Shown here in pieces: positions 1-64,000 of a stretch of 64,000 nucleotides of DNA. Position numbers and translations under genes: made by a program. Position 1 is the first letter of the stretch, and each line of letters starts with the position of its first letter. The notes below the pieces were generated by a model that was not told the origin of the DNA, did no database searches, and saw only the letters and a list, made by a program, of their open reading frames with translations. This stretch comes from Maricaulis alexandrii. GTDB taxonomy: Bacteria > Pseudomonadota > Alphaproteobacteria > Caulobacterales > Maricaulaceae. The stretch lies in contig NZ_SWKP01000005.1 in the NCBI RefSeq assembly GCF_005871165.1, positions 1 through 64,000 of the forward strand, in the 5' to 3' direction.

Positions 1-2
1 CC

Positions 3-101
3 AAACTCGTCAACGTCGCCGTCATGCGAAAGCTCATCGAGGCTGCAAACCTCGTCCTGAAACGCCAAACACCATGGCAATCAGAAATGCAAACGACATA
101 G
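3..101 (+). pseudogene. IS110-family transposase, C-terminal fragment (runs off left edge)
   Basis: An open frame runs in from the left edge and ends at TAG 99-101, giving 32 residues. The visible part, with VAVMRKLIEAANLVLKR followed by QTPW, matches the extreme C-terminus of IS110/IS116-type transposases, which end in a helix of this kind. IS110 enzymes are DEDD transposases that usually lack terminal inverted repeats. Only the tail is in the window, so intactness cannot be judged. The type is set to pseudogene only because the gene is incomplete here. Confidence 0.65.
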
Positions 102-172
102 TTGCTTCTCCCCGGGGAGAAGGAGGGCGATGGCATTGAAAACGTGTAGATCTTGTTTCGCGACTTTTTGAC

Positions 173-314
173 TCTCCTCGCCCTTGATGGGCGAGGGGGA
201 CCGCGCGCATGCGCGGTGGAGTGGGTGACCTTCAAAAGATCAGAAAGCGCTTTGCGCTTTCACCCCTTCCGCTGGGCATGCGCCCGGCACCTTCCCCATC
301 AAGGGGAAGGAGGA
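173..314. repeat. Multi-hairpin intergenic repeat, family A copy 3 (diverged)
   Basis: The stretch 102-402 between the transposase tail and polA has no gene. It holds a roughly 140-bp element bounded by two hairpins, CTCGCCC/GGGCGAG at the left and CTTCCCC/GGGGAAG at the right. Internal palindromes include CCGCGCGCATGCGCGG and AAAGCGCTTTGCGCTTT. The right half, read on the minus strand, matches the copy at 29721-29857. The rest of the gap shows nothing recognisable apart from the polA ribosome binding site. Confidence 0.6.
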
Positions 315-402
315 CATTGAGCCCCCTGCCCTGACCTCCCCGGATGACGCCCCGGACGGGTCAGGCTAACCTCGCGCGACGCATGCGAAGAGGATCCCCG
401 CC

Positions 403-3189
403 ATGGCCATCAAGAAGCCCATCGACGAGAACTCCCATCTCTATCTGGTCGACGGGTCGGGCTATATTTTCCGGGCCTATCATGCGCTGCCGCCGCTGAC
501 GCGGACGGACGGGACGCCGGTGGGGGCGGTGCAGGGGTTCTGCAACATGTTGTGGAAGCTGCTGGAGGACCTGAAAGGCGAGGATGCGCCCTCGCACCTG
601 GCGGTGATCTTCGACCATTCCGGCAAGTCCTTCCGCAATGAGATGTATGACCAGTACAAGGCGCACCGACCGCCGGCGCCGGAGGATCTGGTGCCGCAAT
701 TCTCCATCATCCGCGATGCGACGCGCGCCTTCGGCACGCCCTGTGTGGAGCTGGAGAATTACGAGGCCGACGACATCATCGCGACCTATGCCCGCCAGGC
801 CGAGGCCAAGGGCGCGAAAGTCACCATCGTGTCTTCGGACAAGGATCTGATGCAGCTGGTCAGCGACCGGGTGGAAATGTTCGATGCGATGAAGAACAAG
901 CGCATCGAGGCGGAACAAGTGGTCGAAAAGTTCGGCGTCGGGCCGGACAAGGTGATCGATATCCAGTCCCTGGCCGGGGACAGTGTCGACAATGTACCCG
1001 GCGTGCCCGGCATAGGCATCAAGACCGCCGCCCTTTTGATCAATGAATATGGTGATCTGGACACGCTGCTGGAGCGGGCCGGCGAGATCAAGCAGAAGGG
1101 CCGCCGAGAGAAGCTGCTGGCCCATGCCGATGATGCGCGCATCTCGCGCGATCTGGTGACGCTCAAGGTGGATACACCGGTCGTCGAGGACATGGACGAA
1201 TTCGGCCTGTGCGATCCGGATCCCGAAGTCCTGGTGCCCTTCCTCAAGGAGATGGAATTCCGCACCTTTACCCGCAAGGTGGAAGAGGCGCTGGGCGGAC
1301 CGGCAGCGGACGAGACCGGCGATGCGACGGCGCCCATCAATCGCGAGAATTATGAGTGCGTGACGACGATGGACGCGCTCAAGACCTGGATCGAGCGCGC
1401 CCGCGAGGCCGGTGTCGTCGCGGTGGATACCGAGACCGATGCCCTCTCCGCCACGGCCTCCGGCCTGGTCGGCGTGTCGATGGCGACCGCGCCGGGCATC
1501 GCTTGCTATATCCCGCTGGCGCATGTCGATCCGGCAAGCACGGGCGACATGTTCGATACCGGCAAGGCGCCGGACCAGCTGGACATGGATACGGCCCTGA
1601 AGGCGCTGAAAGACCTGCTGGAGGACAAGACCGTCCTGAAGGTCGGCCAGAACATCAAGTATGATCTGGGCGTGCTGTCACGCTATGGCATCCATGTCGC
1701 GCCCTATGACGACACGATGCTGATTTCCTATGTCATGGATGCCGGCCTGCACAAGCATGGCATGGATGAGCTGGCAGAGCTGCATCTGGGCCATCAATGC
1801 ATCCCGTTCAAGGAGATCTGCGGCACGGGCAAGAACCAGATTACGTTCGACAAGGTGCCGCTGGACAAGGCCACGCAATATGCGGCGGAAGATGCCGATG
1901 TGACGCTGCGCCTGTGGGAGATCCTGAAACCGGCCGTCGTCGCGAAGAAAAAGGCGACCGTGTACGAGACGCTGGAACGGCCGATGGCCAAGGTGCTCTC
2001 GGACATGGAACGGGCCGGCATCAAGGTCGATCCGGACCAGTTGCGCCAGCTCTCCTCCGACTTCTCCCAGAAAATGGCCGCCGCCGAAGCCGCCGCGCAC
2101 GAGGCTGCGGGCCGGGAGTTCAATCTGGGCTCGCCCAAGCAGATCGGCGAAATCCTGTTCGGCGAGATGGGCCTGCCCGGCGGCAAGAAGACCAAGACCG
2201 GCGCCTGGTCGACCGATGCGGCCGTGCTGGACCAGCTGGCCGCCGAGGGGCATGACCTGCCCGTGGCGCTCTTGGAATACCGCCAGTACTCCAAGCTGAA
2301 ATCCACCTATTCGGACTCGCTCTTCGACCATATCAACCCGAAGACCCAGCGCGTGCACGGCTCCTTCTCGCTGGCCGCGACGACAACGGGGCGCCTGTCC
2401 TCGACCGAGCCCAATCTTCAAAACATCCCGATCCGCACCGAGGCCGGCCGCAAGATCCGCGAAGTCTTCATCGCCGAGCCGGGCAATTGCCTGGTCGCGG
2501 CCGACTATTCCCAGGTGGAGCTGCGGCTTCTCGCCCATATCGCCGGGGTGGACAGTCTCAAACAGGCCTTCCGCGACGGGATCGACATCCACGCCATGAC
2601 GGCTTCGGAAGTCTTCGACGTGCCGCTGGAAGGGATGGACCCGATGGTCCGCCGCAAGGCCAAGGCGATCAATTTCGGCGTGATCTACGGCATTTCCGCC
2701 TTCGGCCTGGCCAACCAGATCGATGTCTCGCGCGAGGAGGCCAAGGCCTTCATCGACGCCTATTTCGAGAAATTCCCCGGCATTGCGGACTATATGGAGC
2801 GCATGAAAACCGAGGTGAAGGAGAAGGGCTATGTCGAGACCATCTTCGGCCGCCGCGCCCACTTCCCCTCGATCAAGGACAAGAATCCGAACATGCGCAT
2901 GTTCGCGGAACGCCAGGCCATCAATGCCCCGATCCAAGGCTCGGCCGCCGACGTCATCCGCCGCGCCATGATCCGCATGGACGACGCCCTCAAAGCCGCC
3001 AAGCTCGACGCCCGCATGCTCTTGCAAGTGCATGACGAACTGGTCTTCGAGGTGCCGGAAAACCAGGCGGACGATCTGATCGCCCTGGCGTCAAAGGTGA
3101 TGAGTGAGGCGTGTGCGCCGGCCCTGGAGCTGAGCGTGCCGCTGGAGGTCGATGCGAAGGCGGGGGCGAGCTGGGCTGAGGCTCATTGA
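403..3189 (+). CDS. polA: DNA polymerase I
   Basis: 928 residues, the usual length for a three-domain Pol I. Residues 10-290 are the 5'-3' exonuclease (FEN-like). Around residue 345 the DTETD motif of the 3'-5' proofreading domain is intact, so proofreading is likely active. The polymerase domain shows motif A (DYSQVELRLLAHIAG), motif B (RRKAKAINFGVIYG) and motif C (VHDELVFEVP). The enzyme fills gaps and removes Okazaki primers in the cytoplasm. The ATG at 403 follows a GAGGA ribosome binding site. The stop overlaps the next start in TGATG, suggesting translational coupling to the small downstream gene. Confidence 0.97.
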   Translation: MAIKKPIDENSHLYLVDGSGYIFRAYHALPPLTRTDGTPVGAVQGFCNMLWKLLEDLKGEDAPSHLAVIFDHSGKSFRNEMYDQYKAHRPPAPEDLVPQFSIIRDATRAFGTPCVELENYEADDIIATYARQAEAKGAKVTIVSSDKDLMQLVSDRVEMFDAMKNKRIEAEQVVEKFGVGPDKVIDIQSLAGDSVDNVPGVPGIGIKTAALLINEYGDLDTLLERAGEIKQKGRREKLLAHADDARISRDLVTLKVDTPVVEDMDEFGLCDPDPEVLVPFLKEMEFRTFTRKVEEALGGPAADETGDATAPINRENYECVTTMDALKTWIERAREAGVVAVDTETDALSATASGLVGVSMATAPGIACYIPLAHVDPASTGDMFDTGKAPDQLDMDTALKALKDLLEDKTVLKVGQNIKYDLGVLSRYGIHVAPYDDTMLISYVMDAGLHKHGMDELAELHLGHQCIPFKEICGTGKNQITFDKVPLDKATQYAAEDADVTLRLWEILKPAVVAKKKATVYETLERPMAKVLSDMERAGIKVDPDQLRQLSSDFSQKMAAAEAAAHEAAGREFNLGSPKQIGEILFGEMGLPGGKKTKTGAWSTDAAVLDQLAAEGHDLPVALLEYRQYSKLKSTYSDSLFDHINPKTQRVHGSFSLAATTTGRLSSTEPNLQNIPIRTEAGRKIREVFIAEPGNCLVAADYSQVELRLLAHIAGVDSLKQAFRDGIDIHAMTASEVFDVPLEGMDPMVRRKAKAINFGVIYGISAFGLANQIDVSREEAKAFIDAYFEKFPGIADYMERMKTEVKEKGYVETIFGRRAHFPSIKDKNPNMRMFAERQAINAPIQGSAADVIRRAMIRMDDALKAAKLDARMLLQVHDELVFEVPENQADDLIALASKVMSEACAPALELSVPLEVDAKAGASWAEAH

Positions 3190-3527
3190 TGCCCTGGTTG
3201 GTCGCGATTGTGGCGGGGTTAGCGCTGCAAGCCTGCCCGATCCCGGCTCCGGAGCCTCGAGTGAGGATCGAACCGGAATTGCCCTGCATGGCCGGGGGTT
3301 GCCCTCCGCCAGCCGACATTGACGAGTTTCCCATTTCCGCGACGGCCACTTTCGATATCAGGCCTGACGGAAGTGACGGGAGTGTGAGCAATGTGCAAGT
3401 AGAAGCCGAGACCTTGCTCTATCCTATTGTGCGCACCGCAGTAACGCGCGCCGTTGAACGCTGGATATTTGAACCGGATGACGCGAGCACGGGAGCCCAA
3501 GCTTCCTTTGAACTCAACTTGCCTTGA
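3189..3527 (+). CDS. Small TonB-C-like putative lipoprotein
   Basis: 112 residues from the ATG that overlaps the polA stop; an in-frame TTG one codon earlier is the alternative start. The N-terminus is a short hydrophobic signal ending in a lipobox (LALQAC, Cys16). The C-terminal half (ATATFDIRPDGSDGSVSNVQ, then AVERWIFEPD) has the beta-hairpin pattern of the TonB C-terminal domain, where a variable residue is followed by W-x-F-x-P. It lacks the membrane anchor and proline-rich linker of true TonB. It may be a periplasmic binding or assembly domain. The function is not known. Confidence 0.7.
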   Translation: MPWLVAIVAGLALQACPIPAPEPRVRIEPELPCMAGGCPPPADIDEFPISATATFDIRPDGSDGSVSNVQVEAETLLYPIVRTAVTRAVERWIFEPDDASTGAQASFELNLP

Positions 3528-3561
3528 CCCTTCTTTCGAAGGCTCGGGGCCAAAACGAGCT

Positions 3562-3706
3562 CACCCCTTGTCATCCCGGACGGATGCCCGGCCTTGAGCC
3601 GGGTGGAGATCCGGGACCCATGCCTGCACAAGCGAGGCTCTTCGAAATGGGTCCCTGCTCTGCGCCCCGCTTTCGCGGGGCATTCGGCAGGGATGACAAA
3701 GGGGTG
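3562..3706. repeat. GTCATCCC-type palindromic repeat (family B)
   Basis: The gap 3528-3837 is filled mainly by this 145-bp element. It has near-perfect terminal inverted repeats, CACCCCTTGTCATCCC at the left and GGGATGACAAAGGGGTG at the right, differing by one base insertion. Inside are further hairpins, including GCCCGGCCTTGAGCCGGG and GCCCCGCTTTCGCGGGGC. Elements beginning GTCATCCC and ending GGGATGAC are common intergenic repeats in alphaproteobacteria. No coding capacity is seen. The remaining bases to 3837 look like leader for the next gene. Confidence 0.65.
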
Positions 3707-3837
3707 GTGACTGTCGGCTTTCGCCCGTTTTTGAACGATCGTGCAGTCGGCGGGATGGCCTCGTGCGGGTTCCCCGTTTTGCCGGGAGGGCGGATGCGGG
3801 ACACACTCCGGATCAATCACAGGCCGGGGACGCCGAC

Positions 3838-4686
3838 ATGAGTACCGAGACCGCAACACGCCGGGATGCGTGGATATCCATCACGATCTTCCTGCTGATC
3901 GTGGGCGCGACGAGCGCTGTCTTTCACTGGGCGCTGGTGACGCTGAACCCGACCAGTCTCTATGTCGGGCCGTTGATGTGGATGCCGGCCATGGCGGCTT
4001 TCGCCACCCTGCTGATCCGCGGCCGCTCGATCCGCAGCCTGCCGTGGAATTGGGGACGCTGGCGCTTCAATGCGAAGGCGTTTCTGGTCCCGGTCGTCTA
4101 TGTGAGCATCACCTATGGGCTGATCTATGCCCTCGGCCTGGGCGGGTTCCCGGACATGGACACGATCGGCGAATGGCGGGCCGAAACGGGTCTGGCGGAC
4201 ATCCCGCAATGGGGTCTGATCGCGGTGGTGGTGGCCCTGCTGGGCACGGTCGGTGCGATCCGGGCGATGAGCACGGTGGTCGGCGAGGAGATCGGCTGGC
4301 GCGGTTTCCTGGTCTGGGAAATGCGCAAGGTGATGCCCTTCGGCGCGGTCGCCCTGGTGAGCGGGCTGATCTGGTCCTTCTGGCACTGGCCGGTCGTGGT
4401 CTGGTATGGCGGCGGCGATGCCCTGACCCAGATGACGGTCTTCACCATCATGATCACCAGCATGTCCGTGGTGATGACCTATTACACGTTCAAATCCCGC
4501 AGCCTGTGGCCGTCCGTGATGTTCCACGCGGCCCACAATGTCTTCATCCAGAAAATCTTCGACCCGCTGACCGCCTATAATGACAGCACGTCTTTCTGGG
4601 CGGGGGAATATGGCTGGATGATCGCGATCGTGACCGCCGGGTTCGGCCTGGTCTACTGGTTCAAGGCCCGCAAGGAAGGCCTCTGA
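3838..4686 (+). CDS. CPBP-family intramembrane metalloprotease
   Basis: 282 residues with about eight hydrophobic segments. The three diagnostic motifs are present: EEIGWRGF, a second motif in SGLIWSFWHWP, and SVMFHAAHN, which together supply the Glu and His metal ligands of the CPBP (Abi/Rce1-like) family. Bacterial members act on membrane or secreted peptides, often in bacteriocin self-immunity, but substrates are rarely known. The start MSTETATRR at 3838 is preferred over an upstream ATG because the upstream extension is repeat-adjacent and not hydrophobic. A strong terminator follows, so this is a single-gene unit. Confidence 0.85.
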   Translation: MSTETATRRDAWISITIFLLIVGATSAVFHWALVTLNPTSLYVGPLMWMPAMAAFATLLIRGRSIRSLPWNWGRWRFNAKAFLVPVVYVSITYGLIYALGLGGFPDMDTIGEWRAETGLADIPQWGLIAVVVALLGTVGAIRAMSTVVGEEIGWRGFLVWEMRKVMPFGAVALVSGLIWSFWHWPVVVWYGGGDALTQMTVFTIMITSMSVVMTYYTFKSRSLWPSVMFHAAHNVFIQKIFDPLTAYNDSTSFWAGEYGWMIAIVTAGFGLVYWFKARKEGL

Positions 4687-4697
4687 CCCCAAACAAG

Positions 4698-4732
4698 AAC
4701 GCCCGCCGGAGCGATCCAGCGGGCGTTTTTTG
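4698..4732 (+). terminator. Rho-independent terminator after the CPBP gene
   Basis: AACGCCCGC and GCGGGCGTT form a perfect stem around a 12-nt loop and are followed by a run of T. It ends the plus-strand CPBP transcript 12 bases after the stop codon. Confidence 0.85.
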
Positions 4733-4738
4733 TGCGTT

Positions 4739-4869
4739 TCTTCCCCATGAAATGGGGAAGTGGGCCGATGCGGAGCAGCGGGTCGATGGGGCGGCGCTCC
4801 GGCGCCGAATTACCGGCTTCGCCGGCCCCTCCGTCCCTGCGGGACACCTCCACATAAAATGGGGAGGAA
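4739..4869. repeat. Multi-hairpin intergenic repeat, family A copy 1
   Basis: About 131 bp lying between convergent CPBP and gyrB. It is bounded by CTTCCCCATGAAATGGGGAAG at one end and an imperfect CCTCCACATAAAATGGGGAGG hairpin at the other, with GGCGCTCCGGCGCC and CCGGCTTCGCCGG hairpins inside. It aligns almost throughout, in inverted orientation, with 29721-29857. It ends directly before the gyrB stop codon. Confidence 0.8.
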
Positions 4870-4871
4870 AA

Positions 4872-7968
<3,097 letters not shown>

Positions 7969-7975
7969 GAATGGG

Positions 7976-9907
7976 CTAAGCGATCTGGAAGCGGCGGCGG
8001 ATTGTCAAAATGAGTTGGAACCAGAAAGCAACAGCTATGACTTGTTGAAGTACTCCCCACGCGCCCAGCCAAGCTCGAAGCCGAAACGAGTCGCCGACAC
8101 CCAAATGAGAAAATGGCTCTGCGTCAAAAGTCGATATTGCGATGGGACCGAACATGTTGCCGGAAGAAAATTCCAGAACGCTTGCAATTGTTGGATGGAC
8201 CGGTGCCCCAAGTGAAAGGCCAACGCCCTCCCATGCCGCTGGGGCCATAACTCCTATCGATAGAAGAAAGAAGCACACGCTGACCACAAAAAGCGTCAAC
8301 AGAGACCGACCTGCACGAAGGGGCGACAATCCGTAATCGCTGCACCAACCATAAGCCTTGGCTAAAAGCTTTTCAGCAAATGGGGCACGCGACTGCCGCT
8401 GCCTCGCCATCAGCGCAAGTTTATGGAGCCGATGCTTCCTCAGAACATCACCTCGGATCTCTGCTGCGGTCTGCAAGGTTCTAGCGCCAGACTCTAATGC
8501 GAGAAGCGCTGTGTCACCGGATTGACTTGCAGGTTCAAGCGCTTTTTCGAAAAAAACCTTCTCTTCCTCTGACTCAACCAAGGATGGGTAATCTATTCCA
8601 TCTTCTAGCCGAGCCCCTCCAAAAGCAGCAACAGCGTGGACGCATTGGTCAGACCATAGGGCCCGCTTCTTAAATATCGCTCCGCTAAATGCCTCCTGAA
8701 AGTTCGCTGGATCATCCGTCAGCTCAACATTTTTGAAGGAACACTTCCCATGAAACTCAGAACTGGAGAAATTTACCTTCCCCTCAAGTCTCGCTCGCCT
8801 AACCTCTGCACCCTTGGGGGCAATATCGTCGCCAAGCGAGAAACTACCACAAAACCTGCAATCCTGAGCTTCAAAGCTTCCCTGAACAACAATTCCATCG
8901 GCTTCAAATCGTTCAGCGAACGTGCTTCTGATTGAATTAAACGAGCCCCCGATTTTTGCTTGATCGGCCCGAAATACGTCGTCAAAGCGAGCCCAATACG
9001 CTTCAAAATTTTGCTGTACGCGTAGTCGCCAGACAGAAACTCTCGAATGAAACACGCCCATTGCGATAGAAATTGAATGCAAGTTCGCCGAATGAAAATC
9101 AGCCCGTTCAAAAAATTCGCAACCATGAAGGTCAAGTGCGCATTCGGGATCGTGTGGCGTTATGCTCGCCTCATCACAAAAAATGCTACCGCTAAACGAA
9201 ATCGATCCATTTGCCGTTCCCGACCAATGAAGTTTCCCATCAAATAAGGAACTCAAGAAACCCGACCCACCACCCATGTGTGATTGGAGCCAGACCGCGG
9301 GCCCAACTAAAAGGCAGTTCCTAGCATAGATATCGAGTTCCCGATCGGCGAACCATTTGGCCTGCAATATCGAACCACTCAGCTGAGCACGACCGTCAAA
9401 ACCGACGAGATGCCGAGATCCATCCTCATGCTCCTCGACACCCATACGGTCCGATGAAGACGCCTCCAACTTCCGCTCAACCTCTTCCTGCAGCCGTGCA
9501 GTCTCCGATGAGCTCCAATTGTTTTTGAAGCTATGTGCAATTTGTGGCGCTAGGCCTGATGCCTCCGCATTCGGAAAGTGCGCGATATGAAAAGGCGTGC
9601 CTACATGGCTGATGAGCAATCCAGCGCTTCTCAGCTCGTCATCTGACCTAAATTTTTGCCTGACATGGTCAAAGCGCCAATAGTCTTGCAGAGAACAGGC
9701 GACGGCACCTTTCGGCACGTCACCCTGACGATGAACAATTCCATCTTTGTGGTAGTGCCCGAGCCATTGGTGCCGTGGGATACCGTCGGCGCTTCTCTTG
9801 CCGAGTCCTTCCCATGAATAATCGGCTCCGCGCCATTCACCATACCAGCGAGCAATCCTATCTTTTCTAACCCTGTCCAGCTGCTCGATGTCCAAAGCTT
9901 CACCCAA
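7976..9907 (-). CDS. AT-rich pentapeptide-repeat-like protein with C-terminal membrane domain
   Basis: 643 residues. The first 150 are soluble with no match I recognise. Residues about 170-430 repeat short units with an aromatic or leucine in the middle (ADFHSANLHSI, GKVNFSSSEF, GSFEAQDCRF), typical of degenerate pentapeptide beta-helices. Residues about 520-640 contain AYGWCSDYGLSPLRAG, two or three membrane helices and a basic RRRFQIA tail, an arrangement seen in membrane pentapeptide proteins. The start is TTG with a weak ribosome site and is uncertain. Base composition and codon use are visibly more AT-rich than on either side, suggesting transfer. Function unknown. Confidence 0.75.
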   Translation of the reverse strand: MGEALDIEQLDRVRKDRIARWYGEWRGADYSWEGLGKRSADGIPRHQWLGHYHKDGIVHRQGDVPKGAVACSLQDYWRFDHVRQKFRSDDELRSAGLLISHVGTPFHIAHFPNAEASGLAPQIAHSFKNNWSSSETARLQEEVERKLEASSSDRMGVEEHEDGSRHLVGFDGRAQLSGSILQAKWFADRELDIYARNCLLVGPAVWLQSHMGGGSGFLSSLFDGKLHWSGTANGSISFSGSIFCDEASITPHDPECALDLHGCEFFERADFHSANLHSISIAMGVFHSRVSVWRLRVQQNFEAYWARFDDVFRADQAKIGGSFNSIRSTFAERFEADGIVVQGSFEAQDCRFCGSFSLGDDIAPKGAEVRRARLEGKVNFSSSEFHGKCSFKNVELTDDPANFQEAFSGAIFKKRALWSDQCVHAVAAFGGARLEDGIDYPSLVESEEEKVFFEKALEPASQSGDTALLALESGARTLQTAAEIRGDVLRKHRLHKLALMARQRQSRAPFAEKLLAKAYGWCSDYGLSPLRAGRSLLTLFVVSVCFFLLSIGVMAPAAWEGVGLSLGAPVHPTIASVLEFSSGNMFGPIAISTFDAEPFSHLGVGDSFRLRAWLGAWGVLQQVIAVAFWFQLILTIRRRFQIA

Positions 9908-9927
9908 ATCTCAAATGGTCACCAAAC

Positions 9928-10659
9928 TTAGAACTTGAAATCCGGAAGCGCGTCAAAGGCGACTTTCAGGGCGTCGCTCCAGCCGGAGGAAATCTGGTTG
10001 AAATAGTCATCATCCGGCTCGATGCGACGCTGGATGCCCGGCTCCAGCGTGTCGGCCGTGTAGACATGCATGTCCAGCGGCAGGCCGACGGAGAGATTGG
10101 CTTTCAGCGTGCTGTCAAAGGAGACATAGAGCAGCTTCACCGCCGCCTCCATGCTCATCGCCGGATCGAAGGCGCGCACCAGGATCGGGCGGCCATATTT
10201 GGTTTCGCCGGACTGGAAGAAGGGCGTCTCCTCGCCGGCCTCGATGAAATTACCCTCCGGGTAGACCAGGAAGAGGCGCGGCTCCATGCCCTTGATCTGG
10301 CCGCCGACGATCAGCGTCGCGCTGAACGGGCTCTCCGAGACCGGCCCCTCGCCGGCCTGGTGGCGGACGCATTCCTTCAGCGTGTCGCCGACAATCGTGG
10401 CGACCTGGAACATGGTCGGCGCCTCGAGGAAGGTCGGGCGGCGCTCATCGGGAATTTTCGAACGCTCTTCCAGCAGGTTGATGACCGCCTGCGTGGTCGC
10501 CAGATTGCCCGCCGTCATGATCGTGATGACACGTTCGCCGGGCACGGACCAGGTGAAGAGCTTGCGGAATTTGGAGACATTGTCGACGCCCGCATTGGTG
10601 CGGGTATCGGACATGAAGATCAGACCCGAATTGAGGCGCATGCCGACGCAATAGGTCAC
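9928..10659 (-). CDS. Anbu-type proteasome-like peptidase (COG3484)
   Basis: 243 residues. The start MTYCVG matches Anbu, the bacterial ancestral beta subunit related to HslV. Removing Met exposes Thr1, and Asp17 sits exactly where the proteasome catalytic Asp lies (FMSDTRTNAG). A lysine at 29 or 32 (SKFRKLF) could serve as the Lys33 equivalent. Anbu proteins form open helical or ring assemblies with poorly known substrates. It is last in a same-strand run after ATP-grasp, alpha-E and transglutaminase genes, an association seen in many proteobacteria. The ATG is the only start that leaves Thr1 at the N-terminus. Confidence 0.9.
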   Translation of the reverse strand: MTYCVGMRLNSGLIFMSDTRTNAGVDNVSKFRKLFTWSVPGERVITIMTAGNLATTQAVINLLEERSKIPDERRPTFLEAPTMFQVATIVGDTLKECVRHQAGEGPVSESPFSATLIVGGQIKGMEPRLFLVYPEGNFIEAGEETPFFQSGETKYGRPILVRAFDPAMSMEAAVKLLYVSFDSTLKANLSVGLPLDMHVYTADTLEPGIQRRIEPDDDYFNQISSGWSDALKVAFDALPDFKF

Positions 10660-10693
10660 CGGGAATCACTCTCCAGAAAAGCCGGGTCCAGCG

Positions 10694-11494
10694 TTACTGC
10701 TGGACCTGCAGGGTGACAAGCAGGGTTTCCTCGCCGCCGCCATAGGTCACGCCCGAAATGGGAGCCGCTTCGCCATAATCCAGCCCGGTGGCGACGCGGA
10801 CATAACGTTCGTCCGGGGAGATCCCGTTGGACGGGTCGAAACCGACCCAGCCGAGGCTGTCGATATGGACTTCGGCCCAGGCGTGACTGGCTTCCTGGTC
10901 CACGACCCCGTCCATCAGCAGATAGCCACTGACATAGCGGGCGGGAAGGCCCATCTGGCGCGCCATGCCGACTAAAATATGAGCATGGTCCTGGCAGACG
11001 CCGTGACGCTTTTCCGCAGCGTCCTCGCCGCTCGTGGCCACATGCGTGGACCCGACATCATAGCGGACTTCCTCGGCAATCAGCCGCGACAGGGCGTGCA
11101 GACGCGCCAACGTGTTTTCGGCATCGTCCGGCAGGGCTTTGGCCAGTTTGCGCATGGCCGGTCCTGGACGGGTCCGATCCGTCTGGCGGGTATAATACCA
11201 GAGCGGTGCCGGGCTCTTGTGCGGCCCCGTCATGCCCGACGTATCGCGGGTTTCCACCACGCCACGGCAGGCAATCACCAGGTCGCGGCTGCCCGGATCA
11301 ACCCGCACCAGATCGACAGCATTCCCGTGCTCATCGGTAAAGCGGGCCTGCAGTGTGCCCCCTTCGATGGTCAGCTCCCAGTCCGACACATCCTGCACGT
11401 CACTGCTGAGCGGTCTCAACCGGACTTGCTGCAGGCCGTAGGGGATGGGCGTCTCGAAGGTATAGCGGGTCTGGTGGGCGATGGTCAGCTGCAT
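10694..11494 (-). CDS. Transglutaminase-like cysteine protease family protein
   Basis: 266 residues. An N-terminal beta domain (MQLTIAHQTRYTFETPIPYG) precedes the transglutaminase core. The catalytic triad is visible: Cys in RHGVCQDHAHI, His in ASHAWAEVHI and Asp in GWVGFDPSNG. Such proteins cleave or cross-link amide bonds. In Anbu clusters the target is unknown. I used MQLTIAH at 11494 because the longer frame upstream is antisense-like coding of the alpha-E gene. It lies five bases after the alpha-E stop, so the genes are almost certainly co-transcribed. Confidence 0.92.
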   Translation of the reverse strand: MQLTIAHQTRYTFETPIPYGLQQVRLRPLSSDVQDVSDWELTIEGGTLQARFTDEHGNAVDLVRVDPGSRDLVIACRGVVETRDTSGMTGPHKSPAPLWYYTRQTDRTRPGPAMRKLAKALPDDAENTLARLHALSRLIAEEVRYDVGSTHVATSGEDAAEKRHGVCQDHAHILVGMARQMGLPARYVSGYLLMDGVVDQEASHAWAEVHIDSLGWVGFDPSNGISPDERYVRVATGLDYGEAAPISGVTYGGGEETLLVTLQVQQ

Positions 11495-11499
11495 CGGCT

Positions 11500-12441
11500 C
11501 TACTCGTAAAAGCGGTAATCGGCTTCGATCTGGCGGCCGAGCGCATTGTTGCGGGACAGGAAGTCGGTGATGAATTCGTGCAGGCCGGCGGCGAAGATGT
11601 CGTCGATCGTCATCCGGTTGAGCCGCGCCTGCCCCTCTTCGGCCATGTCCTGGCAGGGCTTTCGCATGTCGTACTCGCGCTCCAGGGCGGAGAGATTGTC
11701 GACGATCTCGCACCAGCAATAATAGAGCGAGCGCGGCATGTGCCGGTCCAGGATGAGGAAGTCGGCGATATGCGACGGATCATTCTCGCCGCCATGCAGC
11801 CAGGAATAGGACCGGTCCGCCGAGACCGAGCGCAGCACCGTCTCCCATTGCACATTGTCGAGCGAGGAACCGACATAAGAGGTGGCGGGCAGGAGGACGT
11901 AATACTTCACGTCCAGCAGGCGGGCCGTGTTGTCGGCGCGCTCCACGAATGTCCCCAGCCGCGCATAGGCGAAAATATCGTCCTGCAGCATGGTACCGTA
12001 GAGCTGACCCCGGACCAGGGCGCTCTGCTGCCGCACCGCGGACATGAGGGCTGGGAGTTCTGCAATACGGACCGGGCGCCGCAGCAGTTCGCGCAGGGTC
12101 ATCCAGCCTTCATTGACCGCTTCCCAGACATCGCGGGTCAGGGAAGTGCGGACCTGGCGGGCATTGCGCCGCGCACCTTCGAACAGGGTCATGACGCTGG
12201 CCGGATTGTCCGGGCTGCGCATCATGAAATCGATCACCGGCCCGGTCTCGAACGTGTCGTGGACCTCCAGGAAGGCATCGCGGCAACCCGCCGTGGTGAT
12301 GATGGACTCCCATTCGCCCTCGGCACTGACCGAGCGGGTCAGGGCCATGCGGAAGCCGGCCTCGACCAGGCGGGCCGTGTTTTCAGCGCGTTCGAGTTGG
12401 CGGAACATCCAGTAGAGGCCGCAGGCATGCCGTCCCAGCAT
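11500..12441 (-). CDS. Alpha-E domain-containing protein
   Basis: 313 residues, nearly all helical, opening MLGRHACGLYWMFRQLERAENTARL, the signature of the alpha-E (DUF403) family. The same ERAENTARLL pattern recurs near residue 165 (FVERADNTARLLDVKYY), suggesting an internal duplication. Alpha-E proteins travel with circularly permuted ATP-grasp and transglutaminase genes and have been proposed to act in peptide-bond formation. No activity has been shown that I know of. One base separates it from the ATP-grasp gene. Confidence 0.92.
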   Translation of the reverse strand: MLGRHACGLYWMFRQLERAENTARLVEAGFRMALTRSVSAEGEWESIITTAGCRDAFLEVHDTFETGPVIDFMMRSPDNPASVMTLFEGARRNARQVRTSLTRDVWEAVNEGWMTLRELLRRPVRIAELPALMSAVRQQSALVRGQLYGTMLQDDIFAYARLGTFVERADNTARLLDVKYYVLLPATSYVGSSLDNVQWETVLRSVSADRSYSWLHGGENDPSHIADFLILDRHMPRSLYYCWCEIVDNLSALEREYDMRKPCQDMAEEGQARLNRMTIDDIFAAGLHEFITDFLSRNNALGRQIEADYRFYE

Positions 12442-12442
12442 A

Positions 12443-13858
12443 TCAGTCCTCCAGTATCCAGGTGTCTTTGGTACCGCCGCCCTGGGAGGAGTTCACCACC
12501 AGGGAGCCCTTCTTCATCGCGACGCGGGTCAGCCCGCCCGGCGTGATGTCGATCCGGTCCGGCGAGACCAGGACAAAGGGCCGAAGATCGACATGGCGCG
12601 GGGCCAGCCCGGCCTTGGTCAGAACCGGAACGGTCGACAGGGAAAGCGTCGGCTGCGCGATATAGTTGGCCGGCCTGGCCTTGAGCTTCTTGCGGAAGCC
12701 GGCGATTTCCTTCTTGCTCGCCGCCGGCCCGACCAGCATGCCGTAACCGCCGGAGCCATGGACCTCCTTGACGACCAGGTCCTCCAGATTGTCGAGGACA
12801 TAGGCCAGGGCGTCCGGCTCGGCACAGCGCCAGGTCGGGACATTCTTCAGGATGGGCGGTTTGCCGGTATAGAATTCGATGATCTCCGGCATGTAGGAAT
12901 AGATCGCCTTGTCATCGGCCACGCCCGTGCCCGGCGCATTGGCGATGGTGATGCCGCCGGCGCGGTAGACATCCATGATGCCCGGAACGCCCAGCACACT
13001 GTCCGACCGGAAGTTCAGCGGATCGAGATAGTCATCATCCACCCGGCGGTAGAGGACATCGATCGGCGTGTAACCCTGCGTGGTTCGCATCGCGATGCGT
13101 CCATCCACGACGCGAAGGTCATGCCCCTCGACCAGGGCGGCGCCCATCTGGTCCGCCAGGAAGGCGTGCTCGAAATAGGCGGAGTTGTGGATGCCCGGAG
13201 TCAGCACGGCAATGGTCGGCCGGGCCCCGCGACTGGCCGGCGGCGCGCTTCGGGCCAAAGCCCGGCGCAGATTGACCGGATAATCGCCGACCGGCTGGAC
13301 CGGGACGCGGGAAAAGAGTTCCGGGAACATGCGCAGCATGGTTTCCCGGTTTTCGATCATGTAGGAGACGCCCGACGGTGTGCGGGCATTGTCTTCGAGC
13401 ACGTAGAATTCGTTCGGACCGGTCCGGACGAGGTCGGTGCCCACAATGTGGGTATAGACGCCACCCGGCGGCGACACCCCGATCATCTGGGGCAGGAAGG
13501 CCTGATTCTCGGCGATCAGATTGAGCGGCAGGCGACCCGCCTTAATGATTTCCTGCTTGTGATAGATGTCGTGCAGGAAGGCATTGATGGCGCGGACCCG
13601 CTGCTCGATGCCGCGCTCCAGCCGCGCCCATTCGCGGGCCGAAATGACCCGCGGCACGATGTCGAACGGGATCAGGCGCTCATCCGCATCCCGGGCTCCG
13701 TAGACATTGAAGGTGATGCCGGTACGACGGAAGAATGTCTCCGCCTCGCGCGACTTGCGGGCGAGTTCGGCGGGCGTGTAGTCGGACAGCCAGCGCGCAT
13801 ACTCCTCATAGGGTTCCCGCGGTGCGCCCGCTTCATCATGCATCTCATTGAACGCCAC
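12443..13858 (-). CDS. Circularly permuted type 2 ATP-grasp protein
   Basis: 471 residues matching the CP_ATPgrasp_2 (DUF404/DUF407) family, with VLEDNARTPSGVSYMIENRE, the RRVDDDYLDPL segment and KEVHGSGGYGMLVGP as nucleotide-binding features. ATP-grasp enzymes join a carboxylate to an amine or thiol through an acyl-phosphate. The natural product here is unknown. It is first in the four-gene minus-strand cluster and is followed with one-base spacing by alpha-E. A promoter-like sequence lies about 190 bases upstream. Confidence 0.92.
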   Translation of the reverse strand: MAFNEMHDEAGAPREPYEEYARWLSDYTPAELARKSREAETFFRRTGITFNVYGARDADERLIPFDIVPRVISAREWARLERGIEQRVRAINAFLHDIYHKQEIIKAGRLPLNLIAENQAFLPQMIGVSPPGGVYTHIVGTDLVRTGPNEFYVLEDNARTPSGVSYMIENRETMLRMFPELFSRVPVQPVGDYPVNLRRALARSAPPASRGARPTIAVLTPGIHNSAYFEHAFLADQMGAALVEGHDLRVVDGRIAMRTTQGYTPIDVLYRRVDDDYLDPLNFRSDSVLGVPGIMDVYRAGGITIANAPGTGVADDKAIYSYMPEIIEFYTGKPPILKNVPTWRCAEPDALAYVLDNLEDLVVKEVHGSGGYGMLVGPAASKKEIAGFRKKLKARPANYIAQPTLSLSTVPVLTKAGLAPRHVDLRPFVLVSPDRIDITPGGLTRVAMKKGSLVVNSSQGGGTKDTWILED

Positions 13859-14048
13859 ACATCACCTTTGCCGCTGGATCGCGCGCACAGGGCCGCGAAT
13901 TCCGGCGATGCGCCGAACCGCACCGCGTCTGAAGGACTGTGTTCTGACGATCCCGCCTGCATTCGGCAGAGCGGGAGAAGCCGGGCCTGTGGTCGCCGCG
14001 CGCCCGCTCTTGATGGCGGCGCTTGATAGCTCCCAGAACACCTTGTTT

Positions 14049-14075
14049 TTTATAGTGTCGAGCGCGGTCGGGCAA
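14049..14075 (-). promoter_or_regulatory. Possible promoter of the ATP-grasp/Anbu cluster
   Basis: On the minus strand TTGCCC (14070-14075) and TATAAA (14049-14054) are separated by 15 bases, slightly short for a housekeeping promoter. It sits directly next to the end of the tetR gene and would give a leader of about 185 nt before the ATP-grasp start. No operator-like repeat is seen in the leader. Confidence 0.35.
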
Positions 14076-14077
14076 CT

Positions 14078-14740
14078 CTAGGGGTTCGGGTTTTCGTCCG
14101 AATCCGGCCCGGTAACCAGATATCCGTAGATCGTGTCCGCCATCGCGGCGACAAACTGGTCGTCGCTCAGGCGGATCAGGGCCCCGGCCCCGTCCTCCGG
14201 ATAGAGGCCCCGCTCCAGGGGCAGGGTGTTGAGCAGATAGGCCAGCATCTGGGCCGCCGTCTCCGGATCACCCATCCGGACCTCATCGGCGAACAGGTCA
14301 ATGACCTGACGGGCCGAGGCCAGGCTGGCATCGATATAGGCCTGCCAGTCATCGCCCACGAGATCGGGACGCAGGCGGGCATAGAGATGGGCCGCCTGAA
14401 GCAGGTGGCCGTGTTCACGCAGAAAACCCCAGGCCGAGCCCATGATCTGGCGAAGCGCCGCGCGGAGGCCTTGCCCGGGGTCCAGTTCAATCCGGCCCTC
14501 GGCGGCCATGTAGGCGTCGAGCCGGGCCCGGTAGAGCTCGAAGATCACCGGGATGAAGGCGTCCTTGTTCTCGAAGCGGCGATAGACCGTGCCCACGGCC
14601 AGTCCGGCTTCAGTGGCCAGCTCCGCCATGGTGAGGCTGTCGAAGGCGCGGGTACGGAGCAGGCGCTCCAACGCGGCCACAAGTTTGTCCCGCGTGGCCC
14701 GCGATCGCGCCTGGCTGGCCGGTTTGGTGCCTTGACTCAT
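14078..14740 (-). CDS. TetR/AcrR-family transcriptional regulator
   Basis: 220 residues. The N-terminal helix-turn-helix is clear (RDKLVAALERLL, then MAELATEAGLAVGTVYRRFENKDAF). The C-terminal ligand domain is variable, as usual. It is transcribed divergently from a CPBP protease gene, with a 24-bp palindrome in the gap that is probably its operator. It therefore likely represses itself and the protease. I chose MSQGTKP at 14740; the upstream in-frame extension would run through the palindrome. Confidence 0.9.
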   Translation of the reverse strand: MSQGTKPASQARSRATRDKLVAALERLLRTRAFDSLTMAELATEAGLAVGTVYRRFENKDAFIPVIFELYRARLDAYMAAEGRIELDPGQGLRAALRQIMGSAWGFLREHGHLLQAAHLYARLRPDLVGDDWQAYIDASLASARQVIDLFADEVRMGDPETAAQMLAYLLNTLPLERGLYPEDGAGALIRLSDDQFVAAMADTIYGYLVTGPDSDENPNP

Positions 14741-14758
14741 CTCAACCCACTCTCTAAA

Positions 14759-14782
14759 TGCGAATGAGAATTCGCATTCGCA
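14759..14782. promoter_or_regulatory. Palindromic operator between tetR and CPBP gene
   Basis: TGCGAATGAGAATTCGCATT plus CGCA forms a 24-bp near-perfect palindrome centred on GAATTC; arms TGCGAATG and CATTCGCA match exactly. Its place 18 bases before the tetR start, in the divergent gap, fits a TetR-family operator. Confidence 0.7.
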
Positions 14783-14849
14783 ATTTGATCGTCTGCTTGG
14801 TCGCATCAGGGACCCGGCAGGTCAATCCCGCCCAGCCGAAGGACATGCC

Positions 14850-15599
14850 ATGCTCTCCCCGCTCCTGACCGAACCCGCCCTGCTCGCCGGCCTCTCAGCC
14901 ATCGCCGTCCTGCTGGTCATCACCTGGGTGGTTGACCTGCTGGACCTGCGCCGGAAACGCGCCAGCCAGCCGGGCTATTCCAAGCGCAAGGCCTATGCCC
15001 GCACCATGCTCATGCTGTGGACGACGGCGGCGCTGTGTGTCGCCGCCTGGCTCGGCTCCGGCCGCGATCTGGCAACGCTGGGCCTGTCAGCCGGAACGGG
15101 TTGGCGCGGTCTGGCGGGATGGATCGCGGCCCTGCTGGCCTCGGCCTATGTCATCTACACGATCTATCTGGCGGCCACGTCCCGCGAGGCCCGCGCGAAC
15201 ATCCGGCAGCAATTCGACACGGCGAAAGGGATGGATCTCCTGCGGCCGCAAACCCGGAAGGAACATCGCGACTTCCAATTCCTGTCGGTCACCGCCGGGG
15301 TCACGGAGGAGATCATTTTCCGGGGCTTCCTGATTGGCGCCCTCGCCCTGGTTCTGCCGCTCTGGCTGGCCGCGTTTGTCTCGGTCGCGGCCTTCCTGCT
15401 GGCGCACATCTATCAGGGCGCCGCCGGGCTCGGTCGGATTGCACCGGTCACCCTCGTGATGACCGGGATTTTCCTGGTCTCCGGCACGCTCTGGCCCGCC
15501 ATTCTCCTGCACTGCCTGGTCGATGCCGCCGCGGGCGGAATGATCGCGCTGGTGGATCATCATGAAGCGGCCGACAAGGCCGAACCCGTCCCCGCCTAG
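14850..15599 (+). CDS. CPBP-family intramembrane metalloprotease
   Basis: 249 residues with about seven membrane segments and the CPBP motifs EEIIFRGF, LLAHIYQG and ILLHCLVDAA. It is the second CPBP protein in the window and is not closely similar to the one at 3.8 kb outside the motifs. It is divergent from tetR and probably controlled by it. The stop codon overlaps the recF stop on the other strand in a shared CTAG. The start at 14850 follows GAAGGA; ATG 14845 is in another frame. Confidence 0.87.
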   Translation: MLSPLLTEPALLAGLSAIAVLLVITWVVDLLDLRRKRASQPGYSKRKAYARTMLMLWTTAALCVAAWLGSGRDLATLGLSAGTGWRGLAGWIAALLASAYVIYTIYLAATSREARANIRQQFDTAKGMDLLRPQTRKEHRDFQFLSVTAGVTEEIIFRGFLIGALALVLPLWLAAFVSVAAFLLAHIYQGAAGLGRIAPVTLVMTGIFLVSGTLWPAILLHCLVDAAAGGMIALVDHHEAADKAEPVPA

Positions 15600-16768
15600 C
15601 AGCGGGTCACTTCGGCCGCGTCCACCTCGAAATACTGGATGTGGCCGCCAAAGGGTTCGAACAGGACCCGTTCAACGCCCGTCAGCCAGGCCTGGGATCC
15701 GGTCGCCAGGATCTCCCGGGCCAGTCCTTCCCGGCGCGGCGCATCCAGATGGGCACAGGCTTCATCGAACAGGAGAAGCGGTGCCTGGCCGCCCTGCTGA
15801 CCCAGCGCCCGGGCCTGGGCCAGGGCGAGGGTCAGGATCAGGGCCTTCTGTTCACCGGTGGAGCAATCCGCCGCCGGCTGATCCTTCATCCGGTGCCGGG
15901 CGACGAGCTCGGTCCGGTGGGGGCCGCGGGTCAGGGTCCGGCCGACAATGGCATCGCGCTGCCGGCCTTCCCGCAGAGCGGCGGCGAAATTGTCCTCGGC
16001 CGTGCCGGCATCGGCACCGCCGGCCAGGTCCGCTTCCACCGCACCGTCCAGCGCCAGGTCGGCTTGCGGAAACACGCCTTCCGGCCGGGCATCGATCTCG
16101 CCCTGAAGCCGGATCAAGGCGTCCAGCCGTGCCGCGGCCATGGCCACGCCGTGCCCCGCCATGTCCTGCTCGAGCGCGTCCAGCCAGGACGGGTCGGCCC
16201 GGCCTTCATCCAGAAGGCGCTGGCGGCGGGTGCGGATTTTCTCATAGGCGGAGGCCGCCTCGGCATGGGCAGGGTCGGCGGCATAGACGAGCCGGTCGAA
16301 AAAACGGAGACGGTCCGCCCGCGGTCCGGCAAACAGGCGGTCCTGGGCCGGGGTCAGCCAGATCATCGGCACCAGGCGGGCCAGCTCGCCCTGGGGTGCG
16401 GGCTCACCATCGATCCGGGTCTGCCGGCGACCGCCCTCACCGGAACCGACACCGACGCGCCGCTCCCCGTCACGCGTCTCAAGCTCGGCAAAGACAGCCC
16501 AGCTGGACGCGGGTTGTCCGTCGATCTTGCGGACCACACTGTCCGCCCCGGCCGAGCGCAGCCCGCGTCCGGGAGCGAGAAAGGAGAGCGCTTCGAGCAG
16601 ATTGGTCTTGCCCGCCCCATTGGCCCCGAACAGGGCCACCGGGCGCGGCTCCAGATCGAGATCGAGGCTGGCATAGCTGCGAAAATCGGTCAGGCGCAAA
16701 CGACGAACCGCCGCCGGTGGCACCGGCGGCGGCTGGTCAGTCTCGTATGCTTCTTCGTCCGGCGTCAC
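15596..16768 (-). CDS. recF: DNA replication and repair protein RecF
   Basis: 390 residues, an SMC-like ATPase that helps load RecA at gapped DNA. Walker A is GANGAGKTNLLEAL, and the Walker B region is LLLFDEACAHLD. The start is GTG, in a GTGA overlap with the dnaN stop, so the two are translationally coupled. The usual dnaA-dnaN-recF order is kept, but gyrB is 8 kb away. The final TAG shares CTAG with the convergent CPBP gene. Confidence 0.95.
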   Translation of the reverse strand: MTPDEEAYETDQPPPVPPAAVRRLRLTDFRSYASLDLDLEPRPVALFGANGAGKTNLLEALSFLAPGRGLRSAGADSVVRKIDGQPASSWAVFAELETRDGERRVGVGSGEGGRRQTRIDGEPAPQGELARLVPMIWLTPAQDRLFAGPRADRLRFFDRLVYAADPAHAEAASAYEKIRTRRQRLLDEGRADPSWLDALEQDMAGHGVAMAAARLDALIRLQGEIDARPEGVFPQADLALDGAVEADLAGGADAGTAEDNFAAALREGRQRDAIVGRTLTRGPHRTELVARHRMKDQPAADCSTGEQKALILTLALAQARALGQQGGQAPLLLFDEACAHLDAPRREGLAREILATGSQAWLTGVERVLFEPFGGHIQYFEVDAAEVTRC

Positions 16769-17883
16769 ACGCGCAGCGGCATCAGCACGTAAAGCGCGTC
16801 CGGGTCGCCGCTGTCCGTCACCAGCGCCGGCGAGGCGGCATCGGCGAAGTGGAAGCGGGCTTCGTCACCCTGGATCTGGGACGCGACGTCCAGCATGTAG
16901 CGGGCGTTGAAACCGATGGAGAAACCATCTTCCGAATAGGAGACGGCGAGCTCTTCCTCGGCCTGGCCGCTTTCCGGATTGTTCACCGCCAGGGTCAGCG
17001 AGTCCTCGCCCAGGGTGAGCTTCACCGAACGGGACTTTTCGACCGAAATGGTCGCGACACGGTCCACGGCTTCGGCGAAACGCTTGTTCTCGACCGACAT
17101 GAGCTTGGAATTGCCGCGCGGAATGACGCGCTCATAGTCCGGGAAAGCGCCATCGATCAGTTTCGACGTCAGCACGGCGCGGCCAAGACGGAAACGGATC
17201 TTGCCCTCGGAGACGGAGACTTCGACATCGTCATCGGCATCTTCCAGCAGACGGCGGACTTCCTGGACCGTCTTGCGCGGCACGATCACGGCGGGCATGC
17301 CGTCCGCCCCGTCCGGCAGGTCGATCTCGGCCAGGGCCAGGCGGACACCATCGGTGGCGACAGCGCGCAGCGTCTTGCGGCCATCCTGGTCGGCGGCGTG
17401 CAGATGGATACCGTTGAGATAGTAGCGGGTCTCTTCGGTGGAGATCGCGAAACGGGTCTTGTCGATCAGACGCGCCAGTTCACTGGCCGGCATCTGGAAG
17501 CGGTGTTCCAGATCCTCGGTCGGCATGACCGGGAAATCGCCGGGCGGCAGGGAGGGCAGGTTGAAGTTGGACCGGCCTGCCCGAAGGGTCAGACGCGGAT
17601 CGCCACTATTCATCTCCAGCGTGACATCGGCGCCATCGGGAAGCTTGCGGGTGATGTCATAGAGCGTGTGCGCCGGCGCGGTGATGAGGCCTTCGCCCTC
17701 GCAGCTGGCATTGGTGGTTTCCAGGATCTCGATATCCAGGTCGGTCGCGGCAAAGCTGGCACCGTCCGGACCGGCCGAGATCAGCACATTGGACAGGATC
17801 GGAATGGTGTTGCGCTTCTCGACAACGGCCTGGACATGGCCCAGGGCCTTGAGGAGGGTCGCGCGCTCGATCGTCAGCTTCAT
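16765..17883 (-). CDS. dnaN: DNA polymerase III beta sliding clamp
   Basis: 372 residues in three repeated clamp domains, starting MKLTIERATLLKALGHVQ and ending with the PLRV tail typical of beta clamps (LMPLRV). As a dimer it tethers Pol III to DNA. The 172-bp gap to the dnaA stop probably contains its own promoter; there is also possible read-through from dnaA. The GTGA overlap with recF links their translation. Confidence 0.96.
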   Translation of the reverse strand: MKLTIERATLLKALGHVQAVVEKRNTIPILSNVLISAGPDGASFAATDLDIEILETTNASCEGEGLITAPAHTLYDITRKLPDGADVTLEMNSGDPRLTLRAGRSNFNLPSLPPGDFPVMPTEDLEHRFQMPASELARLIDKTRFAISTEETRYYLNGIHLHAADQDGRKTLRAVATDGVRLALAEIDLPDGADGMPAVIVPRKTVQEVRRLLEDADDDVEVSVSEGKIRFRLGRAVLTSKLIDGAFPDYERVIPRGNSKLMSVENKRFAEAVDRVATISVEKSRSVKLTLGEDSLTLAVNNPESGQAEEELAVSYSEDGFSIGFNARYMLDVASQIQGDEARFHFADAASPALVTDSGDPDALYVLMPLRV

Positions 17884-18055
17884 GTCTCGCGTTCCGCTTT
17901 TAGCGTATGTGTTGTCAGCGTCTTGAGGGACGGCACAGCGGGCCGGACGCTCGTGTGCAAATCAGGGTGGACCAAAGAGGATACATGAAAACGCGCCTTC
18001 GCAAGAGATTTCTCCAGCGTCAGCGCGTTCTCATTAACCGTGTTCGCAAGCGAGG

Positions 18056-19540
18056 TCAGCCCTGCAAGTCGCGGGTGAGGCGATCGATTTCATCGGCAAT
18101 CGGATCACCGGACTCCATCATGGAGGTCACCTTGTTGACCGCGTGAATGACCGTGGAATGGTCCCGGCCACCGAAACGGCGGCCGATATCCGGCAGGGAC
18201 CGCGTGGTCAGCGTCTTGGACAGATACATGGCCACATGGCGCGGACGCACGACGCTCTGAGTGCGGCGCTTGGAGCAGATATCCGCCGGCGTCACACCGA
18301 AGTGCGAGGCGACCGCTTTCTGGATCTCGTCCACGGTCAGGCGCTTTTCCGAGCTGAGCGACAATTCGCGCAGGGCGGTGGAAACGGCTTCCATCGTCAC
18401 CGGCAGGCCGAGCAGGGCCGTGCGGCAGATGACATTGTTGAGGACGCCTTCCAGCTCCCGCGGGCTGGTCGTGATGCGGGCGGCGAGGAAATCGCGCACC
18501 GGCTCAGGCACGTCCAGCACCGGATAGTGGCATTTCGCCTGGGCGATCTTGCAGTCCAGGATCTGGCGGCGCAGATCGAGATCTGGCTTGCCCAGCGGAC
18601 AGGAGAGACCACCGACCAGCACGGAACGCAGACGCTCATCCGCGACCTGGAGTTCCGACGGCGGACGGTGCGAGGCGAGGACAACCTGCTTGTTCTCGGC
18701 AACCAGGGCCGCGATCGTGTTGAGCAGCTCGTCTTCCGTCTTCGGCTTGCCGGCGATGAAGTGGACATCATCGATCAGCAGGACATCGACACTGCGCACC
18801 ATCTCCTTGAAGGAGAGCGTGTCGCGGGCCCGCATGGCCGACACGAAACCGGACAGGAATTCCTCGGCTGTCAGGTAAAGGGCCTTGCGCGGACGGGAAT
18901 GGTGTTCGAAGGCCGATGCCACGGCGTGCATGAGGTGCGTCTTGCCAACCCCGTAATCGCCATAGAAGAAGACCGGATTGAAGGGCGGCGTCTGGGCACC
19001 CACGACCGTGCGTGCGGCCGCGGCGGCGACTTCATTGGCCGGACCGACGCGGAAACTGTCAAAGGTGAAACGCGTTTCACCAAGATTGTCCGCATCGGAC
19101 TCCCCGTCCGCCTGGGTCGACGGCTTGGCGGACGACAGGGGCTTTTGCAGCGCTTCACGGACTTCACGGACCGGCGCGGACGGCTGGGACAAACGGGCTG
19201 CGCCCGGCGCAACCAGGGGCTGCGGCTCGGGATCACCCTCGGCGAGCAGGTGAATGGCGCGATGGGTGGAGTCGAGTTCCGCCCAGATACCGCGAATTCG
19301 GGCACCCCAATGGTCTTCAACCCAGTCGCGATTGAACGTGCTCGGAGCCACGATGATAATGGCACCCGTTTCGGAAACACGGACCCGAAGACGTGCGATT
19401 TCCTGGGAGTAGATTGCCGGGCCGCACTCGTCTCTCAGATGGGCGCGAACCTGCCGCCAAGTTGCGGAAATCCCCCCTGCACCCTCGACCTCTGCACCCG
19501 CGTTCTTGGCTTCTGCCACAGCCAATTTGTTATACGCCAT
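18056..19540 (-). CDS. dnaA: Chromosomal replication initiator DnaA
   Basis: 494 residues. Domain I (to about 90) contains [15 protein letters not shown]. The AAA+ domain has Walker [16 protein letters not shown] and Walker [14 protein letters not shown]. Domain IV ends with the DnaA-box reading helix [18 protein letters not shown]. It melts the origin and regulates genes through TTATCCACA-type boxes. MAYNKLA at 19540 is chosen; the earlier start adds nine residues without support. A long leader and a GANTC-rich promoter region lie upstream, followed by rpsT as in Caulobacter. Confidence 0.97.
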
Positions 19541-19688
19541 CGTTCGCCACACTTTTGTTGTTCCCACGCACTACGCGCAAGCCATGTGTTTGTAATTTCG
19601 GCAAAATTTCCCCTCGCCCAGCGCCGCAGAATTGGTCGCCAGACCCGGAATGTTATCCGCATGGGGATGATCGCCCTCAGAGGTCCAA

Positions 19689-19716
19689 AGGTTACGCTTT
19701 CCCCATTTTCGGTCAA
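19689..19716 (-). promoter_or_regulatory. Predicted dnaA promoter
   Basis: Reading the minus strand, TTGACC (19711-19716) and TAACCT (19689-19694) are 16 bases apart, a fair housekeeping promoter. It would give a leader of roughly 140 nt before the dnaA ATG. A long dnaA leader is also known in Caulobacter. The 19541-19963 gap contains no gene or clear DnaA box beyond this and the GANTC cluster. Confidence 0.5.
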
Positions 19717-19719
19717 CCG

Positions 19720-19745
19720 GATTCAACGCCTCGAATCAGAGATTC
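19720..19745. promoter_or_regulatory. Cluster of three GANTC (CcrM) sites upstream of dnaA
   Basis: GATTC at 19720-19724, GAATC at 19733-19737 and GATTC at 19741-19745 fall within 26 bases. The first lies three bases upstream of the predicted minus-35 box. GANTC is the recognition site of the cell-cycle methyltransferase CcrM, and dnaA transcription in Caulobacter responds to its methylation state. The function here is inferred from position. Confidence 0.6.
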
Positions 19746-19963
19746 TTCGCTTGACACGAGAAATCCGTGACCGGATCGATGTTTGTCTTTTGTGACGGAT
19801 TTATGACAAAATTTCCGGTCTTTTTTCACGACCAAAACGTCCCCATTTCTGGCGCGCGGATCACCGAAAGCCGGCTTTGGCAACCCCTCCGTATGAGGAT
19901 TAAAAAAATTCCTCACATGACCGGAATTTCGCAAATTGAACCGGTCGCCATCCAACGTCCGGA

Positions 19964-20000
19964 CAAAAAAATACGCCCGAGGCGTGTGCCCCGGGCGCAT
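19964..20000 (-). terminator. Rho-independent terminator of rpsT
   Basis: On the minus strand GCGCCCG pairs with CGGGCGT around a short loop and is followed by seven T. It lies 26 bases past the rpsT stop and separates rpsT from dnaA transcription. Confidence 0.85.
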
Positions 20001-20025
20001 TTGATAATCGGTCGTAAAAGGTGGC

Positions 20026-20292
20026 TTAGGACGCCATCGCCTTCACGCGGGCCGACAGGCGCGAAACCTTGCGCGAGCCGGTGTTCTTGTGAACGACGCC
20101 GTTGGACACAGCGCGCATCAGTTCCGATTCCGCCTGGACCAGAGCGGTCTTGGCAGCAGCCTGGTCGCCGGACTCGATCGCCAGTTCGACCTTCTTCACA
20201 AAGGTCCGCACGCGCGAGCGGCGAGCCTTGTTGACGGCCGTGCGACGCGCAATCTTGCGAACCATTTTCTTGGCCGAGTTGGTGTTGGCCAT
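20026..20292 (-). CDS. rpsT: 30S ribosomal protein S20
   Basis: 88 residues, highly basic, opening [21 protein letters not shown], the usual S20 N-terminus. It binds 16S rRNA in the small subunit. A GAGG ribosome site precedes the start and a strong terminator follows. Its place immediately upstream of dnaA is conserved in alphaproteobacteria. Confidence 0.97.
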
Positions 20293-20403
20293 CGATCCTA
20301 ACCTCTTCGTCGTGCCGGGCCGCGAAATGACCCGGTGAAATCCGTGAGCGGCGGCGTATAGGCCCTTGGGGCCGGGCCGTCAACCGCTCAATGGCACCCT
20401 GCC

Positions 20404-21180
20404 CTAGCGGTGCTTGAAATGCGCCGCCCGCTTTTCCGCGAACGCCGCCATGCCTTCGGTCTGGTCTTCAAGCGAGAATTGCGACTGGAAGACGCGACGC
20501 TCGAACAGGATACCCTCGGTCAGCCCCACTTCAAAGGACCGGTTGATGGTCTCCTTGGTCATCATCGCCACCGGCAGCGACTTGGCGGCGACCGTCTCGG
20601 CCGCTTCCATCACCACATCCATCAGGTCCTCGGCCGGGACGACACGCGACACGAGTCCGGCCCGCTCGGCTTCCTCGGCATCCATCATCCGGCCCGTGAG
20701 GCACAGATCCATGGCCTTCGCCTTGGAGACAGCCCGCGGCAGACGCTGCGTGCCACCAGCACCCGGCATGACACCGAGATTGATTTCCGGCTGACCGAAC
20801 TTGGCGGTCTGGGAAGCAATGATGAAATCGCACATCATGGCGATTTCGCAGCCACCGCCCAGCGCATAGCCGGAAACGGCCGCAATGATCGGCTTGCGGA
20901 AACGGGCCACGGATTCCCAGGTCTTCGCGAACGGATCGTTCATGAGAAGGCTGACCTGGTCGCGGGCCTGCAATTCCTTGATGTCGGCCCCGGCAGCAAA
21001 GGCCTTCTTCGAACCGGTCAGGACGACACAGCCAATGCCGTCATCCTGTTCGAAGCCGGCCAGGGCGGCCGACAGTTCCGTGGTGAGCTCGTCGCACAGC
21101 GCATTGAGTGCTTCGGGACGATTGAGGGTGATGACACCCACACGCCCTTCGGTCTTCACCTGTATCGTCTTGTAGGCCAT
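20404..21180 (-). CDS. Enoyl-CoA hydratase
   Basis: 258 residues of the crotonase family. The oxyanion-hole segments FAAGADIKEL and ALGGGCEIAMMCDF are present, and the catalytic glutamates lie in GCEIAM and PEINLGVMPGAGG. It hydrates short-chain trans-2-enoyl-CoA in fatty acid or amino acid breakdown. The start MAYKTIQV at 21180 fits the family length; the upstream extension is not conserved-looking. Its location beside rpsT is common in alphaproteobacteria. Confidence 0.93.
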   Translation of the reverse strand: MAYKTIQVKTEGRVGVITLNRPEALNALCDELTTELSAALAGFEQDDGIGCVVLTGSKKAFAAGADIKELQARDQVSLLMNDPFAKTWESVARFRKPIIAAVSGYALGGGCEIAMMCDFIIASQTAKFGQPEINLGVMPGAGGTQRLPRAVSKAKAMDLCLTGRMMDAEEAERAGLVSRVVPAEDLMDVVMEAAETVAAKSLPVAMMTKETINRSFEVGLTEGILFERRVFQSQFSLEDQTEGMAAFAEKRAAHFKHR

Positions 21181-21298
21181 TCGGCACTCCATGTGACGGC
21201 GCGGCATCCCCCGCGCGGGAAAAACGGCGCCGCTATAACCCAGCCGGCCCCCAGCGTCGATACCGGGGGCCAACGAGAGTCACCCGGGCCAGGGTGCG

Positions 21299-22222
21299 CT
21301 ATTGGCGCTCCACCGTGTACCCCTGATCGCGGAGCAGGGCGATAACCCCTTCTTCGCCCGGAAGATGACCGGCCCCGACCGCAATGAAATAGGCACCTTC
21401 GCCTTCGAGCCGCTCGATGATCTGCGGTACCCAGTTATGATTGCGGCGAACGATGATGGCCTCATAGACCTCCGGCGCTTCATCGCGCATTTGCTCCAGG
21501 AAGAGGGTGTTGACGGTCTCCATGTCCCCTTCGGCCCAGGCGAGCACCATATTGTCGATCTCTTCAGGCAGGCGCTCCATTTCCCGCAGGCCTTCCACCA
21601 GCCCGGCGGCCTGGACGTCATCCGATAGTCCGGCCATGAAACCGAGCTGTTCTTCGGCCGTTTCGAAATAGTCCATCGCCATGCCCTCCGGGCGCTGCGC
21701 GAGGAGCGCCATCTCCACGCCGGCATTGGGATCGAACCCCATCTGCTGCATCTGGCCGAGCGTCAGCACGATCTGGGCAAACCAGGGGCGCATGGGCTCC
21801 AGCGACGCCACGGAGGCCCCGAGGCGCGGCGCGATCTCCGCCAGAAGGGTCCGCCCCTCTTCATCCAGCATGGAGGTCAGGGTGACGCCCGGCGGATTGA
21901 AGGCAAGCTGCGGGATCAGGGCCTGCATGGTCTGCTGCGCTTCCGGCGAATGCACATCGGCTTCCAGCATCAGGATGTCAGAGACCGCAAAGGCGGTCGT
22001 GACCGCGTCGGACTGCCAGTCCAGATCGCCCGGCAGGATGTGGAAGGTCCCGAAAATGTAGATGTCGGAATCCGCGTCTCCGAGATGCCAGAGCGCCGGT
22101 GAGGCCTCGACCTGGGAATAGTCGACGTCCTGCTGGGCCTGGGCCGGCAGGGTGACGCTCATCAAACCGGCGAACAGGGCCAGGCCGCTGGCGGCGCGGC
22201 GAAGGGTGGAAGCAAAACGCAT
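21299..22222 (-). CDS. TraB/GumN-family secreted protein
   Basis: 307 residues. The start at 22222 gives a signal peptide ending AQA before QQDVD, so the mature protein is periplasmic. The mature N-terminus has the family hallmark LWHLGDADSDIYIFGTFHIL, with GTFH as the putative metal-site motif, and a later AVGAGHLPGEEGV is also typical. TraB/GumN relatives belong to the Tiki/EreA-like hydrolase fold. The substrate is unknown. Confidence 0.88.
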   Translation of the reverse strand: MRFASTLRRAASGLALFAGLMSVTLPAQAQQDVDYSQVEASPALWHLGDADSDIYIFGTFHILPGDLDWQSDAVTTAFAVSDILMLEADVHSPEAQQTMQALIPQLAFNPPGVTLTSMLDEEGRTLLAEIAPRLGASVASLEPMRPWFAQIVLTLGQMQQMGFDPNAGVEMALLAQRPEGMAMDYFETAEEQLGFMAGLSDDVQAAGLVEGLREMERLPEEIDNMVLAWAEGDMETVNTLFLEQMRDEAPEVYEAIIVRRNHNWVPQIIERLEGEGAYFIAVGAGHLPGEEGVIALLRDQGYTVERQ

Positions 22223-22335
22223 GGTCACAAAACTCCATTGGTGGCCGTGATGTCTGACAGGATTTGTAGACGGGATCATGGCGAAACAGTGCGGGGAACG
22301 GGCCGCTGCCTGTCCCCCTTTCCGGTCAACCGGCC

Positions 22336-23199
22336 TCAGCGCTGGCAGGTCGGACAGAAAAATGTGGACCGGGCCGACTGGACGATCCGCTGGATGCGGC
22401 TGTTACAGCCGGGCGTCAGACAGGCCTCGCCTTCGCGGCCATAGGTCCGGAACCGGTGCTGGAAATACCCCAAGGCCCCATCCGCAGCGGCGAAGTCCTT
22501 CAGGGTTGATCCGCCGGAGGCGATGGCCTCGTCGATCACGGACCGCACTTCGGGCGCCAGGCGCGCGGCCCGCTTGCCAGGAATGCTGGCGGCCTGGCGG
22601 CGCGGGGATATGCCGGCGCGGTAGAGCGCCTCACAGACATAGATATTGCCCAGGCCGGCGACGATGCGCTGGTCCAGCAGGGCGGACTTGATCGGCGTCC
22701 GGCGTCCGGCCAGTGCCTCATCCAGATAGGCGGCCGAAAAGGCGTTGGAATTGGGTTCGGGACCAAGGCCGGCCAGGAAGGGCTGCGCCGCCTCCTCTTG
22801 GGTTGCGTAGAGGGTCATGAAGCCGAAGCGGCGCGGATCATTATAGCGCACAGTCACCCCGCCCTCGACCGAGAGCACGACATGGTCATGCCGGGGATTG
22901 GCCGGTTCGGCATGCACGAAATCGCCCGGCTGGCGGATACCGGCCTCCGCTTCGATCGAATAGCGACCGGACATGCCCAGATGCGACAGCAGGCTGGTTC
23001 CGTCATCCAGCCGGATGAGAAGGTATTTGGCCCGCCGGTCGAGCCGCTCGACCCGGCGCCCGGTCAGCCGTTCCGCAAAGCGCTCGGGAAACGGAAAGCG
23101 CAGGTCCGGCCGGTTCAGCACAACCGCCTCGATCCGGCGCCCTTCAATGGCCGGAACCAATCCGCGACGCACAGTTTCGACTTCGGGAAGTTCAGGCAT
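22336..23199 (-). CDS. mutM: Formamidopyrimidine-DNA glycosylase
   Basis: 287 residues. Met removal leaves the catalytic Pro-Glu ([13 protein letters not shown]). The lesion-contact HLGMSGR and the C-terminal zinc finger ([15 protein letters not shown], then FFCPTCQR) are intact. It excises 8-oxoguanine and nicks the strand. MPELPEV at 23199 is the only start compatible with catalysis, ruling out the longer frame. It is divergent from ubiE, at the point where the dominant coding strand flips. Confidence 0.96.
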
Positions 23200-23346
23200 G
23201 AGATCGCGGACCCTTGTGATGGACAACAACCGGAACCCTACTGATAGGTAGCGTCCCCGCCGAAAGCCAGCCCCGGACGATGCTGCGACACTATCAACCG
23301 CCCCGGCCGCTTTTCGCCGGGGCGGGCTGGGTCTATGGTCCCCGTC

Positions 23347-24129
23347 ATGAGCGATACTTCAACGCAAGATACGGTGTCCTTCGGCTTTGCCGATGTGGAC
23401 CGGTCCGAAAAGGCCGGGCTCGTCCGCGGCGTGTTCGACCGCTCGGCCCGGCGCTATGACCTGATGAATGACCTGATGTCGGTGGGCGTCCACCGCGTCT
23501 GGAAGGACATGGTCATCACGCGTGCCAATCCGCAGCCGGGTGAACGCCTGATCGACGTGGCGGGCGGCACGGGGGATCTGGCCCGCAGCTTCCTGAACAA
23601 GGCCGACCGCGTCGGCGAGCGCCGCGGCGACAACCGCAAGGCCGAGGCTGTCGTTCTGGACATCAATGAGCAGATGCTGCGCGCCGGCGTGAAGCGCGGT
23701 GTCAGCGAAGCCCAGGCCGGACGTATCAGCTGGGTGACCGGCAATGCGGAATGCCTGCCCCTGAAGGACCGCTCCGCCCATTGCGTGACGATCTCGACCG
23801 GGATCCGCAATGTCACGGACCGGATCGCAGCGCTGAAGGACATGCGCCGCGTGCTGAAGCCGGGCGGCCGCTTCCTGTGCCTGGAATTCACCCGCCCGAC
23901 CAGCCGTGCCTGGGAAAAGGTTTATGATGCCTGGTCCTTCAATGTGATGCCGACCTTGGGCGAATGGGTGGCGAAGGATCGCGACAGCTATCAATACCTG
24001 GTGGAATCCATCCGCCGCTTCCCGGACCAGGAGAGCTTTGCCGAGGAGCTGCGCGAGGCCGGTTTCAAGCGGGTCAGCTTCACCAATTTCTCCGGCGGGA
24101 TCGCCGCCCTGCACACAGGCTGGGCCTGA
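23347..24129 (+). CDS. ubiE: Demethylmenaquinone/2-methoxy-6-polyprenyl-1,4-benzoquinol methyltransferase
   Basis: 260 residues, a class I SAM methyltransferase in ubiquinone synthesis. The UbiE N-terminal motif [17 protein letters not shown] and the SAM-binding [13 protein letters not shown] are clear, as is [12 protein letters not shown]. ubiB follows 75 bases later, so a small ubiquinone operon is likely. ATG 23347 is preferred over ATG 23335, which adds only four residues. Confidence 0.95.
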
Positions 24130-24204
24130 ACCCGTCCATGATCCGACCGGCGCGACTTCACGCCACGCTCGCCAAGCGCGTTGCGGGGCACTAAACCGGC
24201 CAGG

Positions 24205-25743
24205 ATGTTTTCAAGCCTCGCCTCCTTCTTCCGCCTCGTGCGGGCTGTTCTGACGCTGGCGCGCCATGATGCGGTGCTGCCGGCCGAGTACCAGTCCGTC
24301 TATCCGGCCCCGGCCCGGCTGCTGGGTGCGACGCTGCGCCTGTTTGCCCGCAAGGATCAGGCGGAGAATCCGGGGGAACGCCTGGCCCGGGCGCTGGAGC
24401 GCATGGGTCCGTCCTATGTGAAGTTCGGCCAGATCCTGGCCACGCGCAGCGATGTGGTCGGCGAGCGATTTGCCCGCGGCCTGGCGCGCCTGCAGGACAA
24501 GATGCCCGCCTTTGGCGATGAAAAGGCTCGCGCCGTGCTGAAGGCCGAATTCGGGGCAGAGGCTGACAGGCTTTTCGCCGAGCTGGGCCCGCCCGTGGCC
24601 GCGGCATCCATCGCCCAGGTCCACAAGGCGCGCACGCCGGACGGACGCGATGTCGCCGTGAAAATTCTGCGTCCGGACATCGAGAAACGCATTGCGCGCG
24701 ACATCCGCACCCTCTCCCTCGGGGCCGCCCTGGCCGAACGCTTTTTCCCGGCCAGCAAACGCCTCGAGCCGAAGAAATTCGTCGAGACGGTCTCCCGTTC
24801 GCTGACGGTCGAGACCGATCTGCGCCTGGAAGCGGCAGCGGCGTCGGAACTGGCAGAGGCCGCCGCCGTCGCGGAGGGCTATCGCATCCCGACCGTGGAC
24901 TGGGAGCGCTCGTCCAAACAGGTGCTGACGACACAATGGATCGATGCCATTCCGCTGTCGGACACGGATCGCATGGCCGCCAGCGGGCTGGACCGGGCGG
25001 CCCTGGCGACCAAGCTGACCCGCGCCTTCCTGGCGACGGCGCTGGACCGGGGCGTCTTCCATGCCGACATGCATGGCGGAAACCTGTTCGCCGACGAAAC
25101 GGGCGATGTCTGGGCGGTGGATTTCGGGATCATGGGCCGGATCGGCCGGGCCGAGCGCCGCTTCCTGGCGCTGATCCTTCACGGCTTCCTGACCCGCGAC
25201 TACCAGGCTGCCGCCCGCGCCCATTTCGCCGCCGGCTATGTGCCCGCCCACCACTCGGTGGATGATTTTGCCAGCGCCCTGCGTGCGGTGGGCGAACCGA
25301 TCTTCGGCAAGAAGGCCGATGAAGTCCCCATGTCGCGCGTACTGCTGCAATTGTTCGAGATCACGGACCTGTTCGACATGCGCCTGCGTCCGGAACTGGT
25401 GATGTTGCAGAAGACCATGGTCCAGTGCGAGGGCGTGGCCCGTCAGCTTGATCCGCAGCATGACATGTGGGGTGCCGCTGCGCCCATCGTGGAACGCTGG
25501 ATGCGGCGCGAACTGGGTCCGGAAGGCCGGATCCGCGATCTGGGCGAGGACCTGGTCCGCCTGCACGACGCACTGCGCCTGCTGCCGAACGCGATCGAGG
25601 ACTGGTCGGACATTGCCACCAAGCTGAAAGCAGGCGAGCTGAAACTGGGCGGTGGCCCGAAAATCCGGCCCTGGGCCCTGCGCCTCGCCTGGCTGGGCGG
25701 TGCAGCCCTTCTGGGCGGACTGCTCGTCTACACTTTCGGGTAG
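24205..25743 (+). CDS. ubiB: Ubiquinone biosynthesis protein UbiB (ABC1/ADCK-type kinase-like)
   Basis: 512 residues. The ADCK family features are seen: the KxGQ motif in SYVKFGQILATRSD, the alanine-rich loop AAASIAQVHKA, the ATP lysine in VAVKILRP, the catalytic-loop HADMHGGNLF and the metal-binding WAVDFGIMG. Two hydrophobic helices close the protein and would anchor it in the inner membrane. UbiB acts as an ATPase supporting ubiquinone assembly. It follows ubiE in the same direction. Confidence 0.95.
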   Translation: MFSSLASFFRLVRAVLTLARHDAVLPAEYQSVYPAPARLLGATLRLFARKDQAENPGERLARALERMGPSYVKFGQILATRSDVVGERFARGLARLQDKMPAFGDEKARAVLKAEFGAEADRLFAELGPPVAAASIAQVHKARTPDGRDVAVKILRPDIEKRIARDIRTLSLGAALAERFFPASKRLEPKKFVETVSRSLTVETDLRLEAAAASELAEAAAVAEGYRIPTVDWERSSKQVLTTQWIDAIPLSDTDRMAASGLDRAALATKLTRAFLATALDRGVFHADMHGGNLFADETGDVWAVDFGIMGRIGRAERRFLALILHGFLTRDYQAAARAHFAAGYVPAHHSVDDFASALRAVGEPIFGKKADEVPMSRVLLQLFEITDLFDMRLRPELVMLQKTMVQCEGVARQLDPQHDMWGAAAPIVERWMRRELGPEGRIRDLGEDLVRLHDALRLLPNAIEDWSDIATKLKAGELKLGGGPKIRPWALRLAWLGGAALLGGLLVYTFG

Positions 25744-25798
25744 AATTTGAACGTTTGCATATACACTCCCTAAACAAAGGTGTGGTTCCCTTTCTTCC

Positions 25799-26344
25799 AT
25801 GGCAAGGTTGAACCCCATCACTGAAGAGCAACGGTCGATCCAACGTGAATTCTTTCGTCTCGACGAAGACACGATGGACCGGGTCCGGCATCTCAAGCCG
25901 CGGCTGATGAAGTATGCCGAACGGGCCCTGGAAGGCGTGTTCGATCATCTCGTCGGCAATCCGGAAGTCGCCCACTATTTCGAGATTTCCGAGAACATCA
26001 CCTATCTGCGGGCCGGCATGATCGCGCATTGCGACCGCCTCTTCTCCTGCCGGTTCGACGACGCGTATTACGAAGCCACCGACCAGATGGGCGAGCGGCA
26101 TTCCAAGCTGGAATACCATTCCCATGTCTATACGGCGGCCTATACCAACATGCTCACCCGGATCATCGAGCTGGCCGCCGAGGACCGGCGCAAATTCTCG
26201 CCCGAGGACCTGGTCGCCCTGACCCGGATCACGCTCTACGACATGGAGCTGACCGTGGGGGCCTTCTTCAGCCACAAGATGGAAAAGCGCGAAGCGCTGG
26301 ACCATGACGCGGTGAAAATCCAGCACCTGCTCACGGGAACCTGA
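25799..26344 (+). CDS. Single-domain protoglobin-like protein
   Basis: 181 residues, only the sensor globin domain with no signalling output. DQMGERHSKLEYHSHVYTAAY aligns with the F-helix region of globin-coupled sensors, whose proximal heme histidine lies in an xRHxx context. The preceding YFEISENITYLRAGMIAHCDRLFS matches the upstream helices. It may bind O2 or other gases in the cytoplasm. It begins 55 bases after ubiB, which suggests either co-transcription or its own short promoter. Confidence 0.8.
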   Translation: MARLNPITEEQRSIQREFFRLDEDTMDRVRHLKPRLMKYAERALEGVFDHLVGNPEVAHYFEISENITYLRAGMIAHCDRLFSCRFDDAYYEATDQMGERHSKLEYHSHVYTAAYTNMLTRIIELAAEDRRKFSPEDLVALTRITLYDMELTVGAFFSHKMEKREALDHDAVKIQHLLTGT

Positions 26345-26420
26345 TCCCGAAGACGTTTCCAACGCTTGGGAAATCGCGACAAACCGGCTACCTCTTGCGC
26401 GTCAATCCGGGAGCCTGTCC

Positions 26421-26963
26421 TTGTCCGAACCGCGCATCCTCCTGATCGTCGGCGGTGGTATCGCCGCCTATAAGAGCCTCGAACTCATCCGCGAGCTGAA
26501 GAAGCGCGGCATTGCGAGCCGCTGCATCCTGACGCGCTCGGGGGCGGAATTCGTGACACCGCTGAGCCTGTCCGCCCTGTCCGGCGACAGGATCTACAGC
26601 GAGCTCTTCGACCTCACCGGTGAAGCCGAGATGGGCCACATCGAACTCTCCCGCTCGGCCGATCTGGTCGTGGTCGCGCCGGTGACGGCCGATCTGATGG
26701 CCAAGGCCGCCAATGGTCTGGCCGGTGATCTGGCCTCCACCACACTTCTGGCGACGGACAAGCCGGTCCTGATGGCGCCGGCGATGAATGTGCGCATGTG
26801 GGAGCACCCGGCCACGCGGCGCAATCTGGCGACCCTCAAGGGCGATGGTGTGCATTTTGTCGGGCCGGATGAGGGCGAGATGGCCTGTGGCGAATTCGGC
26901 CCCGGACGCATGGCCGAACCGGTCGCGATTGCCGATGCGATTGAAGGCCTGATCCGTGGCTGA
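26421..26963 (+). CDS. coaC: Phosphopantothenoylcysteine decarboxylase (CoaC half)
   Basis: 180 residues, a flavoprotein that decarboxylates phosphopantothenoylcysteine in CoA synthesis. The active-site His region GHIELSRSADLVVVAPVTAD, the PAMNVRMW motif and the clamp Cys in EMACGEFGPG are present. The start is TTG at 26421 after GGGAG. In most bacteria this domain is fused to CoaB; here the frame ends at TGA and the CoaB frame begins eight bases earlier. The join falls at the natural domain boundary. Confidence 0.9.
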   Translation: MSEPRILLIVGGGIAAYKSLELIRELKKRGIASRCILTRSGAEFVTPLSLSALSGDRIYSELFDLTGEAEMGHIELSRSADLVVVAPVTADLMAKAANGLAGDLASTTLLATDKPVLMAPAMNVRMWEHPATRRNLATLKGDGVHFVGPDEGEMACGEFGPGRMAEPVAIADAIEGLIRG

Positions 26964-27603
26964 CACGCTCAAAGGACGCCATGTCCTGATCACGGCGGGA
27001 CCGACGCGTGAGCCGATCGATCCGGTCCGCTTCATCTCCAACCATTCTTCCGGCCAGCAGGGTTATGCGATCGCAAAGGCCTGTGCCGCCCTGGGCGCGA
27101 AGGTCACCCTGGTCGCCGGCCCGACGGCCCTGGCCGATCCGGACGGGCTGGAGACGGTGCATGTGGAGACCGCGCTGGAAATGCTGGCGGCGGTCGAAAA
27201 GGCCCTGCCGACGGATGTCTTCATCGCCGTGGCCGCCGTGGCGGACTGGCGACCGGCCGAAGCGGCGGACAAGAAGCTGAAACTGGACAAGGGCGAGTTC
27301 ACCAGCCTTGCCCTGACGGAAAACCCGGACATCCTGAAGACGATTTCCCATCTCGACGAAGACCGGCCCGGACTGGTGATCGGCTTTGCGGCCGAAACCC
27401 ATGATGTGGAAGCCCTGGCCAAGGCCAAGCGGGTGCGCAAGGGCTGTGACTGGATCGTGGCCAATGATGTGTCCGGTGATGTGATGGGCGGCGCGGAAAA
27501 CGCGGTCCTCCTGGTCATGGAGGACAAGGTCGAGGTCTGGGAACGCATGCCGAAACAGGCCGTTGCCGACGCGCTGGCCCGTCAGATTGCCGCTGCGCTC
27601 TGA
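26956..27603 (+). CDS. coaB: Phosphopantothenate-cysteine ligase (CoaB half)
   Basis: 215 residues with the CoaB signature ITAGPTREPIDPVRFISNHSSG, the AVADWRP loop and KKLKL lysines. It couples cysteine to phosphopantothenate using CTP in the bacterial type. The GTG start at 26956 overlaps the coaC stop by eight bases, so translation is coupled. CoaB dimerises through its own domain, so a separate chain can function. The dut leader with DnaA boxes follows. Confidence 0.92.
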   Translation: MADTLKGRHVLITAGPTREPIDPVRFISNHSSGQQGYAIAKACAALGAKVTLVAGPTALADPDGLETVHVETALEMLAAVEKALPTDVFIAVAAVADWRPAEAADKKLKLDKGEFTSLALTENPDILKTISHLDEDRPGLVIGFAAETHDVEALAKAKRVRKGCDWIVANDVSGDVMGGAENAVLLVMEDKVEVWERMPKQAVADALARQIAAAL

Positions 27604-27606
27604 GAC

Positions 27607-27660
27607 TTCCCCACAGCCATCCACACTTATCCACACGGCACGCCGCAGACCTGTGGAAGA
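27607..27660. promoter_or_regulatory. DnaA-box array between coaB and dut
   Basis: Three nonamers stand head to tail with exactly 10-bp spacing: TTCCCCACA (27607-27615), CCATCCACA (27617-27625) and the perfect DnaA box TTATCCACA (27627-27635). A fourth, TGTGGAAGA (27652-27660), is in inverse orientation. The imperfect ones have two mismatches each. The array begins three bases after the coaB stop and ends about 90 bases before dut. No AT-rich unwinding element is visible in this gap. Confidence 0.65.
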
Positions 27661-27747
27661 CCGTGAGGAAAACCCGTCCCACGCTTGCCCGACAGGGGCG
27701 GGCCTGCCCCTATAGTCGCAGCCGATTCTGACCGAGGAAAGCCTGCC

Positions 27748-28203
27748 ATGACCGTCGCCGTGAAAATCCTGCCCCTGCCGCATTATGAAGGCCTGGCCCT
27801 GCCGGCCTATGAGACGCCGCAATCGGCCGGCATGGATTTGCGCGCGGCTGTGCCGGACGATGAGCCGGTCTCCATCCCGCCGGGCGAATGGCGGCTGATC
27901 CCGGTCGGCATCGCGATTGCCCTGCCTGCCGGCTATGAGGCCCAGGTGCGACCCCGTTCCGGTCTGGCCGCCAAGCACGGGATTTCCTGCGTCAACACGC
28001 CGGGCACGGTGGATGCCGATTATCGCGGCGAGATCCGGGTCAATCTGATCAATCACGGCCAGACCGAATTCACCGTCCAGCGCGGCGACCGGATCGCCCA
28101 GATGATCATCGCCCCGGTCACCCAGGCGGTCTGGGAGGTCGCGGACAGCCTCGACGAGACCGAGCGGGGCGCGGGCGGATTCGGATCGACGGGGACGAAG
28201 TAA
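27748..28203 (+). CDS. dut: dUTP diphosphatase
   Basis: 151 residues, the trimeric all-beta dUTPase. All five motifs are visible: [19 protein letters not shown], the Tyr loop in [24 protein letters not shown] and the C-terminal [10 protein letters not shown] arm. It removes dUTP and feeds dTTP synthesis. ATG 27748 follows GAGGAAA. DnaA boxes lie upstream. Confidence 0.96.
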
Positions 28204-28266
28204 TTTCATCCGGCATGGCTTTCGACCGCCTGTGATCTAAACTCTGCCCAAACGGGAGACCCCATC

Positions 28267-29220
28267 ATGACCGACACGACCGGCCGCGGCCGCATCTATA
28301 GCTCAATCGAGCAAACCGTTGGAAACACACCGCTTGTCGAGCTGAAAAAGCTGGCGGAGGCGCATGGCTCCAAGGCTCGCATCCTGGCCAAGCTGGAATT
28401 CTTCAACCCGCTGGCCTCGGTGAAGGACCGGATCGGCGTGGCGATGATCGATGCGCTGGAAGCGGCCGGGAAACTGGGCGAAGGCAGCGTCATGGTGGAG
28501 CCGACCTCGGGCAATACCGGCATCGCCCTGGCCTTTGTTGCCGCGGCCCGGGGACACCGCCTCATCCTGACCATGCCGGAAAGCATGTCGATCGAGCGCC
28601 GCAAACTGCTGGCCCATCTGGGCGCTGAACTTGTCCTCACCGAAGCCCCCAAGGGGATGAAAGGCGCCATCGCCAAAGCCGAGGAAATCATTGCGCAAAC
28701 GCCCAGTGCGGTGATGCCGAGCCAGTTTTCCAACCCGGCCAATCCCGCGATCCACCGTGACACCACCGCGCTGGAAATCTGGCATGACACGGCCGGTGAA
28801 GCCGATGTGCTGATCTCCGGTGTGGGGACGGGTGGCACGCTGACCGGGTGTGGTCAGGTGCTCAAGGCGAAAAAGCCCGGTTTCCATGTCGTGGCGGTGG
28901 AGCCGACGGACAGCCCTGTCCTCTCCGGCGGCAATCCGGCCCCTCATAAAATTCAAGGCATTGGCGCGGGTTTCGTGCCGGATATCCTCGACACCGGACT
29001 GATCGACGAGATCGTCACCGTGTCCAATGAGGACGCCTTCGCCCTGGCCCGCGAAGCCGCCAAGCTGGAAGGCGTGCCGGGCGGGATTTCCTCCGGCGCA
29101 GCGCTCAAGGCGGCGCTGGACGTCGGCCAGCGCGATGACATGGCGGGCAAGACGATCGTCGTTATTCTGGCAAGCTTTGCAGAGCGTTACCTGTCGACGG
29201 CCCTGTTTGATACCGAATAG
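28267..29220 (+). CDS. cysK: Cysteine synthase (O-acetylserine sulfhydrylase)
   Basis: 317 residues of fold-type II PLP enzymes. The PLP lysine is in [12 protein letters not shown], the substrate loop is [12 protein letters not shown] and the phosphate loop is [10 protein letters not shown]. It makes cysteine from O-acetylserine and sulfide in the cytoplasm. The length and [10 protein letters not shown] segment favour CysK over CysM or CBS. A small hypothetical gene starts three bases after the stop. Confidence 0.93.
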
Positions 29221-29223
29221 GTC

Positions 29224-29715
29224 ATGGCCGGATTTCCGGACATTGATGCGATCGCGCGAGAGGCGTGCGAGACGTCGCCCGCCAATCCGGACTTTGCCTG
29301 GCAGCTGGCCCATCGCCGCCTGACCAAGGCGCTCTCGGGGCGGGATGACCTGGACAGAGGGGCACGGGAAAGGGTCCGCAACGCGCTCGACGCGCGACTG
29401 GAACACTATGCCGATCATATCAAACCGGACCCGAAACCGCATCAGGACGGCATCAAGACCGACCCCGGACCACCGCCGCGCCTGCCCCTGACCGAATCCG
29501 ATGTGGATCATCTGGTCGGACGCTGTTTCAGCACCACTTTTGACGGCAGCGAGGCGCGGCTGGATGTGCTGGAAGCGCGCGCCAAGGCCTTCCTGGACCA
29601 GGCGTTCGCGGACCATGACTCCAGCGCGTATGACCAGCAGCGCCTGCGCCGCCATTTCGCGCGGCAGGTCGCGGATATCCGGTCGGAAATGATGCGGACT
29701 TTCCCCGGGGAGTGA
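29224..29715 (+). CDS. Hypothetical protein downstream of cysK
   Basis: 163 residues, soluble, rich in Asp and Arg, with no signal or membrane segment. Two helical parts, about 1-65 and 90-160, are joined by a proline-rich linker (KPDPKPHQDGIKTDPGPPPR). No motif is recognised. Spacing of three bases from cysK means co-transcription. A family A repeat follows immediately. Confidence 0.7.
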   Translation: MAGFPDIDAIAREACETSPANPDFAWQLAHRRLTKALSGRDDLDRGARERVRNALDARLEHYADHIKPDPKPHQDGIKTDPGPPPRLPLTESDVDHLVGRCFSTTFDGSEARLDVLEARAKAFLDQAFADHDSSAYDQQRLRRHFARQVADIRSEMMRTFPGE

Positions 29716-29720
29716 GGCCT

Positions 29721-29857
29721 TTCCTCCCCATGTCATGGGGAGGTGCCCGGCACATGCCGGGCGGAGGGGCCGGAGAAGCCGGATTTCCGGCGCTTCGCGC
29801 CGCCCCTTCGACCCGATGCTGCGCATCGGCCCACTTCCCCATTAAATGAGGAAGAAA
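29721..29857. repeat. Multi-hairpin intergenic repeat, family A copy 2
   Basis: A 137-bp element between two convergent genes. The ends are the hairpin CCTCCCCATGTCATGGGGAGG and the imperfect CTTCCCCATTAAATGAGGAAG. Internal hairpins include GCCCGGCACATGCCGGGC and GGCGCTTCGCGCC. It is the inverse of 4739-4869 with high identity along its length. Confidence 0.8.
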
Positions 29858-29865
29858 CCTTCCCC

Positions 29866-31182
29866 CTAGGCCTCCACGCTCGCCGGCGCGGGATCGCAGA
29901 AGGCTTTCACATCGAAAATGCGCGGGTCGGCGATGATATCGCCGGGTGTGAGGGGCCGGGAGAGTTCGAGGCCTTCCAGGGAGCGGGCGCGGGACAGGGC
30001 GACATAGGCCTGGCCGTGGGCGAAGAGGCGGCGGGCCAGGTCGAGATAGACCTTGTCCAAGGTGAGGCCCTGGGCCTTGTGGATCGTCATCGCCCAGGCC
30101 AGCCGCAGCGGATACTGGGTGAAAGAGCCGGCCGTGGTCTTGGTCAGGGCCTGTTTTTCCGGATCGAAGGCATAGGCATTGCGTTCCCATTTCTGGGCTT
30201 CCACGGCATGGGTCGTGTCGCCGATGCGAACGCGGACAGCCTTTTCGTCAAAGCCTTCCACCTCCCCCAGCGTGCCATTGACCCAGCGGCCCTGGGGATC
30301 ATTGCGAGTCAGCATGACCCGTGCTCCGATCTTGAGGGTCAGCGGCTCCTCGCCCGGGAAAAGACGCGGATCGAACTGACCCTCCACCTTGGCCTCAAAG
30401 GACCGGCTGGGCGTTCGCAAGCCGTCCAGACGCGCCTGGTTGATCCGCCAGGCGGCTTCATTCGTGGCGGTCAGCACGACATGGGTGAGAGAGGCCTCCA
30501 GACCGGAGCGGCCGGTGACGCGCTCATTGAGGTCGGCGGCCTCGTCATTATTGAGATTGGCGTCGCGGACGGCATTGAGGATGTTGATGAAATACTCGTC
30601 CGTCTGGCGGAAAACCTGCTCCAGCTCGACAAAGGAGAAACCGGCATCGCGGAAGCTGGGCGGGTGGAAGAAGAAGGGCCCGCCATAGGTCGCCTCGAGA
30701 TATTCCGCCTCTGCCCCCTGCACGACGGGCGGCAACTGGGCGAGATCGCCCACGAGCACGATCTGGACCCCGCCAAAGGGCTCATTGCGTTCCCGGTTGA
30801 GACGCAGGGATTGGTCGATCGCCCACATCATGTCGGCACGCACCATGGAAATCTCGTCGATCACCAGAGTTTCCAGTGCCTGCACGACACGGCGGTGACG
30901 CACTTTGCGGATATCCCGCGCGCCGATCATGCGCGGCGGGAAGTGAAAAAAGGAGTGGATGGTCTGGCCACCCGCCTGCATCGCCGCCACGCCGGTCGGC
31001 GCGATGACGGCCGCCCGATTGCCCGCCCGGCGCAGGAATTCCCGCATCAGCGTGGTCTTGCCGGTCCCGGCCCGCCCGGTGATGAAGACATTCGGACGCG
31101 CTGTCGCCAGCCAGTCCAGCAGGCGTTCCTGATGGTCGGACAGGGAGGGCCGCGCGGCGGCAAGCTGGGAGACGCTGGTCAT
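29866..31182 (-). CDS. PIF1/RecD-like DNA helicase
   Basis: 438 residues. Walker A is ITGRAGTGKTTLMREFL, Walker B is TLVIDEISMVRADMM, and the SF1 motif VI region appears as AYVALSRARSLEGL after LAWAMTIHKAQGLT. This matches the PIF1-like group of bacterial SF1B helicases, shorter than RecD2. It likely unwinds DNA 5' to 3', perhaps at G-rich structures. The start at 31182 is preferred because the fold begins shortly after. It is not clearly in an operon. Confidence 0.88.
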   Translation of the reverse strand: MTSVSQLAAARPSLSDHQERLLDWLATARPNVFITGRAGTGKTTLMREFLRRAGNRAAVIAPTGVAAMQAGGQTIHSFFHFPPRMIGARDIRKVRHRRVVQALETLVIDEISMVRADMMWAIDQSLRLNRERNEPFGGVQIVLVGDLAQLPPVVQGAEAEYLEATYGGPFFFHPPSFRDAGFSFVELEQVFRQTDEYFINILNAVRDANLNNDEAADLNERVTGRSGLEASLTHVVLTATNEAAWRINQARLDGLRTPSRSFEAKVEGQFDPRLFPGEEPLTLKIGARVMLTRNDPQGRWVNGTLGEVEGFDEKAVRVRIGDTTHAVEAQKWERNAYAFDPEKQALTKTTAGSFTQYPLRLAWAMTIHKAQGLTLDKVYLDLARRLFAHGQAYVALSRARSLEGLELSRPLTPGDIIADPRIFDVKAFCDPAPASVEA

Positions 31183-31214
31183 GGCGTCAAACTGGCCCTG
31201 TTTGCGGCAAAAGC

Positions 31215-31712
31215 CTAGCCGGGCCCCGCATCGACATGCGGTGTGCGATGCCGCCGGTCGAACAGGTCCCGAACGCTGTTGCGGTCCGAATTGCGGCGGC
31301 AGTCGCGGCCATCCACTTCCGCCTCGATCACTTCGTCATTCTCGAGCGTGAAACTGACCGGGCAGATGAAAGCCGACGGGTTGGGCCGGACCGGATCGGG
31401 TTCCGGCCGGGCACAGCGGTCATAATGCCGGCGGTCATGATCCCCGGTGCTCGGGGTCGCCTGGGTGCAATAGGACGGGGCGCGGGACAGCGCCGCGCGC
31501 TGTTCGGCCGGCTCGCCCAGATCGACGATGTAGGTGAGGATTGTGCGTCCGTCCGCGTCAACGGTCTCGCGGGCCGTATTGCCCAGCTCGTCTTCAAGCT
31601 CGCCCCGGTCCATGCCGATATAGGCCGGGAGGGGACGGGCGGTCTGTGTCGGGGTGCTGCACGCCATCAATCCGGTAGCCATCAGAAGCGCGAGCGCGGC
31701 TGATCTGATCAT
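31215..31712 (-). CDS. Putative lipoprotein of unknown function
   Basis: 165 residues. The N-terminus is a lipoprotein signal with lipobox GLMACS (Cys18). The mature part is short, with a YIGMDRGELEDELG segment resembling the lead helix of SmpA/BamE-like folds (inference, weak), two further cysteine pairs and an Asp/Arg-rich tail. It lies 32 bases upstream of the helicase in the same direction. Confidence 0.75.
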   Translation of the reverse strand: MIRSAALALLMATGLMACSTPTQTARPLPAYIGMDRGELEDELGNTARETVDADGRTILTYIVDLGEPAEQRAALSRAPSYCTQATPSTGDHDRRHYDRCARPEPDPVRPNPSAFICPVSFTLENDEVIEAEVDGRDCRRNSDRNSVRDLFDRRHRTPHVDAGPG

Positions 31713-31827
31713 GCTGATCTCCTGTGCCCCCACCGGCGGATCACGAACACGCTATCACGCTCCCTCGCGCTGTACAGACCCCATCCCGGCGCTTGAACCA
31801 CACCGCGAGATGGCGCACCTGTCAGAC

Positions 31828-32571
31828 ATGAGCGATGAGATCGATATCGAACGTTTCGCGCGCCACATCGTGCTGCGCGAAATTGGCGGGCCGGGCCAGC
31901 AAGCCCTGGGCCGGGCGCATGCCGTGCTGATCGGCGCGGGCGGGCTGGGCGCGCCGGCGGCGCTTTACCTGGCCGCTGCGGGGATCGGACGCCTCACCCT
32001 GATCGACCCCGATACGGTCAGTCTGGACAATCTGCAGCGCCAGATCCTGTTCAGGACGGCCGATGTGGGCGCGCCCAAGGCCGAAACCGGGGCGAAGGCC
32101 CTGGCCGCGCTCAATCCGGGCACGGCCGTCACCGCCGTGACGGCAGCGCTTGACGAGAACAATGCCCAGGCCCTGATCGAGGGCGCCGACCTGGTGCTGG
32201 ATGGCTGCGACAATTTCGAGACGCGCTTTGCGGTCAATGCCGCCTGCCGGGCGCTGGGCATCCCGCTGATCTCCGGGGCGGTGGGCCGCTGGGACGGTCA
32301 GGTCGCCCTGTTCAACGCCTCACCGGACGCGCCCTGCTATCGCTGCTGGGTGCCCGAAGTACCGCCGGATGCGGAAACCTGTGCCCGGGTCGGCATTGTC
32401 GGCGCCCTGACCGGCGTGATCGGCTCCCTGATGGCGCTGGAAGCGATCAAGCATATCTGCGAGGCCGGTGAGGCGCTGGACGGTCGCATCTTTCTGCTCG
32501 ACGCGCTGGGCCTGGACAGCCGCACCGTGAAACTGGCGAAAGACCCGGCCTGCCCGGTCTGCGGCGGCTAG
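31828..32571 (+). CDS. HesA/MoeB/ThiF-family adenylyltransferase
   Basis: 247 residues, an E1-like enzyme that adenylates the C-terminus of a small sulfur carrier. It has the nucleotide loop GAGGLGAPAALYLAAAG, the conserved LDNLQRQILF, the putative catalytic Cys in AETCARVG, and a zinc site from CYRCW and CPVCGG. No ThiS or MoaD partner is nearby, so the pathway (thiamin or molybdopterin) is open. An ATG at 31810 is an alternative start. The stop shares CTAG with the convergent peptidase. Confidence 0.88.
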   Translation: MSDEIDIERFARHIVLREIGGPGQQALGRAHAVLIGAGGLGAPAALYLAAAGIGRLTLIDPDTVSLDNLQRQILFRTADVGAPKAETGAKALAALNPGTAVTAVTAALDENNAQALIEGADLVLDGCDNFETRFAVNAACRALGIPLISGAVGRWDGQVALFNASPDAPCYRCWVPEVPPDAETCARVGIVGALTGVIGSLMALEAIKHICEAGEALDGRIFLLDALGLDSRTVKLAKDPACPVCGG

Positions 32572-34703
32572 TCCTCGTCGGGCCGATCCGACTCGTCCAG
32601 CGGCTCTGTACCCTCCGGCTTTTCCGGTTCCAACGGGACGAAACTGTCGACCCGGCCATCCATGGCATCGGCGAGAAAATCACGGATGTTCAACAAGAGG
32701 CGCCGCGTGGTGTCGCCATTGTTGGACCAGTTATGGCCGACGCCCTCTTCCTCGATATAGGTGTGGGCGATGCCCGCCTCCTCAAGAGCCAGGGACATGT
32801 TCCGCGCCTGGTCCACGGAGGCCGTCCGGTCATTCTCACCATGGTAGAGTAGGACCGGAACGCTGACCCGGGCCGCTTGACGGCGCGGCGACGCCGCCTC
32901 CAGTCGGGCCAGGACTGCGGGGTCGTCCGGATCCCCCATGAGTTCCGTCCAGTATTCGCTGAGCCCGTCATCATCGGACTTGAAGTCCAGGAAATCGGGC
33001 AGGTCATAGACCCCGCTTCCGGCAAAGGCGCACTGGTAGAGATCGGGATCGCGAATGACACCGGACAGCGCCGCATAGCCGCCATAGCTGAAACCCAGAA
33101 GACAGACGCGCTCAGGGTCGACTTCACCGGCCGCGATCAAGGCCCGGACACCGTCCGCGATGTCATCCTGCATGGCCATCCCCCACTGGCCATGACCGGC
33201 GGTCATGAAGGCGTGGCCATAACCGGTCGAGCCGCGGAAATTGGGCTGATAGACCGCATAACCCAGGCTGGCGAGATACTGGACCATCGGATCGAAGGCG
33301 ATGCGATCACGCGCTTCCGGTCCGCCGTGCGGATACACGACGAGAGGCGTCTCCGGCCCGGCCCCGCTGGCGGGCCAGGTGATGAAACCGGGAATGGTCA
33401 GCCCGTCCCGGGCCTGCACCGGATAGGCGGCCATCGGCTGCAGCGGAAAGCCCTGAAGGGCGGGCACCATGGAAAAGACCGGGTCCACGGTCTGCTGGTC
33501 GGCATCATAGATATAGACGGAGGCACGCTCGACCGGACCATCAGCCCGGAGCAGGAGGCGGGAGCCGCCGGAATCGACCGGGAAGAGCTCGATCTGGTCC
33601 CCGAAAAAGGCCGTCAGCGCCTCGTAATGGCGACGCAGAAGCGGGTCGACAATGTCATACTGCATCCGCTCGCCGACATAGGCGTAGCCGCGATACTCGC
33701 CCGATTGCGGATCGATCAGGGAGTCGGCGATATCGTAATCCTCGCGCTCCGCAATGCTCTGCGTGAACACACCGGTTTCCAAATCGTAGCGGTGGATGCC
33801 CGTGAAATTGTGCCCGTCCGGACGGGCCAGAACCAGGATTTCACCCGGCCGGCCGCCCTGCCCGGCCCAGACGAATTCCTCTTCCCGCTCCTCGAGGTCG
33901 CGACGGCGCATGGTCAGCACCGTATCCCAGTCATCCTCCGCATCGCTGCGCGCGCGGATACGGATCCGGCGTCCGGACCGATAGGTTTCGAACCGCATGA
34001 CGGCGACACCGTCCTGGGTGAACCAGGCCCGGGTCGTGTGATTGCCACGCTCCTCGACTTCTGCATCACCGGTCAGAAGATTGACGCGCCAGAGATGCAG
34101 GGCATTGCCCCGATGGGCCGCCATGAGAATATGGTCCGGGTCATCCGGCAGATAATCGACCACATCGAGCAGGCTCCAATTGGACCGGGCAATGCGTCGG
34201 GAGTCCGACCCGAACAGGGCGACACCCTCTTCCGTCAGCTCCCGGTCAACCGAAACGACCCGCGAAAACAGGGGCATGCCGCCGAGGAATTCCTGGCCGT
34301 AGCGGTTTTCGATGCCGAAGGCGACGGCGACCAACAAGCGGTCATCGCTCGCCCAGGAATGCCAGAGTGGATGGAGATCACCGAAGCTGCGGGCCCTGAA
34401 GGCGGTTTCGGGCGGCGCGTCGAGATCGCGCACGATCAGCCGGACCCGGCGATCCTCACCCTCACCGCTTTCCTCGAAATAGGTGATGTATCGGCCATTG
34501 GGCGACAGGGATGGCAGGGAATAGGGCTGATCCTGCAGCCAGGCATCCAGAAAGGCCTCGCCAGGCCCCGGCTCTGTGGCGGCCGCTTCTTCCGTTGAAG
34601 TGTCTGCAGCAGGCGGAAGCTCGGCCATCTCGGCCTGCCAGGCCCAACCCGGTCCGGCCCAGACACAGGCCAGTCCCCAAACAAGACACACAAAACGAAG
34701 CAT
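32568..34703 (-). CDS. Secreted S9-family (prolyl oligopeptidase-like) peptidase
   Basis: 711 residues. A signal peptide (VWAGPGWAWQ region) leads a beta-propeller of about 400 residues and a C-terminal alpha/beta hydrolase. The catalytic Ser is in LLGFSYGGYAALSG, the Asp in HGENDRTAS and the His in EEGVGHNWS. It probably trims peptides in the periplasm or at the surface. The C-terminal tail is acidic (PEKPEGTEPLDESDRPDED). The window has a second such gene at 40.8-43.2 kb. Confidence 0.9.
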   Translation of the reverse strand: MLRFVCLVWGLACVWAGPGWAWQAEMAELPPAADTSTEEAAATEPGPGEAFLDAWLQDQPYSLPSLSPNGRYITYFEESGEGEDRRVRLIVRDLDAPPETAFRARSFGDLHPLWHSWASDDRLLVAVAFGIENRYGQEFLGGMPLFSRVVSVDRELTEEGVALFGSDSRRIARSNWSLLDVVDYLPDDPDHILMAAHRGNALHLWRVNLLTGDAEVEERGNHTTRAWFTQDGVAVMRFETYRSGRRIRIRARSDAEDDWDTVLTMRRRDLEEREEEFVWAGQGGRPGEILVLARPDGHNFTGIHRYDLETGVFTQSIAEREDYDIADSLIDPQSGEYRGYAYVGERMQYDIVDPLLRRHYEALTAFFGDQIELFPVDSGGSRLLLRADGPVERASVYIYDADQQTVDPVFSMVPALQGFPLQPMAAYPVQARDGLTIPGFITWPASGAGPETPLVVYPHGGPEARDRIAFDPMVQYLASLGYAVYQPNFRGSTGYGHAFMTAGHGQWGMAMQDDIADGVRALIAAGEVDPERVCLLGFSYGGYAALSGVIRDPDLYQCAFAGSGVYDLPDFLDFKSDDDGLSEYWTELMGDPDDPAVLARLEAASPRRQAARVSVPVLLYHGENDRTASVDQARNMSLALEEAGIAHTYIEEEGVGHNWSNNGDTTRRLLLNIRDFLADAMDGRVDSFVPLEPEKPEGTEPLDESDRPDED

Positions 34704-34769
34704 GACGCACCCCCACCGGGGCAGGATAGCCAGCCGGATCAATCCCCTGCAACGCCAAGTCGCAGACTG

Positions 34770-34988
34770 TCAGCGCCAGGCCGTCCATTTCAGGCCGACA
34801 CCGATCACCACGCCCGGCACCAGTCCGAAGACGAAGCCAAGGATGGCGCTGCCGGTGGCCAGGCCGATGATGAGCCAGAGGGCGAGGCCCGCGCCGAGCC
34901 CGGCTGAAAAGCCGAGCTGGCGGCGGAAGGAGGGGACGGGCGGTTTGGAACGCTCCGGTCCGGTCGGGGGGTTTTCCGGTGAGACCAT
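34770..34988 (-). CDS. Small glycine-rich membrane protein
   Basis: 72 residues. A proline-rich cytoplasmic N-terminus is followed by a glycine-rich hydrophobic hairpin of about two helices (LGFSAGLGAGLALWLIIGLATG and the following GFVFGLVPGVVIGVGL). No family is recognised. The codon pattern and the clear membrane topology support a real gene. Confidence 0.65.
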   Translation of the reverse strand: MVSPENPPTGPERSKPPVPSFRRQLGFSAGLGAGLALWLIIGLATGSAILGFVFGLVPGVVIGVGLKWTAWR

Positions 34989-35079
34989 GGCCTGGACAAT
35001 AGGGCCGTCCGCCTCACCGGAAACTGATCGCAGACTTAAATCCCGGTCAGGAAATTCACGAGCCCGCTTAAAGACTTAC

Positions 35080-35997
35080 CTATTCGTAGGAATAGGCATT
35101 GCCGACGGCGTCATTATAGAGCGTCTGCACGAAGCGGTCGGTGGTGATGAAGCCCCAATTCCAGTCATCATGCAGGTCGGCCAGCGGCTCCGCTTCACGC
35201 AGCGCCTCCAGATCGGCGCCGCCCTCGACGAGAGTGCGGACGCGGAAGGAGGCCTCACGCACCATGGCGATGGAGGCTTCCAGCTCGGCCGGCGTGGAGA
35301 GCGGGCCGTGGCCCGGAATGATGCGGGTGTCGTCACCGACCATGGCAAGCGCCTGTTCCATGGCAGCAATATAACCGTCCACGGAGCCGCCGGCCGACAG
35401 GTCGATATAGGGGAAGAGGCCGGAGAACATGACATCGCCCATGTGCAGCACATCCGCCTCGCGGAAATAGACGAAAGCATCGCCATCCGTGTGGGCATTG
35501 GGCACGTGAACGACTTCAACCGTCTGGCCATTCATGTGGAAGGTCAGGTCCTGGCCGAACGTGATGATGGGCAGGATGGCGGGGTTCTGGGCCCATTCCT
35601 GATCGGCTTCGTCCAGACGGCGGCGGATATTGTGATGGGCCGCAATGGTGGACCCCTGTTCGGCGAAATGCGCATTGCCGCCGGTATGGTCGCCATGCCA
35701 GTGCGTATTGACGATGAAACGCGGCGCGCTCTCACCGGCGATCTCGACCACGGCGCCTTCGATCAGCGCACCGGTATTAGGCAATTGGTCATCGACCATG
35801 ACGGCCCCGTCCTCACCGGTCAGCAGGGCCAGATTGCCCGCCATGCCGGTGGAGAGCATGTAGAGCCCATCGCCCAGATCCGTGGACGTGACCTCCGGGG
35901 CCTCTTGCTGGGCCTGGGCGGCGCCGGTTGCCAGACCGGCCGGGATACCCGCCGTCAGAAGCGCGGCGACACTGGTGATTGCCAGACGAAAACTCAT
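35080..35997 (-). CDS. Secreted metallo-beta-lactamase-fold hydrolase
   Basis: 305 residues. A signal peptide ends near AAQAQQ (residue 29). The metal motif THWHGDHTGGN (HxHxDH) is intact, and further ligands lie in VPNAHTDGDAFVYF and IIPGHGPLS. This group includes SoxH- and quinoprotein-relay-type hydrolases, and B3-like lactamases are more distant; the true substrate is not visible. The start MSFRLAI follows AGGGAGGGG. Confidence 0.9.
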   Translation of the reverse strand: MSFRLAITSVAALLTAGIPAGLATGAAQAQQEAPEVTSTDLGDGLYMLSTGMAGNLALLTGEDGAVMVDDQLPNTGALIEGAVVEIAGESAPRFIVNTHWHGDHTGGNAHFAEQGSTIAAHHNIRRRLDEADQEWAQNPAILPIITFGQDLTFHMNGQTVEVVHVPNAHTDGDAFVYFREADVLHMGDVMFSGLFPYIDLSAGGSVDGYIAAMEQALAMVGDDTRIIPGHGPLSTPAELEASIAMVREASFRVRTLVEGGADLEALREAEPLADLHDDWNWGFITTDRFVQTLYNDAVGNAYSYE

Positions 35998-36111
35998 GAT
36001 TTCCCCTCCCTGAAAAACTGGGACCGGCACGGGCCGGTCCCGATACATATAGGAGGGTGTTCGCGGATTTCACCATCACGCTTGCGCGAGAGCGGTTTTC
36101 TTTACGGCCTA

Positions 36112-36143
36112 TTCACCCCGCGGGGGTGAGAAAGCGGGGTGAA
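36112..36143. promoter_or_regulatory. Inverted repeat with alternative pairing before the SH3 gene
   Basis: TTCACCCCGC (36112-36121) and GCGGGGTGAA (36134-36143) are perfect 10-bp arms with a 12-base spacer. The left arm can also pair with GGGGTGA at 36123-36129. The right arm touches the GAAGGAG ribosome site of the SH3 gene starting at 36157. It could be an operator or an RNA switch. Confidence 0.45.
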
Positions 36144-36156
36144 GGAGTCTGTCACC

Positions 36157-36723
36157 ATGCGCGGTTTTCTCGTCCTCTTGCTCGCCCTTGTTCTGCCGGT
36201 TTCGGTCCAGGCCCAGGATGATGCGCCGGATACGCCGTCCGGCCAGCAGGTACCGCGTTTCGTGTCACTCAAGGTCGATGTCGCCAATGGCCGCTCCGGC
36301 CCATCCTCCTCGCATCCGATTGCCTGGCGCTATGTCCAGGCCGGCCTGCCCATGGAGGTGATCGCGGAAACCCCGGACTGGCGCCGGGTGCGCGATCCGG
36401 GCGGCGAAGTGACCTGGATGCACCGCTCCATCCTGTCCGGACGACGCTCGGTCTACACGCTGGACGACACGCCCCTGCATGCCCGCGACAACGCCGAATC
36501 GCCGGTGGAGGCCATTGCCGAACCCGGCGTGGTCCTGGCGCTGGAACGCTGCCGGACCGGCTGGTGCCGGGTCGAGGCCCAGGGCTATCGCGGCTGGGTC
36601 CGGACCCAGACCCTGTGGGGGGTCTATCCGGATGAACGCGGCACCGACGAGGCCGGCACGGCCGGCGGTGACGGCAACCCCGCCTTGAGCGCCTCTCGCG
36701 CGCATGATACCGCTCTGCCCTAA
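36157..36723 (+). CDS. Secreted SH3-domain protein
   Basis: 188 residues. A signal peptide ends near VQAQDD. Two bacterial SH3-like repeats follow: the first from [17 protein letters not shown] to [12 protein letters not shown], the second around [21 protein letters not shown]. Such proteins usually bind peptidoglycan or peptides in the periplasm. ATG 36157 has a good ribosome site (GGAG); the GTG at 36139 is less likely. Downstream lies the fab operon, 90 bases away. Confidence 0.85.
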
Positions 36724-36812
36724 CCCCACCCGGACAGCCTTGGCAGCCGGGTTTTCGTGACCAGCCCGGAGCCGGCCCGTGCCGTGCTTTTGCGGCGCAA
36801 CCGACCGGCCAT

Positions 36813-37331
36813 ATGACTGACCGCCAGAGTTCCTTCAATTACGACGAATTGATTGCTTCCAGCGAAGGCAAGATGTGGGGGCCTGAAAACGCCCAGCTCC
36901 CCGCACCGCCCATGCTGATGATGGACCGTATTCTCCATATCGATGACGAGACGGGTGAATACGGCAAGGGCCAGATCGTGGCCGAACTGGACATCAATAA
37001 GGACCTCTGGTTCTTCGATTGCCACTTCAAGGGTGATCCGGTGATGCCGGGCTGCCTCGGCCTGGATGCCATGTGGCAGCTCGTCGGCTTCTTTCTGTGC
37101 TGGAAGGGCAATCCCGGCAAGGGCCGTGCCCTGGGCGTCGGCGAAGTGAAATTCACCGGCCAGATCACGCCGGATACGAAACTGGTCCGCTATGTCATCG
37201 ACCTGAAACGCGTCATCCAGCGCCGCCTGATCATGGCAATCGGCGACGGACGTGTCGAAGCGGACGGAAAAACCATATATACCGCCAAGGATCTGCGCGT
37301 CGGCTTGTTCAAGCCCGGCGAAATGGCCTGA
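36813..37331 (+). CDS. fabA: 3-hydroxydecanoyl-ACP dehydratase/isomerase
   Basis: 172 residues of the hot-dog fold. The active-site His is in [21 protein letters not shown], with its partner Asp in the same segment. It dehydrates 3-hydroxydecanoyl-ACP and isomerises trans-2 to cis-3, starting anaerobic-type unsaturated fatty acid synthesis. It is first in fabA-fabB-fabI, with 20 bases to fabB. Confidence 0.96.
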
Positions 37332-37351
37332 CCCTTCCGAGGAGACCCCCA

Positions 37352-38566
37352 ATGCGTCGTGTAGTCATCACCGGCCTCGGCGTGATTTCCCCGATCGGCA
37401 ATAATGCCGAGGAAGTCACGCGCTCGCTCAAAGACGGCAAGAGCGGCATTGGCCGCATGGACAGCTTCGTCGAGCACAATTTCAAATGCCATGTCGGCGG
37501 CAAGCCGACCATCGATCCGGCCGAGCATGTCGACAAGCGGGTCTACCGCTTCATGTCGGAAGGTGCCGGCTGGAACTATATGGCCATGGAACAGGCCATC
37601 GCCGATGCCGGCCTGGAGGAGAGCGATATCTCCCATCCGCGCACGGGCATCATCATGGGTTCGGGCGGTCCGTCGGCCGGCACGATCATCCAGGCCGCGG
37701 ACATCACCCGCGACAAGGGTCCGCGCCGCATCGGTCCGTTTGCCGTGCCCAAGGCGATGAGCTCGACGGCTTCGGCCACGCTGGCCACGCCGTTCAAGAT
37801 CCTGGGCGTGAACTATTCCATCACCTCCGCCTGCACGACCTCCCTGCACTGCATCGGCGCCGCTGCCGAGCAGATCCAGTGGGGCAAGCAGGACGTGATG
37901 TTCGCCGGCGGTTGCGAGGAGATCCACTGGGGCCTCTCCAATCTGTTCGACGCGATGGGCGCCATGTCCACCAAGTATAACGACACGCCGGAACAGGCTT
38001 CGCGCGCCTTCGACAAGGACCGTGACGGTTTCGTCGGCGGAGCCGGTGCGGGCGTCGTCATCCTGGAAGAATACGAGCGGGCCAAGGCGCGCGGCGCCAA
38101 TATCATCGCCGAGATCACCGGCTATGGCGCCACCTCGGACGGCTATGACATGGTCGCGCCGTCCGGCGAGGGGGCCGTGCGCTCGATGAAGCTGGCGATG
38201 GAAACGGTCAAAAACCCGATCGACTATCTCAACCCGCACGCCACGGCGACGCCGGTGGGCGACATCAAGGAGATGGAAGCGGTCAAGGAAGTCTTCGGCG
38301 ACAATGCGCCGATGATCTCCGGCACCAAGTCGATGACGGGCCACTCGCTCGGCGCAGCCGGCGTGCACGAGGCCGTCTACACGCTTTTGATGATGAAGCA
38401 CGGCTTTGTCGCTCCGTCGATCAACGTGTTCGAAATGGACCCGGACATCGCGGCGCTGAACCTGCCGATTGTCACCGAAACCCGCGAGGCCGATCTCAAG
38501 ACCGCCATGTCGAACTCGTTCGGCTTCGGCGGCACGAACGGCACCGTGGTGTTCGAAAAAGTCTAA
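37352..38566 (+). CDS. fabB: 3-oxoacyl-ACP synthase I
   Basis: 404 residues, KAS I type. The Cys-His-His triad is in [25 protein letters not shown] and [12 protein letters not shown]. It elongates the cis-3-decenoyl product of FabA. The start [10 protein letters not shown] at 37352 follows GAGGAG. It is co-transcribed with fabA and fabI. Confidence 0.96.
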
Positions 38567-38597
38567 GATCGCATCTGATCCAAGAGGGGATGTCACG

Positions 38598-39416
38598 ATG
38601 AGCGATACTGTTTTCCCGGCCGGCGAGCTGATGAAGGGCAAGCGCGGTCTTGTCATGGGCGTCGCCAACAAGAACTCGATTGCCTGGGGCATTGCCCAGC
38701 AATTGGCCGCCCAGGGCGCCGAGATCGCCTTCTCCTACCAGGACGAAGCGCTGGAACGCCGGGTGAAGCCGCTGGTGGAAAGCCTGCCCTGCGAACCCTT
38801 CATGGTTCAGGCCGACGTCACCAATGACGAGTCCATGGATGCCTGTTTCAAGGCGCTGGAAGACAAGTGGGGCACGATCGACTTCCTGGTCCACGCCATT
38901 GCCTTTGCCGGCAAGGACGAGCTGGTCGGTTCCTTCACCGAGAACACCACCCGCGAGGGCTGGCGCCGGGCGATGGAAATCTCCGCCTTCTCCTTCGTGG
39001 ATGCGGGCAAGCGCGCCTCCCATCTCATGCCGAATGGCGGATCCATGATCACGCTGACCTATCTGGGCTCCGAGCGCGTCGTGCCGTCCTACAATGTCAT
39101 GGGTGTCGCCAAGGCCGCGCTGGAAGCCTCCACGCGTTACATGGCCCGCGATCTCGGTCCGCAGGACATCCGCGTCAACGCGCTGTCCGCCGGCCCGATG
39201 CGCACCCTGGCCATGGCCGGCATTTCCGGCGGCAAATCCCTGATGAAAACCGGCCGCGAATGGTCGATGATGAAGCAGGACACGAAGATGGAAGGCGTCG
39301 CCGGTGCCGCCCTCTACCTCCTCTCCGATCTCGGCTTCTCCTGCACGGGCGAAACGCTGCATGTCGATGCCGGCTTCCACGCTGTGGCCGTGCCGAGCAT
39401 GGATGAGAACGAGTAG
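38598..39416 (+). CDS. fabI: Enoyl-ACP reductase (NADH)
   Basis: 272 residues of the short-chain dehydrogenase fold. The FabI signature GVANKNSIAWGIAQ and the catalytic Tyr-x6-Lys (SYNVMGVAKAALE) are present, with PMRTLAMAGISG downstream. It performs the last reduction of each elongation cycle. This group is the target of triclosan-type inhibitors. A strong terminator follows. Confidence 0.96.
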   Translation: MSDTVFPAGELMKGKRGLVMGVANKNSIAWGIAQQLAAQGAEIAFSYQDEALERRVKPLVESLPCEPFMVQADVTNDESMDACFKALEDKWGTIDFLVHAIAFAGKDELVGSFTENTTREGWRRAMEISAFSFVDAGKRASHLMPNGGSMITLTYLGSERVVPSYNVMGVAKAALEASTRYMARDLGPQDIRVNALSAGPMRTLAMAGISGGKSLMKTGREWSMMKQDTKMEGVAGAALYLLSDLGFSCTGETLHVDAGFHAVAVPSMDENE

Positions 39417-39438
39417 GCGTCACCGACAAACGAACGTG

Positions 39439-39473
39439 AAAAACCCCGCCGGTGAAGCCGGCGGGGTTTTTTG
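39439..39473 (+). terminator. Rho-independent terminator of fabABI
   Basis: AACCCCGCCGG pairs with CCGGCGGGGTT around a short loop and is followed by a T run. It lies 22 bases after the fabI stop and marks the left edge of the AT-rich island. Confidence 0.9.
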
Positions 39474-39488
39474 TTGGGCGGTTTTAAA

Positions 39489-40652
39489 TCACCTATTTCG
39501 ACGCAGAAAATCATCAAACAACGGCACTGTGAACTCGACCTCACCATAGTTGGGGCTGTAGATCATACCTTTTTTGATGATGCTTGCGCGACATGGCCCC
39601 AAAGCAGACGGGGCCTTTTCAAGCTGTTTCGCCACATCTGTAGATTTATACGGTCCACGACCCAAAGCGGCCATTGCGTGAACGTAGTCGATCTCGGCAT
39701 TGGTAAGTCGGTCCATCCTCACGCGAAAGAAACCCTCATCCAGACGAGCAAGAGCTCGGGATGTGGCTATTTCAACGTCCTGAAAAGATATCCTACGACC
39801 CTCCGCTACATTCCAAGAATGATGCCCCCACTCTTGAATAAAAAACGGGTATCCAGACGTCCTGGCAATTATTTCCTCTAGAGCCTCTGGATCAATTTCT
39901 GCACCCTCGTTCTGAATCGGATTTACCAATGCATCTTCCGCAGCCTCTTTGTTCAAGGCACCTACCGCTGGATAGGAAAACAAGCGCTCGGCATAAGACT
40001 TAGCGTCGCCAGACAATTTCGCTATTTGAGGCAGTCCAGCTGCCACGACGACAAGTGGAAGGCCTTTTTGACCCACGCGATGCACTGCCACGATAATCGC
40101 GGCCAGCTCTTCTTTTTTCAAATATTGCACTTCGTCTATAAGCAGCGCCCACCCACGACCAGACGCCTTCGCCGCCTCGCCAATGAGCACAAACATTTCT
40201 GTTAAGTCGAACTCCAGGTTTCCGCTGTCTGCAACCCCTGGCGTTGGCTCAACACCAATGTCCACCTCACCGATTTTCACTTTAAAGACAGATGCGAAAT
40301 TTCTTAACCCCGACAATGCCTTGTTGGCCAAAGAACGCGCGGATTCAACCACCGACATCTTTCTGAGCGCCTGTCGCATCTGCGGATAAAGCATCTCTGT
40401 AAGCGTTTTGTCCTCAGGTGCTTCTATAAATGAAGTCAGATAGTTTTTCTCTTCAGCATAGCGCTCGATTTCGTTCAAAAGAACGGTCTTCCCGGTACCC
40501 CGAAGACCCAAGAGGATTTGCGATTGGGCAGACTTCCCTTGCGCAACACGCCCCAACGCAATTTTAGCGTCCTCAAGAATTCCTAGGCGACCGGCGAGTT
40601 GGGGAGGTCGAGAACCTGCGCCCGGGGAGAAAGGGTTGGTATAGGGATCCAT
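39489..40652 (-). CDS. AT-rich AAA-type ATPase (ORC1/STAND-like)
   Basis: 387 residues. Walker A is GLRGTGKTVLLNEIE, Walker B is WALLIDEVQYLKK, and a sensor-like AAGLPQIAKLSG follows. The C-terminal third (IDYVHAMAALGRGPYKSTDVA) looks like a winged helix, so this resembles ORC1/Cdc6-like or AAA_16 proteins found in mobile and defence settings. No effector domain is visible. Composition is far more AT-rich than the flanks, implying recent acquisition. ATG 40652 is preceded by a perfect inverted repeat. Function not known. Confidence 0.82.
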   Translation of the reverse strand: MDPYTNPFSPGAGSRPPQLAGRLGILEDAKIALGRVAQGKSAQSQILLGLRGTGKTVLLNEIERYAEEKNYLTSFIEAPEDKTLTEMLYPQMRQALRKMSVVESARSLANKALSGLRNFASVFKVKIGEVDIGVEPTPGVADSGNLEFDLTEMFVLIGEAAKASGRGWALLIDEVQYLKKEELAAIIVAVHRVGQKGLPLVVVAAGLPQIAKLSGDAKSYAERLFSYPAVGALNKEAAEDALVNPIQNEGAEIDPEALEEIIARTSGYPFFIQEWGHHSWNVAEGRRISFQDVEIATSRALARLDEGFFRVRMDRLTNAEIDYVHAMAALGRGPYKSTDVAKQLEKAPSALGPCRASIIKKGMIYSPNYGEVEFTVPLFDDFLRRNR

Positions 40653-40673
40653 CCAGGTTCTCTCGTGTATTTA

Positions 40674-40717
40674 GTTCTAACAAGTTATAAGCAAAAATCA
40701 CTATAACTTGTTAGAAC
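40674..40717. repeat. Perfect 16-bp inverted repeat upstream of the AT-rich ATPase
   Basis: Left arm GTTCTAACAAGTTATA (40674-40689) and right arm TATAACTTGTTAGAAC (40702-40717) match perfectly, with a 12-base AT-rich spacer. Each arm contains the smaller symmetry TAAC-N2-GTTA. It starts 21 bases upstream of the ATPase start codon, so it could be its operator or a recombination site. Confidence 0.75.
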
Positions 40718-40796
40718 CGGCAACGCCAAAAATCTACTAGAAATGCAAATGGGGCTTCCGACAACGCATCAGTGCGTTGGGTTAGCCTGCGCCCCT

Positions 40797-43220
40797 CTAG
40801 TCCTCCCCCATCGGATCTACTTCCGGTTTCACCCAGCGGTCGAGCCAGTCGATGCTCTCCGCCAGCACGTGGAGGACGCTTTCGCGGGCGCGATAGCCGT
40901 GGCTTTCATAGGGGAGCATGACGAGGCGGGCGGTACCGGCATTGCCTTTGACGGCGGCATACATGCGTTCGGACTGCATCGGGTAGGTGCCCGAATTATT
41001 GTCCATCTGGCCGTGGATCATGAGCATGGGCTCGTTGATCTGGTCGGCATGCATGAAGGGGGAGAGCTCGAAATAGACCTCGGGCGCCTGCCAGAAGGTC
41101 CGGCGTTCCGACTGGAAGCCGAAAGGCGTCAGGGTGCGGTTATAGGCGCCCGAGCGGGCGATACCGGCGCGGAACACGTCGGAGGCCGCCAGAAGGTGGG
41201 CGGTCATGAAGGCGCCGTAGGAGTGACCGGCAATCGCCAGACGCTCGCCATCGCCAAAGCCCATCTCCACCGTGACATCACGCGCCGCCTCGGCGGAGAG
41301 GACGAGCTGGTGGATGAAAGTGTCGTTCACCGTTTCCGGATCATCGCCGACGATGGGCATGGTGGCGTTTTCCAGCAGGGCATAACCCTGGGTCACCAGG
41401 AAGCGCGGGCTGGTGCCGGCCAGGCGGGCGAACTCATAGGGTGAGCCGGAGACCTGACCGGCGGTCGAGGCGTCATTGTATTCCAGCGGATAACCCCAGA
41501 CGAGCACGGGCAGGGTGTCGCCCGACTCGTAATCGGCCGGCAGGTAGAGCGTCGCCGAGAGCGGCACGCCATCCTCGCGCTCATAGGTGATCAGCTGGCG
41601 GCTGATTTCATTGAGCTGGGGATGCGGGTTCTCGAACTGCGTCAGCTGGACCGTCTCCTCGCCCGCTTGGTGCCAGCGCACATTCGGCGGCGTCACCGGG
41701 TCTTCCCAACTGGTCAGGAAGGACGAGGCGTCCGGCGCGGTGAGGCCGATCACCTCTTCATAATTCTCACCGGAATTGCGCCAGATCTGCTCGGTCTCAA
41801 AGGACTCGAAACTGACCCGGTTGAGGAAGGGACGATCGCCGTCCGGCGTGGCGCCATCGCCGGCGAAATACATGTAGCCCTCATGCACGCCGACGACATC
41901 CTGGCCGAATTCATTGCGCACGGTCAGGGCCGAGCCGGGATTGGCATAACGGTCCTGGTAATTGCGCTCTTCCGCCAGGCGCGGTTCGACCGACGGGTCC
42001 GCGAAGTCGACCAGCCAGCGGCGGATCACGCGGGTATCGCGGTCATACTCCATGGCAAACCCGGTCTGGCCGACCGCCGTGAACCGGGTGCCGTAATAGC
42101 GGTCCTCCGTGCGCAGGATTTCCACCGGCTCGCCGTCAAACGGCGCGGCCAGGGCCCAGACACTGTCGCGCTGGTCAGTCTCGGTGCGCGGGTCACCGCC
42201 ATCGAGGGCCTCCGCCCAGGTCAGGCGGGCTTCGTGGCTGGCCTGCCAGCCAATCGAGCGGCGGCCCGTGATGACGCCGCCGATCGGCACATTGTCGGCC
42301 AGGGGCTGGCGGGCAATCGTCGCGACCTCATCGCCGTCCAGATCGATCACGAAGGTCCGGTCCGGGAAGGAATACCAGGGCACCTGGTAGGAGAAGGGCT
42401 GTTCCATCTCACCGACCAGGATGTAATCACCGCCCGGGGCGGGATCGGCGGAATAGTAGAGACCCGGCGCGCCGATTTCGCGCAGGCGCGGCCGGCCCGT
42501 CGTGTTGACGAGGGCGAGTTGCGAGGCCGACAGCCAGGCAAAGAGGGCGGCGTCATGCTCGTCCTCCAGCAGGTCCTGATAGGTACGCACCGGGGCTTCA
42601 TAGCCCGAGGCTTCCTGGATGACGGGACCGGCCGGGACGCGCGGCGCGACCGGCATGGGACCGCGATCCGGATCGACCAGGCTGACCAGGATCTGATCAC
42701 CCGAAGGCATCCAGTCGATCGGGGAGAAGACGGCATTGATGCCCGAGCGCACAAGCTGGCGCGCCCGCGCAGTCGCGACATCGACGACCCAGAGGCTGAG
42801 CGTGTCATTGCGCGTCATCACGAAGGCCAGCTGGGAGCCGTCCGGCGACCAGGTCGTGAAGGAAATGCCGGCATCCTCCGGCAGGTCGACATTTTGCTCC
42901 TCGCCTGTGTCCAGATCGATGAAGGACAGGCCGACAATCGAGCGCGGACCGTGTCGGCCGTTCAGCGTGGCATCCAGGCGCAGACCGGCGAGTCGTTCCA
43001 TCGGCCGGGCCAGTTCGGCCACCGGCGGCAGGGCCTCCCGGTGCATCAGCAAGAGCGTGTCATCGGACGGGGACAGCGAGGTCCAGGGCGAGGGTGCGGC
43101 ATCGACAATGTCGACCAGCTCCTGCGGCGGCAGACGATAGGTTTCCTGGGCCTGGCTCGTGGCCGTCAGGGCCGTGGCTGAGGCCAGGCCGAGGCCCAGC
43201 TTGAAGAGCGATTGGAACAT
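40797..43220 (-). CDS. Secreted S9-family dipeptidyl peptidase-like protein
   Basis: 807 residues with signal peptide (ending TSQAQE), a long beta-propeller, and an alpha/beta hydrolase at the C-terminus. The catalytic Ser is in AIAGHSYGAFMTAH, the Asp in IHGQMDNNSG and the His in YESHGYRARES. It resembles the glutamyl-peptidase-like branch of S9 and is distinct from the 32.6-kb gene. It likely digests peptides outside the cytoplasm. A 7-bp stem (40762-40779) lies just after the stop. Confidence 0.9.
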   Translation of the reverse strand: MFQSLFKLGLGLASATALTATSQAQETYRLPPQELVDIVDAAPSPWTSLSPSDDTLLLMHREALPPVAELARPMERLAGLRLDATLNGRHGPRSIVGLSFIDLDTGEEQNVDLPEDAGISFTTWSPDGSQLAFVMTRNDTLSLWVVDVATARARQLVRSGINAVFSPIDWMPSGDQILVSLVDPDRGPMPVAPRVPAGPVIQEASGYEAPVRTYQDLLEDEHDAALFAWLSASQLALVNTTGRPRLREIGAPGLYYSADPAPGGDYILVGEMEQPFSYQVPWYSFPDRTFVIDLDGDEVATIARQPLADNVPIGGVITGRRSIGWQASHEARLTWAEALDGGDPRTETDQRDSVWALAAPFDGEPVEILRTEDRYYGTRFTAVGQTGFAMEYDRDTRVIRRWLVDFADPSVEPRLAEERNYQDRYANPGSALTVRNEFGQDVVGVHEGYMYFAGDGATPDGDRPFLNRVSFESFETEQIWRNSGENYEEVIGLTAPDASSFLTSWEDPVTPPNVRWHQAGEETVQLTQFENPHPQLNEISRQLITYEREDGVPLSATLYLPADYESGDTLPVLVWGYPLEYNDASTAGQVSGSPYEFARLAGTSPRFLVTQGYALLENATMPIVGDDPETVNDTFIHQLVLSAEAARDVTVEMGFGDGERLAIAGHSYGAFMTAHLLAASDVFRAGIARSGAYNRTLTPFGFQSERRTFWQAPEVYFELSPFMHADQINEPMLMIHGQMDNNSGTYPMQSERMYAAVKGNAGTARLVMLPYESHGYRARESVLHVLAESIDWLDRWVKPEVDPMGED

Positions 43221-43293
43221 GCTTCCCCCGATCAGAGTTCGGGGACGAAGATAGGCGGCTTGCGCCGCCCATCCCCTAAACTTTTTGTAATCT

Positions 43294-44517
43294 TCACTCG
43301 GCGGCAGCGGGCCGGGATGCGACCGGCCGCACCGGATCCGGCGACCATTTCAGCCCCATGACCGGACGCAGGAACGGGATGCGGCGGACGATCTCGAAAC
43401 CGAGGGCGCAACCACCGCCGGTGACGGCCACCAGGATGAAGAATTCCGTCCAGACATCCAGCCCGGCCTGGCGCAGCGCATAGCCCGCCGACACAGTGAT
43501 GGTCTGGTGCAGGATGTAGTAGGGAAAGACCGCCTGGGTGAGATAGCGGCGCAACGGCCCGTCCGTGTTCAGCCAGCGCCGTGCCGCCCCCAGCAGGGTG
43601 AGGATGATCGACCAGGCAAACACGATCCGCGCGATCCGGGCCGGCCAGAGCAGATAGGCGCGCTCGGCCACCCAGTCGAAATCCGTATAGGCGGCGTAGA
43701 GCAGGACGAAGAGCGTGACCGTCACCACAGCGACCAGGGGGAAGGCCCGGTCGATGGCCTTCCAGAGCCCTTCATTGCGGGCAAAGGCATAGCCGTAGAG
43801 CAGGATGGTCAGCGAACCGGCATGATTGGCCCAATCCCCGGTCAGATCGTGCGTGGTCGGAAACATCGGCACGAGGGTGAAGCGGTAAAGGAGGAAGGGC
43901 GCCAGCGGCAGGATCAAGAGGCCCAGCGAGCCGATCCAGTTGGCCGAGGCCCAGCGCCCCAGCGTCTGCATCAAACGGCTGTCCGCTCCGGCGCGCAGAA
44001 GCGGGATGAGCGGCGCCAGGAGCAGGCAGTAGACGAAGAGATAGGCGACATACCAAAGATGGTTCCAGGTCGGGGTGAAGACCGACCAAGGGCCCTCCCA
44101 CTGACCGGCATACTGGCGATAGAATTCCCAGAAGCCCGGACCGATCTCGCCGGCGATGCGCAGTTCCGACCAGGTCTGCGGCGCGACAATGACATACATG
44201 CCGAACAGGATGACCGGAAGCAGGCGCCAGGTCCGGTCGAGGGCGAACCGCCCGGCCCCCAGCTTGTCGGCCAGATAGCGGATCGCGACGCCGGAAATGA
44301 AGAAGAGAAGCGGCAGGCGCCAGGGGCTGGACAGCCACATCAGGGGCTCCATCGCGTCATTGGCGTGAAGGCTCTTGGCGTGCCAGCCCTCCGTGTTGAA
44401 ATACATGCCGATGTGATAAAAGATCAGCAAAATGAAGACGATAATGCGCAGCCAGTCGAGATCATAGCGGCGCGAGGACGCGGTCACGACTGGGCTGACG
44501 GAGGGGGACAGGGACAT
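43294..44517 (-). CDS. Membrane acyltransferase (acyltransferase 3 family)
   Basis: 407 residues with about ten membrane helices. The start YDLDWLRIIVFILLIFYHIGMYF has the family-typical R/D-x-L-R and H in helix 1. Members O-acylate sugars or glucans (OpgC-like) in the envelope. The acceptor here is unknown. It is divergent from a LytTR regulator starting at 44692, which could control it. Confidence 0.87.
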   Translation of the reverse strand: MSLSPSVSPVVTASSRRYDLDWLRIIVFILLIFYHIGMYFNTEGWHAKSLHANDAMEPLMWLSSPWRLPLLFFISGVAIRYLADKLGAGRFALDRTWRLLPVILFGMYVIVAPQTWSELRIAGEIGPGFWEFYRQYAGQWEGPWSVFTPTWNHLWYVAYLFVYCLLLAPLIPLLRAGADSRLMQTLGRWASANWIGSLGLLILPLAPFLLYRFTLVPMFPTTHDLTGDWANHAGSLTILLYGYAFARNEGLWKAIDRAFPLVAVVTVTLFVLLYAAYTDFDWVAERAYLLWPARIARIVFAWSIILTLLGAARRWLNTDGPLRRYLTQAVFPYYILHQTITVSAGYALRQAGLDVWTEFFILVAVTGGGCALGFEIVRRIPFLRPVMGLKWSPDPVRPVASRPAAAE

Positions 44518-44691
44518 GGGCGAACTCCTTTGCAGCCCATCCTCATCATCCCGCCCGCGCCAGACAGTCCGAAGGGTTCAGCGGCAGGTCCGCGGGATGA
44601 AAATCAGCGATCCGGGACAAGCGGCGGCGAGCCGGGACAAGCGGCGCGTCCCGCGCTTGCCGCGATGGCGGAAGCGGGCAAGACTTCAGCC

Positions 44692-45552
44692 ATGAGTGAC
44701 ACGCGACACATGGATCTGGACCGGGTGCGGGCGGCCGAACGGCGTGCACACTGGAATGCGGTCCGCCTTGCCTGGCTGAGCCTGTTGGCCTTCTGGATCA
44801 TCGCCTCGCTGTCGATCGCCACCGAGTTCGACCGGATGGAGATCGATCACCCGCCTCTGGTCGGCTGGGTGACGGAAGGTTCCAGCGTGCTCATGACCGC
44901 CCTCTTCGCCCCGGTGATGATGGCCCTGGGCGTGCGCTTCCCCGTGGAGCCCGGACGCTGGCAAACCTCCCTGCCCGTGCATGTCGCGGGTTATATCGCC
45001 TATGTCGCCATCCATGTGACCGGCATGGTCATGCTGCGAAAACTGGCTTGGGTGGTGGCTTATGACGGCACCTATACCTTCATCCACACCTCCGCCTTCC
45101 AGGAAATCCTCTATGAGGCGCGCAAGGATCTGGGGACCTATATCGGCTATCAGGTGATCATTGCCGTGGCCCTGGCCCTGGAACACAGCCGCCTGGAAAC
45201 CCTGATGGCCCGCGCGGAAGCGCGGCGCTCGCACCGGCTGACCCTGAAATGCGGCGGCCGCACCCTGCGCATCGCGGCCGAGGAATTCCTGACAGCGAAG
45301 GCGGCCGGCAATTATGTCGAGGTCCGGCTGGCCGGCGGCGAGCATCTGGCGCGCCTGACCCTGGCCGATTTGCAGAAACAATTGAGCGAGGCCGGTGTCG
45401 ATGCCGTGCGCGTCCACCGCTCCTGGCTGGTCAATCGCGACCGGGTCCGCGAGATCACCCCGACCGGCGAAGGCGATGTCGCCATCACGCTGGACACCGG
45501 TGAGACCATTCCCGGCAGCCGCCGCTATCGCAGCGAGCTGGAAGCGGCCTGA
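44692..45552 (+). CDS. Membrane-bound LytTR-family transcriptional regulator
   Basis: 286 residues. Four helices (about 28-48, 60-80, 95-115 and 148-168) precede a C-terminal LytTR DNA-binding domain (EEFLTAKAAGNYVEVRLAG, then VRVHRSWLVNRDRV). With no receiver domain it probably senses a membrane signal directly. It faces away from the acyltransferase, a likely target. MSDTRHMD at 44692 is used; the Met six codons later is possible. A bidirectional terminator follows. Confidence 0.87.
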   Translation: MSDTRHMDLDRVRAAERRAHWNAVRLAWLSLLAFWIIASLSIATEFDRMEIDHPPLVGWVTEGSSVLMTALFAPVMMALGVRFPVEPGRWQTSLPVHVAGYIAYVAIHVTGMVMLRKLAWVVAYDGTYTFIHTSAFQEILYEARKDLGTYIGYQVIIAVALALEHSRLETLMARAEARRSHRLTLKCGGRTLRIAAEEFLTAKAAGNYVEVRLAGGEHLARLTLADLQKQLSEAGVDAVRVHRSWLVNRDRVREITPTGEGDVAITLDTGETIPGSRRYRSELEAA

Positions 45553-45574
45553 CACTGGCCGGGCTGCAGACATG

Positions 45575-45611
45575 AAAAAGGCCGCGCTCCGGAGGGAGTG
45601 CGGCCTTCTTT
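45575..45611. terminator. Bidirectional terminator between the LytTR gene and sucD
   Basis: AAGGCCGC and GCGGCCTT form the stem, with A-rich and T-rich flanks, so it can stop transcription from both the plus-strand regulator and minus-strand sucCD. Confidence 0.8.
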
Positions 45612-45629
45612 GTGTTCAATCGCGGAGGA

Positions 45630-46538
45630 CTAGCCCTTGAGCAGGTCTTCCAGCGTGGTGCCGAGACGGGCCGGCGACGGGGAGACACGGATGCCGGCCG
45701 CTTCCATGGCCGCGATCTTGTCTTCCGCACCGCCCTTGCCGCCGGAGACGATGGCGCCGGCATGGCCCATCGTGCGGCCCGGAGGTGCAGTGCGGCCGGC
45801 GATGAAGCCGACGGTCGGCTTCTTGCGGCCCTTCTTGGCTTCATCAGCCAAGAATTGCGCGGCATCTTCCTCGGCGGACCCGCCGATCTCACCGATCATG
45901 ATGATCGACTCGGTGGCGTCGTCGGCGAGGAATTTCTCGAGCACGTCGATGAATTCGGTCCCCTTGACCGGGTCACCGCCGATACCGACCGCCGTGGTCT
46001 GGCCGAGGCCGACCTGGGAGGTCTGGAAGACGGCTTCATAGGTCAGCGTGCCGGAGCGCGAGACCACGCCCACAGAACCCTTCTTGAAGATGGAGCCCGG
46101 CATGATGCCGATCTTGCACTCTTCCGGCGTCAGGATGCCCGGGCAGTTCGGACCCAGCAGCATGGAGTTGGATTTCTCCAGCTTGGCCTTGACCTTGACC
46201 ATGTCCATCACCGGGATGCCCTCGGTGATGCAGACGATGAAGGGGATCTCGGCGTCGATGGCCTCGATAATCGCCGCACCGGCCCCGGCCGGCGGGACAT
46301 AGATCACGGAGGCGTCGGCACCGGTGCGATCCTTGGCTTCGGCGACCGAAGCGTAGATCGGCAGTTCAGCCGAGCTGTCAAGACCGGAGGTCCAGCTTTC
46401 GCCACCCTTTTTCGGGTGCACGCCGGCGACCATCTGGGTGCCGTAATACTGGAGCGCCTGTTCGGTGTGGAAGGTGCCCGTCTTGCCGGTGAGGCCCTGG
46501 ACGATGACCTTGGTGTTCTTATCGACGATGATCGACAT
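45630..46538 (-). CDS. sucD: Succinyl-CoA synthetase alpha subunit
   Basis: 302 residues. The CoA-binding Rossmann part begins [21 protein letters not shown], and the phospho-His sits in [16 protein letters not shown]. With SucC it converts succinyl-CoA to succinate while making ATP or GTP. The ATG overlaps the sucC stop in TAATG. In many alphaproteobacteria mdh precedes sucCD; here mdh is about 10 kb away. Confidence 0.97.
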
Positions 46539-47737
46539 TATTCGGCCTCCTTCACGGCGGCGACAATCTTCTGGGCGGCGTCGTCCAGGTCATCGGCGGC
46601 GATCACATTGAGACCGCTTTCATTGATGATCGACTTGCCCTTCTCGACATTCGTGCCTTCCAGGCGGACGACGAGCGGCACCTTCAGGCCGACATCCTTC
46701 ACGGCCGTGACCACGCCTTCGGCGATGACGTCACAACGCATGATGCCGCCGAAGATATTGACCAGAATGCCTTTGACGTTCGGGTCGGCGGTGATGATCT
46801 TGAAGGCGGCCGTGACCTTTTCGGTCGTGGCGCCGCCACCGACGTCGAGGAAGTTGGCCGGCTCGGCACCATAGAGCTTGATGATGTCCATCGTCGCCAT
46901 GGCCAGGCCCGCGCCATTGACCATGCAGCCGATATTGCCGTCGAGGGCGACATAGGCGAGGTCGTATTTGGACGCCTCGATTTCCTTGGCGTCTTCCTCG
47001 GTCGTGTCGCGCAGTTCCATGATGTCTGGATGACGGAAGAGCGCATTGCCGTCGAAGGACACCTTGGCGTCCAGCACGCGCACACGGCCATTGTCCATGA
47101 CGATCAGCGGGTTGATCTCGAGCAGGGCCATGTCCTTCTCGGTGAAGGCCCGGTAGAGAATGCCGGCGAGGCTCATCATGTCCTCGCGGGCCGTGCCCGT
47201 CAGTTCCAGCGCATCGCAGATCTTGGCGGCGTCATCGGCGGTCACACCCGTTTCCGGGTTGATGTCGATGGTCTGGATCTTTTCCGGGGTCTCTTCGGCG
47301 ACCTGCTCGATGTCCATGCCGCCTTCGGTGGAGACCACGAAGGCCACCTGGCCGGTTTCACGGTTCACCAGAAGCGAGCAGTAAAGCTCGGTCGCGATGT
47401 CGGCGCCGTCCTCGATGTAGAGGCGGTTGACCTGCTTGCCTTCAGGGCCGGTCTGGTGCGTGACCAGCGTATTGCCGAGCATTTCCTGGGCGTTCTTGAC
47501 CACGTCTTCCTTGGAGAAGGCGAGGCGGACACCGCCCTTGGCGTCGGCGGGGAGTTCCTTGAACTTGCCCTTGCCGCGACCGCCGGCATGGATTTGCGAC
47601 TTCACCACCCAGAGCGGTCCGGGCAGTTTGTCGGCCGCCGCAGCGGCCTCGTCGGCAGAGAAAATGGCAACGCCTTCAGCGACGGGCGCGCCGAAGGTCT
47701 TCAGAACGGCTTTCGCCTGGTGTTCATGGATATTCAT
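46538..47737 (-). CDS. sucC: Succinyl-CoA synthetase beta subunit
   Basis: 399 residues. The ATP-grasp N-terminus begins [19 protein letters not shown], with the nucleotide loop [16 protein letters not shown] and the C-terminal [18 protein letters not shown] promoter of good quality lies just upstream. sucD follows with a one-base overlap. Confidence 0.97.
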
Positions 47738-47790
47738 AAAGGGGCCTCGCGGGAGGAAATGAAGCGAATGTATGGCCAGATGGGAACCGC

Positions 47791-47818
47791 GTTATAACAC
47801 CCGCCAAGCCGAGCGCAA
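47791..47818 (-). promoter_or_regulatory. Predicted sucCD promoter
   Basis: On the minus strand TTGCGC (47813-47818) and TATAAC (47791-47796) are 16 bases apart. The expected leader is about 45 nt and includes the ribosome site before the sucC ATG. Confidence 0.5.
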
Positions 47819-47843
47819 CGCATTCGCCACCGTTGTCACTGAG

Positions 47844-49193
47844 CTAGAGCTCCAATGCGTGATCGCGGTACCAGTTATCGCGGATTTCGGACAGGTCCAG
47901 GGGCCGCACCGGTTCCGGAAGGGGGGTCTCCGGCAGGATGGCCGGACCGGAGAAATACCGGACCCCGACGGACAGGCCGGCTTCCAGCACATCCAGGGTC
48001 GCGGTCTGGGTAAGATAGGTCTCCGCCTTGAGCAGACGGGCCGAGGCCACCCAGTCATTCAGGGCCAGGACCTGATGATCCTCGGGCCCGTCCTCATTCA
48101 TGCGGTTGGGCACTTCGGTGCCGAAAATCCCGACCCCGCACCCCTCGAAGCGTTTCAGGTCGGCGGCGCCGAAATCCAGATGCGCCAGAACATAGGCGCC
48201 AAAGGGTTTCATGGAGCGGAAGATTTCCTGCATCTGCCCCAGCGGCGCTCCCTTGGGCACGCCATCGACGCGCAGGAAGAAATAGCGCCGCATCGCCTCC
48301 GGAACCGATTGCAGAATGTTGAAATACTTCATGCGCTGGGACAGGGTCGCGACGGTGTCGTAGTGCACGGGCACAATGATCGCGCAGGCCCAGCCCCGGG
48401 ACCAGGATTTCTGGAAACCGCGCTGGGCGGCCCGGGCCACGCTTTCATCCAGCTTGCGGTGCAGGACGCGGTCATCCGACCCCATCAGCGTGTCGCGGCC
48501 GTAATAGGCAAAGCCTTTCACCACGCGGCGGGCGACGCAGATATTGTGCAGCAGGGCCGAACGGCGGCTGTCCCAGCAGGGTTTGAAGACGATATCGTCC
48601 CAGACCGCATTGCTTTCCTTGTAGACGGCCTCGGGCCGGTGGGCGTAGCCGGGCCTAGCCTCAGGACGGGGCGCATCCTTCCAGTCGGTGATGGCCTTGT
48701 CATCACTGGCCACGCGCTTGTCCCGCTTCCAGGGCGGGGCCGGATCACCGTCCGGCCGGGCTTCGGCGGGTTTGCGGGGCTTGGCCGGAGCCGGCGCCTC
48801 GTCCTGGGTGCGGGCGACGATTTCCAGCAATTCCTCGGTCGGCACGCTGCGCGCTTCGCCCAGCACTTCGAGCAGACTCAATTCGCGATCGCCGAGAAAG
48901 AAGTGCTCCAGTTCTTCGGCGATTTCCCGGACCGCAACTTCGGAGGCGTCCGGGTCGCGGGCCTCGAAAATGATCAGATAACCGCCCTGGCACCGGATCA
49001 CGACATCGCCGGGATCCAGCCGTTTCTCGATGAAATGGCTGGAGACCTCGTAGACTTTCTCGCGCAGGCGTTCCCAATCCCCGCCAGCGCCTTCGCGAAC
49101 CTTGTCCAGGTTGAGGAACTGGAACTGGCCCATATCGACGGAAGACCGCCCGGCCAGGACTTGTTTCAGCTTCTGTTTCAGCTCGGGCGGCAT
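47844..49193 (-). CDS. Degenerate GGDEF/EAL-like protein (hypothetical)
   Basis: 449 residues, soluble. Around residue 61 GDVVIRCQGGYLIIFEARD follows the pattern of the GGDEF segment (GD-x6-GGDEF), but with GGYLI replacing the catalytic residues. After a proline-rich linker, DDIVFKPCWDSRRSALLHNIC and AYVLAHLDFGAADLKRF resemble the start and loop 6 area of EAL domains without their metal ligands. It may bind c-di-GMP or another partner without activity. The family reading is an inference; the gene itself is well supported. Confidence 0.75.
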   Translation of the reverse strand: MPPELKQKLKQVLAGRSSVDMGQFQFLNLDKVREGAGGDWERLREKVYEVSSHFIEKRLDPGDVVIRCQGGYLIIFEARDPDASEVAVREIAEELEHFFLGDRELSLLEVLGEARSVPTEELLEIVARTQDEAPAPAKPRKPAEARPDGDPAPPWKRDKRVASDDKAITDWKDAPRPEARPGYAHRPEAVYKESNAVWDDIVFKPCWDSRRSALLHNICVARRVVKGFAYYGRDTLMGSDDRVLHRKLDESVARAAQRGFQKSWSRGWACAIIVPVHYDTVATLSQRMKYFNILQSVPEAMRRYFFLRVDGVPKGAPLGQMQEIFRSMKPFGAYVLAHLDFGAADLKRFEGCGVGIFGTEVPNRMNEDGPEDHQVLALNDWVASARLLKAETYLTQTATLDVLEAGLSVGVRYFSGPAILPETPLPEPVRPLDLSEIRDNWYRDHALEL

Positions 49194-49274
49194 GGAAGGG
49201 GCAACTCGAAAATCCGATCCTGCCAGCCAGTCTGCAAAACGAGGTCTTGCGATCCCGTTACGCCCGCTGAACGG

Positions 49275-49703
49275 TCAGCGCGTCGTCGCCACCACAGCCC
49301 CGTCGATCGACAGGCCGCCGCCGCCGCGGGCGAAGAGATAGAAGGCGGAGGCTGCAAACAGCAGCGTCATCGGCCAGACCTCCGGTGCCACCCAGAGACC
49401 GTAGACGCCCGCTGCCAGCAACAAGGCCAGGCCGACGAGACGCGTGAGCACGCCCAGTACAAGGAGAGCCGCCGTGATCTGGCAGCCCCAGACCGCGATC
49501 TGGGCCAGATGGGCGGGGGCGATGAAGGGGACATTCCAGACCGAGGCCGCATGAATGATATCCGGCATGACATCCGGCCACGGGCCGGCATGGGCGCGGC
49601 CCCACATCCACAGCATCGGCGCGAGCGACAGGCGGATCAGGCCGCCGACCAGCCAGTCGGGCATGAACCGCGCCAACTGGGCCGGCTTTTCCGTCGTTTC
49701 CAT
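49275..49703 (-). CDS. DoxX-family membrane protein
   Basis: 142 residues with four hydrophobic helices. The order of helix 1 (LIRLSLAPMLWMWGRAHAG), the GCQITAALLVLGVLTRLVGLALLL stretch and the last helix fits DoxX/SURF4-like proteins. These small inner-membrane proteins associate with redox or sulfur functions, but no specific role is evident. METTEKP follows CGGGGGGAGAG. A 12-bp inverted repeat lies upstream at 49793-49839. Confidence 0.78.
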   Translation of the reverse strand: METTEKPAQLARFMPDWLVGGLIRLSLAPMLWMWGRAHAGPWPDVMPDIIHAASVWNVPFIAPAHLAQIAVWGCQITAALLVLGVLTRLVGLALLLAAGVYGLWVAPEVWPMTLLFAASAFYLFARGGGGLSIDGAVVATTR

Positions 49704-49792
49704 CTCTCCCCCCGGAAGATGTTGTGATGACGGTCCAGTGTGCGGCGGCGAGGGACCGGCTTCAACCGACTGCCCCTCTCGCGCGAATCCGG

Positions 49793-49839
49793 ATGCCGGC
49801 CAGCGGTTGAAACAGGTGGAAGAGCGGGCTGGCCGGCAT
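49793..49839. repeat. Perfect 12-bp inverted repeat between two minus-strand genes
   Basis: ATGCCGGCCAGC (49793-49804) and GCTGGCCGGCAT (49828-49839) pair perfectly around 23 bases. It lies 22 bases after the stop of the secreted hypothetical and 90 bases before the DoxX start. No T tract follows, so it could be a weak terminator, a messenger-end stem or an operator. Confidence 0.5.
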
Positions 49840-49860
49840 GACCAGGCGGCCCGCCAGGGA

Positions 49861-50604
49861 TCAGTCCGTGACGGCCGGCTCTGCCCCGGCGCGGGCGAGG
49901 AAATACAAGTCCTGTCCGACAATATCGATCCGCACCACGTCACGGGTTCCCGGAACCACGAAAATGTCATTGGGCGGCTGTCCGCCGCGCTGTTCGAGCC
50001 GGATGGTGTCGACCGGACCGTCCGGCGTGTCGATCGTGACCGCCTCAGCGGCGCTCAGCGTGACCCGTGAAACCGCATTGTCCATCGGCGCGTACCAGTC
50101 GAGTTCGATCTGCTCGCCGACCTCAAGGGGCAGGATCGCCGCCAGCATGAAGACGCTCGCCCGCAGGACGCTGCCCTGGGGCAGTTCAGCCGATAGATTC
50201 TGGCGCGCTTCATCCTGGCCGGGGCGCTCGATCAGCACATAGCCCAGCGCTTCGCCCTCCTGAAACTCAGTGGCGAAACGGTAGAGAGTTTCACCCTGGT
50301 GGAAGCGGATGGCCACCCGGCGGGGATCCAGTCCCGCCAGTCCGACATGGGCTTCATAGGTCTCGAAAATCTCCCGCGAGGCCCACATGGTGCGGTCCCA
50401 CAGGACAATCTCTTCGCCATTGGCATGCCAGCCAAAGCGCATGAAGCCGTCGACCTCGCCGGCATGATGCAGGTCCAGCACGATCCCGCCGGTTTGCAAG
50501 TCCGCCGGGTCGATCCGGTCCATCCAGTCATTCACCGTTTGGGCCGAAACCCAGCCTGCCAGTCCGAGCGAAATCAGGGCTGCAAGGCCCATGGTTCTCA
50601 ACAT
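49861..50604 (-). CDS. Secreted hypothetical protein (DUF3108-like)
   Basis: 247 residues with signal peptide ending VSAQT. The mature protein is beta-rich, and the VDTIRLEQRGGQPPNDIFVVP region recalls DUF3108-type periplasmic beta-barrels, tentatively. It sits at the end of a minus-strand run with DUF2306, carotenoid oxygenase and DUF2141 genes, 78 bases after DUF2306. Confidence 0.7.
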   Translation of the reverse strand: MLRTMGLAALISLGLAGWVSAQTVNDWMDRIDPADLQTGGIVLDLHHAGEVDGFMRFGWHANGEEIVLWDRTMWASREIFETYEAHVGLAGLDPRRVAIRFHQGETLYRFATEFQEGEALGYVLIERPGQDEARQNLSAELPQGSVLRASVFMLAAILPLEVGEQIELDWYAPMDNAVSRVTLSAAEAVTIDTPDGPVDTIRLEQRGGQPPNDIFVVPGTRDVVRIDIVGQDLYFLARAGAEPAVTD

Positions 50605-50682
50605 GGTCAGTCCCCCTCCTGTCAACCTGACAGCCTCCCAGGGATCACATGTCCCGAGCATGACACCCGGATTACGACTGGC

Positions 50683-51081
50683 TCACGCACCGAACAGGAC
50701 GCTGTGCATCAGCCGTCCCGGGACCAGTGTGAACAGGCCGGGCAGGACGAGAGCGGCCAGATAGAGGGTCAGGACCAGGCGGCGGTGGCTGCCCTTGCGC
50801 GCACCGGGCCGCACCGAGCGGGCCAGACCGACGAGGCCGAACAGGGTGAGCGGGATGAAGAGGTGGATGAAGGAAAATCCGCCCGCATTCACCTCGCGGA
50901 TGAAAATCGCGGTGATCGCGGCGAGCGCCATCAAACCCGCCCAGACCAGGCCCAGCCAGCGGTGCGGCAGGGTGCCCTTGGGGCCGAACAATTGTACGGC
51001 CCCAAGAAGCAATGCGGCGATCGCGGCCAGCGCATGCAGCTGAATGACAGGCGAAGCGTCGAGGAAGGCCTGGAGATTCAT
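50683..51081 (-). CDS. DUF2306-family membrane protein
   Basis: 132 residues, four helices. IQLHALAAIAALLLGAVQLFGPKG, then HRWLGLVWAGLM and FSFIHLFIPLTLFGL, follow the DUF2306 pattern with histidines inside or near the membrane, as in heme-binding quinol-like membrane proteins. Function unknown. It is nine bases after the carotenoid oxygenase stop and so is in one operon with it. Confidence 0.85.
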   Translation of the reverse strand: MNLQAFLDASPVIQLHALAAIAALLLGAVQLFGPKGTLPHRWLGLVWAGLMALAAITAIFIREVNAGGFSFIHLFIPLTLFGLVGLARSVRPGARKGSHRRLVLTLYLAALVLPGLFTLVPGRLMHSVLFGA

Positions 51082-51090
51082 CGCCCGCCC

Positions 51091-52605
51091 CTAGAGGTCG
51101 CGCCAGCAGCCATGGAAGCCCAGCGGGCAGGCATAGGGCAGACGCCAGCTGGTCACCGGCCCGTCTTCCAGGCGTTGTGCGTCGAAGACATGGAGTTCGG
51201 TCGCCGCTTCCCGCTTGTTCAGCGCGGTATGGACCAGCCAGCCCTCGCCCTCTTCCGAGCGTTCGGAGGACGGAATGAAGAGCGGCTCCTCCACCACAAT
51301 GTCGGTGCCGAAATCATAGCGGCGGGTCTGGCCGGAAATGACGTCGCGCTGCACGATCTGCGTGGCACCGCGCATATGGCCATCCGGCCAGCCGACATGC
51401 CAGGTGAGGCACCGGGCCAGGCCCGTATAGCGTGGATCGACCTGCGGGAACTCCGCACAGACATCGGAAAAGACGGCCTGTTCGGCCCGCCCGTCCGGAT
51501 AGAGGGTGATCTGGCGCATGCGGCTGATGCTCTGGTGCTCCAGGCGCGGCGTGCCCAGCATGACATCGCGGGCATGGCCGGTCGCCACTTCGGAATCATC
51601 CGACAGGGCGGCATCAACATGGATGGTCCCATCCGGATCTTCCCAGGCCCCGCCGACATGGAAGAGGAAGCCCGGCGGCAATTCCCAGGTGCGGCGGCGC
51701 GACCAGTCACCCTTGTCGATGGCGATGACCCGCATGCCGCGGCTGTCATCCCAGCCAAAACTGTCCAGGAAGGGCAATTGCATGCGCCGGAAGGCCAGAT
51801 TGCCGACCAGGAAGAGCAGGGACCGGTCCGTGACGGCGAAATCGTGGATCATGCCGCCGGGAATGTCATGGATGAGATCGGCCCGGCGCAGCTGGCCGTC
51901 GACACCAATCTGATACATGACCAGCATGTCGTGCGACGCGGCCTGGCCGAAATTCCAGATCGTACCGTCCGGGTCCACCTTGGGGTGGGCGGAGAAGGGC
52001 AGGCCGCCCAGGCCTTCCCCCCAATTGCGCGGACCGCGGCTGTCCAACGTGTCCGGATCCAGCCGCCAGGCCGATCCGCCTTCCCACAGGGCCATCAGCT
52101 CGCCATTGACCATCATCACCGAGGTATTGGCCGCATTGATGTCGTCAGGACCGTGCAGGCCCCGGGCATTGGGCGGCTGTGAGCCGAAGGCAGGATAGAG
52201 GAAACGGCCGGCAGCCTGCTCCGCCTGCCATTTATGGGTCTGGACGAAACGGGCCGTGTGGGTGACATCAGACCCGCGGTCCAGACGCCAGGCATGAACC
52301 ATGCCGTCGCCGTCAAACCAGTGGCGATAGCGCCAATCATTGCGGCTGAACCGGGCCGGTCCATTGCGATGCAGGACCCCGGACAGACCGGAGGGCAGCC
52401 GCCCGTGCAGGCGGCGTGCGGTCGACTGGAAGCCGTCTGCCGGCGCATCGGTGAAGCCGAGCGTCCAGGGATCGTCCTGGCTGGCGGCCTCGAAGGCGGC
52501 AAAGACCGGGTCGGCCGGCGTCTCACCAAAGGCCAGGCCCGGCAGGGCCGTGGCCGTGCCGCCGGCGGCCAGCAGGGACAGCATGTGTCGGCGGTTCATC
52601 TCCAT
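51091..52605 (-). CDS. Carotenoid oxygenase family protein (exported)
   Basis: 504 residues. The N-terminus MEMNRRHMLSLLAAGG has a twin-arginine-like signal, unusual for this normally cytoplasmic family. The four iron histidines are all visible: AHPKVDPDG, GGMIHDFAVTD, FLFHVGGAWEDP and PLGFHGCW. It should cleave a carotenoid or apocarotenoid with O2. The start follows GGGAG. It lies ten bases after DUF2141 and before DUF2306, all in one operon opposite a LytTR regulator. Confidence 0.9.
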   Translation of the reverse strand: MEMNRRHMLSLLAAGGTATALPGLAFGETPADPVFAAFEAASQDDPWTLGFTDAPADGFQSTARRLHGRLPSGLSGVLHRNGPARFSRNDWRYRHWFDGDGMVHAWRLDRGSDVTHTARFVQTHKWQAEQAAGRFLYPAFGSQPPNARGLHGPDDINAANTSVMMVNGELMALWEGGSAWRLDPDTLDSRGPRNWGEGLGGLPFSAHPKVDPDGTIWNFGQAASHDMLVMYQIGVDGQLRRADLIHDIPGGMIHDFAVTDRSLLFLVGNLAFRRMQLPFLDSFGWDDSRGMRVIAIDKGDWSRRRTWELPPGFLFHVGGAWEDPDGTIHVDAALSDDSEVATGHARDVMLGTPRLEHQSISRMRQITLYPDGRAEQAVFSDVCAEFPQVDPRYTGLARCLTWHVGWPDGHMRGATQIVQRDVISGQTRRYDFGTDIVVEEPLFIPSSERSEEGEGWLVHTALNKREAATELHVFDAQRLEDGPVTSWRLPYACPLGFHGCWRDL

Positions 52606-52615
52606 GGGTCGCTCC

Positions 52616-53035
52616 CTAGTCCAGCTGCAGGGCGTGGGTATTGCCACCCGGCGCCACGGTGAAAACCGAGTCCGCCCAAGCGGCCGGACCGAAATTGCCG
52701 CGGGCATTGTTGGAAAAGCCGAAAGGCTCGCTGGGAATGCCCATCAGATTGGTGTCCAGCTCACCATCGCCATCCACGTCATGATAGAAGCGGATCGCGT
52801 AGTCGCCGGCGGGCAGGGCCGCGAACTCGACCGTGACGGTGGAACCCTCGACCGCCACACGGCGACCTTCCACGGCATCCCCGCCATTCCAGTTCGGCTC
52901 GTCGGCATAGAGGGCCATCATCACGGCCCCCTGGGGCGCCAGGCCATCCACCGTCACCGTCAGACTGGCTTCGCTCTCCGGCGCCGATCCGGCCGCTGCG
53001 GCCAAAAGCATGGCTGTCATCATGGATGTGATCAT
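52616..53035 (-). CDS. DUF2141 secreted protein
   Basis: 139 residues with a short signal peptide ending near AAAGSAPE. The mature part matches DUF2141: LTVTVDGLAPQGAVMMALYAD, FAALPAGDYAIRFYHDVDGDG, LDTNLMGIPSEPFGFSNNARG. Small periplasmic protein, function unknown. It is the first gene of the carotenoid-oxygenase operon. Confidence 0.88.
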   Translation of the reverse strand: MITSMMTAMLLAAAAGSAPESEASLTVTVDGLAPQGAVMMALYADEPNWNGGDAVEGRRVAVEGSTVTVEFAALPAGDYAIRFYHDVDGDGELDTNLMGIPSEPFGFSNNARGNFGPAAWADSVFTVAPGGNTHALQLD

Positions 53036-53161
53036 CGGGTCATCTCCTGTCTGGGACCGGCCTGGTGACCGGCGTCGAAAACAGGGATGACCAAGAGCCC
53101 GCCGTCGGGAAACACGGATTGCGCAAACGGGCTGTCTGGCTGCGCGAATTGCGCTAGGTGT

Positions 53162-53182
53162 TCATTCGCGCTTCGCGAATGA
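53162..53182. promoter_or_regulatory. Inverted repeat between DUF2141 and the LytTR gene
   Basis: TCATTCGCG (53162-53170) and CGCGAATGA (53174-53182) are perfect arms with three bases between. It lies 10 bases before the LytTR start in the divergent gap, a probable operator. Two copies of ATTGCGC lie further upstream in the same gap. Confidence 0.5.
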
Positions 53183-53192
53183 CAGGCGTTGA

Positions 53193-53924
53193 ATGATCGA
53201 CCGTTTGAAAACCTACGCGCCCAAACTGGCCGCGATCGTGAGCGTCGGCACGCTGCTGGCCATTCTTGCGCCCTATGAGACGGGGCGGCTGGGTGTGCCC
53301 TGGATCTGGGTCTACTGGACCGGCCTGATCGGCCTGGGATGGGTCGCCGGCGATCTGTGCGGCTGGGTTCTGGACCGTTACGCCCCGGACTGGCCCCGCA
53401 TTCCGCGCGGCCTGGTCACCACGATTGTCGTCACCCTGCCGGTCACCGTCGCCGTTGCCCTGATCCAGTTCTGGTTGAGCGGGCCTTTCCCGCTCTATGT
53501 CCTGCCGATGATGTTCTTCTTCGTCTGGGTGATTTCAGCGGCCGTGGTGGCCGTATCGATGATCGCCGAAGCCCGGCAGGGTGAGCGTGAACCGGATGCG
53601 GCCCGGGCCCTGCCCGCCCTGACCGAGAAGCTGCCGCATCGCCTGCGCCGCGCCACCCTCCTCGCCCTGGCAGCCGAAGATCATTATCTGCGCGTCCATA
53701 CCGATGCCGGCGATGCTCTCATCCTGATGCGGTTGAGCGATGCGATCGCAGCCGTCGAGGCCCTGGACGGGGCCCGCACGCACCGTTCCTGGTGGGTGGC
53801 CCGCAATGCCGTCGAGCGCGTCAGCCGCGGCGATGGCCGGGCGGTTCTGACCCTGAGCAACGGGCTTGAAGCGCCGGTCAGCCGCACCTACGCCCCGGCC
53901 CTGCGCGAGGCGGGCTGGTACTGA
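53193..53924 (+). CDS. Membrane-bound LytTR-family transcriptional regulator
   Basis: 243 residues. About four membrane helices fill the first 130, followed by a LytTR domain (LLALAAEDHYLRVHTDAGDALILMRLSDAIA, then THRSWWVARNAVERVS). Same design as the regulator at 44.7 kb. It is divergent from the DUF2141-carotenoid-oxygenase operon, the natural target. Its stop lies one base from the convergent uspA stop. Confidence 0.87.
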   Translation: MIDRLKTYAPKLAAIVSVGTLLAILAPYETGRLGVPWIWVYWTGLIGLGWVAGDLCGWVLDRYAPDWPRIPRGLVTTIVVTLPVTVAVALIQFWLSGPFPLYVLPMMFFFVWVISAAVVAVSMIAEARQGEREPDAARALPALTEKLPHRLRRATLLALAAEDHYLRVHTDAGDALILMRLSDAIAAVEALDGARTHRSWWVARNAVERVSRGDGRAVLTLSNGLEAPVSRTYAPALREAGWY

Positions 53925-53925
53925 T

Positions 53926-54771
53926 CTAGTTGGCGAGCAAGAGAGCTTGGGAGGTCGCCCGGAGCAAGCCGGTGGTTTCGTCCCGGCTGAGCATGCGCTG
54001 CCAGGTCTTGGCCCCGAAACCGCCCATGACGAGAAGGTCCGCGCCGGCGGCCTCGGCCGCCTCGACGAGGGCTTCCGTCACCGTTTGACCCTCGACACTG
54101 ACCGTGTCGGTCGCGGCTTCCACGCCATGCAGGGCGAGATAGTGCGCCAGGGCGGCCACGGTCGAGGCCGAGACCTCGCCTTCCGGTCCGGCATGGATGA
54201 TCCGGACCGTGTCCGCCTCCTGCAGGATCGCCAGGCTTTCCATCACGGCGCGCGAGGCTTCCAGCGATCCGTCCCAGGCGATGACCACCGTCTTGAAGAC
54301 GGCGATGGCGTCGCCCGTGGTCGGCAGGACCAGAACCGGACGTCCGGACTCGCGGGCCGCGGCCTCGATGATCAGGATCTGGTTGTAGGCCAGCTGGTCA
54401 TTGTCCGGCTTGTCCAGAACGAGGAGGTCGCTCAGCCGGCCCTCGACGGCCATGGCCTCGGTCGGCAGGCCGACAAATTCGACAAACCGCCCGACCGCGC
54501 TCGACGGCGCATCATCCGCCATCCTCTCGAAGGCCTGATGCGCCTGGACGCTGGCCGCAGAGGCGGCATCGTCGAGGGATTCCAGGACGGCTTCCATGCC
54601 ATAGGTGGAGAAGGCCGTGCCCAGGAAGTCCGCGCCACTGGCCACATTGCGCCGGACAAACAGACCGTCGATCGACGCTTTCCAGGATCGCGCAAAAGGA
54701 AGGGTCCGGACCAGGAGCTCCTGATCGCGCTCGGATCCTGTCAGAACCGCCAAGATGCGCCGAATACTCAT
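53926..54771 (-). CDS. Universal stress protein with two Usp domains
   Basis: 281 residues. Two UspA-like halves: MSIRRILAVLTGSERDQELL starts the first, FKTVVIAWDGSLEASRAVME the second. The C-terminal GADLLVMGGFGAKTWQRML retains part of the ATP-binding glycine motif. It is probably a stress- or starvation-induced cytoplasmic protein. Confidence 0.88.
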   Translation of the reverse strand: MSIRRILAVLTGSERDQELLVRTLPFARSWKASIDGLFVRRNVASGADFLGTAFSTYGMEAVLESLDDAASAASVQAHQAFERMADDAPSSAVGRFVEFVGLPTEAMAVEGRLSDLLVLDKPDNDQLAYNQILIIEAAARESGRPVLVLPTTGDAIAVFKTVVIAWDGSLEASRAVMESLAILQEADTVRIIHAGPEGEVSASTVAALAHYLALHGVEAATDTVSVEGQTVTEALVEAAEAAGADLLVMGGFGAKTWQRMLSRDETTGLLRATSQALLLAN

Positions 54772-54861
54772 GAGGGCCTCCCTGATCCTTCAATGCCGGG
54801 TCAGCCCTGATTGTCCGACGCCGCGGCGGGCTTGTCGACTACCAGCTTGTCGCAGGGCAGA

Positions 54862-55404
54862 TCACAGCAGGGCCTTGCGGTTCTCTTTCCACTCATCCGC
54901 CGTCTGGCCCCAGACATCGACCATGATGTTGAATCCGGCTGCTTCAACCTGCTCGCCGGTATTGCGGGAACCCAGCTTGCGCGCCACGCCCTGGCTGGGC
55001 GCATTGTCAGGGTGGATGAGGTGGACCGTATCGGCCCAGCCCAGCGTATCGAACGCCCAATCCATGGTGATGCGGGCCGCCTCGGTCGCATAGCCCTTGC
55101 CCCAGCTGGCCCGGTTGAGCGACCAGCCGACTTCCGGCTGCGGCCAGCCATGCGGATGCCAGGGACCGATCCGGCCCAGCCAGTTGCCGCTGGATTTCTC
55201 GATGACGCTGAAGAAGCCGTATCCGCGCAAATGCCAGTGGCCGACAATGCCGCATAGGCTGCGCCAGACAATGGGCGGGGTCTGTGTGCCGCCGATGAAA
55301 CGCGTGGTTTCCTCATCCGCCATCATTTCACAGAGCGGTTCAAAATCCGACAGGTTGGGCTGACGCAAAATGAGACGGTCGGTCTCGAGCGTGACAGGAA
55401 GCAT
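54862..55404 (-). CDS. GNAT-family N-acetyltransferase (RimJ/RimL-like)
   Basis: 180 residues. ETDRLILRQPNLSDFEPLCEMM, the acetyl-CoA part VGWSLNRASWGKGYATEAAR and HPDNAPSQGVARKLG are typical of the RimJ/RimL subgroup. The target is unknown. MLPVTLE at 55404 gives the family's normal length; the longer frame has a Cys-rich extension with no support. Confidence 0.88.
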   Translation of the reverse strand: MLPVTLETDRLILRQPNLSDFEPLCEMMADEETTRFIGGTQTPPIVWRSLCGIVGHWHLRGYGFFSVIEKSSGNWLGRIGPWHPHGWPQPEVGWSLNRASWGKGYATEAARITMDWAFDTLGWADTVHLIHPDNAPSQGVARKLGSRNTGEQVEAAGFNIMVDVWGQTADEWKENRKALL

Positions 55405-55587
55405 GACGGGGCATCCGGGGTTGGGGCACTGCAAGTCCTTCTGTCCATACACGCATTCTTTATGACTGCCCATGGACTGCCAGTGTCATCGGCCTGGTCT
55501 AGTGTGACCGCAAACCTGAATGAGTGTTCATGGCGTTGGTCTTGCATGGCGAGACGGCAAACCGCTGCCTGGAGTGAATGGATCACC

Positions 55588-56103
55588 ATGGCCGACAAGC
55601 ATCACGGCCCCGGAATTGTCACCCTGCTGGTCTATCTGATCGGCGCTGCCAGCCTGACCGGCGGCCTGTCCGGCTGGGTGCATGCCAGCGGCGCCTATGC
55701 CTGGCTGACCGAGCTGAATGCCCCGACCTGGACGCCTGCCTATTCCATTCTGAACATTATCGGCCTGTTCGTGCCGGCTTTCGCCGTCATCGCCCTGTGG
55801 ATCGTGCAGCATTCCGGACGGGACGGAACGCGTCTCTGGGGCAGCCTTCTGGTCCTGATCTGGCTCGCCGGCATGGTCAGCCAGATCATCGCCTTCTTCT
55901 CCCTGCGAGATGTCGCCACCGGATTTGTCATCGCCCTGGGCCTTTGGGCCTATGCCATGCTGGCCAGCTATCTGGTCAGCCGCAGCTCCCGCGCGGCGGG
56001 CGTGCTTCTGTGGCTGCCGCTGGCCTGGCACACCTTCCTGGTCATTCTCGGCTTTGAACTCATGCGCCTGAACACCGGCGCGACCTGGGGCGGCGGGCTC
56101 TAG
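55588..56103 (+). CDS. TspO/MBR-family-like membrane protein
   Basis: 171 residues with five hydrophobic helices. GGLSGWVHASGAYAWLTELNAPTWTPA mirrors the TspO segment WYxxLxKPxWxPP, and the overall length and five-helix design agree. TspO proteins bind porphyrins and affect pigment regulation in Rhodobacter. The conserved Trp-rich third helix is not clear, so this is a divergent member. The stop shares CTAG with the gene opposite. The gap 55405-55587 shows no feature. Confidence 0.75.
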   Translation: MADKHHGPGIVTLLVYLIGAASLTGGLSGWVHASGAYAWLTELNAPTWTPAYSILNIIGLFVPAFAVIALWIVQHSGRDGTRLWGSLLVLIWLAGMVSQIIAFFSLRDVATGFVIALGLWAYAMLASYLVSRSSRAAGVLLWLPLAWHTFLVILGFELMRLNTGATWGGGL

Positions 56104-56873
56104 TCTTCCCGCGGATTGATCTCCACCTGGCCCGAATTTCGCGCAGCCAGGGCCCCGTCGAGCCGTGAGAAGGCCTGTTCCCAGCTCTCATTGATCAGAT
56201 CAGCATGGTCCGCTTGGAACTCTGCCAGCCGGGCATCGGCCTCGGCGAAATCGCCAATCCGGCGGTGCATGTTGATGACCAGGAGATTGTAGACCGTGAA
56301 GAGTTCGTCTTCTGGCGTCATGGCGTCCAGCTCGGCACTGGCGACCCGCAGATATTCACGGACATAGGCCTCATAAGCGTCCGTCATGCCACACTGATCA
56401 GCCTCCCAGCTGGACAGGAGGTATTGCCAGGACACTTCGGCGGCCGGTGCCCCCTCCAGTTCAAGCAGGCGGGCATAGATGAAGTGCGATGTGTGCTCTC
56501 CCAAGAGAGCCTGATAGCCGGGGTCCGCGATCAGGGTTGTACGGGTCGCAATCCAGTCTTCCGTCTGATCCTCGCCGCGCCGGTCGACCACGAAACCGTT
56601 TTCACAGATCGCGACCGGATAGGGGAAACTCATATAGGAGACCGGCTCCCAGTCGAGATGGCGCCCCCAGCTGGAATTGGACAGCGCATCCCAGGTCTCG
56701 ACCTGCGTGCCGCTACCGTCGGGACAGGCCTCGACCGTGCGGATCATGTGATGGCCGTCGGGAATTTGGCAGTGCAGGCCGACACGGTCGACATCCTGGG
56801 CATGGCTGCCTGCAGTCGCGACCAGCAGAGCCAGAGCGGCAAGACCCGAACGGGCCGAAAAAGTGTTTGTCAT
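56100..56873 (-). CDS. Secreted hypothetical protein
   Basis: 257 residues with signal peptide ending near GSHAQD. The mature part has four cysteines (GLHCQIPD, VEACPDG, AICENG, DQCGMTD), probably as disulfides. A mostly helical C-terminal half follows. No family recognised. MTNTFSA at 56873 follows GAGGGAGGAC. Confidence 0.7.
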   Translation of the reverse strand: MTNTFSARSGLAALALLVATAGSHAQDVDRVGLHCQIPDGHHMIRTVEACPDGSGTQVETWDALSNSSWGRHLDWEPVSYMSFPYPVAICENGFVVDRRGEDQTEDWIATRTTLIADPGYQALLGEHTSHFIYARLLELEGAPAAEVSWQYLLSSWEADQCGMTDAYEAYVREYLRVASAELDAMTPEDELFTVYNLLVINMHRRIGDFAEADARLAEFQADHADLINESWEQAFSRLDGALAARNSGQVEINPRED

Positions 56874-56954
56874 GATGTCCTCCCTCTGGACCCAAGCGTC
56901 GATTTCAAATGGGGAGAGAGGATGGCCGGCAAAAGGCCATATCCCGGCAGGCCA

Positions 56955-56988
56955 GAAAAAACCGCCCGTCACGGGGACGGGCGGTTCT
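56955..56988 (-). terminator. Rho-independent terminator of mdh
   Basis: On the minus strand AACCGCCCGT and ACGGGCGGTT pair perfectly and are followed by a T-rich run. It lies 24 bases after the mdh stop. Confidence 0.85.
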
Positions 56989-57012
56989 TCAGAATGATCC
57001 GGTCTGCCTGGA

Positions 57013-58086
<1,074 letters not shown>

Positions 58087-58308
58087 CTAGTCTTCCAGAC
58101 GGAAAACCTCCTCCACCGTTACCCCCAGCGCTTCGGCGAGCTTCAATGCGAGAATGGTCGAGGGCACGAAAACCCGGTTCTCCACCGTATTGATCGTCTT
58201 GCGCGTGACACCGACCCGTTCGGCAAGCTGGGCCTGGGTCAGGCCGCTGCGCGCCCGCAGCTCCCGCAGGGAATTGGCGAGTTGTGACCCGCCGGCCGTG
58301 GGCTTCAC
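58087..58308 (-). CDS. XRE-family HTH regulator (small)
   Basis: 73 residues, essentially only the helix-turn-helix (LANSLRELRARSGLTQAQLAERVGVTRKTINTVENRVFVPS). It resembles the YozG/Cro-like group paired with membrane proteins. The GTG start overlaps the stop of the upstream membrane protein gene. It probably represses the operon through the tandem operators at 58808-58842. Confidence 0.9.
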   Translation of the reverse strand: MKPTAGGSQLANSLRELRARSGLTQAQLAERVGVTRKTINTVENRVFVPSTILALKLAEALGVTVEEVFRLED

Positions 58309-58754
58309 GAGGCCGCCTCCCCATCCCGGTCGAGCCAGAGAAAGACGGTCAGCGGCGCGACCACGGCCAGGATGACCAGCGTGCGCAAAAGCACGCCGGG
58401 ATCAATCGCGACAAAGCCTTCCAGACCGAGCAGGCCGGCCAGCGCGGCCAGGAGGATCCAATAGCCGGCCAGGAAGGCGCGGTCCTGGCGGTAGCGGGCC
58501 AGCTCGTCATTGAGCTCGGCTCCCGCGCGGGCCTTCTTTACCTCGCGATAATAGATGAAAAGCGCCAGCGTCGCGGCGGCCCACAGAACGCCACCCGCCG
58601 CGCTGGCGAAACGCGCGAACATCATCGGCAGACCGGCCGTGACCAGATCCGTGGCCAGCCAGCCACCCTGCCAGACCAGGAAGCCGATGGCCGACACCCA
58701 GATCACCCGGTCGCGCAGACGCAGCAGGCGCGCAATTTTCTGTTCATGGTCCAT
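58305..58754 (-). CDS. Four-helix membrane protein paired with HTH regulator
   Basis: 149 residues. Four hydrophobic helices (residues about 19-38, 43-67, 93-113 and 119-141) with a basic cytoplasmic loop (YYREVKKARAG). Not recognised beyond the common pairing with small XRE regulators. It overlaps the HTH gene by four bases, so the two are translated together. Confidence 0.8.
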   Translation of the reverse strand: MDHEQKIARLLRLRDRVIWVSAIGFLVWQGGWLATDLVTAGLPMMFARFASAAGGVLWAAATLALFIYYREVKKARAGAELNDELARYRQDRAFLAGYWILLAALAGLLGLEGFVAIDPGVLLRTLVILAVVAPLTVFLWLDRDGEAAS

Positions 58755-58807
58755 GCCGGTCACTCCGTCGTCTCGAATTCAGCCAAGGCGCGGACGATCC
58801 GCGCTCA

Positions 58808-58857
58808 TGTCACCTTGAGGTGACAAGTTACCTATAGGTGACATAAAGGAACGTCAA
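58808..58857 (-). promoter_or_regulatory. Promoter and tandem operators of the HTH/membrane operon
   Basis: TGTCACCTTGAGGTGACA (58808-58825) is a palindrome with 8-bp arms. GTTACCTATAGGTGAC (58827-58842) is the same design with one change, 18 bp centre to centre. On the minus strand TTGACG (58852-58857) makes a minus-35 box whose minus-10 area falls within the second palindrome. Occupancy would block the promoter, fitting autorepression. Confidence 0.7.
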
Positions 58858-58914
58858 GGTTACATTTCAATCCAGACGTGGCATGCTGCGGCGGACTGCC
58901 AGGGAGGCCGTGAC

Positions 58915-59367
58915 ATGCACCGACTGATATTCGCCCTCGCCCTCACCGGACTGGCCCTGACCGGTGGCCGGGCCGGTGCCCAGGAAACCGGACTGGACTG
59001 GATGACGGGGACATGGCGCAGCCAGGGCGACGACCCCGTGATCATGGAGAGCTGGAGCGACATGGCAGGCGGGCTCATGCTCGGGTTCAACCGGACCCTG
59101 GTGAATGGCGAAGCCGTGTCCTTTGAATTCCTGCGGATCGAGTCCGACGCGGACGGGGTGCGCTTTTGCGCGCAGCCGGGTGGGAGACCGGCAACCTGCT
59201 TCACCCAGGTCAGCCGGGACTGGCAGGAAGTGCGGTTCGAAAACCCGGATCATGATTTCCCGCAAGTGATCGAGTACTGGCGCAGCGGCGACAGATTGAC
59301 GGCCCGGATCGCGGATCTGTCCGGGGACACCGAAATGCTGTTCCACTGGGATGCCGCCGGCGACTAG
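58915..59367 (+). CDS. Secreted DUF6265-like protein
   Basis: 150 residues. The signal peptide ends in AGAQET. The mature protein starts LDWMTGTWRSQ, then ESWSDMAGGLMLGFNRT and FENPDHDFPQVIEYWR, the pattern of the DUF6265 small beta-barrel group. Function unknown. The stop shares CTAG with zapE. Confidence 0.82.
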   Translation: MHRLIFALALTGLALTGGRAGAQETGLDWMTGTWRSQGDDPVIMESWSDMAGGLMLGFNRTLVNGEAVSFEFLRIESDADGVRFCAQPGGRPATCFTQVSRDWQEVRFENPDHDFPQVIEYWRSGDRLTARIADLSGDTEMLFHWDAAGD

Positions 59368-60500
59368 TCCCGGCCCGGCCCTTCGCGCTCGGCCGCCAGA
59401 TAATCATGCGTGCGCATTTCCATCAGGCGCGAGGCGGTGCGTTCGAACTCGAAGGCACCATCGCCGGCCGGATAGAGATCCTCCGGTTCGGCGTCGGCGC
59501 TCATCACCAGCTTGGTGCGGGCCTCATAGAGCGTATCGATCAGGGTCACGAAGCGCTTGGCCTCATTGCGCTTGTCCGGTGACAGGCGCGGCACCCGGTC
59601 GAGCAGGACGGTGTGGAAACGGTCGGCGACGGCCAGATAGTCGGCGGCACCGAAGGCTCGGGCGCACAGTTCCGGGAAGGTGAAACGGGCCACGCCCGCC
59701 ACTTCCCGCTCGACCACCCATTCGCGGCCATTGACCTCCAGCGTGCAGGATTGCGGTGCCGCGCCCGAGGTGAGACGAGCCCAGGCCTTGTCCATGGCCA
59801 GTTCAGCGTCGGCGTCGAGCGGGCAGTAATAGACCGGGGCCGCTTCCAGCTGGCGCAGGCGGTGATCGACCCCGCCATCCAGCTCGAACATGTCCAGCTT
59901 CTGCTTGAGCAGATCAATGAAGGGCAGAAAAAGCTGACGGTTGATCCCGTCCTTGTAGAGATCGTCCGGATAGCGGTTGGAGGTCGCCACCACGACAACC
60001 CCTTCGGCAAACAAGCCCTCAAACAGGCGGCCGAGGATCATGGCGTCGGCGATGTCGGTGACCTGGAACTCATCAAAAGCCAGAAGGCGGGCTTCGCTGG
60101 CCAATCCGCGAGCGACCGGCGGAATGGGATCATCGCCCGCACCTTTGACATATTCCGGCTGGCGGCGGCGCTCGGCCTTGGTCAGCTGGCGCCAGCGATT
60201 GATGCGGGCATGGGCGTCCTGCATGAATTCGTGAAAATGCGCGCGGCGACGATCCCGCACCGGCGCGGTCTCGATGAAGAGGTCCATCAGCATGGACTTG
60301 CCGCGGCCCACCCCACCCCAGAGATAAAGCCCCTTGGGGGCCGGCTTGGCCTTGCCGAACAGGGATTTCGCGCCCGGCTTCCAATCGACCAGACGGGCCG
60401 AAAGGTCACTCAGTGCCGCCGCGGCCCGCTCCTGGTCGGGATCGGGATTGAGGCTGCCCGCGTCGATACGCTGGCGCCAGAGATCAAGCGGCGTCGTCAT
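59364..60500 (-). CDS. zapE: Cell division protein ZapE (AFG1-like ATPase)
   Basis: 378 residues. Walker A GGVGRGKSMLMDLF and Walker B LLAFDEFQVTDIADAM are intact, with the AFG1 segments HFHEFMQDAHAR and VVVATSNRYPDDLYKDG. ZapE in E. coli acts at the division ring, while mitochondrial AFG1 aids protein turnover. It is single and convergent with the DUF6265-like gene. Confidence 0.93.
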   Translation of the reverse strand: MTTPLDLWRQRIDAGSLNPDPDQERAAAALSDLSARLVDWKPGAKSLFGKAKPAPKGLYLWGGVGRGKSMLMDLFIETAPVRDRRRAHFHEFMQDAHARINRWRQLTKAERRRQPEYVKGAGDDPIPPVARGLASEARLLAFDEFQVTDIADAMILGRLFEGLFAEGVVVVATSNRYPDDLYKDGINRQLFLPFIDLLKQKLDMFELDGGVDHRLRQLEAAPVYYCPLDADAELAMDKAWARLTSGAAPQSCTLEVNGREWVVEREVAGVARFTFPELCARAFGAADYLAVADRFHTVLLDRVPRLSPDKRNEAKRFVTLIDTLYEARTKLVMSADAEPEDLYPAGDGAFEFERTASRLMEMRTHDYLAAEREGPGRD

Positions 60501-60550
60501 GAGCGCAAGGCTTGGGTGCTGCGCCCGCGAAGGTCAATGGCAAAGCGCGG

Positions 60551-60649
60551 TCAGCCCGCCGGCCAGATCCGCACCAGGGCGAAAACCAGGGCCGAGACGG
60601 CCAGGACGACCGCGACGATCAACCAGACCGGCTGGCGGACCTCACGCAT
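60551..60649 (-). CDS. 32-residue single-helix membrane peptide
   Basis: A short frame MREVRQPVWLIVAVVLAVSA with a further twelve residues, one membrane helix and basic ends. Its ATG overlaps the stop of the thioesterase gene in ATGCGTGA, giving translational coupling. The strong membrane profile and position suggest a real small protein, but there is no direct proof. Confidence 0.5.
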   Translation of the reverse strand: MREVRQPVWLIVAVVLAVSALVFALVRIWPAG

Positions 60650-61070
60650 GGGCGGCTTCCAGCGCCTGGCGCATGGCGTCCGGCAAGGCGACCGGACGCC
60701 GGGTCTCGCGGTCGACATAGACATGGACAAAATGCCCCTGGGCGGCCGGCTCGTCCTCGCCGTCCTTGAACAGGCCGATCTCATAGCGCACGGAGGAATT
60801 GCCAATGCGGGACACCCGCACCCCGGCCTGGACCAGTTCCGGATAGGCCAGGGCCGCAAAATAATTGCAGCCGGTCTCCACGACGAGACCGATCACGCCG
60901 CCCTCATGGATATCAAGCCCCGCTTCCTCGATCAGGAAACAGTTCACCGCTGTGTCGAAGAAGCCGTAATAGGCCGCATTATTGACGTGGCCATAAATGT
61001 CATTGTCCGCCCAGCGCGTCGGCAGGTCGCGGAAGCGCTTGTAATCCTGGCGCAGGCGTTTCTCGATCAC
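60642..61070 (-). CDS. Acyl-CoA thioesterase (4-hydroxybenzoyl-CoA-type)
   Basis: 142 residues, hot-dog fold. The catalytic segment WADNDIYGHVNNAAYYGFFDTAVN is as in YbgC/FadM-type enzymes, with the Asp and HVNN motif intact. Likely cleaves long or aromatic acyl-CoA. The ATG overlaps the stop of the upstream alcohol dehydrogenase by four bases, so they are an operon. Confidence 0.9.
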   Translation of the reverse strand: MIEKRLRQDYKRFRDLPTRWADNDIYGHVNNAAYYGFFDTAVNCFLIEEAGLDIHEGGVIGLVVETGCNYFAALAYPELVQAGVRVSRIGNSSVRYEIGLFKDGEDEPAAQGHFVHVYVDRETRRPVALPDAMRQALEAAHA

Positions 61071-62209
61071 AGCACGGCCTCATAGCAGGCCTGAGCGGCT
61101 TCCAGCGTCATTTCGCGCGGATTATTGACCAGGAGGCGCTGGACCTTCATCGCATCCTCGGCCAGGCGCGGCAGGTCATTATGGCTGACCCCGACTTGGG
61201 TCAGGCGGGTCTCGATCTTCACCGCGTCGGCAATGCGCTCCATCTCTGCGATCAGCGCGCCGGCACTGGGCGAGCCCAGGCCGATATGGGCGGCGAGCTC
61301 GGTGTAGAGCGGCTCGGCGACCTCGGCATTGTATTTCAGGACTGGCGGCAGCATGAGCGAATTGGACAGGCCGTGCGGCACGTGGAAAATCCCGCCCAGC
61401 GGATAGGCCAGGGCGTGGACCGCCCCGACCGGGGCGTTGGCAAAGGCCTGACCGGTCAGCAGGGCACCCAGCAGCATGTCCTCGCGGGCCTCGGTGTCCT
61501 TGCCATTCGTGCAGGCCCGCTCGATCGCGCCGTGCAGTTTCTTCAGACCCGCCAGCGCAAGGGCGTCGGAGACCGGGTTCTTGTGGATTTTCGAGGTATA
61601 GGCCTCGATCCCGTGGACCATGGCATCGATTCCGGTCGCGGCCGTGACATGGCGCGGCAGGCCATAGGTCAGCTCGGCGTCCAGGACCGCCATGTCCCCG
61701 TAAAGAACGGGATCGTTCACGCCCATCTTGGCGGTCTCTCCGACCGTGACCACGGAAATCGGCGTCACTTCCGAACCGGTTCCCGCCGTCGTCGGAATCA
61801 GGATGAGCGGCAGGCGGTCGCCCTTCACCTGATCGACCCCATACATGTCGGCCAGGGGCTGATCCGTCCCCAGAAGCAGGGCCACCAGCTTGGCCGTGTC
61901 CATGGAGGATCCGCCCCCGAAACCGATGACCAGTTGCGCGCCGAATTCCCGCGCCTCCTCGACGGCCGCCAGAACCATGTCCTCCGGCGGATCCGCGACC
62001 ACGCTGTCATTGATCGCCACGGTGAGACCTGCCGCCTCCAGCCCGGCGACGGCGCCGTCCAGCAGGCCGAAAGAGCGCACCCCCTTGTCGGTCACGATCA
62101 GGATGCGATCCCGGTCCCCGATCAGGGGCGCAGCGATGCGGGCGAGTTGGGAGGCCGACCCCGTTCCGGCATGGATGTGGGGCACGGTGCGAAAGTCGAA
62201 GCTCGACAT
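61067..62209 (-). CDS. Iron-containing (group III) alcohol dehydrogenase
   Basis: 380 residues. NAD loop GFGGGSSMDTAKLVAL, metal ligands in DAMVHGIEAY and HALAYPLGGIFHVPHG. Oxidises or reduces an unknown alcohol. MSSFDF at 62209 is taken as start. The upstream gap 62210-62471 is AT-rich and must contain this gene's promoter and that of the STAS-like gene. Confidence 0.9.
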   Translation of the reverse strand: MSSFDFRTVPHIHAGTGSASQLARIAAPLIGDRDRILIVTDKGVRSFGLLDGAVAGLEAAGLTVAINDSVVADPPEDMVLAAVEEAREFGAQLVIGFGGGSSMDTAKLVALLLGTDQPLADMYGVDQVKGDRLPLILIPTTAGTGSEVTPISVVTVGETAKMGVNDPVLYGDMAVLDAELTYGLPRHVTAATGIDAMVHGIEAYTSKIHKNPVSDALALAGLKKLHGAIERACTNGKDTEAREDMLLGALLTGQAFANAPVGAVHALAYPLGGIFHVPHGLSNSLMLPPVLKYNAEVAEPLYTELAAHIGLGSPSAGALIAEMERIADAVKIETRLTQVGVSHNDLPRLAEDAMKVQRLLVNNPREMTLEAAQACYEAVL

Positions 62210-62471
62210 GATGGGCAAGTCCCGAATTACAGTTAACGGTATGGTCACCGAAAACCATGGTCGGCCTGCAGCCGTGAATTGGCAACCGGTTTCGCCGTAA
62301 AAATCTCATACGCCATTGATTCAATACATATGACGAATTTTCATAGAACAAAGGGTTTGCCGTTAACCCAAAATCCAAGCAACTGCTCATTTACAAATAC
62401 TGGCGAACGCCGTTCGCGAAAACTACCGTGCCCAGAGTAAGAACAAGAAACTTGTCCATGGGTGTTTGAGT

Positions 62472-62858
62472 ATGGCGGTACGGGTCGACCTGTCCGCCGA
62501 TGGCCGGATTGTCGAAATCGTGGCCAACGGCGTTGTTACACGACGAGAAACGGGCTGGGCCGTTGAACGAGCCCGCGAAGTGGCCCGCGAAAAGGGGCTG
62601 CGCTGCCTGCTGGCCGATTGCCTTCAGGTGGAACCGCAGGCTTCACCGACCCTGACCTCCGAACTGCTGGAGAATTCGGTCTTCGCCTTCGACCCACACA
62701 TCCGCGTCGCCTATGTGTATTCCGGTCGCTGGACGCCGGACTATCGCGACACGGTTCTGGACAGTCTGACCGACGTCCTGCCCGGCAATGTGCGCACGTT
62801 TGATACCCGCGCGACCGCCCTGGACTGGCTGGGGGATTATTGCGGAAGCGCGGCCTGA
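62472..62858 (+). CDS. STAS/SpoIIAA-like domain protein
   Basis: 128 residues, single domain. The beta-alpha pattern VDLSADGRIVEIVANGVVT, LRCLLADC and RTFDTRATALDWLGDY is that of the SpoIIAA-like (STAS_SpoIIAA_like) group, which has no clear phospho-Ser. Cytoplasmic, role unknown. ATG 62472 is used; an in-frame TTG at 62466 adds two residues. Confidence 0.75.
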   Translation: MAVRVDLSADGRIVEIVANGVVTRRETGWAVERAREVAREKGLRCLLADCLQVEPQASPTLTSELLENSVFAFDPHIRVAYVYSGRWTPDYRDTVLDSLTDVLPGNVRTFDTRATALDWLGDYCGSAA

Positions 62859-62887
62859 CCCCCCCTCTCTCGGGCCGCACGCAAGAG

Positions 62888-62920
62888 AAACCCCCGGACC
62901 CTTCGGCCCGGGGGTTTTTT
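62888..62920. terminator. Bidirectional terminator between STAS-like gene and mmsA
   Basis: AAACCCCCGG and CCGGGGGTTT form the stem around a short loop, flanked by A on one side and T on the other. It can end both the plus-strand and minus-strand convergent transcripts. Confidence 0.88.
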
Positions 62921-62926
62921 TCTGAC

Positions 62927-64000
62927 CTATTGCATGGTGGGGATGATGAAGGCCTGGTCCCCGATATCGCCTGTGGGCCAGCGCTGGGTCACCGTCTTGA
63001 TCTTGGTGAAGAAGCGGATCCCGTCCGTGCCGTACTGGTTGGTATCGGTGAAGGCGGACCGCTTCCAGCCGCCGAAAGAGTGATAGGCGACCGGGACCGG
63101 GATCGGCACATTGATGCCGACCATGCCGACCTGGACCTTCTTGGCGAATTCACGGGCGGCCAGACCGTTGCGCGTGAAAATCGCCACGCCATTGCCGTAC
63201 TGGTGTTCCGACGGCAGATGCGCCGCCTCGTCCAGGCTGTCGGCGCGCACCACTTGCAGGACCGGGCCAAAGATCTCTTCCTGATAAGAGGACATGGACG
63301 GTTTCACATGGTCAAACAGGCTCGGCCCGATGAAATAGCCGTTTTCATGCCCCTGAAGCTGGAAGCCGCGACCGTCGAGCAGAAGCTCGGCGCCTTCATC
63401 GACGCCGGTCTGGATCCATTTCTCGACCGTCGCCTTGTGAGCGGCCGACACGACCGGGCCGTAATGCGCGCCGGCATCGGTAGAGATGCCGACATTGAGC
63501 TTGGCGGCCTCTTCCTTCATGCGGCCGACGAATTCGTCCGCCGTATCCTTGCCGACCGGCACAGCCACAGGCAGCGCCATGCAGCGTTCGCCGGCCGAGC
63601 CATAGGCCGCCCCCAGGAAGTCGCTGACCACCTGGTCCATATCCGCATCCGGCATGATGATGCCGTGGTTCTTCGCGCCACCCATCGCCTGGAAACGCTT
63701 GCCCTGCTGGGCGCAGGTCTGGGCGATGTAGTGGGCGATATTGGAGGAGCCGACAAAGGAGACGGCCTTGATGTCGTCATTGTGCAGCAGGGCATCGACG
63801 GCGCTCTTGTCACCATGCACGACCTGGAGCACGCCCTCCGGAAGACCGGCCTCGATCATCAGCTCGGCCAGGCGGACCGGGACGGACGGGTCTTTCTCCG
63901 ACGGCTTCAGGATCATGGCATTGCCGGTGGCCAGCGCCATGCCCATGAACCACATCGGGATCATGGCCGGGAAGTTGAACGGCGAAATGCCCGCGACCAC
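62927..64000 (-). CDS. mmsA: Methylmalonate-semialdehyde dehydrogenase (CoA-acylating), N-terminus beyond window
   Basis: The C-terminal 357 residues of an aldehyde dehydrogenase. The opening VAGISPFNFPAMIPMWFMGMALATGNAMILKPSEKDPS and the catalytic Cys in GSAGERCMALPVAV are of the MmsA type, as are QEEIFGPVLQVVRAD and PVPVAYHSFGGWKRSAF. It converts methylmalonate semialdehyde to propionyl-CoA in valine and inositol breakdown. The gene continues past the right edge, so no start can be given. Confidence 0.93.
   Translation of the reverse strand: MVAGISPFNFPAMIPMWFMGMALATGNAMILKPSEKDPSVPVRLAELMIEAGLPEGVLQVVHGDKSAVDALLHNDDIKAVSFVGSSNIAHYIAQTCAQQGKRFQAMGGAKNHGIIMPDADMDQVVSDFLGAAYGSAGERCMALPVAVPVGKDTADEFVGRMKEEAAKLNVGISTDAGAHYGPVVSAAHKATVEKWIQTGVDEGAELLLDGRGFQLQGHENGYFIGPSLFDHVKPSMSSYQEEIFGPVLQVVRADSLDEAAHLPSEHQYGNGVAIFTRNGLAAREFAKKVQVGMVGINVPIPVPVAYHSFGGWKRSAFTDTNQYGTDGIRFFTKIKTVTQRWPTGDIGDQAFIIPTMQ

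Follow-up and report, generated by a model that had tools for sequence, protein, structure and literature searches.

Positions 9928-13858 of the window (the whole 64,000-nucleotide stretch of Maricaulis alexandrii DNA that was analysed) hold four ORFs on the minus strand, encoding a cpATP-grasp protein, an alpha-E protein, a transglutaminase-like protein (TG) and Anbu, all with intact catalytic residues. We propose, with a probability of about one half, that the ligase, alpha-E and TG make up an amide-ligating core to which Anbu has been added as an optional trimmer. In raw genome counts that ignore phylogeny, from two overlapping surveys of 240 and 299 genomes, 152 of 154 genomes with Anbu also carry alpha-E, whereas 74 of 226 genomes with alpha-E show no Anbu. 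This one-sided co-occurrence suggests that Anbu depends on the core, that the core does not depend on Anbu, and that Anbu is a dispensable add-on.

Organization of the locus

The features of the locus are listed in Table 1. The ORF coordinates agree with the single strand and the spacings read in the first-pass annotation, the gaps ATP-grasp/alpha-E, alpha-E/TG and TG/Anbu being 1, 5 and 34 bases, where the TG start is taken as the ATG at 11494, which gives the 5-base gap (the mechanical ORF begins at a TTG at 11719). Gaps of this size on one strand are only suggestive of co-transcription. Pfam scores were 549 bits for PF14403 (ATP-grasp), 286 for PF04168 (alpha-E), 83 and 62 for PF01841 and PF08379 (TG), and 33 for PF00227 (Anbu). 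For the Anbu protein the PDB gave matches to five distinct sequences, with E values from 1.5e-86 to 2.2e-63; of these, three are named Anbu and two Peptidase. No RNA family was found in Rfam up to E 1 between positions 9000 and 15000.

Table 1. Features of the four-gene locus and its flanks, in window positions
Feature	Position	Strand	Remarks
cpATP-grasp, predicted amide ligase	12443..13858	-	471 aa, GTG start; PF14403/PF04174; Lys364 codon 12767-12769
alpha-E, all-helical, two homologous halves	11500..12441	-	313 aa, ATG start; PF04168
alpha-E repeat 1, residues 1-152	11986..12441	-	carries E17-R18; half-vs-half comparison
alpha-E repeat 2, residues 153-313	11500..11985	-	carries E167-R168; half-vs-half comparison
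Transglutaminase-like protein (TG)	10694..11494	-	266 aa; PF08379 + PF01841
TG catalytic codons		-	Cys167 10994-10996; His204 10883-10885; Asp220 10835-10837
Anbu, Anbu-1 type S1 pocket	9928..10659	-	243 aa, GTG start
Anbu catalytic codons		-	Thr1 10654-10656, after GTG start; Asp17 10606-10608
Terminator-like hairpin spanning TG stop, before Anbu	10685..10706	-	not conserved
Non-coding region upstream of operon	13859..14077	-	no sigma-54-like site with up to 2 mismatches; no Rfam match

Of 19 genomes of the host genus, four carry the operon between recF and gyrB (one of them shows it at a contig end only), one has a remnant of it and 14 lack it. In a tree of the concatenated cluster the window was joined with its close relative G001 and with G015 at a support of 1.0, and all three carry the cluster at one locus; a chance or recently acquired cluster was rejected on these grounds. 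The four-gene arrangement with its intact residues is far beyond chance, and the operon is intact and probably inherited vertically. Its four families, their order, the catalytic residues and the Anbu-1 type S1 pocket are those of the published Anbu operon, from which the window differs in nothing of kind; the recF-gyrB site and the absence from most genomes of the genus are specific here.

Anbu and the three-gene core

The first-pass annotation stated that these families recur together, and this was borne out by gene order, as ATP-grasp, alpha-E, TG and Anbu follow one another in 56 of 80 named loci. The order also holds in one more locus, which carries a fused cluster besides, and in two that are cut by contig ends; Anbu is absent in 20 and frameshifted in one. 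The conserved order, single strand and short gaps are those of an Anbu operon. Anbu without alpha-E was seen in one of 63 Anbu genomes among the alphaproteobacteria (n=240) and in one of 102 in the phylum survey (n=299), where one of the Anbu matches (G430) is a 43-residue fragment. The association extends to genomes in which the two genes are apart. Among alphaproteobacteria there were 20 genomes in which no listed alpha-E was found within 12 kb of Anbu, and 19 of them had alpha-E nonetheless, against a background of 40/197 of all genomes without a linked pair; 12 of these 20 cases are Anbu genes of at most 39% identity (Anbu-2-like), and in 15 the two genes are on different contigs, so that some may be linked across a gap. 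The corresponding phylum figures, among the alpha-E matches listed and with linkage thus a lower bound, were 15 of 16 and 70/213. An alpha-E gene is also present in the genome of Caulobacter vibrioides.

The Anbu-less loci have the same three core families in the same order as the window. They are of two sorts, close relatives of the window locus, with 16 of the 20 named ones being, by record title, Rhizobium, Agrobacterium, Sinorhizobium or other Rhizobiales, and a second, less closely related type of the same family and order. No gene replacing Anbu was common to the 8 inspected of these 20 loci. The first-pass annotation treated the four genes as one pathway; the association is real, but comparison across genomes divides it into a trio that stands on its own and an Anbu that is optional.

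Around the 80 loci, no family of ORFs of at least 100 aa was found near more than 19 of them. The largest such family consisted of mixed ABC ATPases, and the others resembled within-lineage synteny by eye.

These counts bear on protein tagging and degradation, listed among the hypotheses in PMC6376114 (excerpt), whereby ATP-grasp and alpha-E would attach a peptide to proteins, TG would edit the mark and Anbu would degrade the marked proteins, in a manner remotely analogous to pupylation. Anbu is homologous to the proteasome, and inhibitors of the proteasome bind at its Thr1 (epoxomicin and MG132 in the case of P. aeruginosa); the authors of that study held peptide synthesis to be less likely than protein degradation (PMC5666114, excerpt). 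Nevertheless we consider tagging unlikely, given the third of alpha-E genomes that show no Anbu, the lack of an unfoldase among the four operon genes and of a widely recurring gene nearby (a small tag would be missed by the scan), and a host search for the Proteasome family that returned, besides Anbu, one stronger match, read as HslV.

Catalytic residues and selection

Residues were counted in the window and in 97 of 116 loci (L021-L136), 98 in total. A locus was included when the matches to ATP-grasp, alpha-E and TG each covered more than 80% of the length, which excluded 19. In Anbu, Thr1 was present in 71 of 72 proteins (the remaining one has Ser), and Asp17 and Lys32 in all 72. Cys167, His204 and Asp220 of TG, which we take, following the first-pass annotation, to be its catalytic triad, were kept in 98/98, so that the residues first read as intact in Anbu and TG hold across loci. 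The same was true of Lys364, the SGGYG loop, Asp424 and Asn456 of the ATP-grasp protein (98/98); Lys364 and the Gly-rich loop are presumably ATP-binding residues of cpATP-grasp, and their integrity is that of a cpATP-grasp ligase. With T20, F30, T48, L52 and T55 in its S1 pocket, besides Thr1, Asp17 and Lys32, the window Anbu is of the Anbu-1 type, defined by T20/F30/T48/L52 and S or T at 55 (PMC5666114, excerpt).

All four genes are under purifying selection, the NG86 dN/dS between the window and G001 being 0.045 for ATP-grasp, 0.079 for alpha-E, 0.131 for TG and 0.080 for Anbu. In the 56 complete loci ATP-grasp had the highest identity of the four, with a median of 77% versus 51-64. This conservation, together with the kept residues, suggests that the ATP-grasp reaction matters.

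Upstream region and nitrogen limitation

Upstream of the operon no sigma-54-like site was found at two or fewer mismatches (best motif score 11.5 of 15), by which sigma-54/NtrC control at the window was rejected; the region also gave no Rfam match. Across 80 upstream regions, taken from the window, G001, G015 and 77 of the 80 named loci, the best score reached 13 in 11, 13.5 in 8, 14 in 2 and 14.5 in none, where mononucleotide shuffles predict 5.2, 2.0, 0.65 and 0.1. The excess at 13.5 was given no weight because the sites are scattered, from -58 to -394, although it does argue against discarding sigma-54 control in other species. An attenuator before Anbu was also rejected, as the hairpin is broken up in G001; TG-Anbu gaps scored as terminator-like in 6 of 71 cases versus 2.3 expected, and the hairpin is probably due to chance.

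In P. putida the core rises under nitrogen limitation: the first data column gives 12.61 for TG, 11.04 for alpha-E and 14.66 for ATP-grasp but 1.12 for Anbu, for which the two further columns give 4.81 and 1.45 (PMC7801951, excerpt). In another study of P. putida the increases of the Anbu and ATP-grasp genes were of equal size (log2 4.44 and 3.99), and an Anbu reporter with its own upstream region showed no nitrogen response (PMC8050072). The P. putida Anbu data thus conflict. In B. cenocepacia a cluster of ATP-grasp, alpha-E and a small and a large TG requires NtrC (PMC5491218, excerpt), and in marine metagenomes urea-metabolism domains correlate with these protein domains (PMC3597751). By transfer from the first two species, the core may serve nitrogen-limited cells in the host as well.

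The same induction, NtrC dependence and domain correlation would also fit nitrogen scavenging, in which TG and Anbu would be amidases releasing nitrogen from proteins or from a polymer already present, with ATP-grasp confined to activation or regulation. An accessory part of that kind sits badly with the most conserved protein of the four and with presumed ATP-site residues kept in every locus counted, and we assign this explanation a low probability.

Alpha-E and its fused paralogues

Alpha-E is internally duplicated (half versus half, E 7e-16), and its AlphaFold model is confident (pLDDT 89.4, pTM 0.87). The best Foldseek matches, at E 0.48 in the PDB and E 0.72 in BFVD, fell short of the 0.001 threshold, and a sequence profile gave a single PDB hit, at E 0.18. 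The first-pass annotation had ATP-grasp and alpha-E forming a bond together. For ATP-grasp this is plausible, since phosphate release from ATP is reported for the enzyme of Yersinia bercovieri (PMC6376114, excerpt); for alpha-E no evidence supporting catalysis was found.

Two residues presumed to belong to the ATP or metal site, both of which are kept in all 98 unfused ATP-grasps, are missing from every one of the 25 fused ATP-grasp/alpha-E paralogues. A large ORF resembling TG-DUF2126 was present in the fetched stretch around 22 of the 25, DUF2126 having been Pfam-checked in one protein and the other cases being DUF2126-like. As in the window, alpha-E there is accompanied by an ATP-grasp fold and by a small TG; the differences are the fusion, the residue loss and the TG-DUF2126-like ORF. 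It is as if one ligase had replaced another, DUF2126 being a ligase by prediction. A speculative extension, which we hold with little confidence, is that alpha-E forms the unvarying centre of a family of amide-ligating systems whose ligases can be exchanged. Its duplicated helical domain would present substrate to a live cpATP-grasp, as in the window, or, in fused clusters where the ATP-grasp has died and serves as a scaffold, to a DUF2126 amidoligase of glutamine-synthetase-like type, with TG and Anbu as alternative erasers of the product.

Proposed function

The four-gene operon, with hypotheses of peptide synthesis or tagging, has been credited to Valas & Bourne 2008 and Iyer et al. 2009 (PMC5666114, PMC6376114, excerpts), and a ligase-plus-hydrolase interpretation is essentially already published. 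The same excerpts cite structures of Anbu from P. aeruginosa, Yersinia bercovieri and Hyphomicrobium, and in them two groups report no cleavage of standard peptide substrates; a pull-down of operon proteins gave no specific interaction (PMC6376114, excerpt). In 2021 Anbu was described as a proteasome relative of unknown function (PMC8665760). That Anbu is a transpeptidase or ligase instead of a hydrolase, acting in concert with TG, draws on this lack of cleavage and on connectase, a proteasome-like protein that ligates (PMC8665760), but is very improbable, as connectase and Anbu belong to the same family only at a distance.

The cpATP-grasp protein matched PDB 3n6x (E 1.5e-193), titled 'putative glutathionylspermidine synthase', and a profile search found no other PDB chain up to E 10, so that sequence kinship with glutathionylspermidine synthetase/amidase was not found at that threshold. 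The latter is a ligase paired with a cysteine amidase, both acting on one amide. For TG, Foldseek gave 3isr as the sole match with a TM above 0.7; beyond it TM (by query) was at most 0.35, with isopeptidase and PNGase only at E >0.001. Its Cys-His-Asp triad sits in the fold, as in the transglutaminase-like superfamily.

In the amide-ligating core that we favour, the cpATP-grasp would activate a carboxylate with ATP and couple it to an amine through a bond of peptide-like or isopeptide type. The constant neighbour of this enzyme, alpha-E, may be a helical protein of two repeats that has no catalytic role and keeps substrate or product in place for the ligase. TG would be a cysteine enzyme acting as isopeptidase or transamidase on the same kind of amide, so that ligase and TG would together set the level of the conjugate, and Anbu would be an Ntn-hydrolase that trims it, requiring the core without being required by it.

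If Anbu does depend on a core that does not depend on it, the product of the core, rather than proteins, is where the search for its substrate should begin. Concrete positions for mutagenesis are provided by the alpha-E duplication and by the residues that fused ATP-grasps have lost, and close relatives with full, remnant and empty sites allow metabolites to be compared without cloning. Should the exchangeable-ligase reading be true, the full, remnant and empty sites of the host genus would amount to a series of natural knock-outs in which to look for the product.

Results and discussion

The four genes coding for a cpATP-grasp protein, alpha-E, a transglutaminase-like protein (TG) and Anbu were confirmed by ORF map and Pfam as the closely spaced, same-strand genes of the first-pass annotation (see table). 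This operon is a known one. In the available parts of two papers it is described and credited, as are the ideas of peptide synthesis and tagging, to Valas & Bourne 2008 and Iyer et al. 2009 (PMC5666114, PMC6376114). Between them, the same parts report that the Yersinia ATP-grasp released phosphate from ATP, that standard substrates were not cleaved by Anbu, that Thr1 of P. aeruginosa Anbu was bound by epoxomicin and MG132, and that specific interaction among the operon proteins was not seen; an excerpt of a further paper gives the function of Anbu as not known (PMC8665760). The earlier interpretation, that four intact catalytic genes form one pathway in which the ligase and alpha-E make a bond, TG modifies it and Anbu cleaves, is partly supported and largely published already; Anbu would not be an equal member of that pathway, appearing subordinate to the first three genes (the core).

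Positions of the operon, its orphan neighbour and the damaged copies found elsewhere
Feature	Sequence	Position	Strand	Remark
cpATP-grasp/alpha-E/TG/Anbu operon	window	9928-13858	-	gaps of 1, 5 and 34 bases; Pfam
TG gene	window	10694-11494	-	
643-aa orphan ORF	window	7976-9907	-	20 bases past Anbu stop
Broken Anbu	L066 (Caulobacteraceae metagenome bin)	3289-4016		two frames, break near residue 120
Decayed operon	L027 (G029)	7460-8297		near contig end
Decayed operon	L028 (G029)	7483-7860		near contig end

Upstream lie a TetR gene and an opposite-strand Rce1-like gene (Pfam), and beyond them what we take to be recF and dnaN; downstream are the orphan ORF and a presumed gyrB. The orphan had no match in Pfam, NCBIfam or PHROG, nor by tblastn in the stretches fetched from other genus members; by eye it has a pentapeptide-like look, with membrane helices at the C-terminus. 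All four operon genes are under purifying selection (dN/dS 0.045-0.131 against the close relative G001). TG is the fastest evolving of them, with 82% identity to G001 versus 93-96% for the others.

At least 592 alpha-E relatives were found, and gene order was compared in the best 80, all 52-61% identical. Exactly the order ATP-grasp/alpha-E/TG/Anbu was present in 56/80 of these loci and, together with a fused cluster, in one more; two were cut by contig ends, in one Anbu was frameshifted, and in 20 Anbu was not seen despite a further stretch of >2 kb past TG. Median identity to the window in the 56 complete loci was 77 for ATP-grasp, 64 for Anbu, 56 for alpha-E and 51 for TG. Catalytic residues were invariant or nearly so in the window and 97 of 116 loci, the 19 others being dropped for incomplete matches. 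In L066, alpha-E and TG match at full length and ATP-grasp from residue 35 onward.

Among 240 alphaproteobacterial genomes alpha-E occurred in 83, Anbu in 63 and both in 62, and among 299 genomes of the phylum in 156, 102 and 101, respectively. When these overlapping samples were merged (226, 154 and 152; raw counts, phylogeny uncorrected), only G206 and G378 had Anbu without alpha-E. Where Anbu had no alpha-E within 12 kb among the matches listed, alpha-E was present anyway in 19/20 alphaproteobacterial genomes, compared with 40/197 lacking a linked pair, and in 15/16 genomes of the phylum, compared with 70/213 lacking one among the matches listed, both comparisons being uncorrected for phylogeny. 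Since 15/20 and 8/16 of these pairs were on different contigs or had an alpha-E not among the matches listed, some may be linked; 12 of the 20 are low-identity (<=39%) Anbu-2-like genes, and the Anbu matches in G430 and G134 are fragments. In the close case G022 an Anbu ORF (L026) is retained, but core genes were not found next to it, and elsewhere this genome has only a more distant trio. This distribution suggests that Anbu is subordinate, the core coming first and Anbu second.

Published expression in P. putida fits a subordinate Anbu in part. Under nitrogen limitation, the part of the table available gives 12.61 for TG, 11.04 for alpha-E, 14.66 for ATP-grasp and 1.12 for Anbu in its first data column, and 4.81 and 1.45 for Anbu in the next two (PMC7801951). 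In an excerpt of another study a reporter carrying the region upstream of the Anbu gene showed no nitrogen response, but Anbu itself reached log2 4.44 on nitrate versus ammonium (PMC8050072).

Twelve low-identity Anbu-like loci were inspected, and in five from alphaproteobacteria (L142, L143, L144, L145, L154) an ORF that we recognised by eye as clpA-like lies within about 2 kb, joined in four by a presumably clpS-like one. The L154 pocket residues I20, A29 and R50 resemble Anbu-2.

A nitrogen link of this operon would be transferred from P. putida, from B. cenocepacia, where an excerpt reports NtrC dependence (PMC5491218), and from a correlation with urea domains in marine metagenomes, likewise seen in excerpt (PMC3597751). 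The available part of a Caulobacter NtrC preprint names hvyA as the transglutaminase homologue (PMC10274813). In the window no sigma-54-like site was found upstream of the operon and no Rfam family matched at it; a terminator-like hairpin precedes Anbu and is not conserved.

In PDB sequence searches, solved relatives were found for ATP-grasp (3n6x, E 1.5e-193), Anbu (five distinct sequences, E 1.5e-86 to 2.2e-63) and TG (3isr, E 4e-14); alpha-E had no hit at E 1 or better. The AlphaFold2 model of alpha-E (69 sequences, the window and 68/80 loci after a redundancy filter) is all helices, with mean pLDDT 89.4 and pTM 0.87, and Foldseek gave nothing at E <=0.001 in PDB (best E 0.48) or BFVD. When its halves were aligned with hhalign (86-sequence alignment), probability was 98.6, E 7e-16 and score 96.5 over 135 columns, placing E17-R18 on E167-R168, while 40 column shuffles scored at most 19.6 and a reversed half 14.2. 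Since the result stands above these controls, the two halves of alpha-E are, judged from sequence, duplicates of each other, each with an ER motif, and we infer that the two ER helices may form a substrate site. The duplication was not found stated in the excerpts of Anbu-operon literature searched, Iyer et al. 2009 lying outside that search. For the TG model (68 sequences, the window and 67/80 loci; pLDDT 95.8, pTM 0.92), 3isr was the sole match with TM-score >0.7 among 18 at E <=0.001; 15 others, mostly transglutaminases, had TM (by query) <=0.35, and pseudomurein endoisopeptidase and PNGase matched only beyond E 0.001.

Some genomes carry, beside or replacing the unfused genes, a cluster in which the ATP-grasp is fused to alpha-E and accompanied by one large and one small TG protein. 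We examined 25 fused proteins, five met earlier and 20 of 31 matches (<240 bits, open frame >=740 aa, a partial one in G128 excluded) from the 240-genome search. Residues aligned to Asp424 and Asn456 of the window protein were lost in all 25, Gly370 in 22 and Lys364 in 21, and the SGGYG string is absent from the five met earlier; Glu230, Arg271, Arg426 and Asp465 were retained in 25/25 and Asp274 in 23/25. All these residues were kept in the 14 unfused sequences of the same alignment, and Lys364, Asp424, Asn456 and SGGYG in 98/98 unfused ATP-grasps. From known ATP-grasp enzymes, we take Asp424, Asn456 and the others lost to be a putative ATP/metal site. In 22/25 the stretch fetched also contains an ORF with its best match in L051's TG-DUF2126 protein, the one protein in which the Pfam family was checked (PF09899, 1227 bits); L185, L188 and L046 are the exceptions. 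Together, the losses and this nearby ORF are read as a putative ATP site lost with the remainder kept, and hint that another ligase took over, DUF2126 being a ligase in Pfam's 'putative' sense. L051 and L053 (G056, G060) carry a variant ATP-grasp/alpha-E/Anbu order with no small TG, adjoined by an opposite-strand large TG (TG-DUF2126 in L051).

Across 19 genomes of the genus recF was found in all, and the complete cluster lies between recF and gyrB in the window's genome (G000), G001 and G015. At this site G012 (65% complete) has the ATP-grasp gene start at a contig end and G014 only the C-terminal half of Anbu; in the other 14, recF and gyrB are on the fetched stretch and cluster genes are absent. 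Carriers fall in two clades of a recF+gyrB tree (FastTree, midpoint root), mixed with non-carriers, and in a tree of 98 the cluster proteins of the window, G001 and G015 form one group at support 1.0. This would most simply be explained by vertical inheritance and repeated losses. In G029, from a different genus in the family, fragments of the ATP-grasp, alpha-E and Anbu genes carry stops and lie with transposase sequence, which we read as IS30-like.

To the known operon these results add a dependency order, in which the core would come first and Anbu second, a duplicated alpha-E without known fold relative, and the residues lost in the fused ATP-grasp/alpha-E paralogues.
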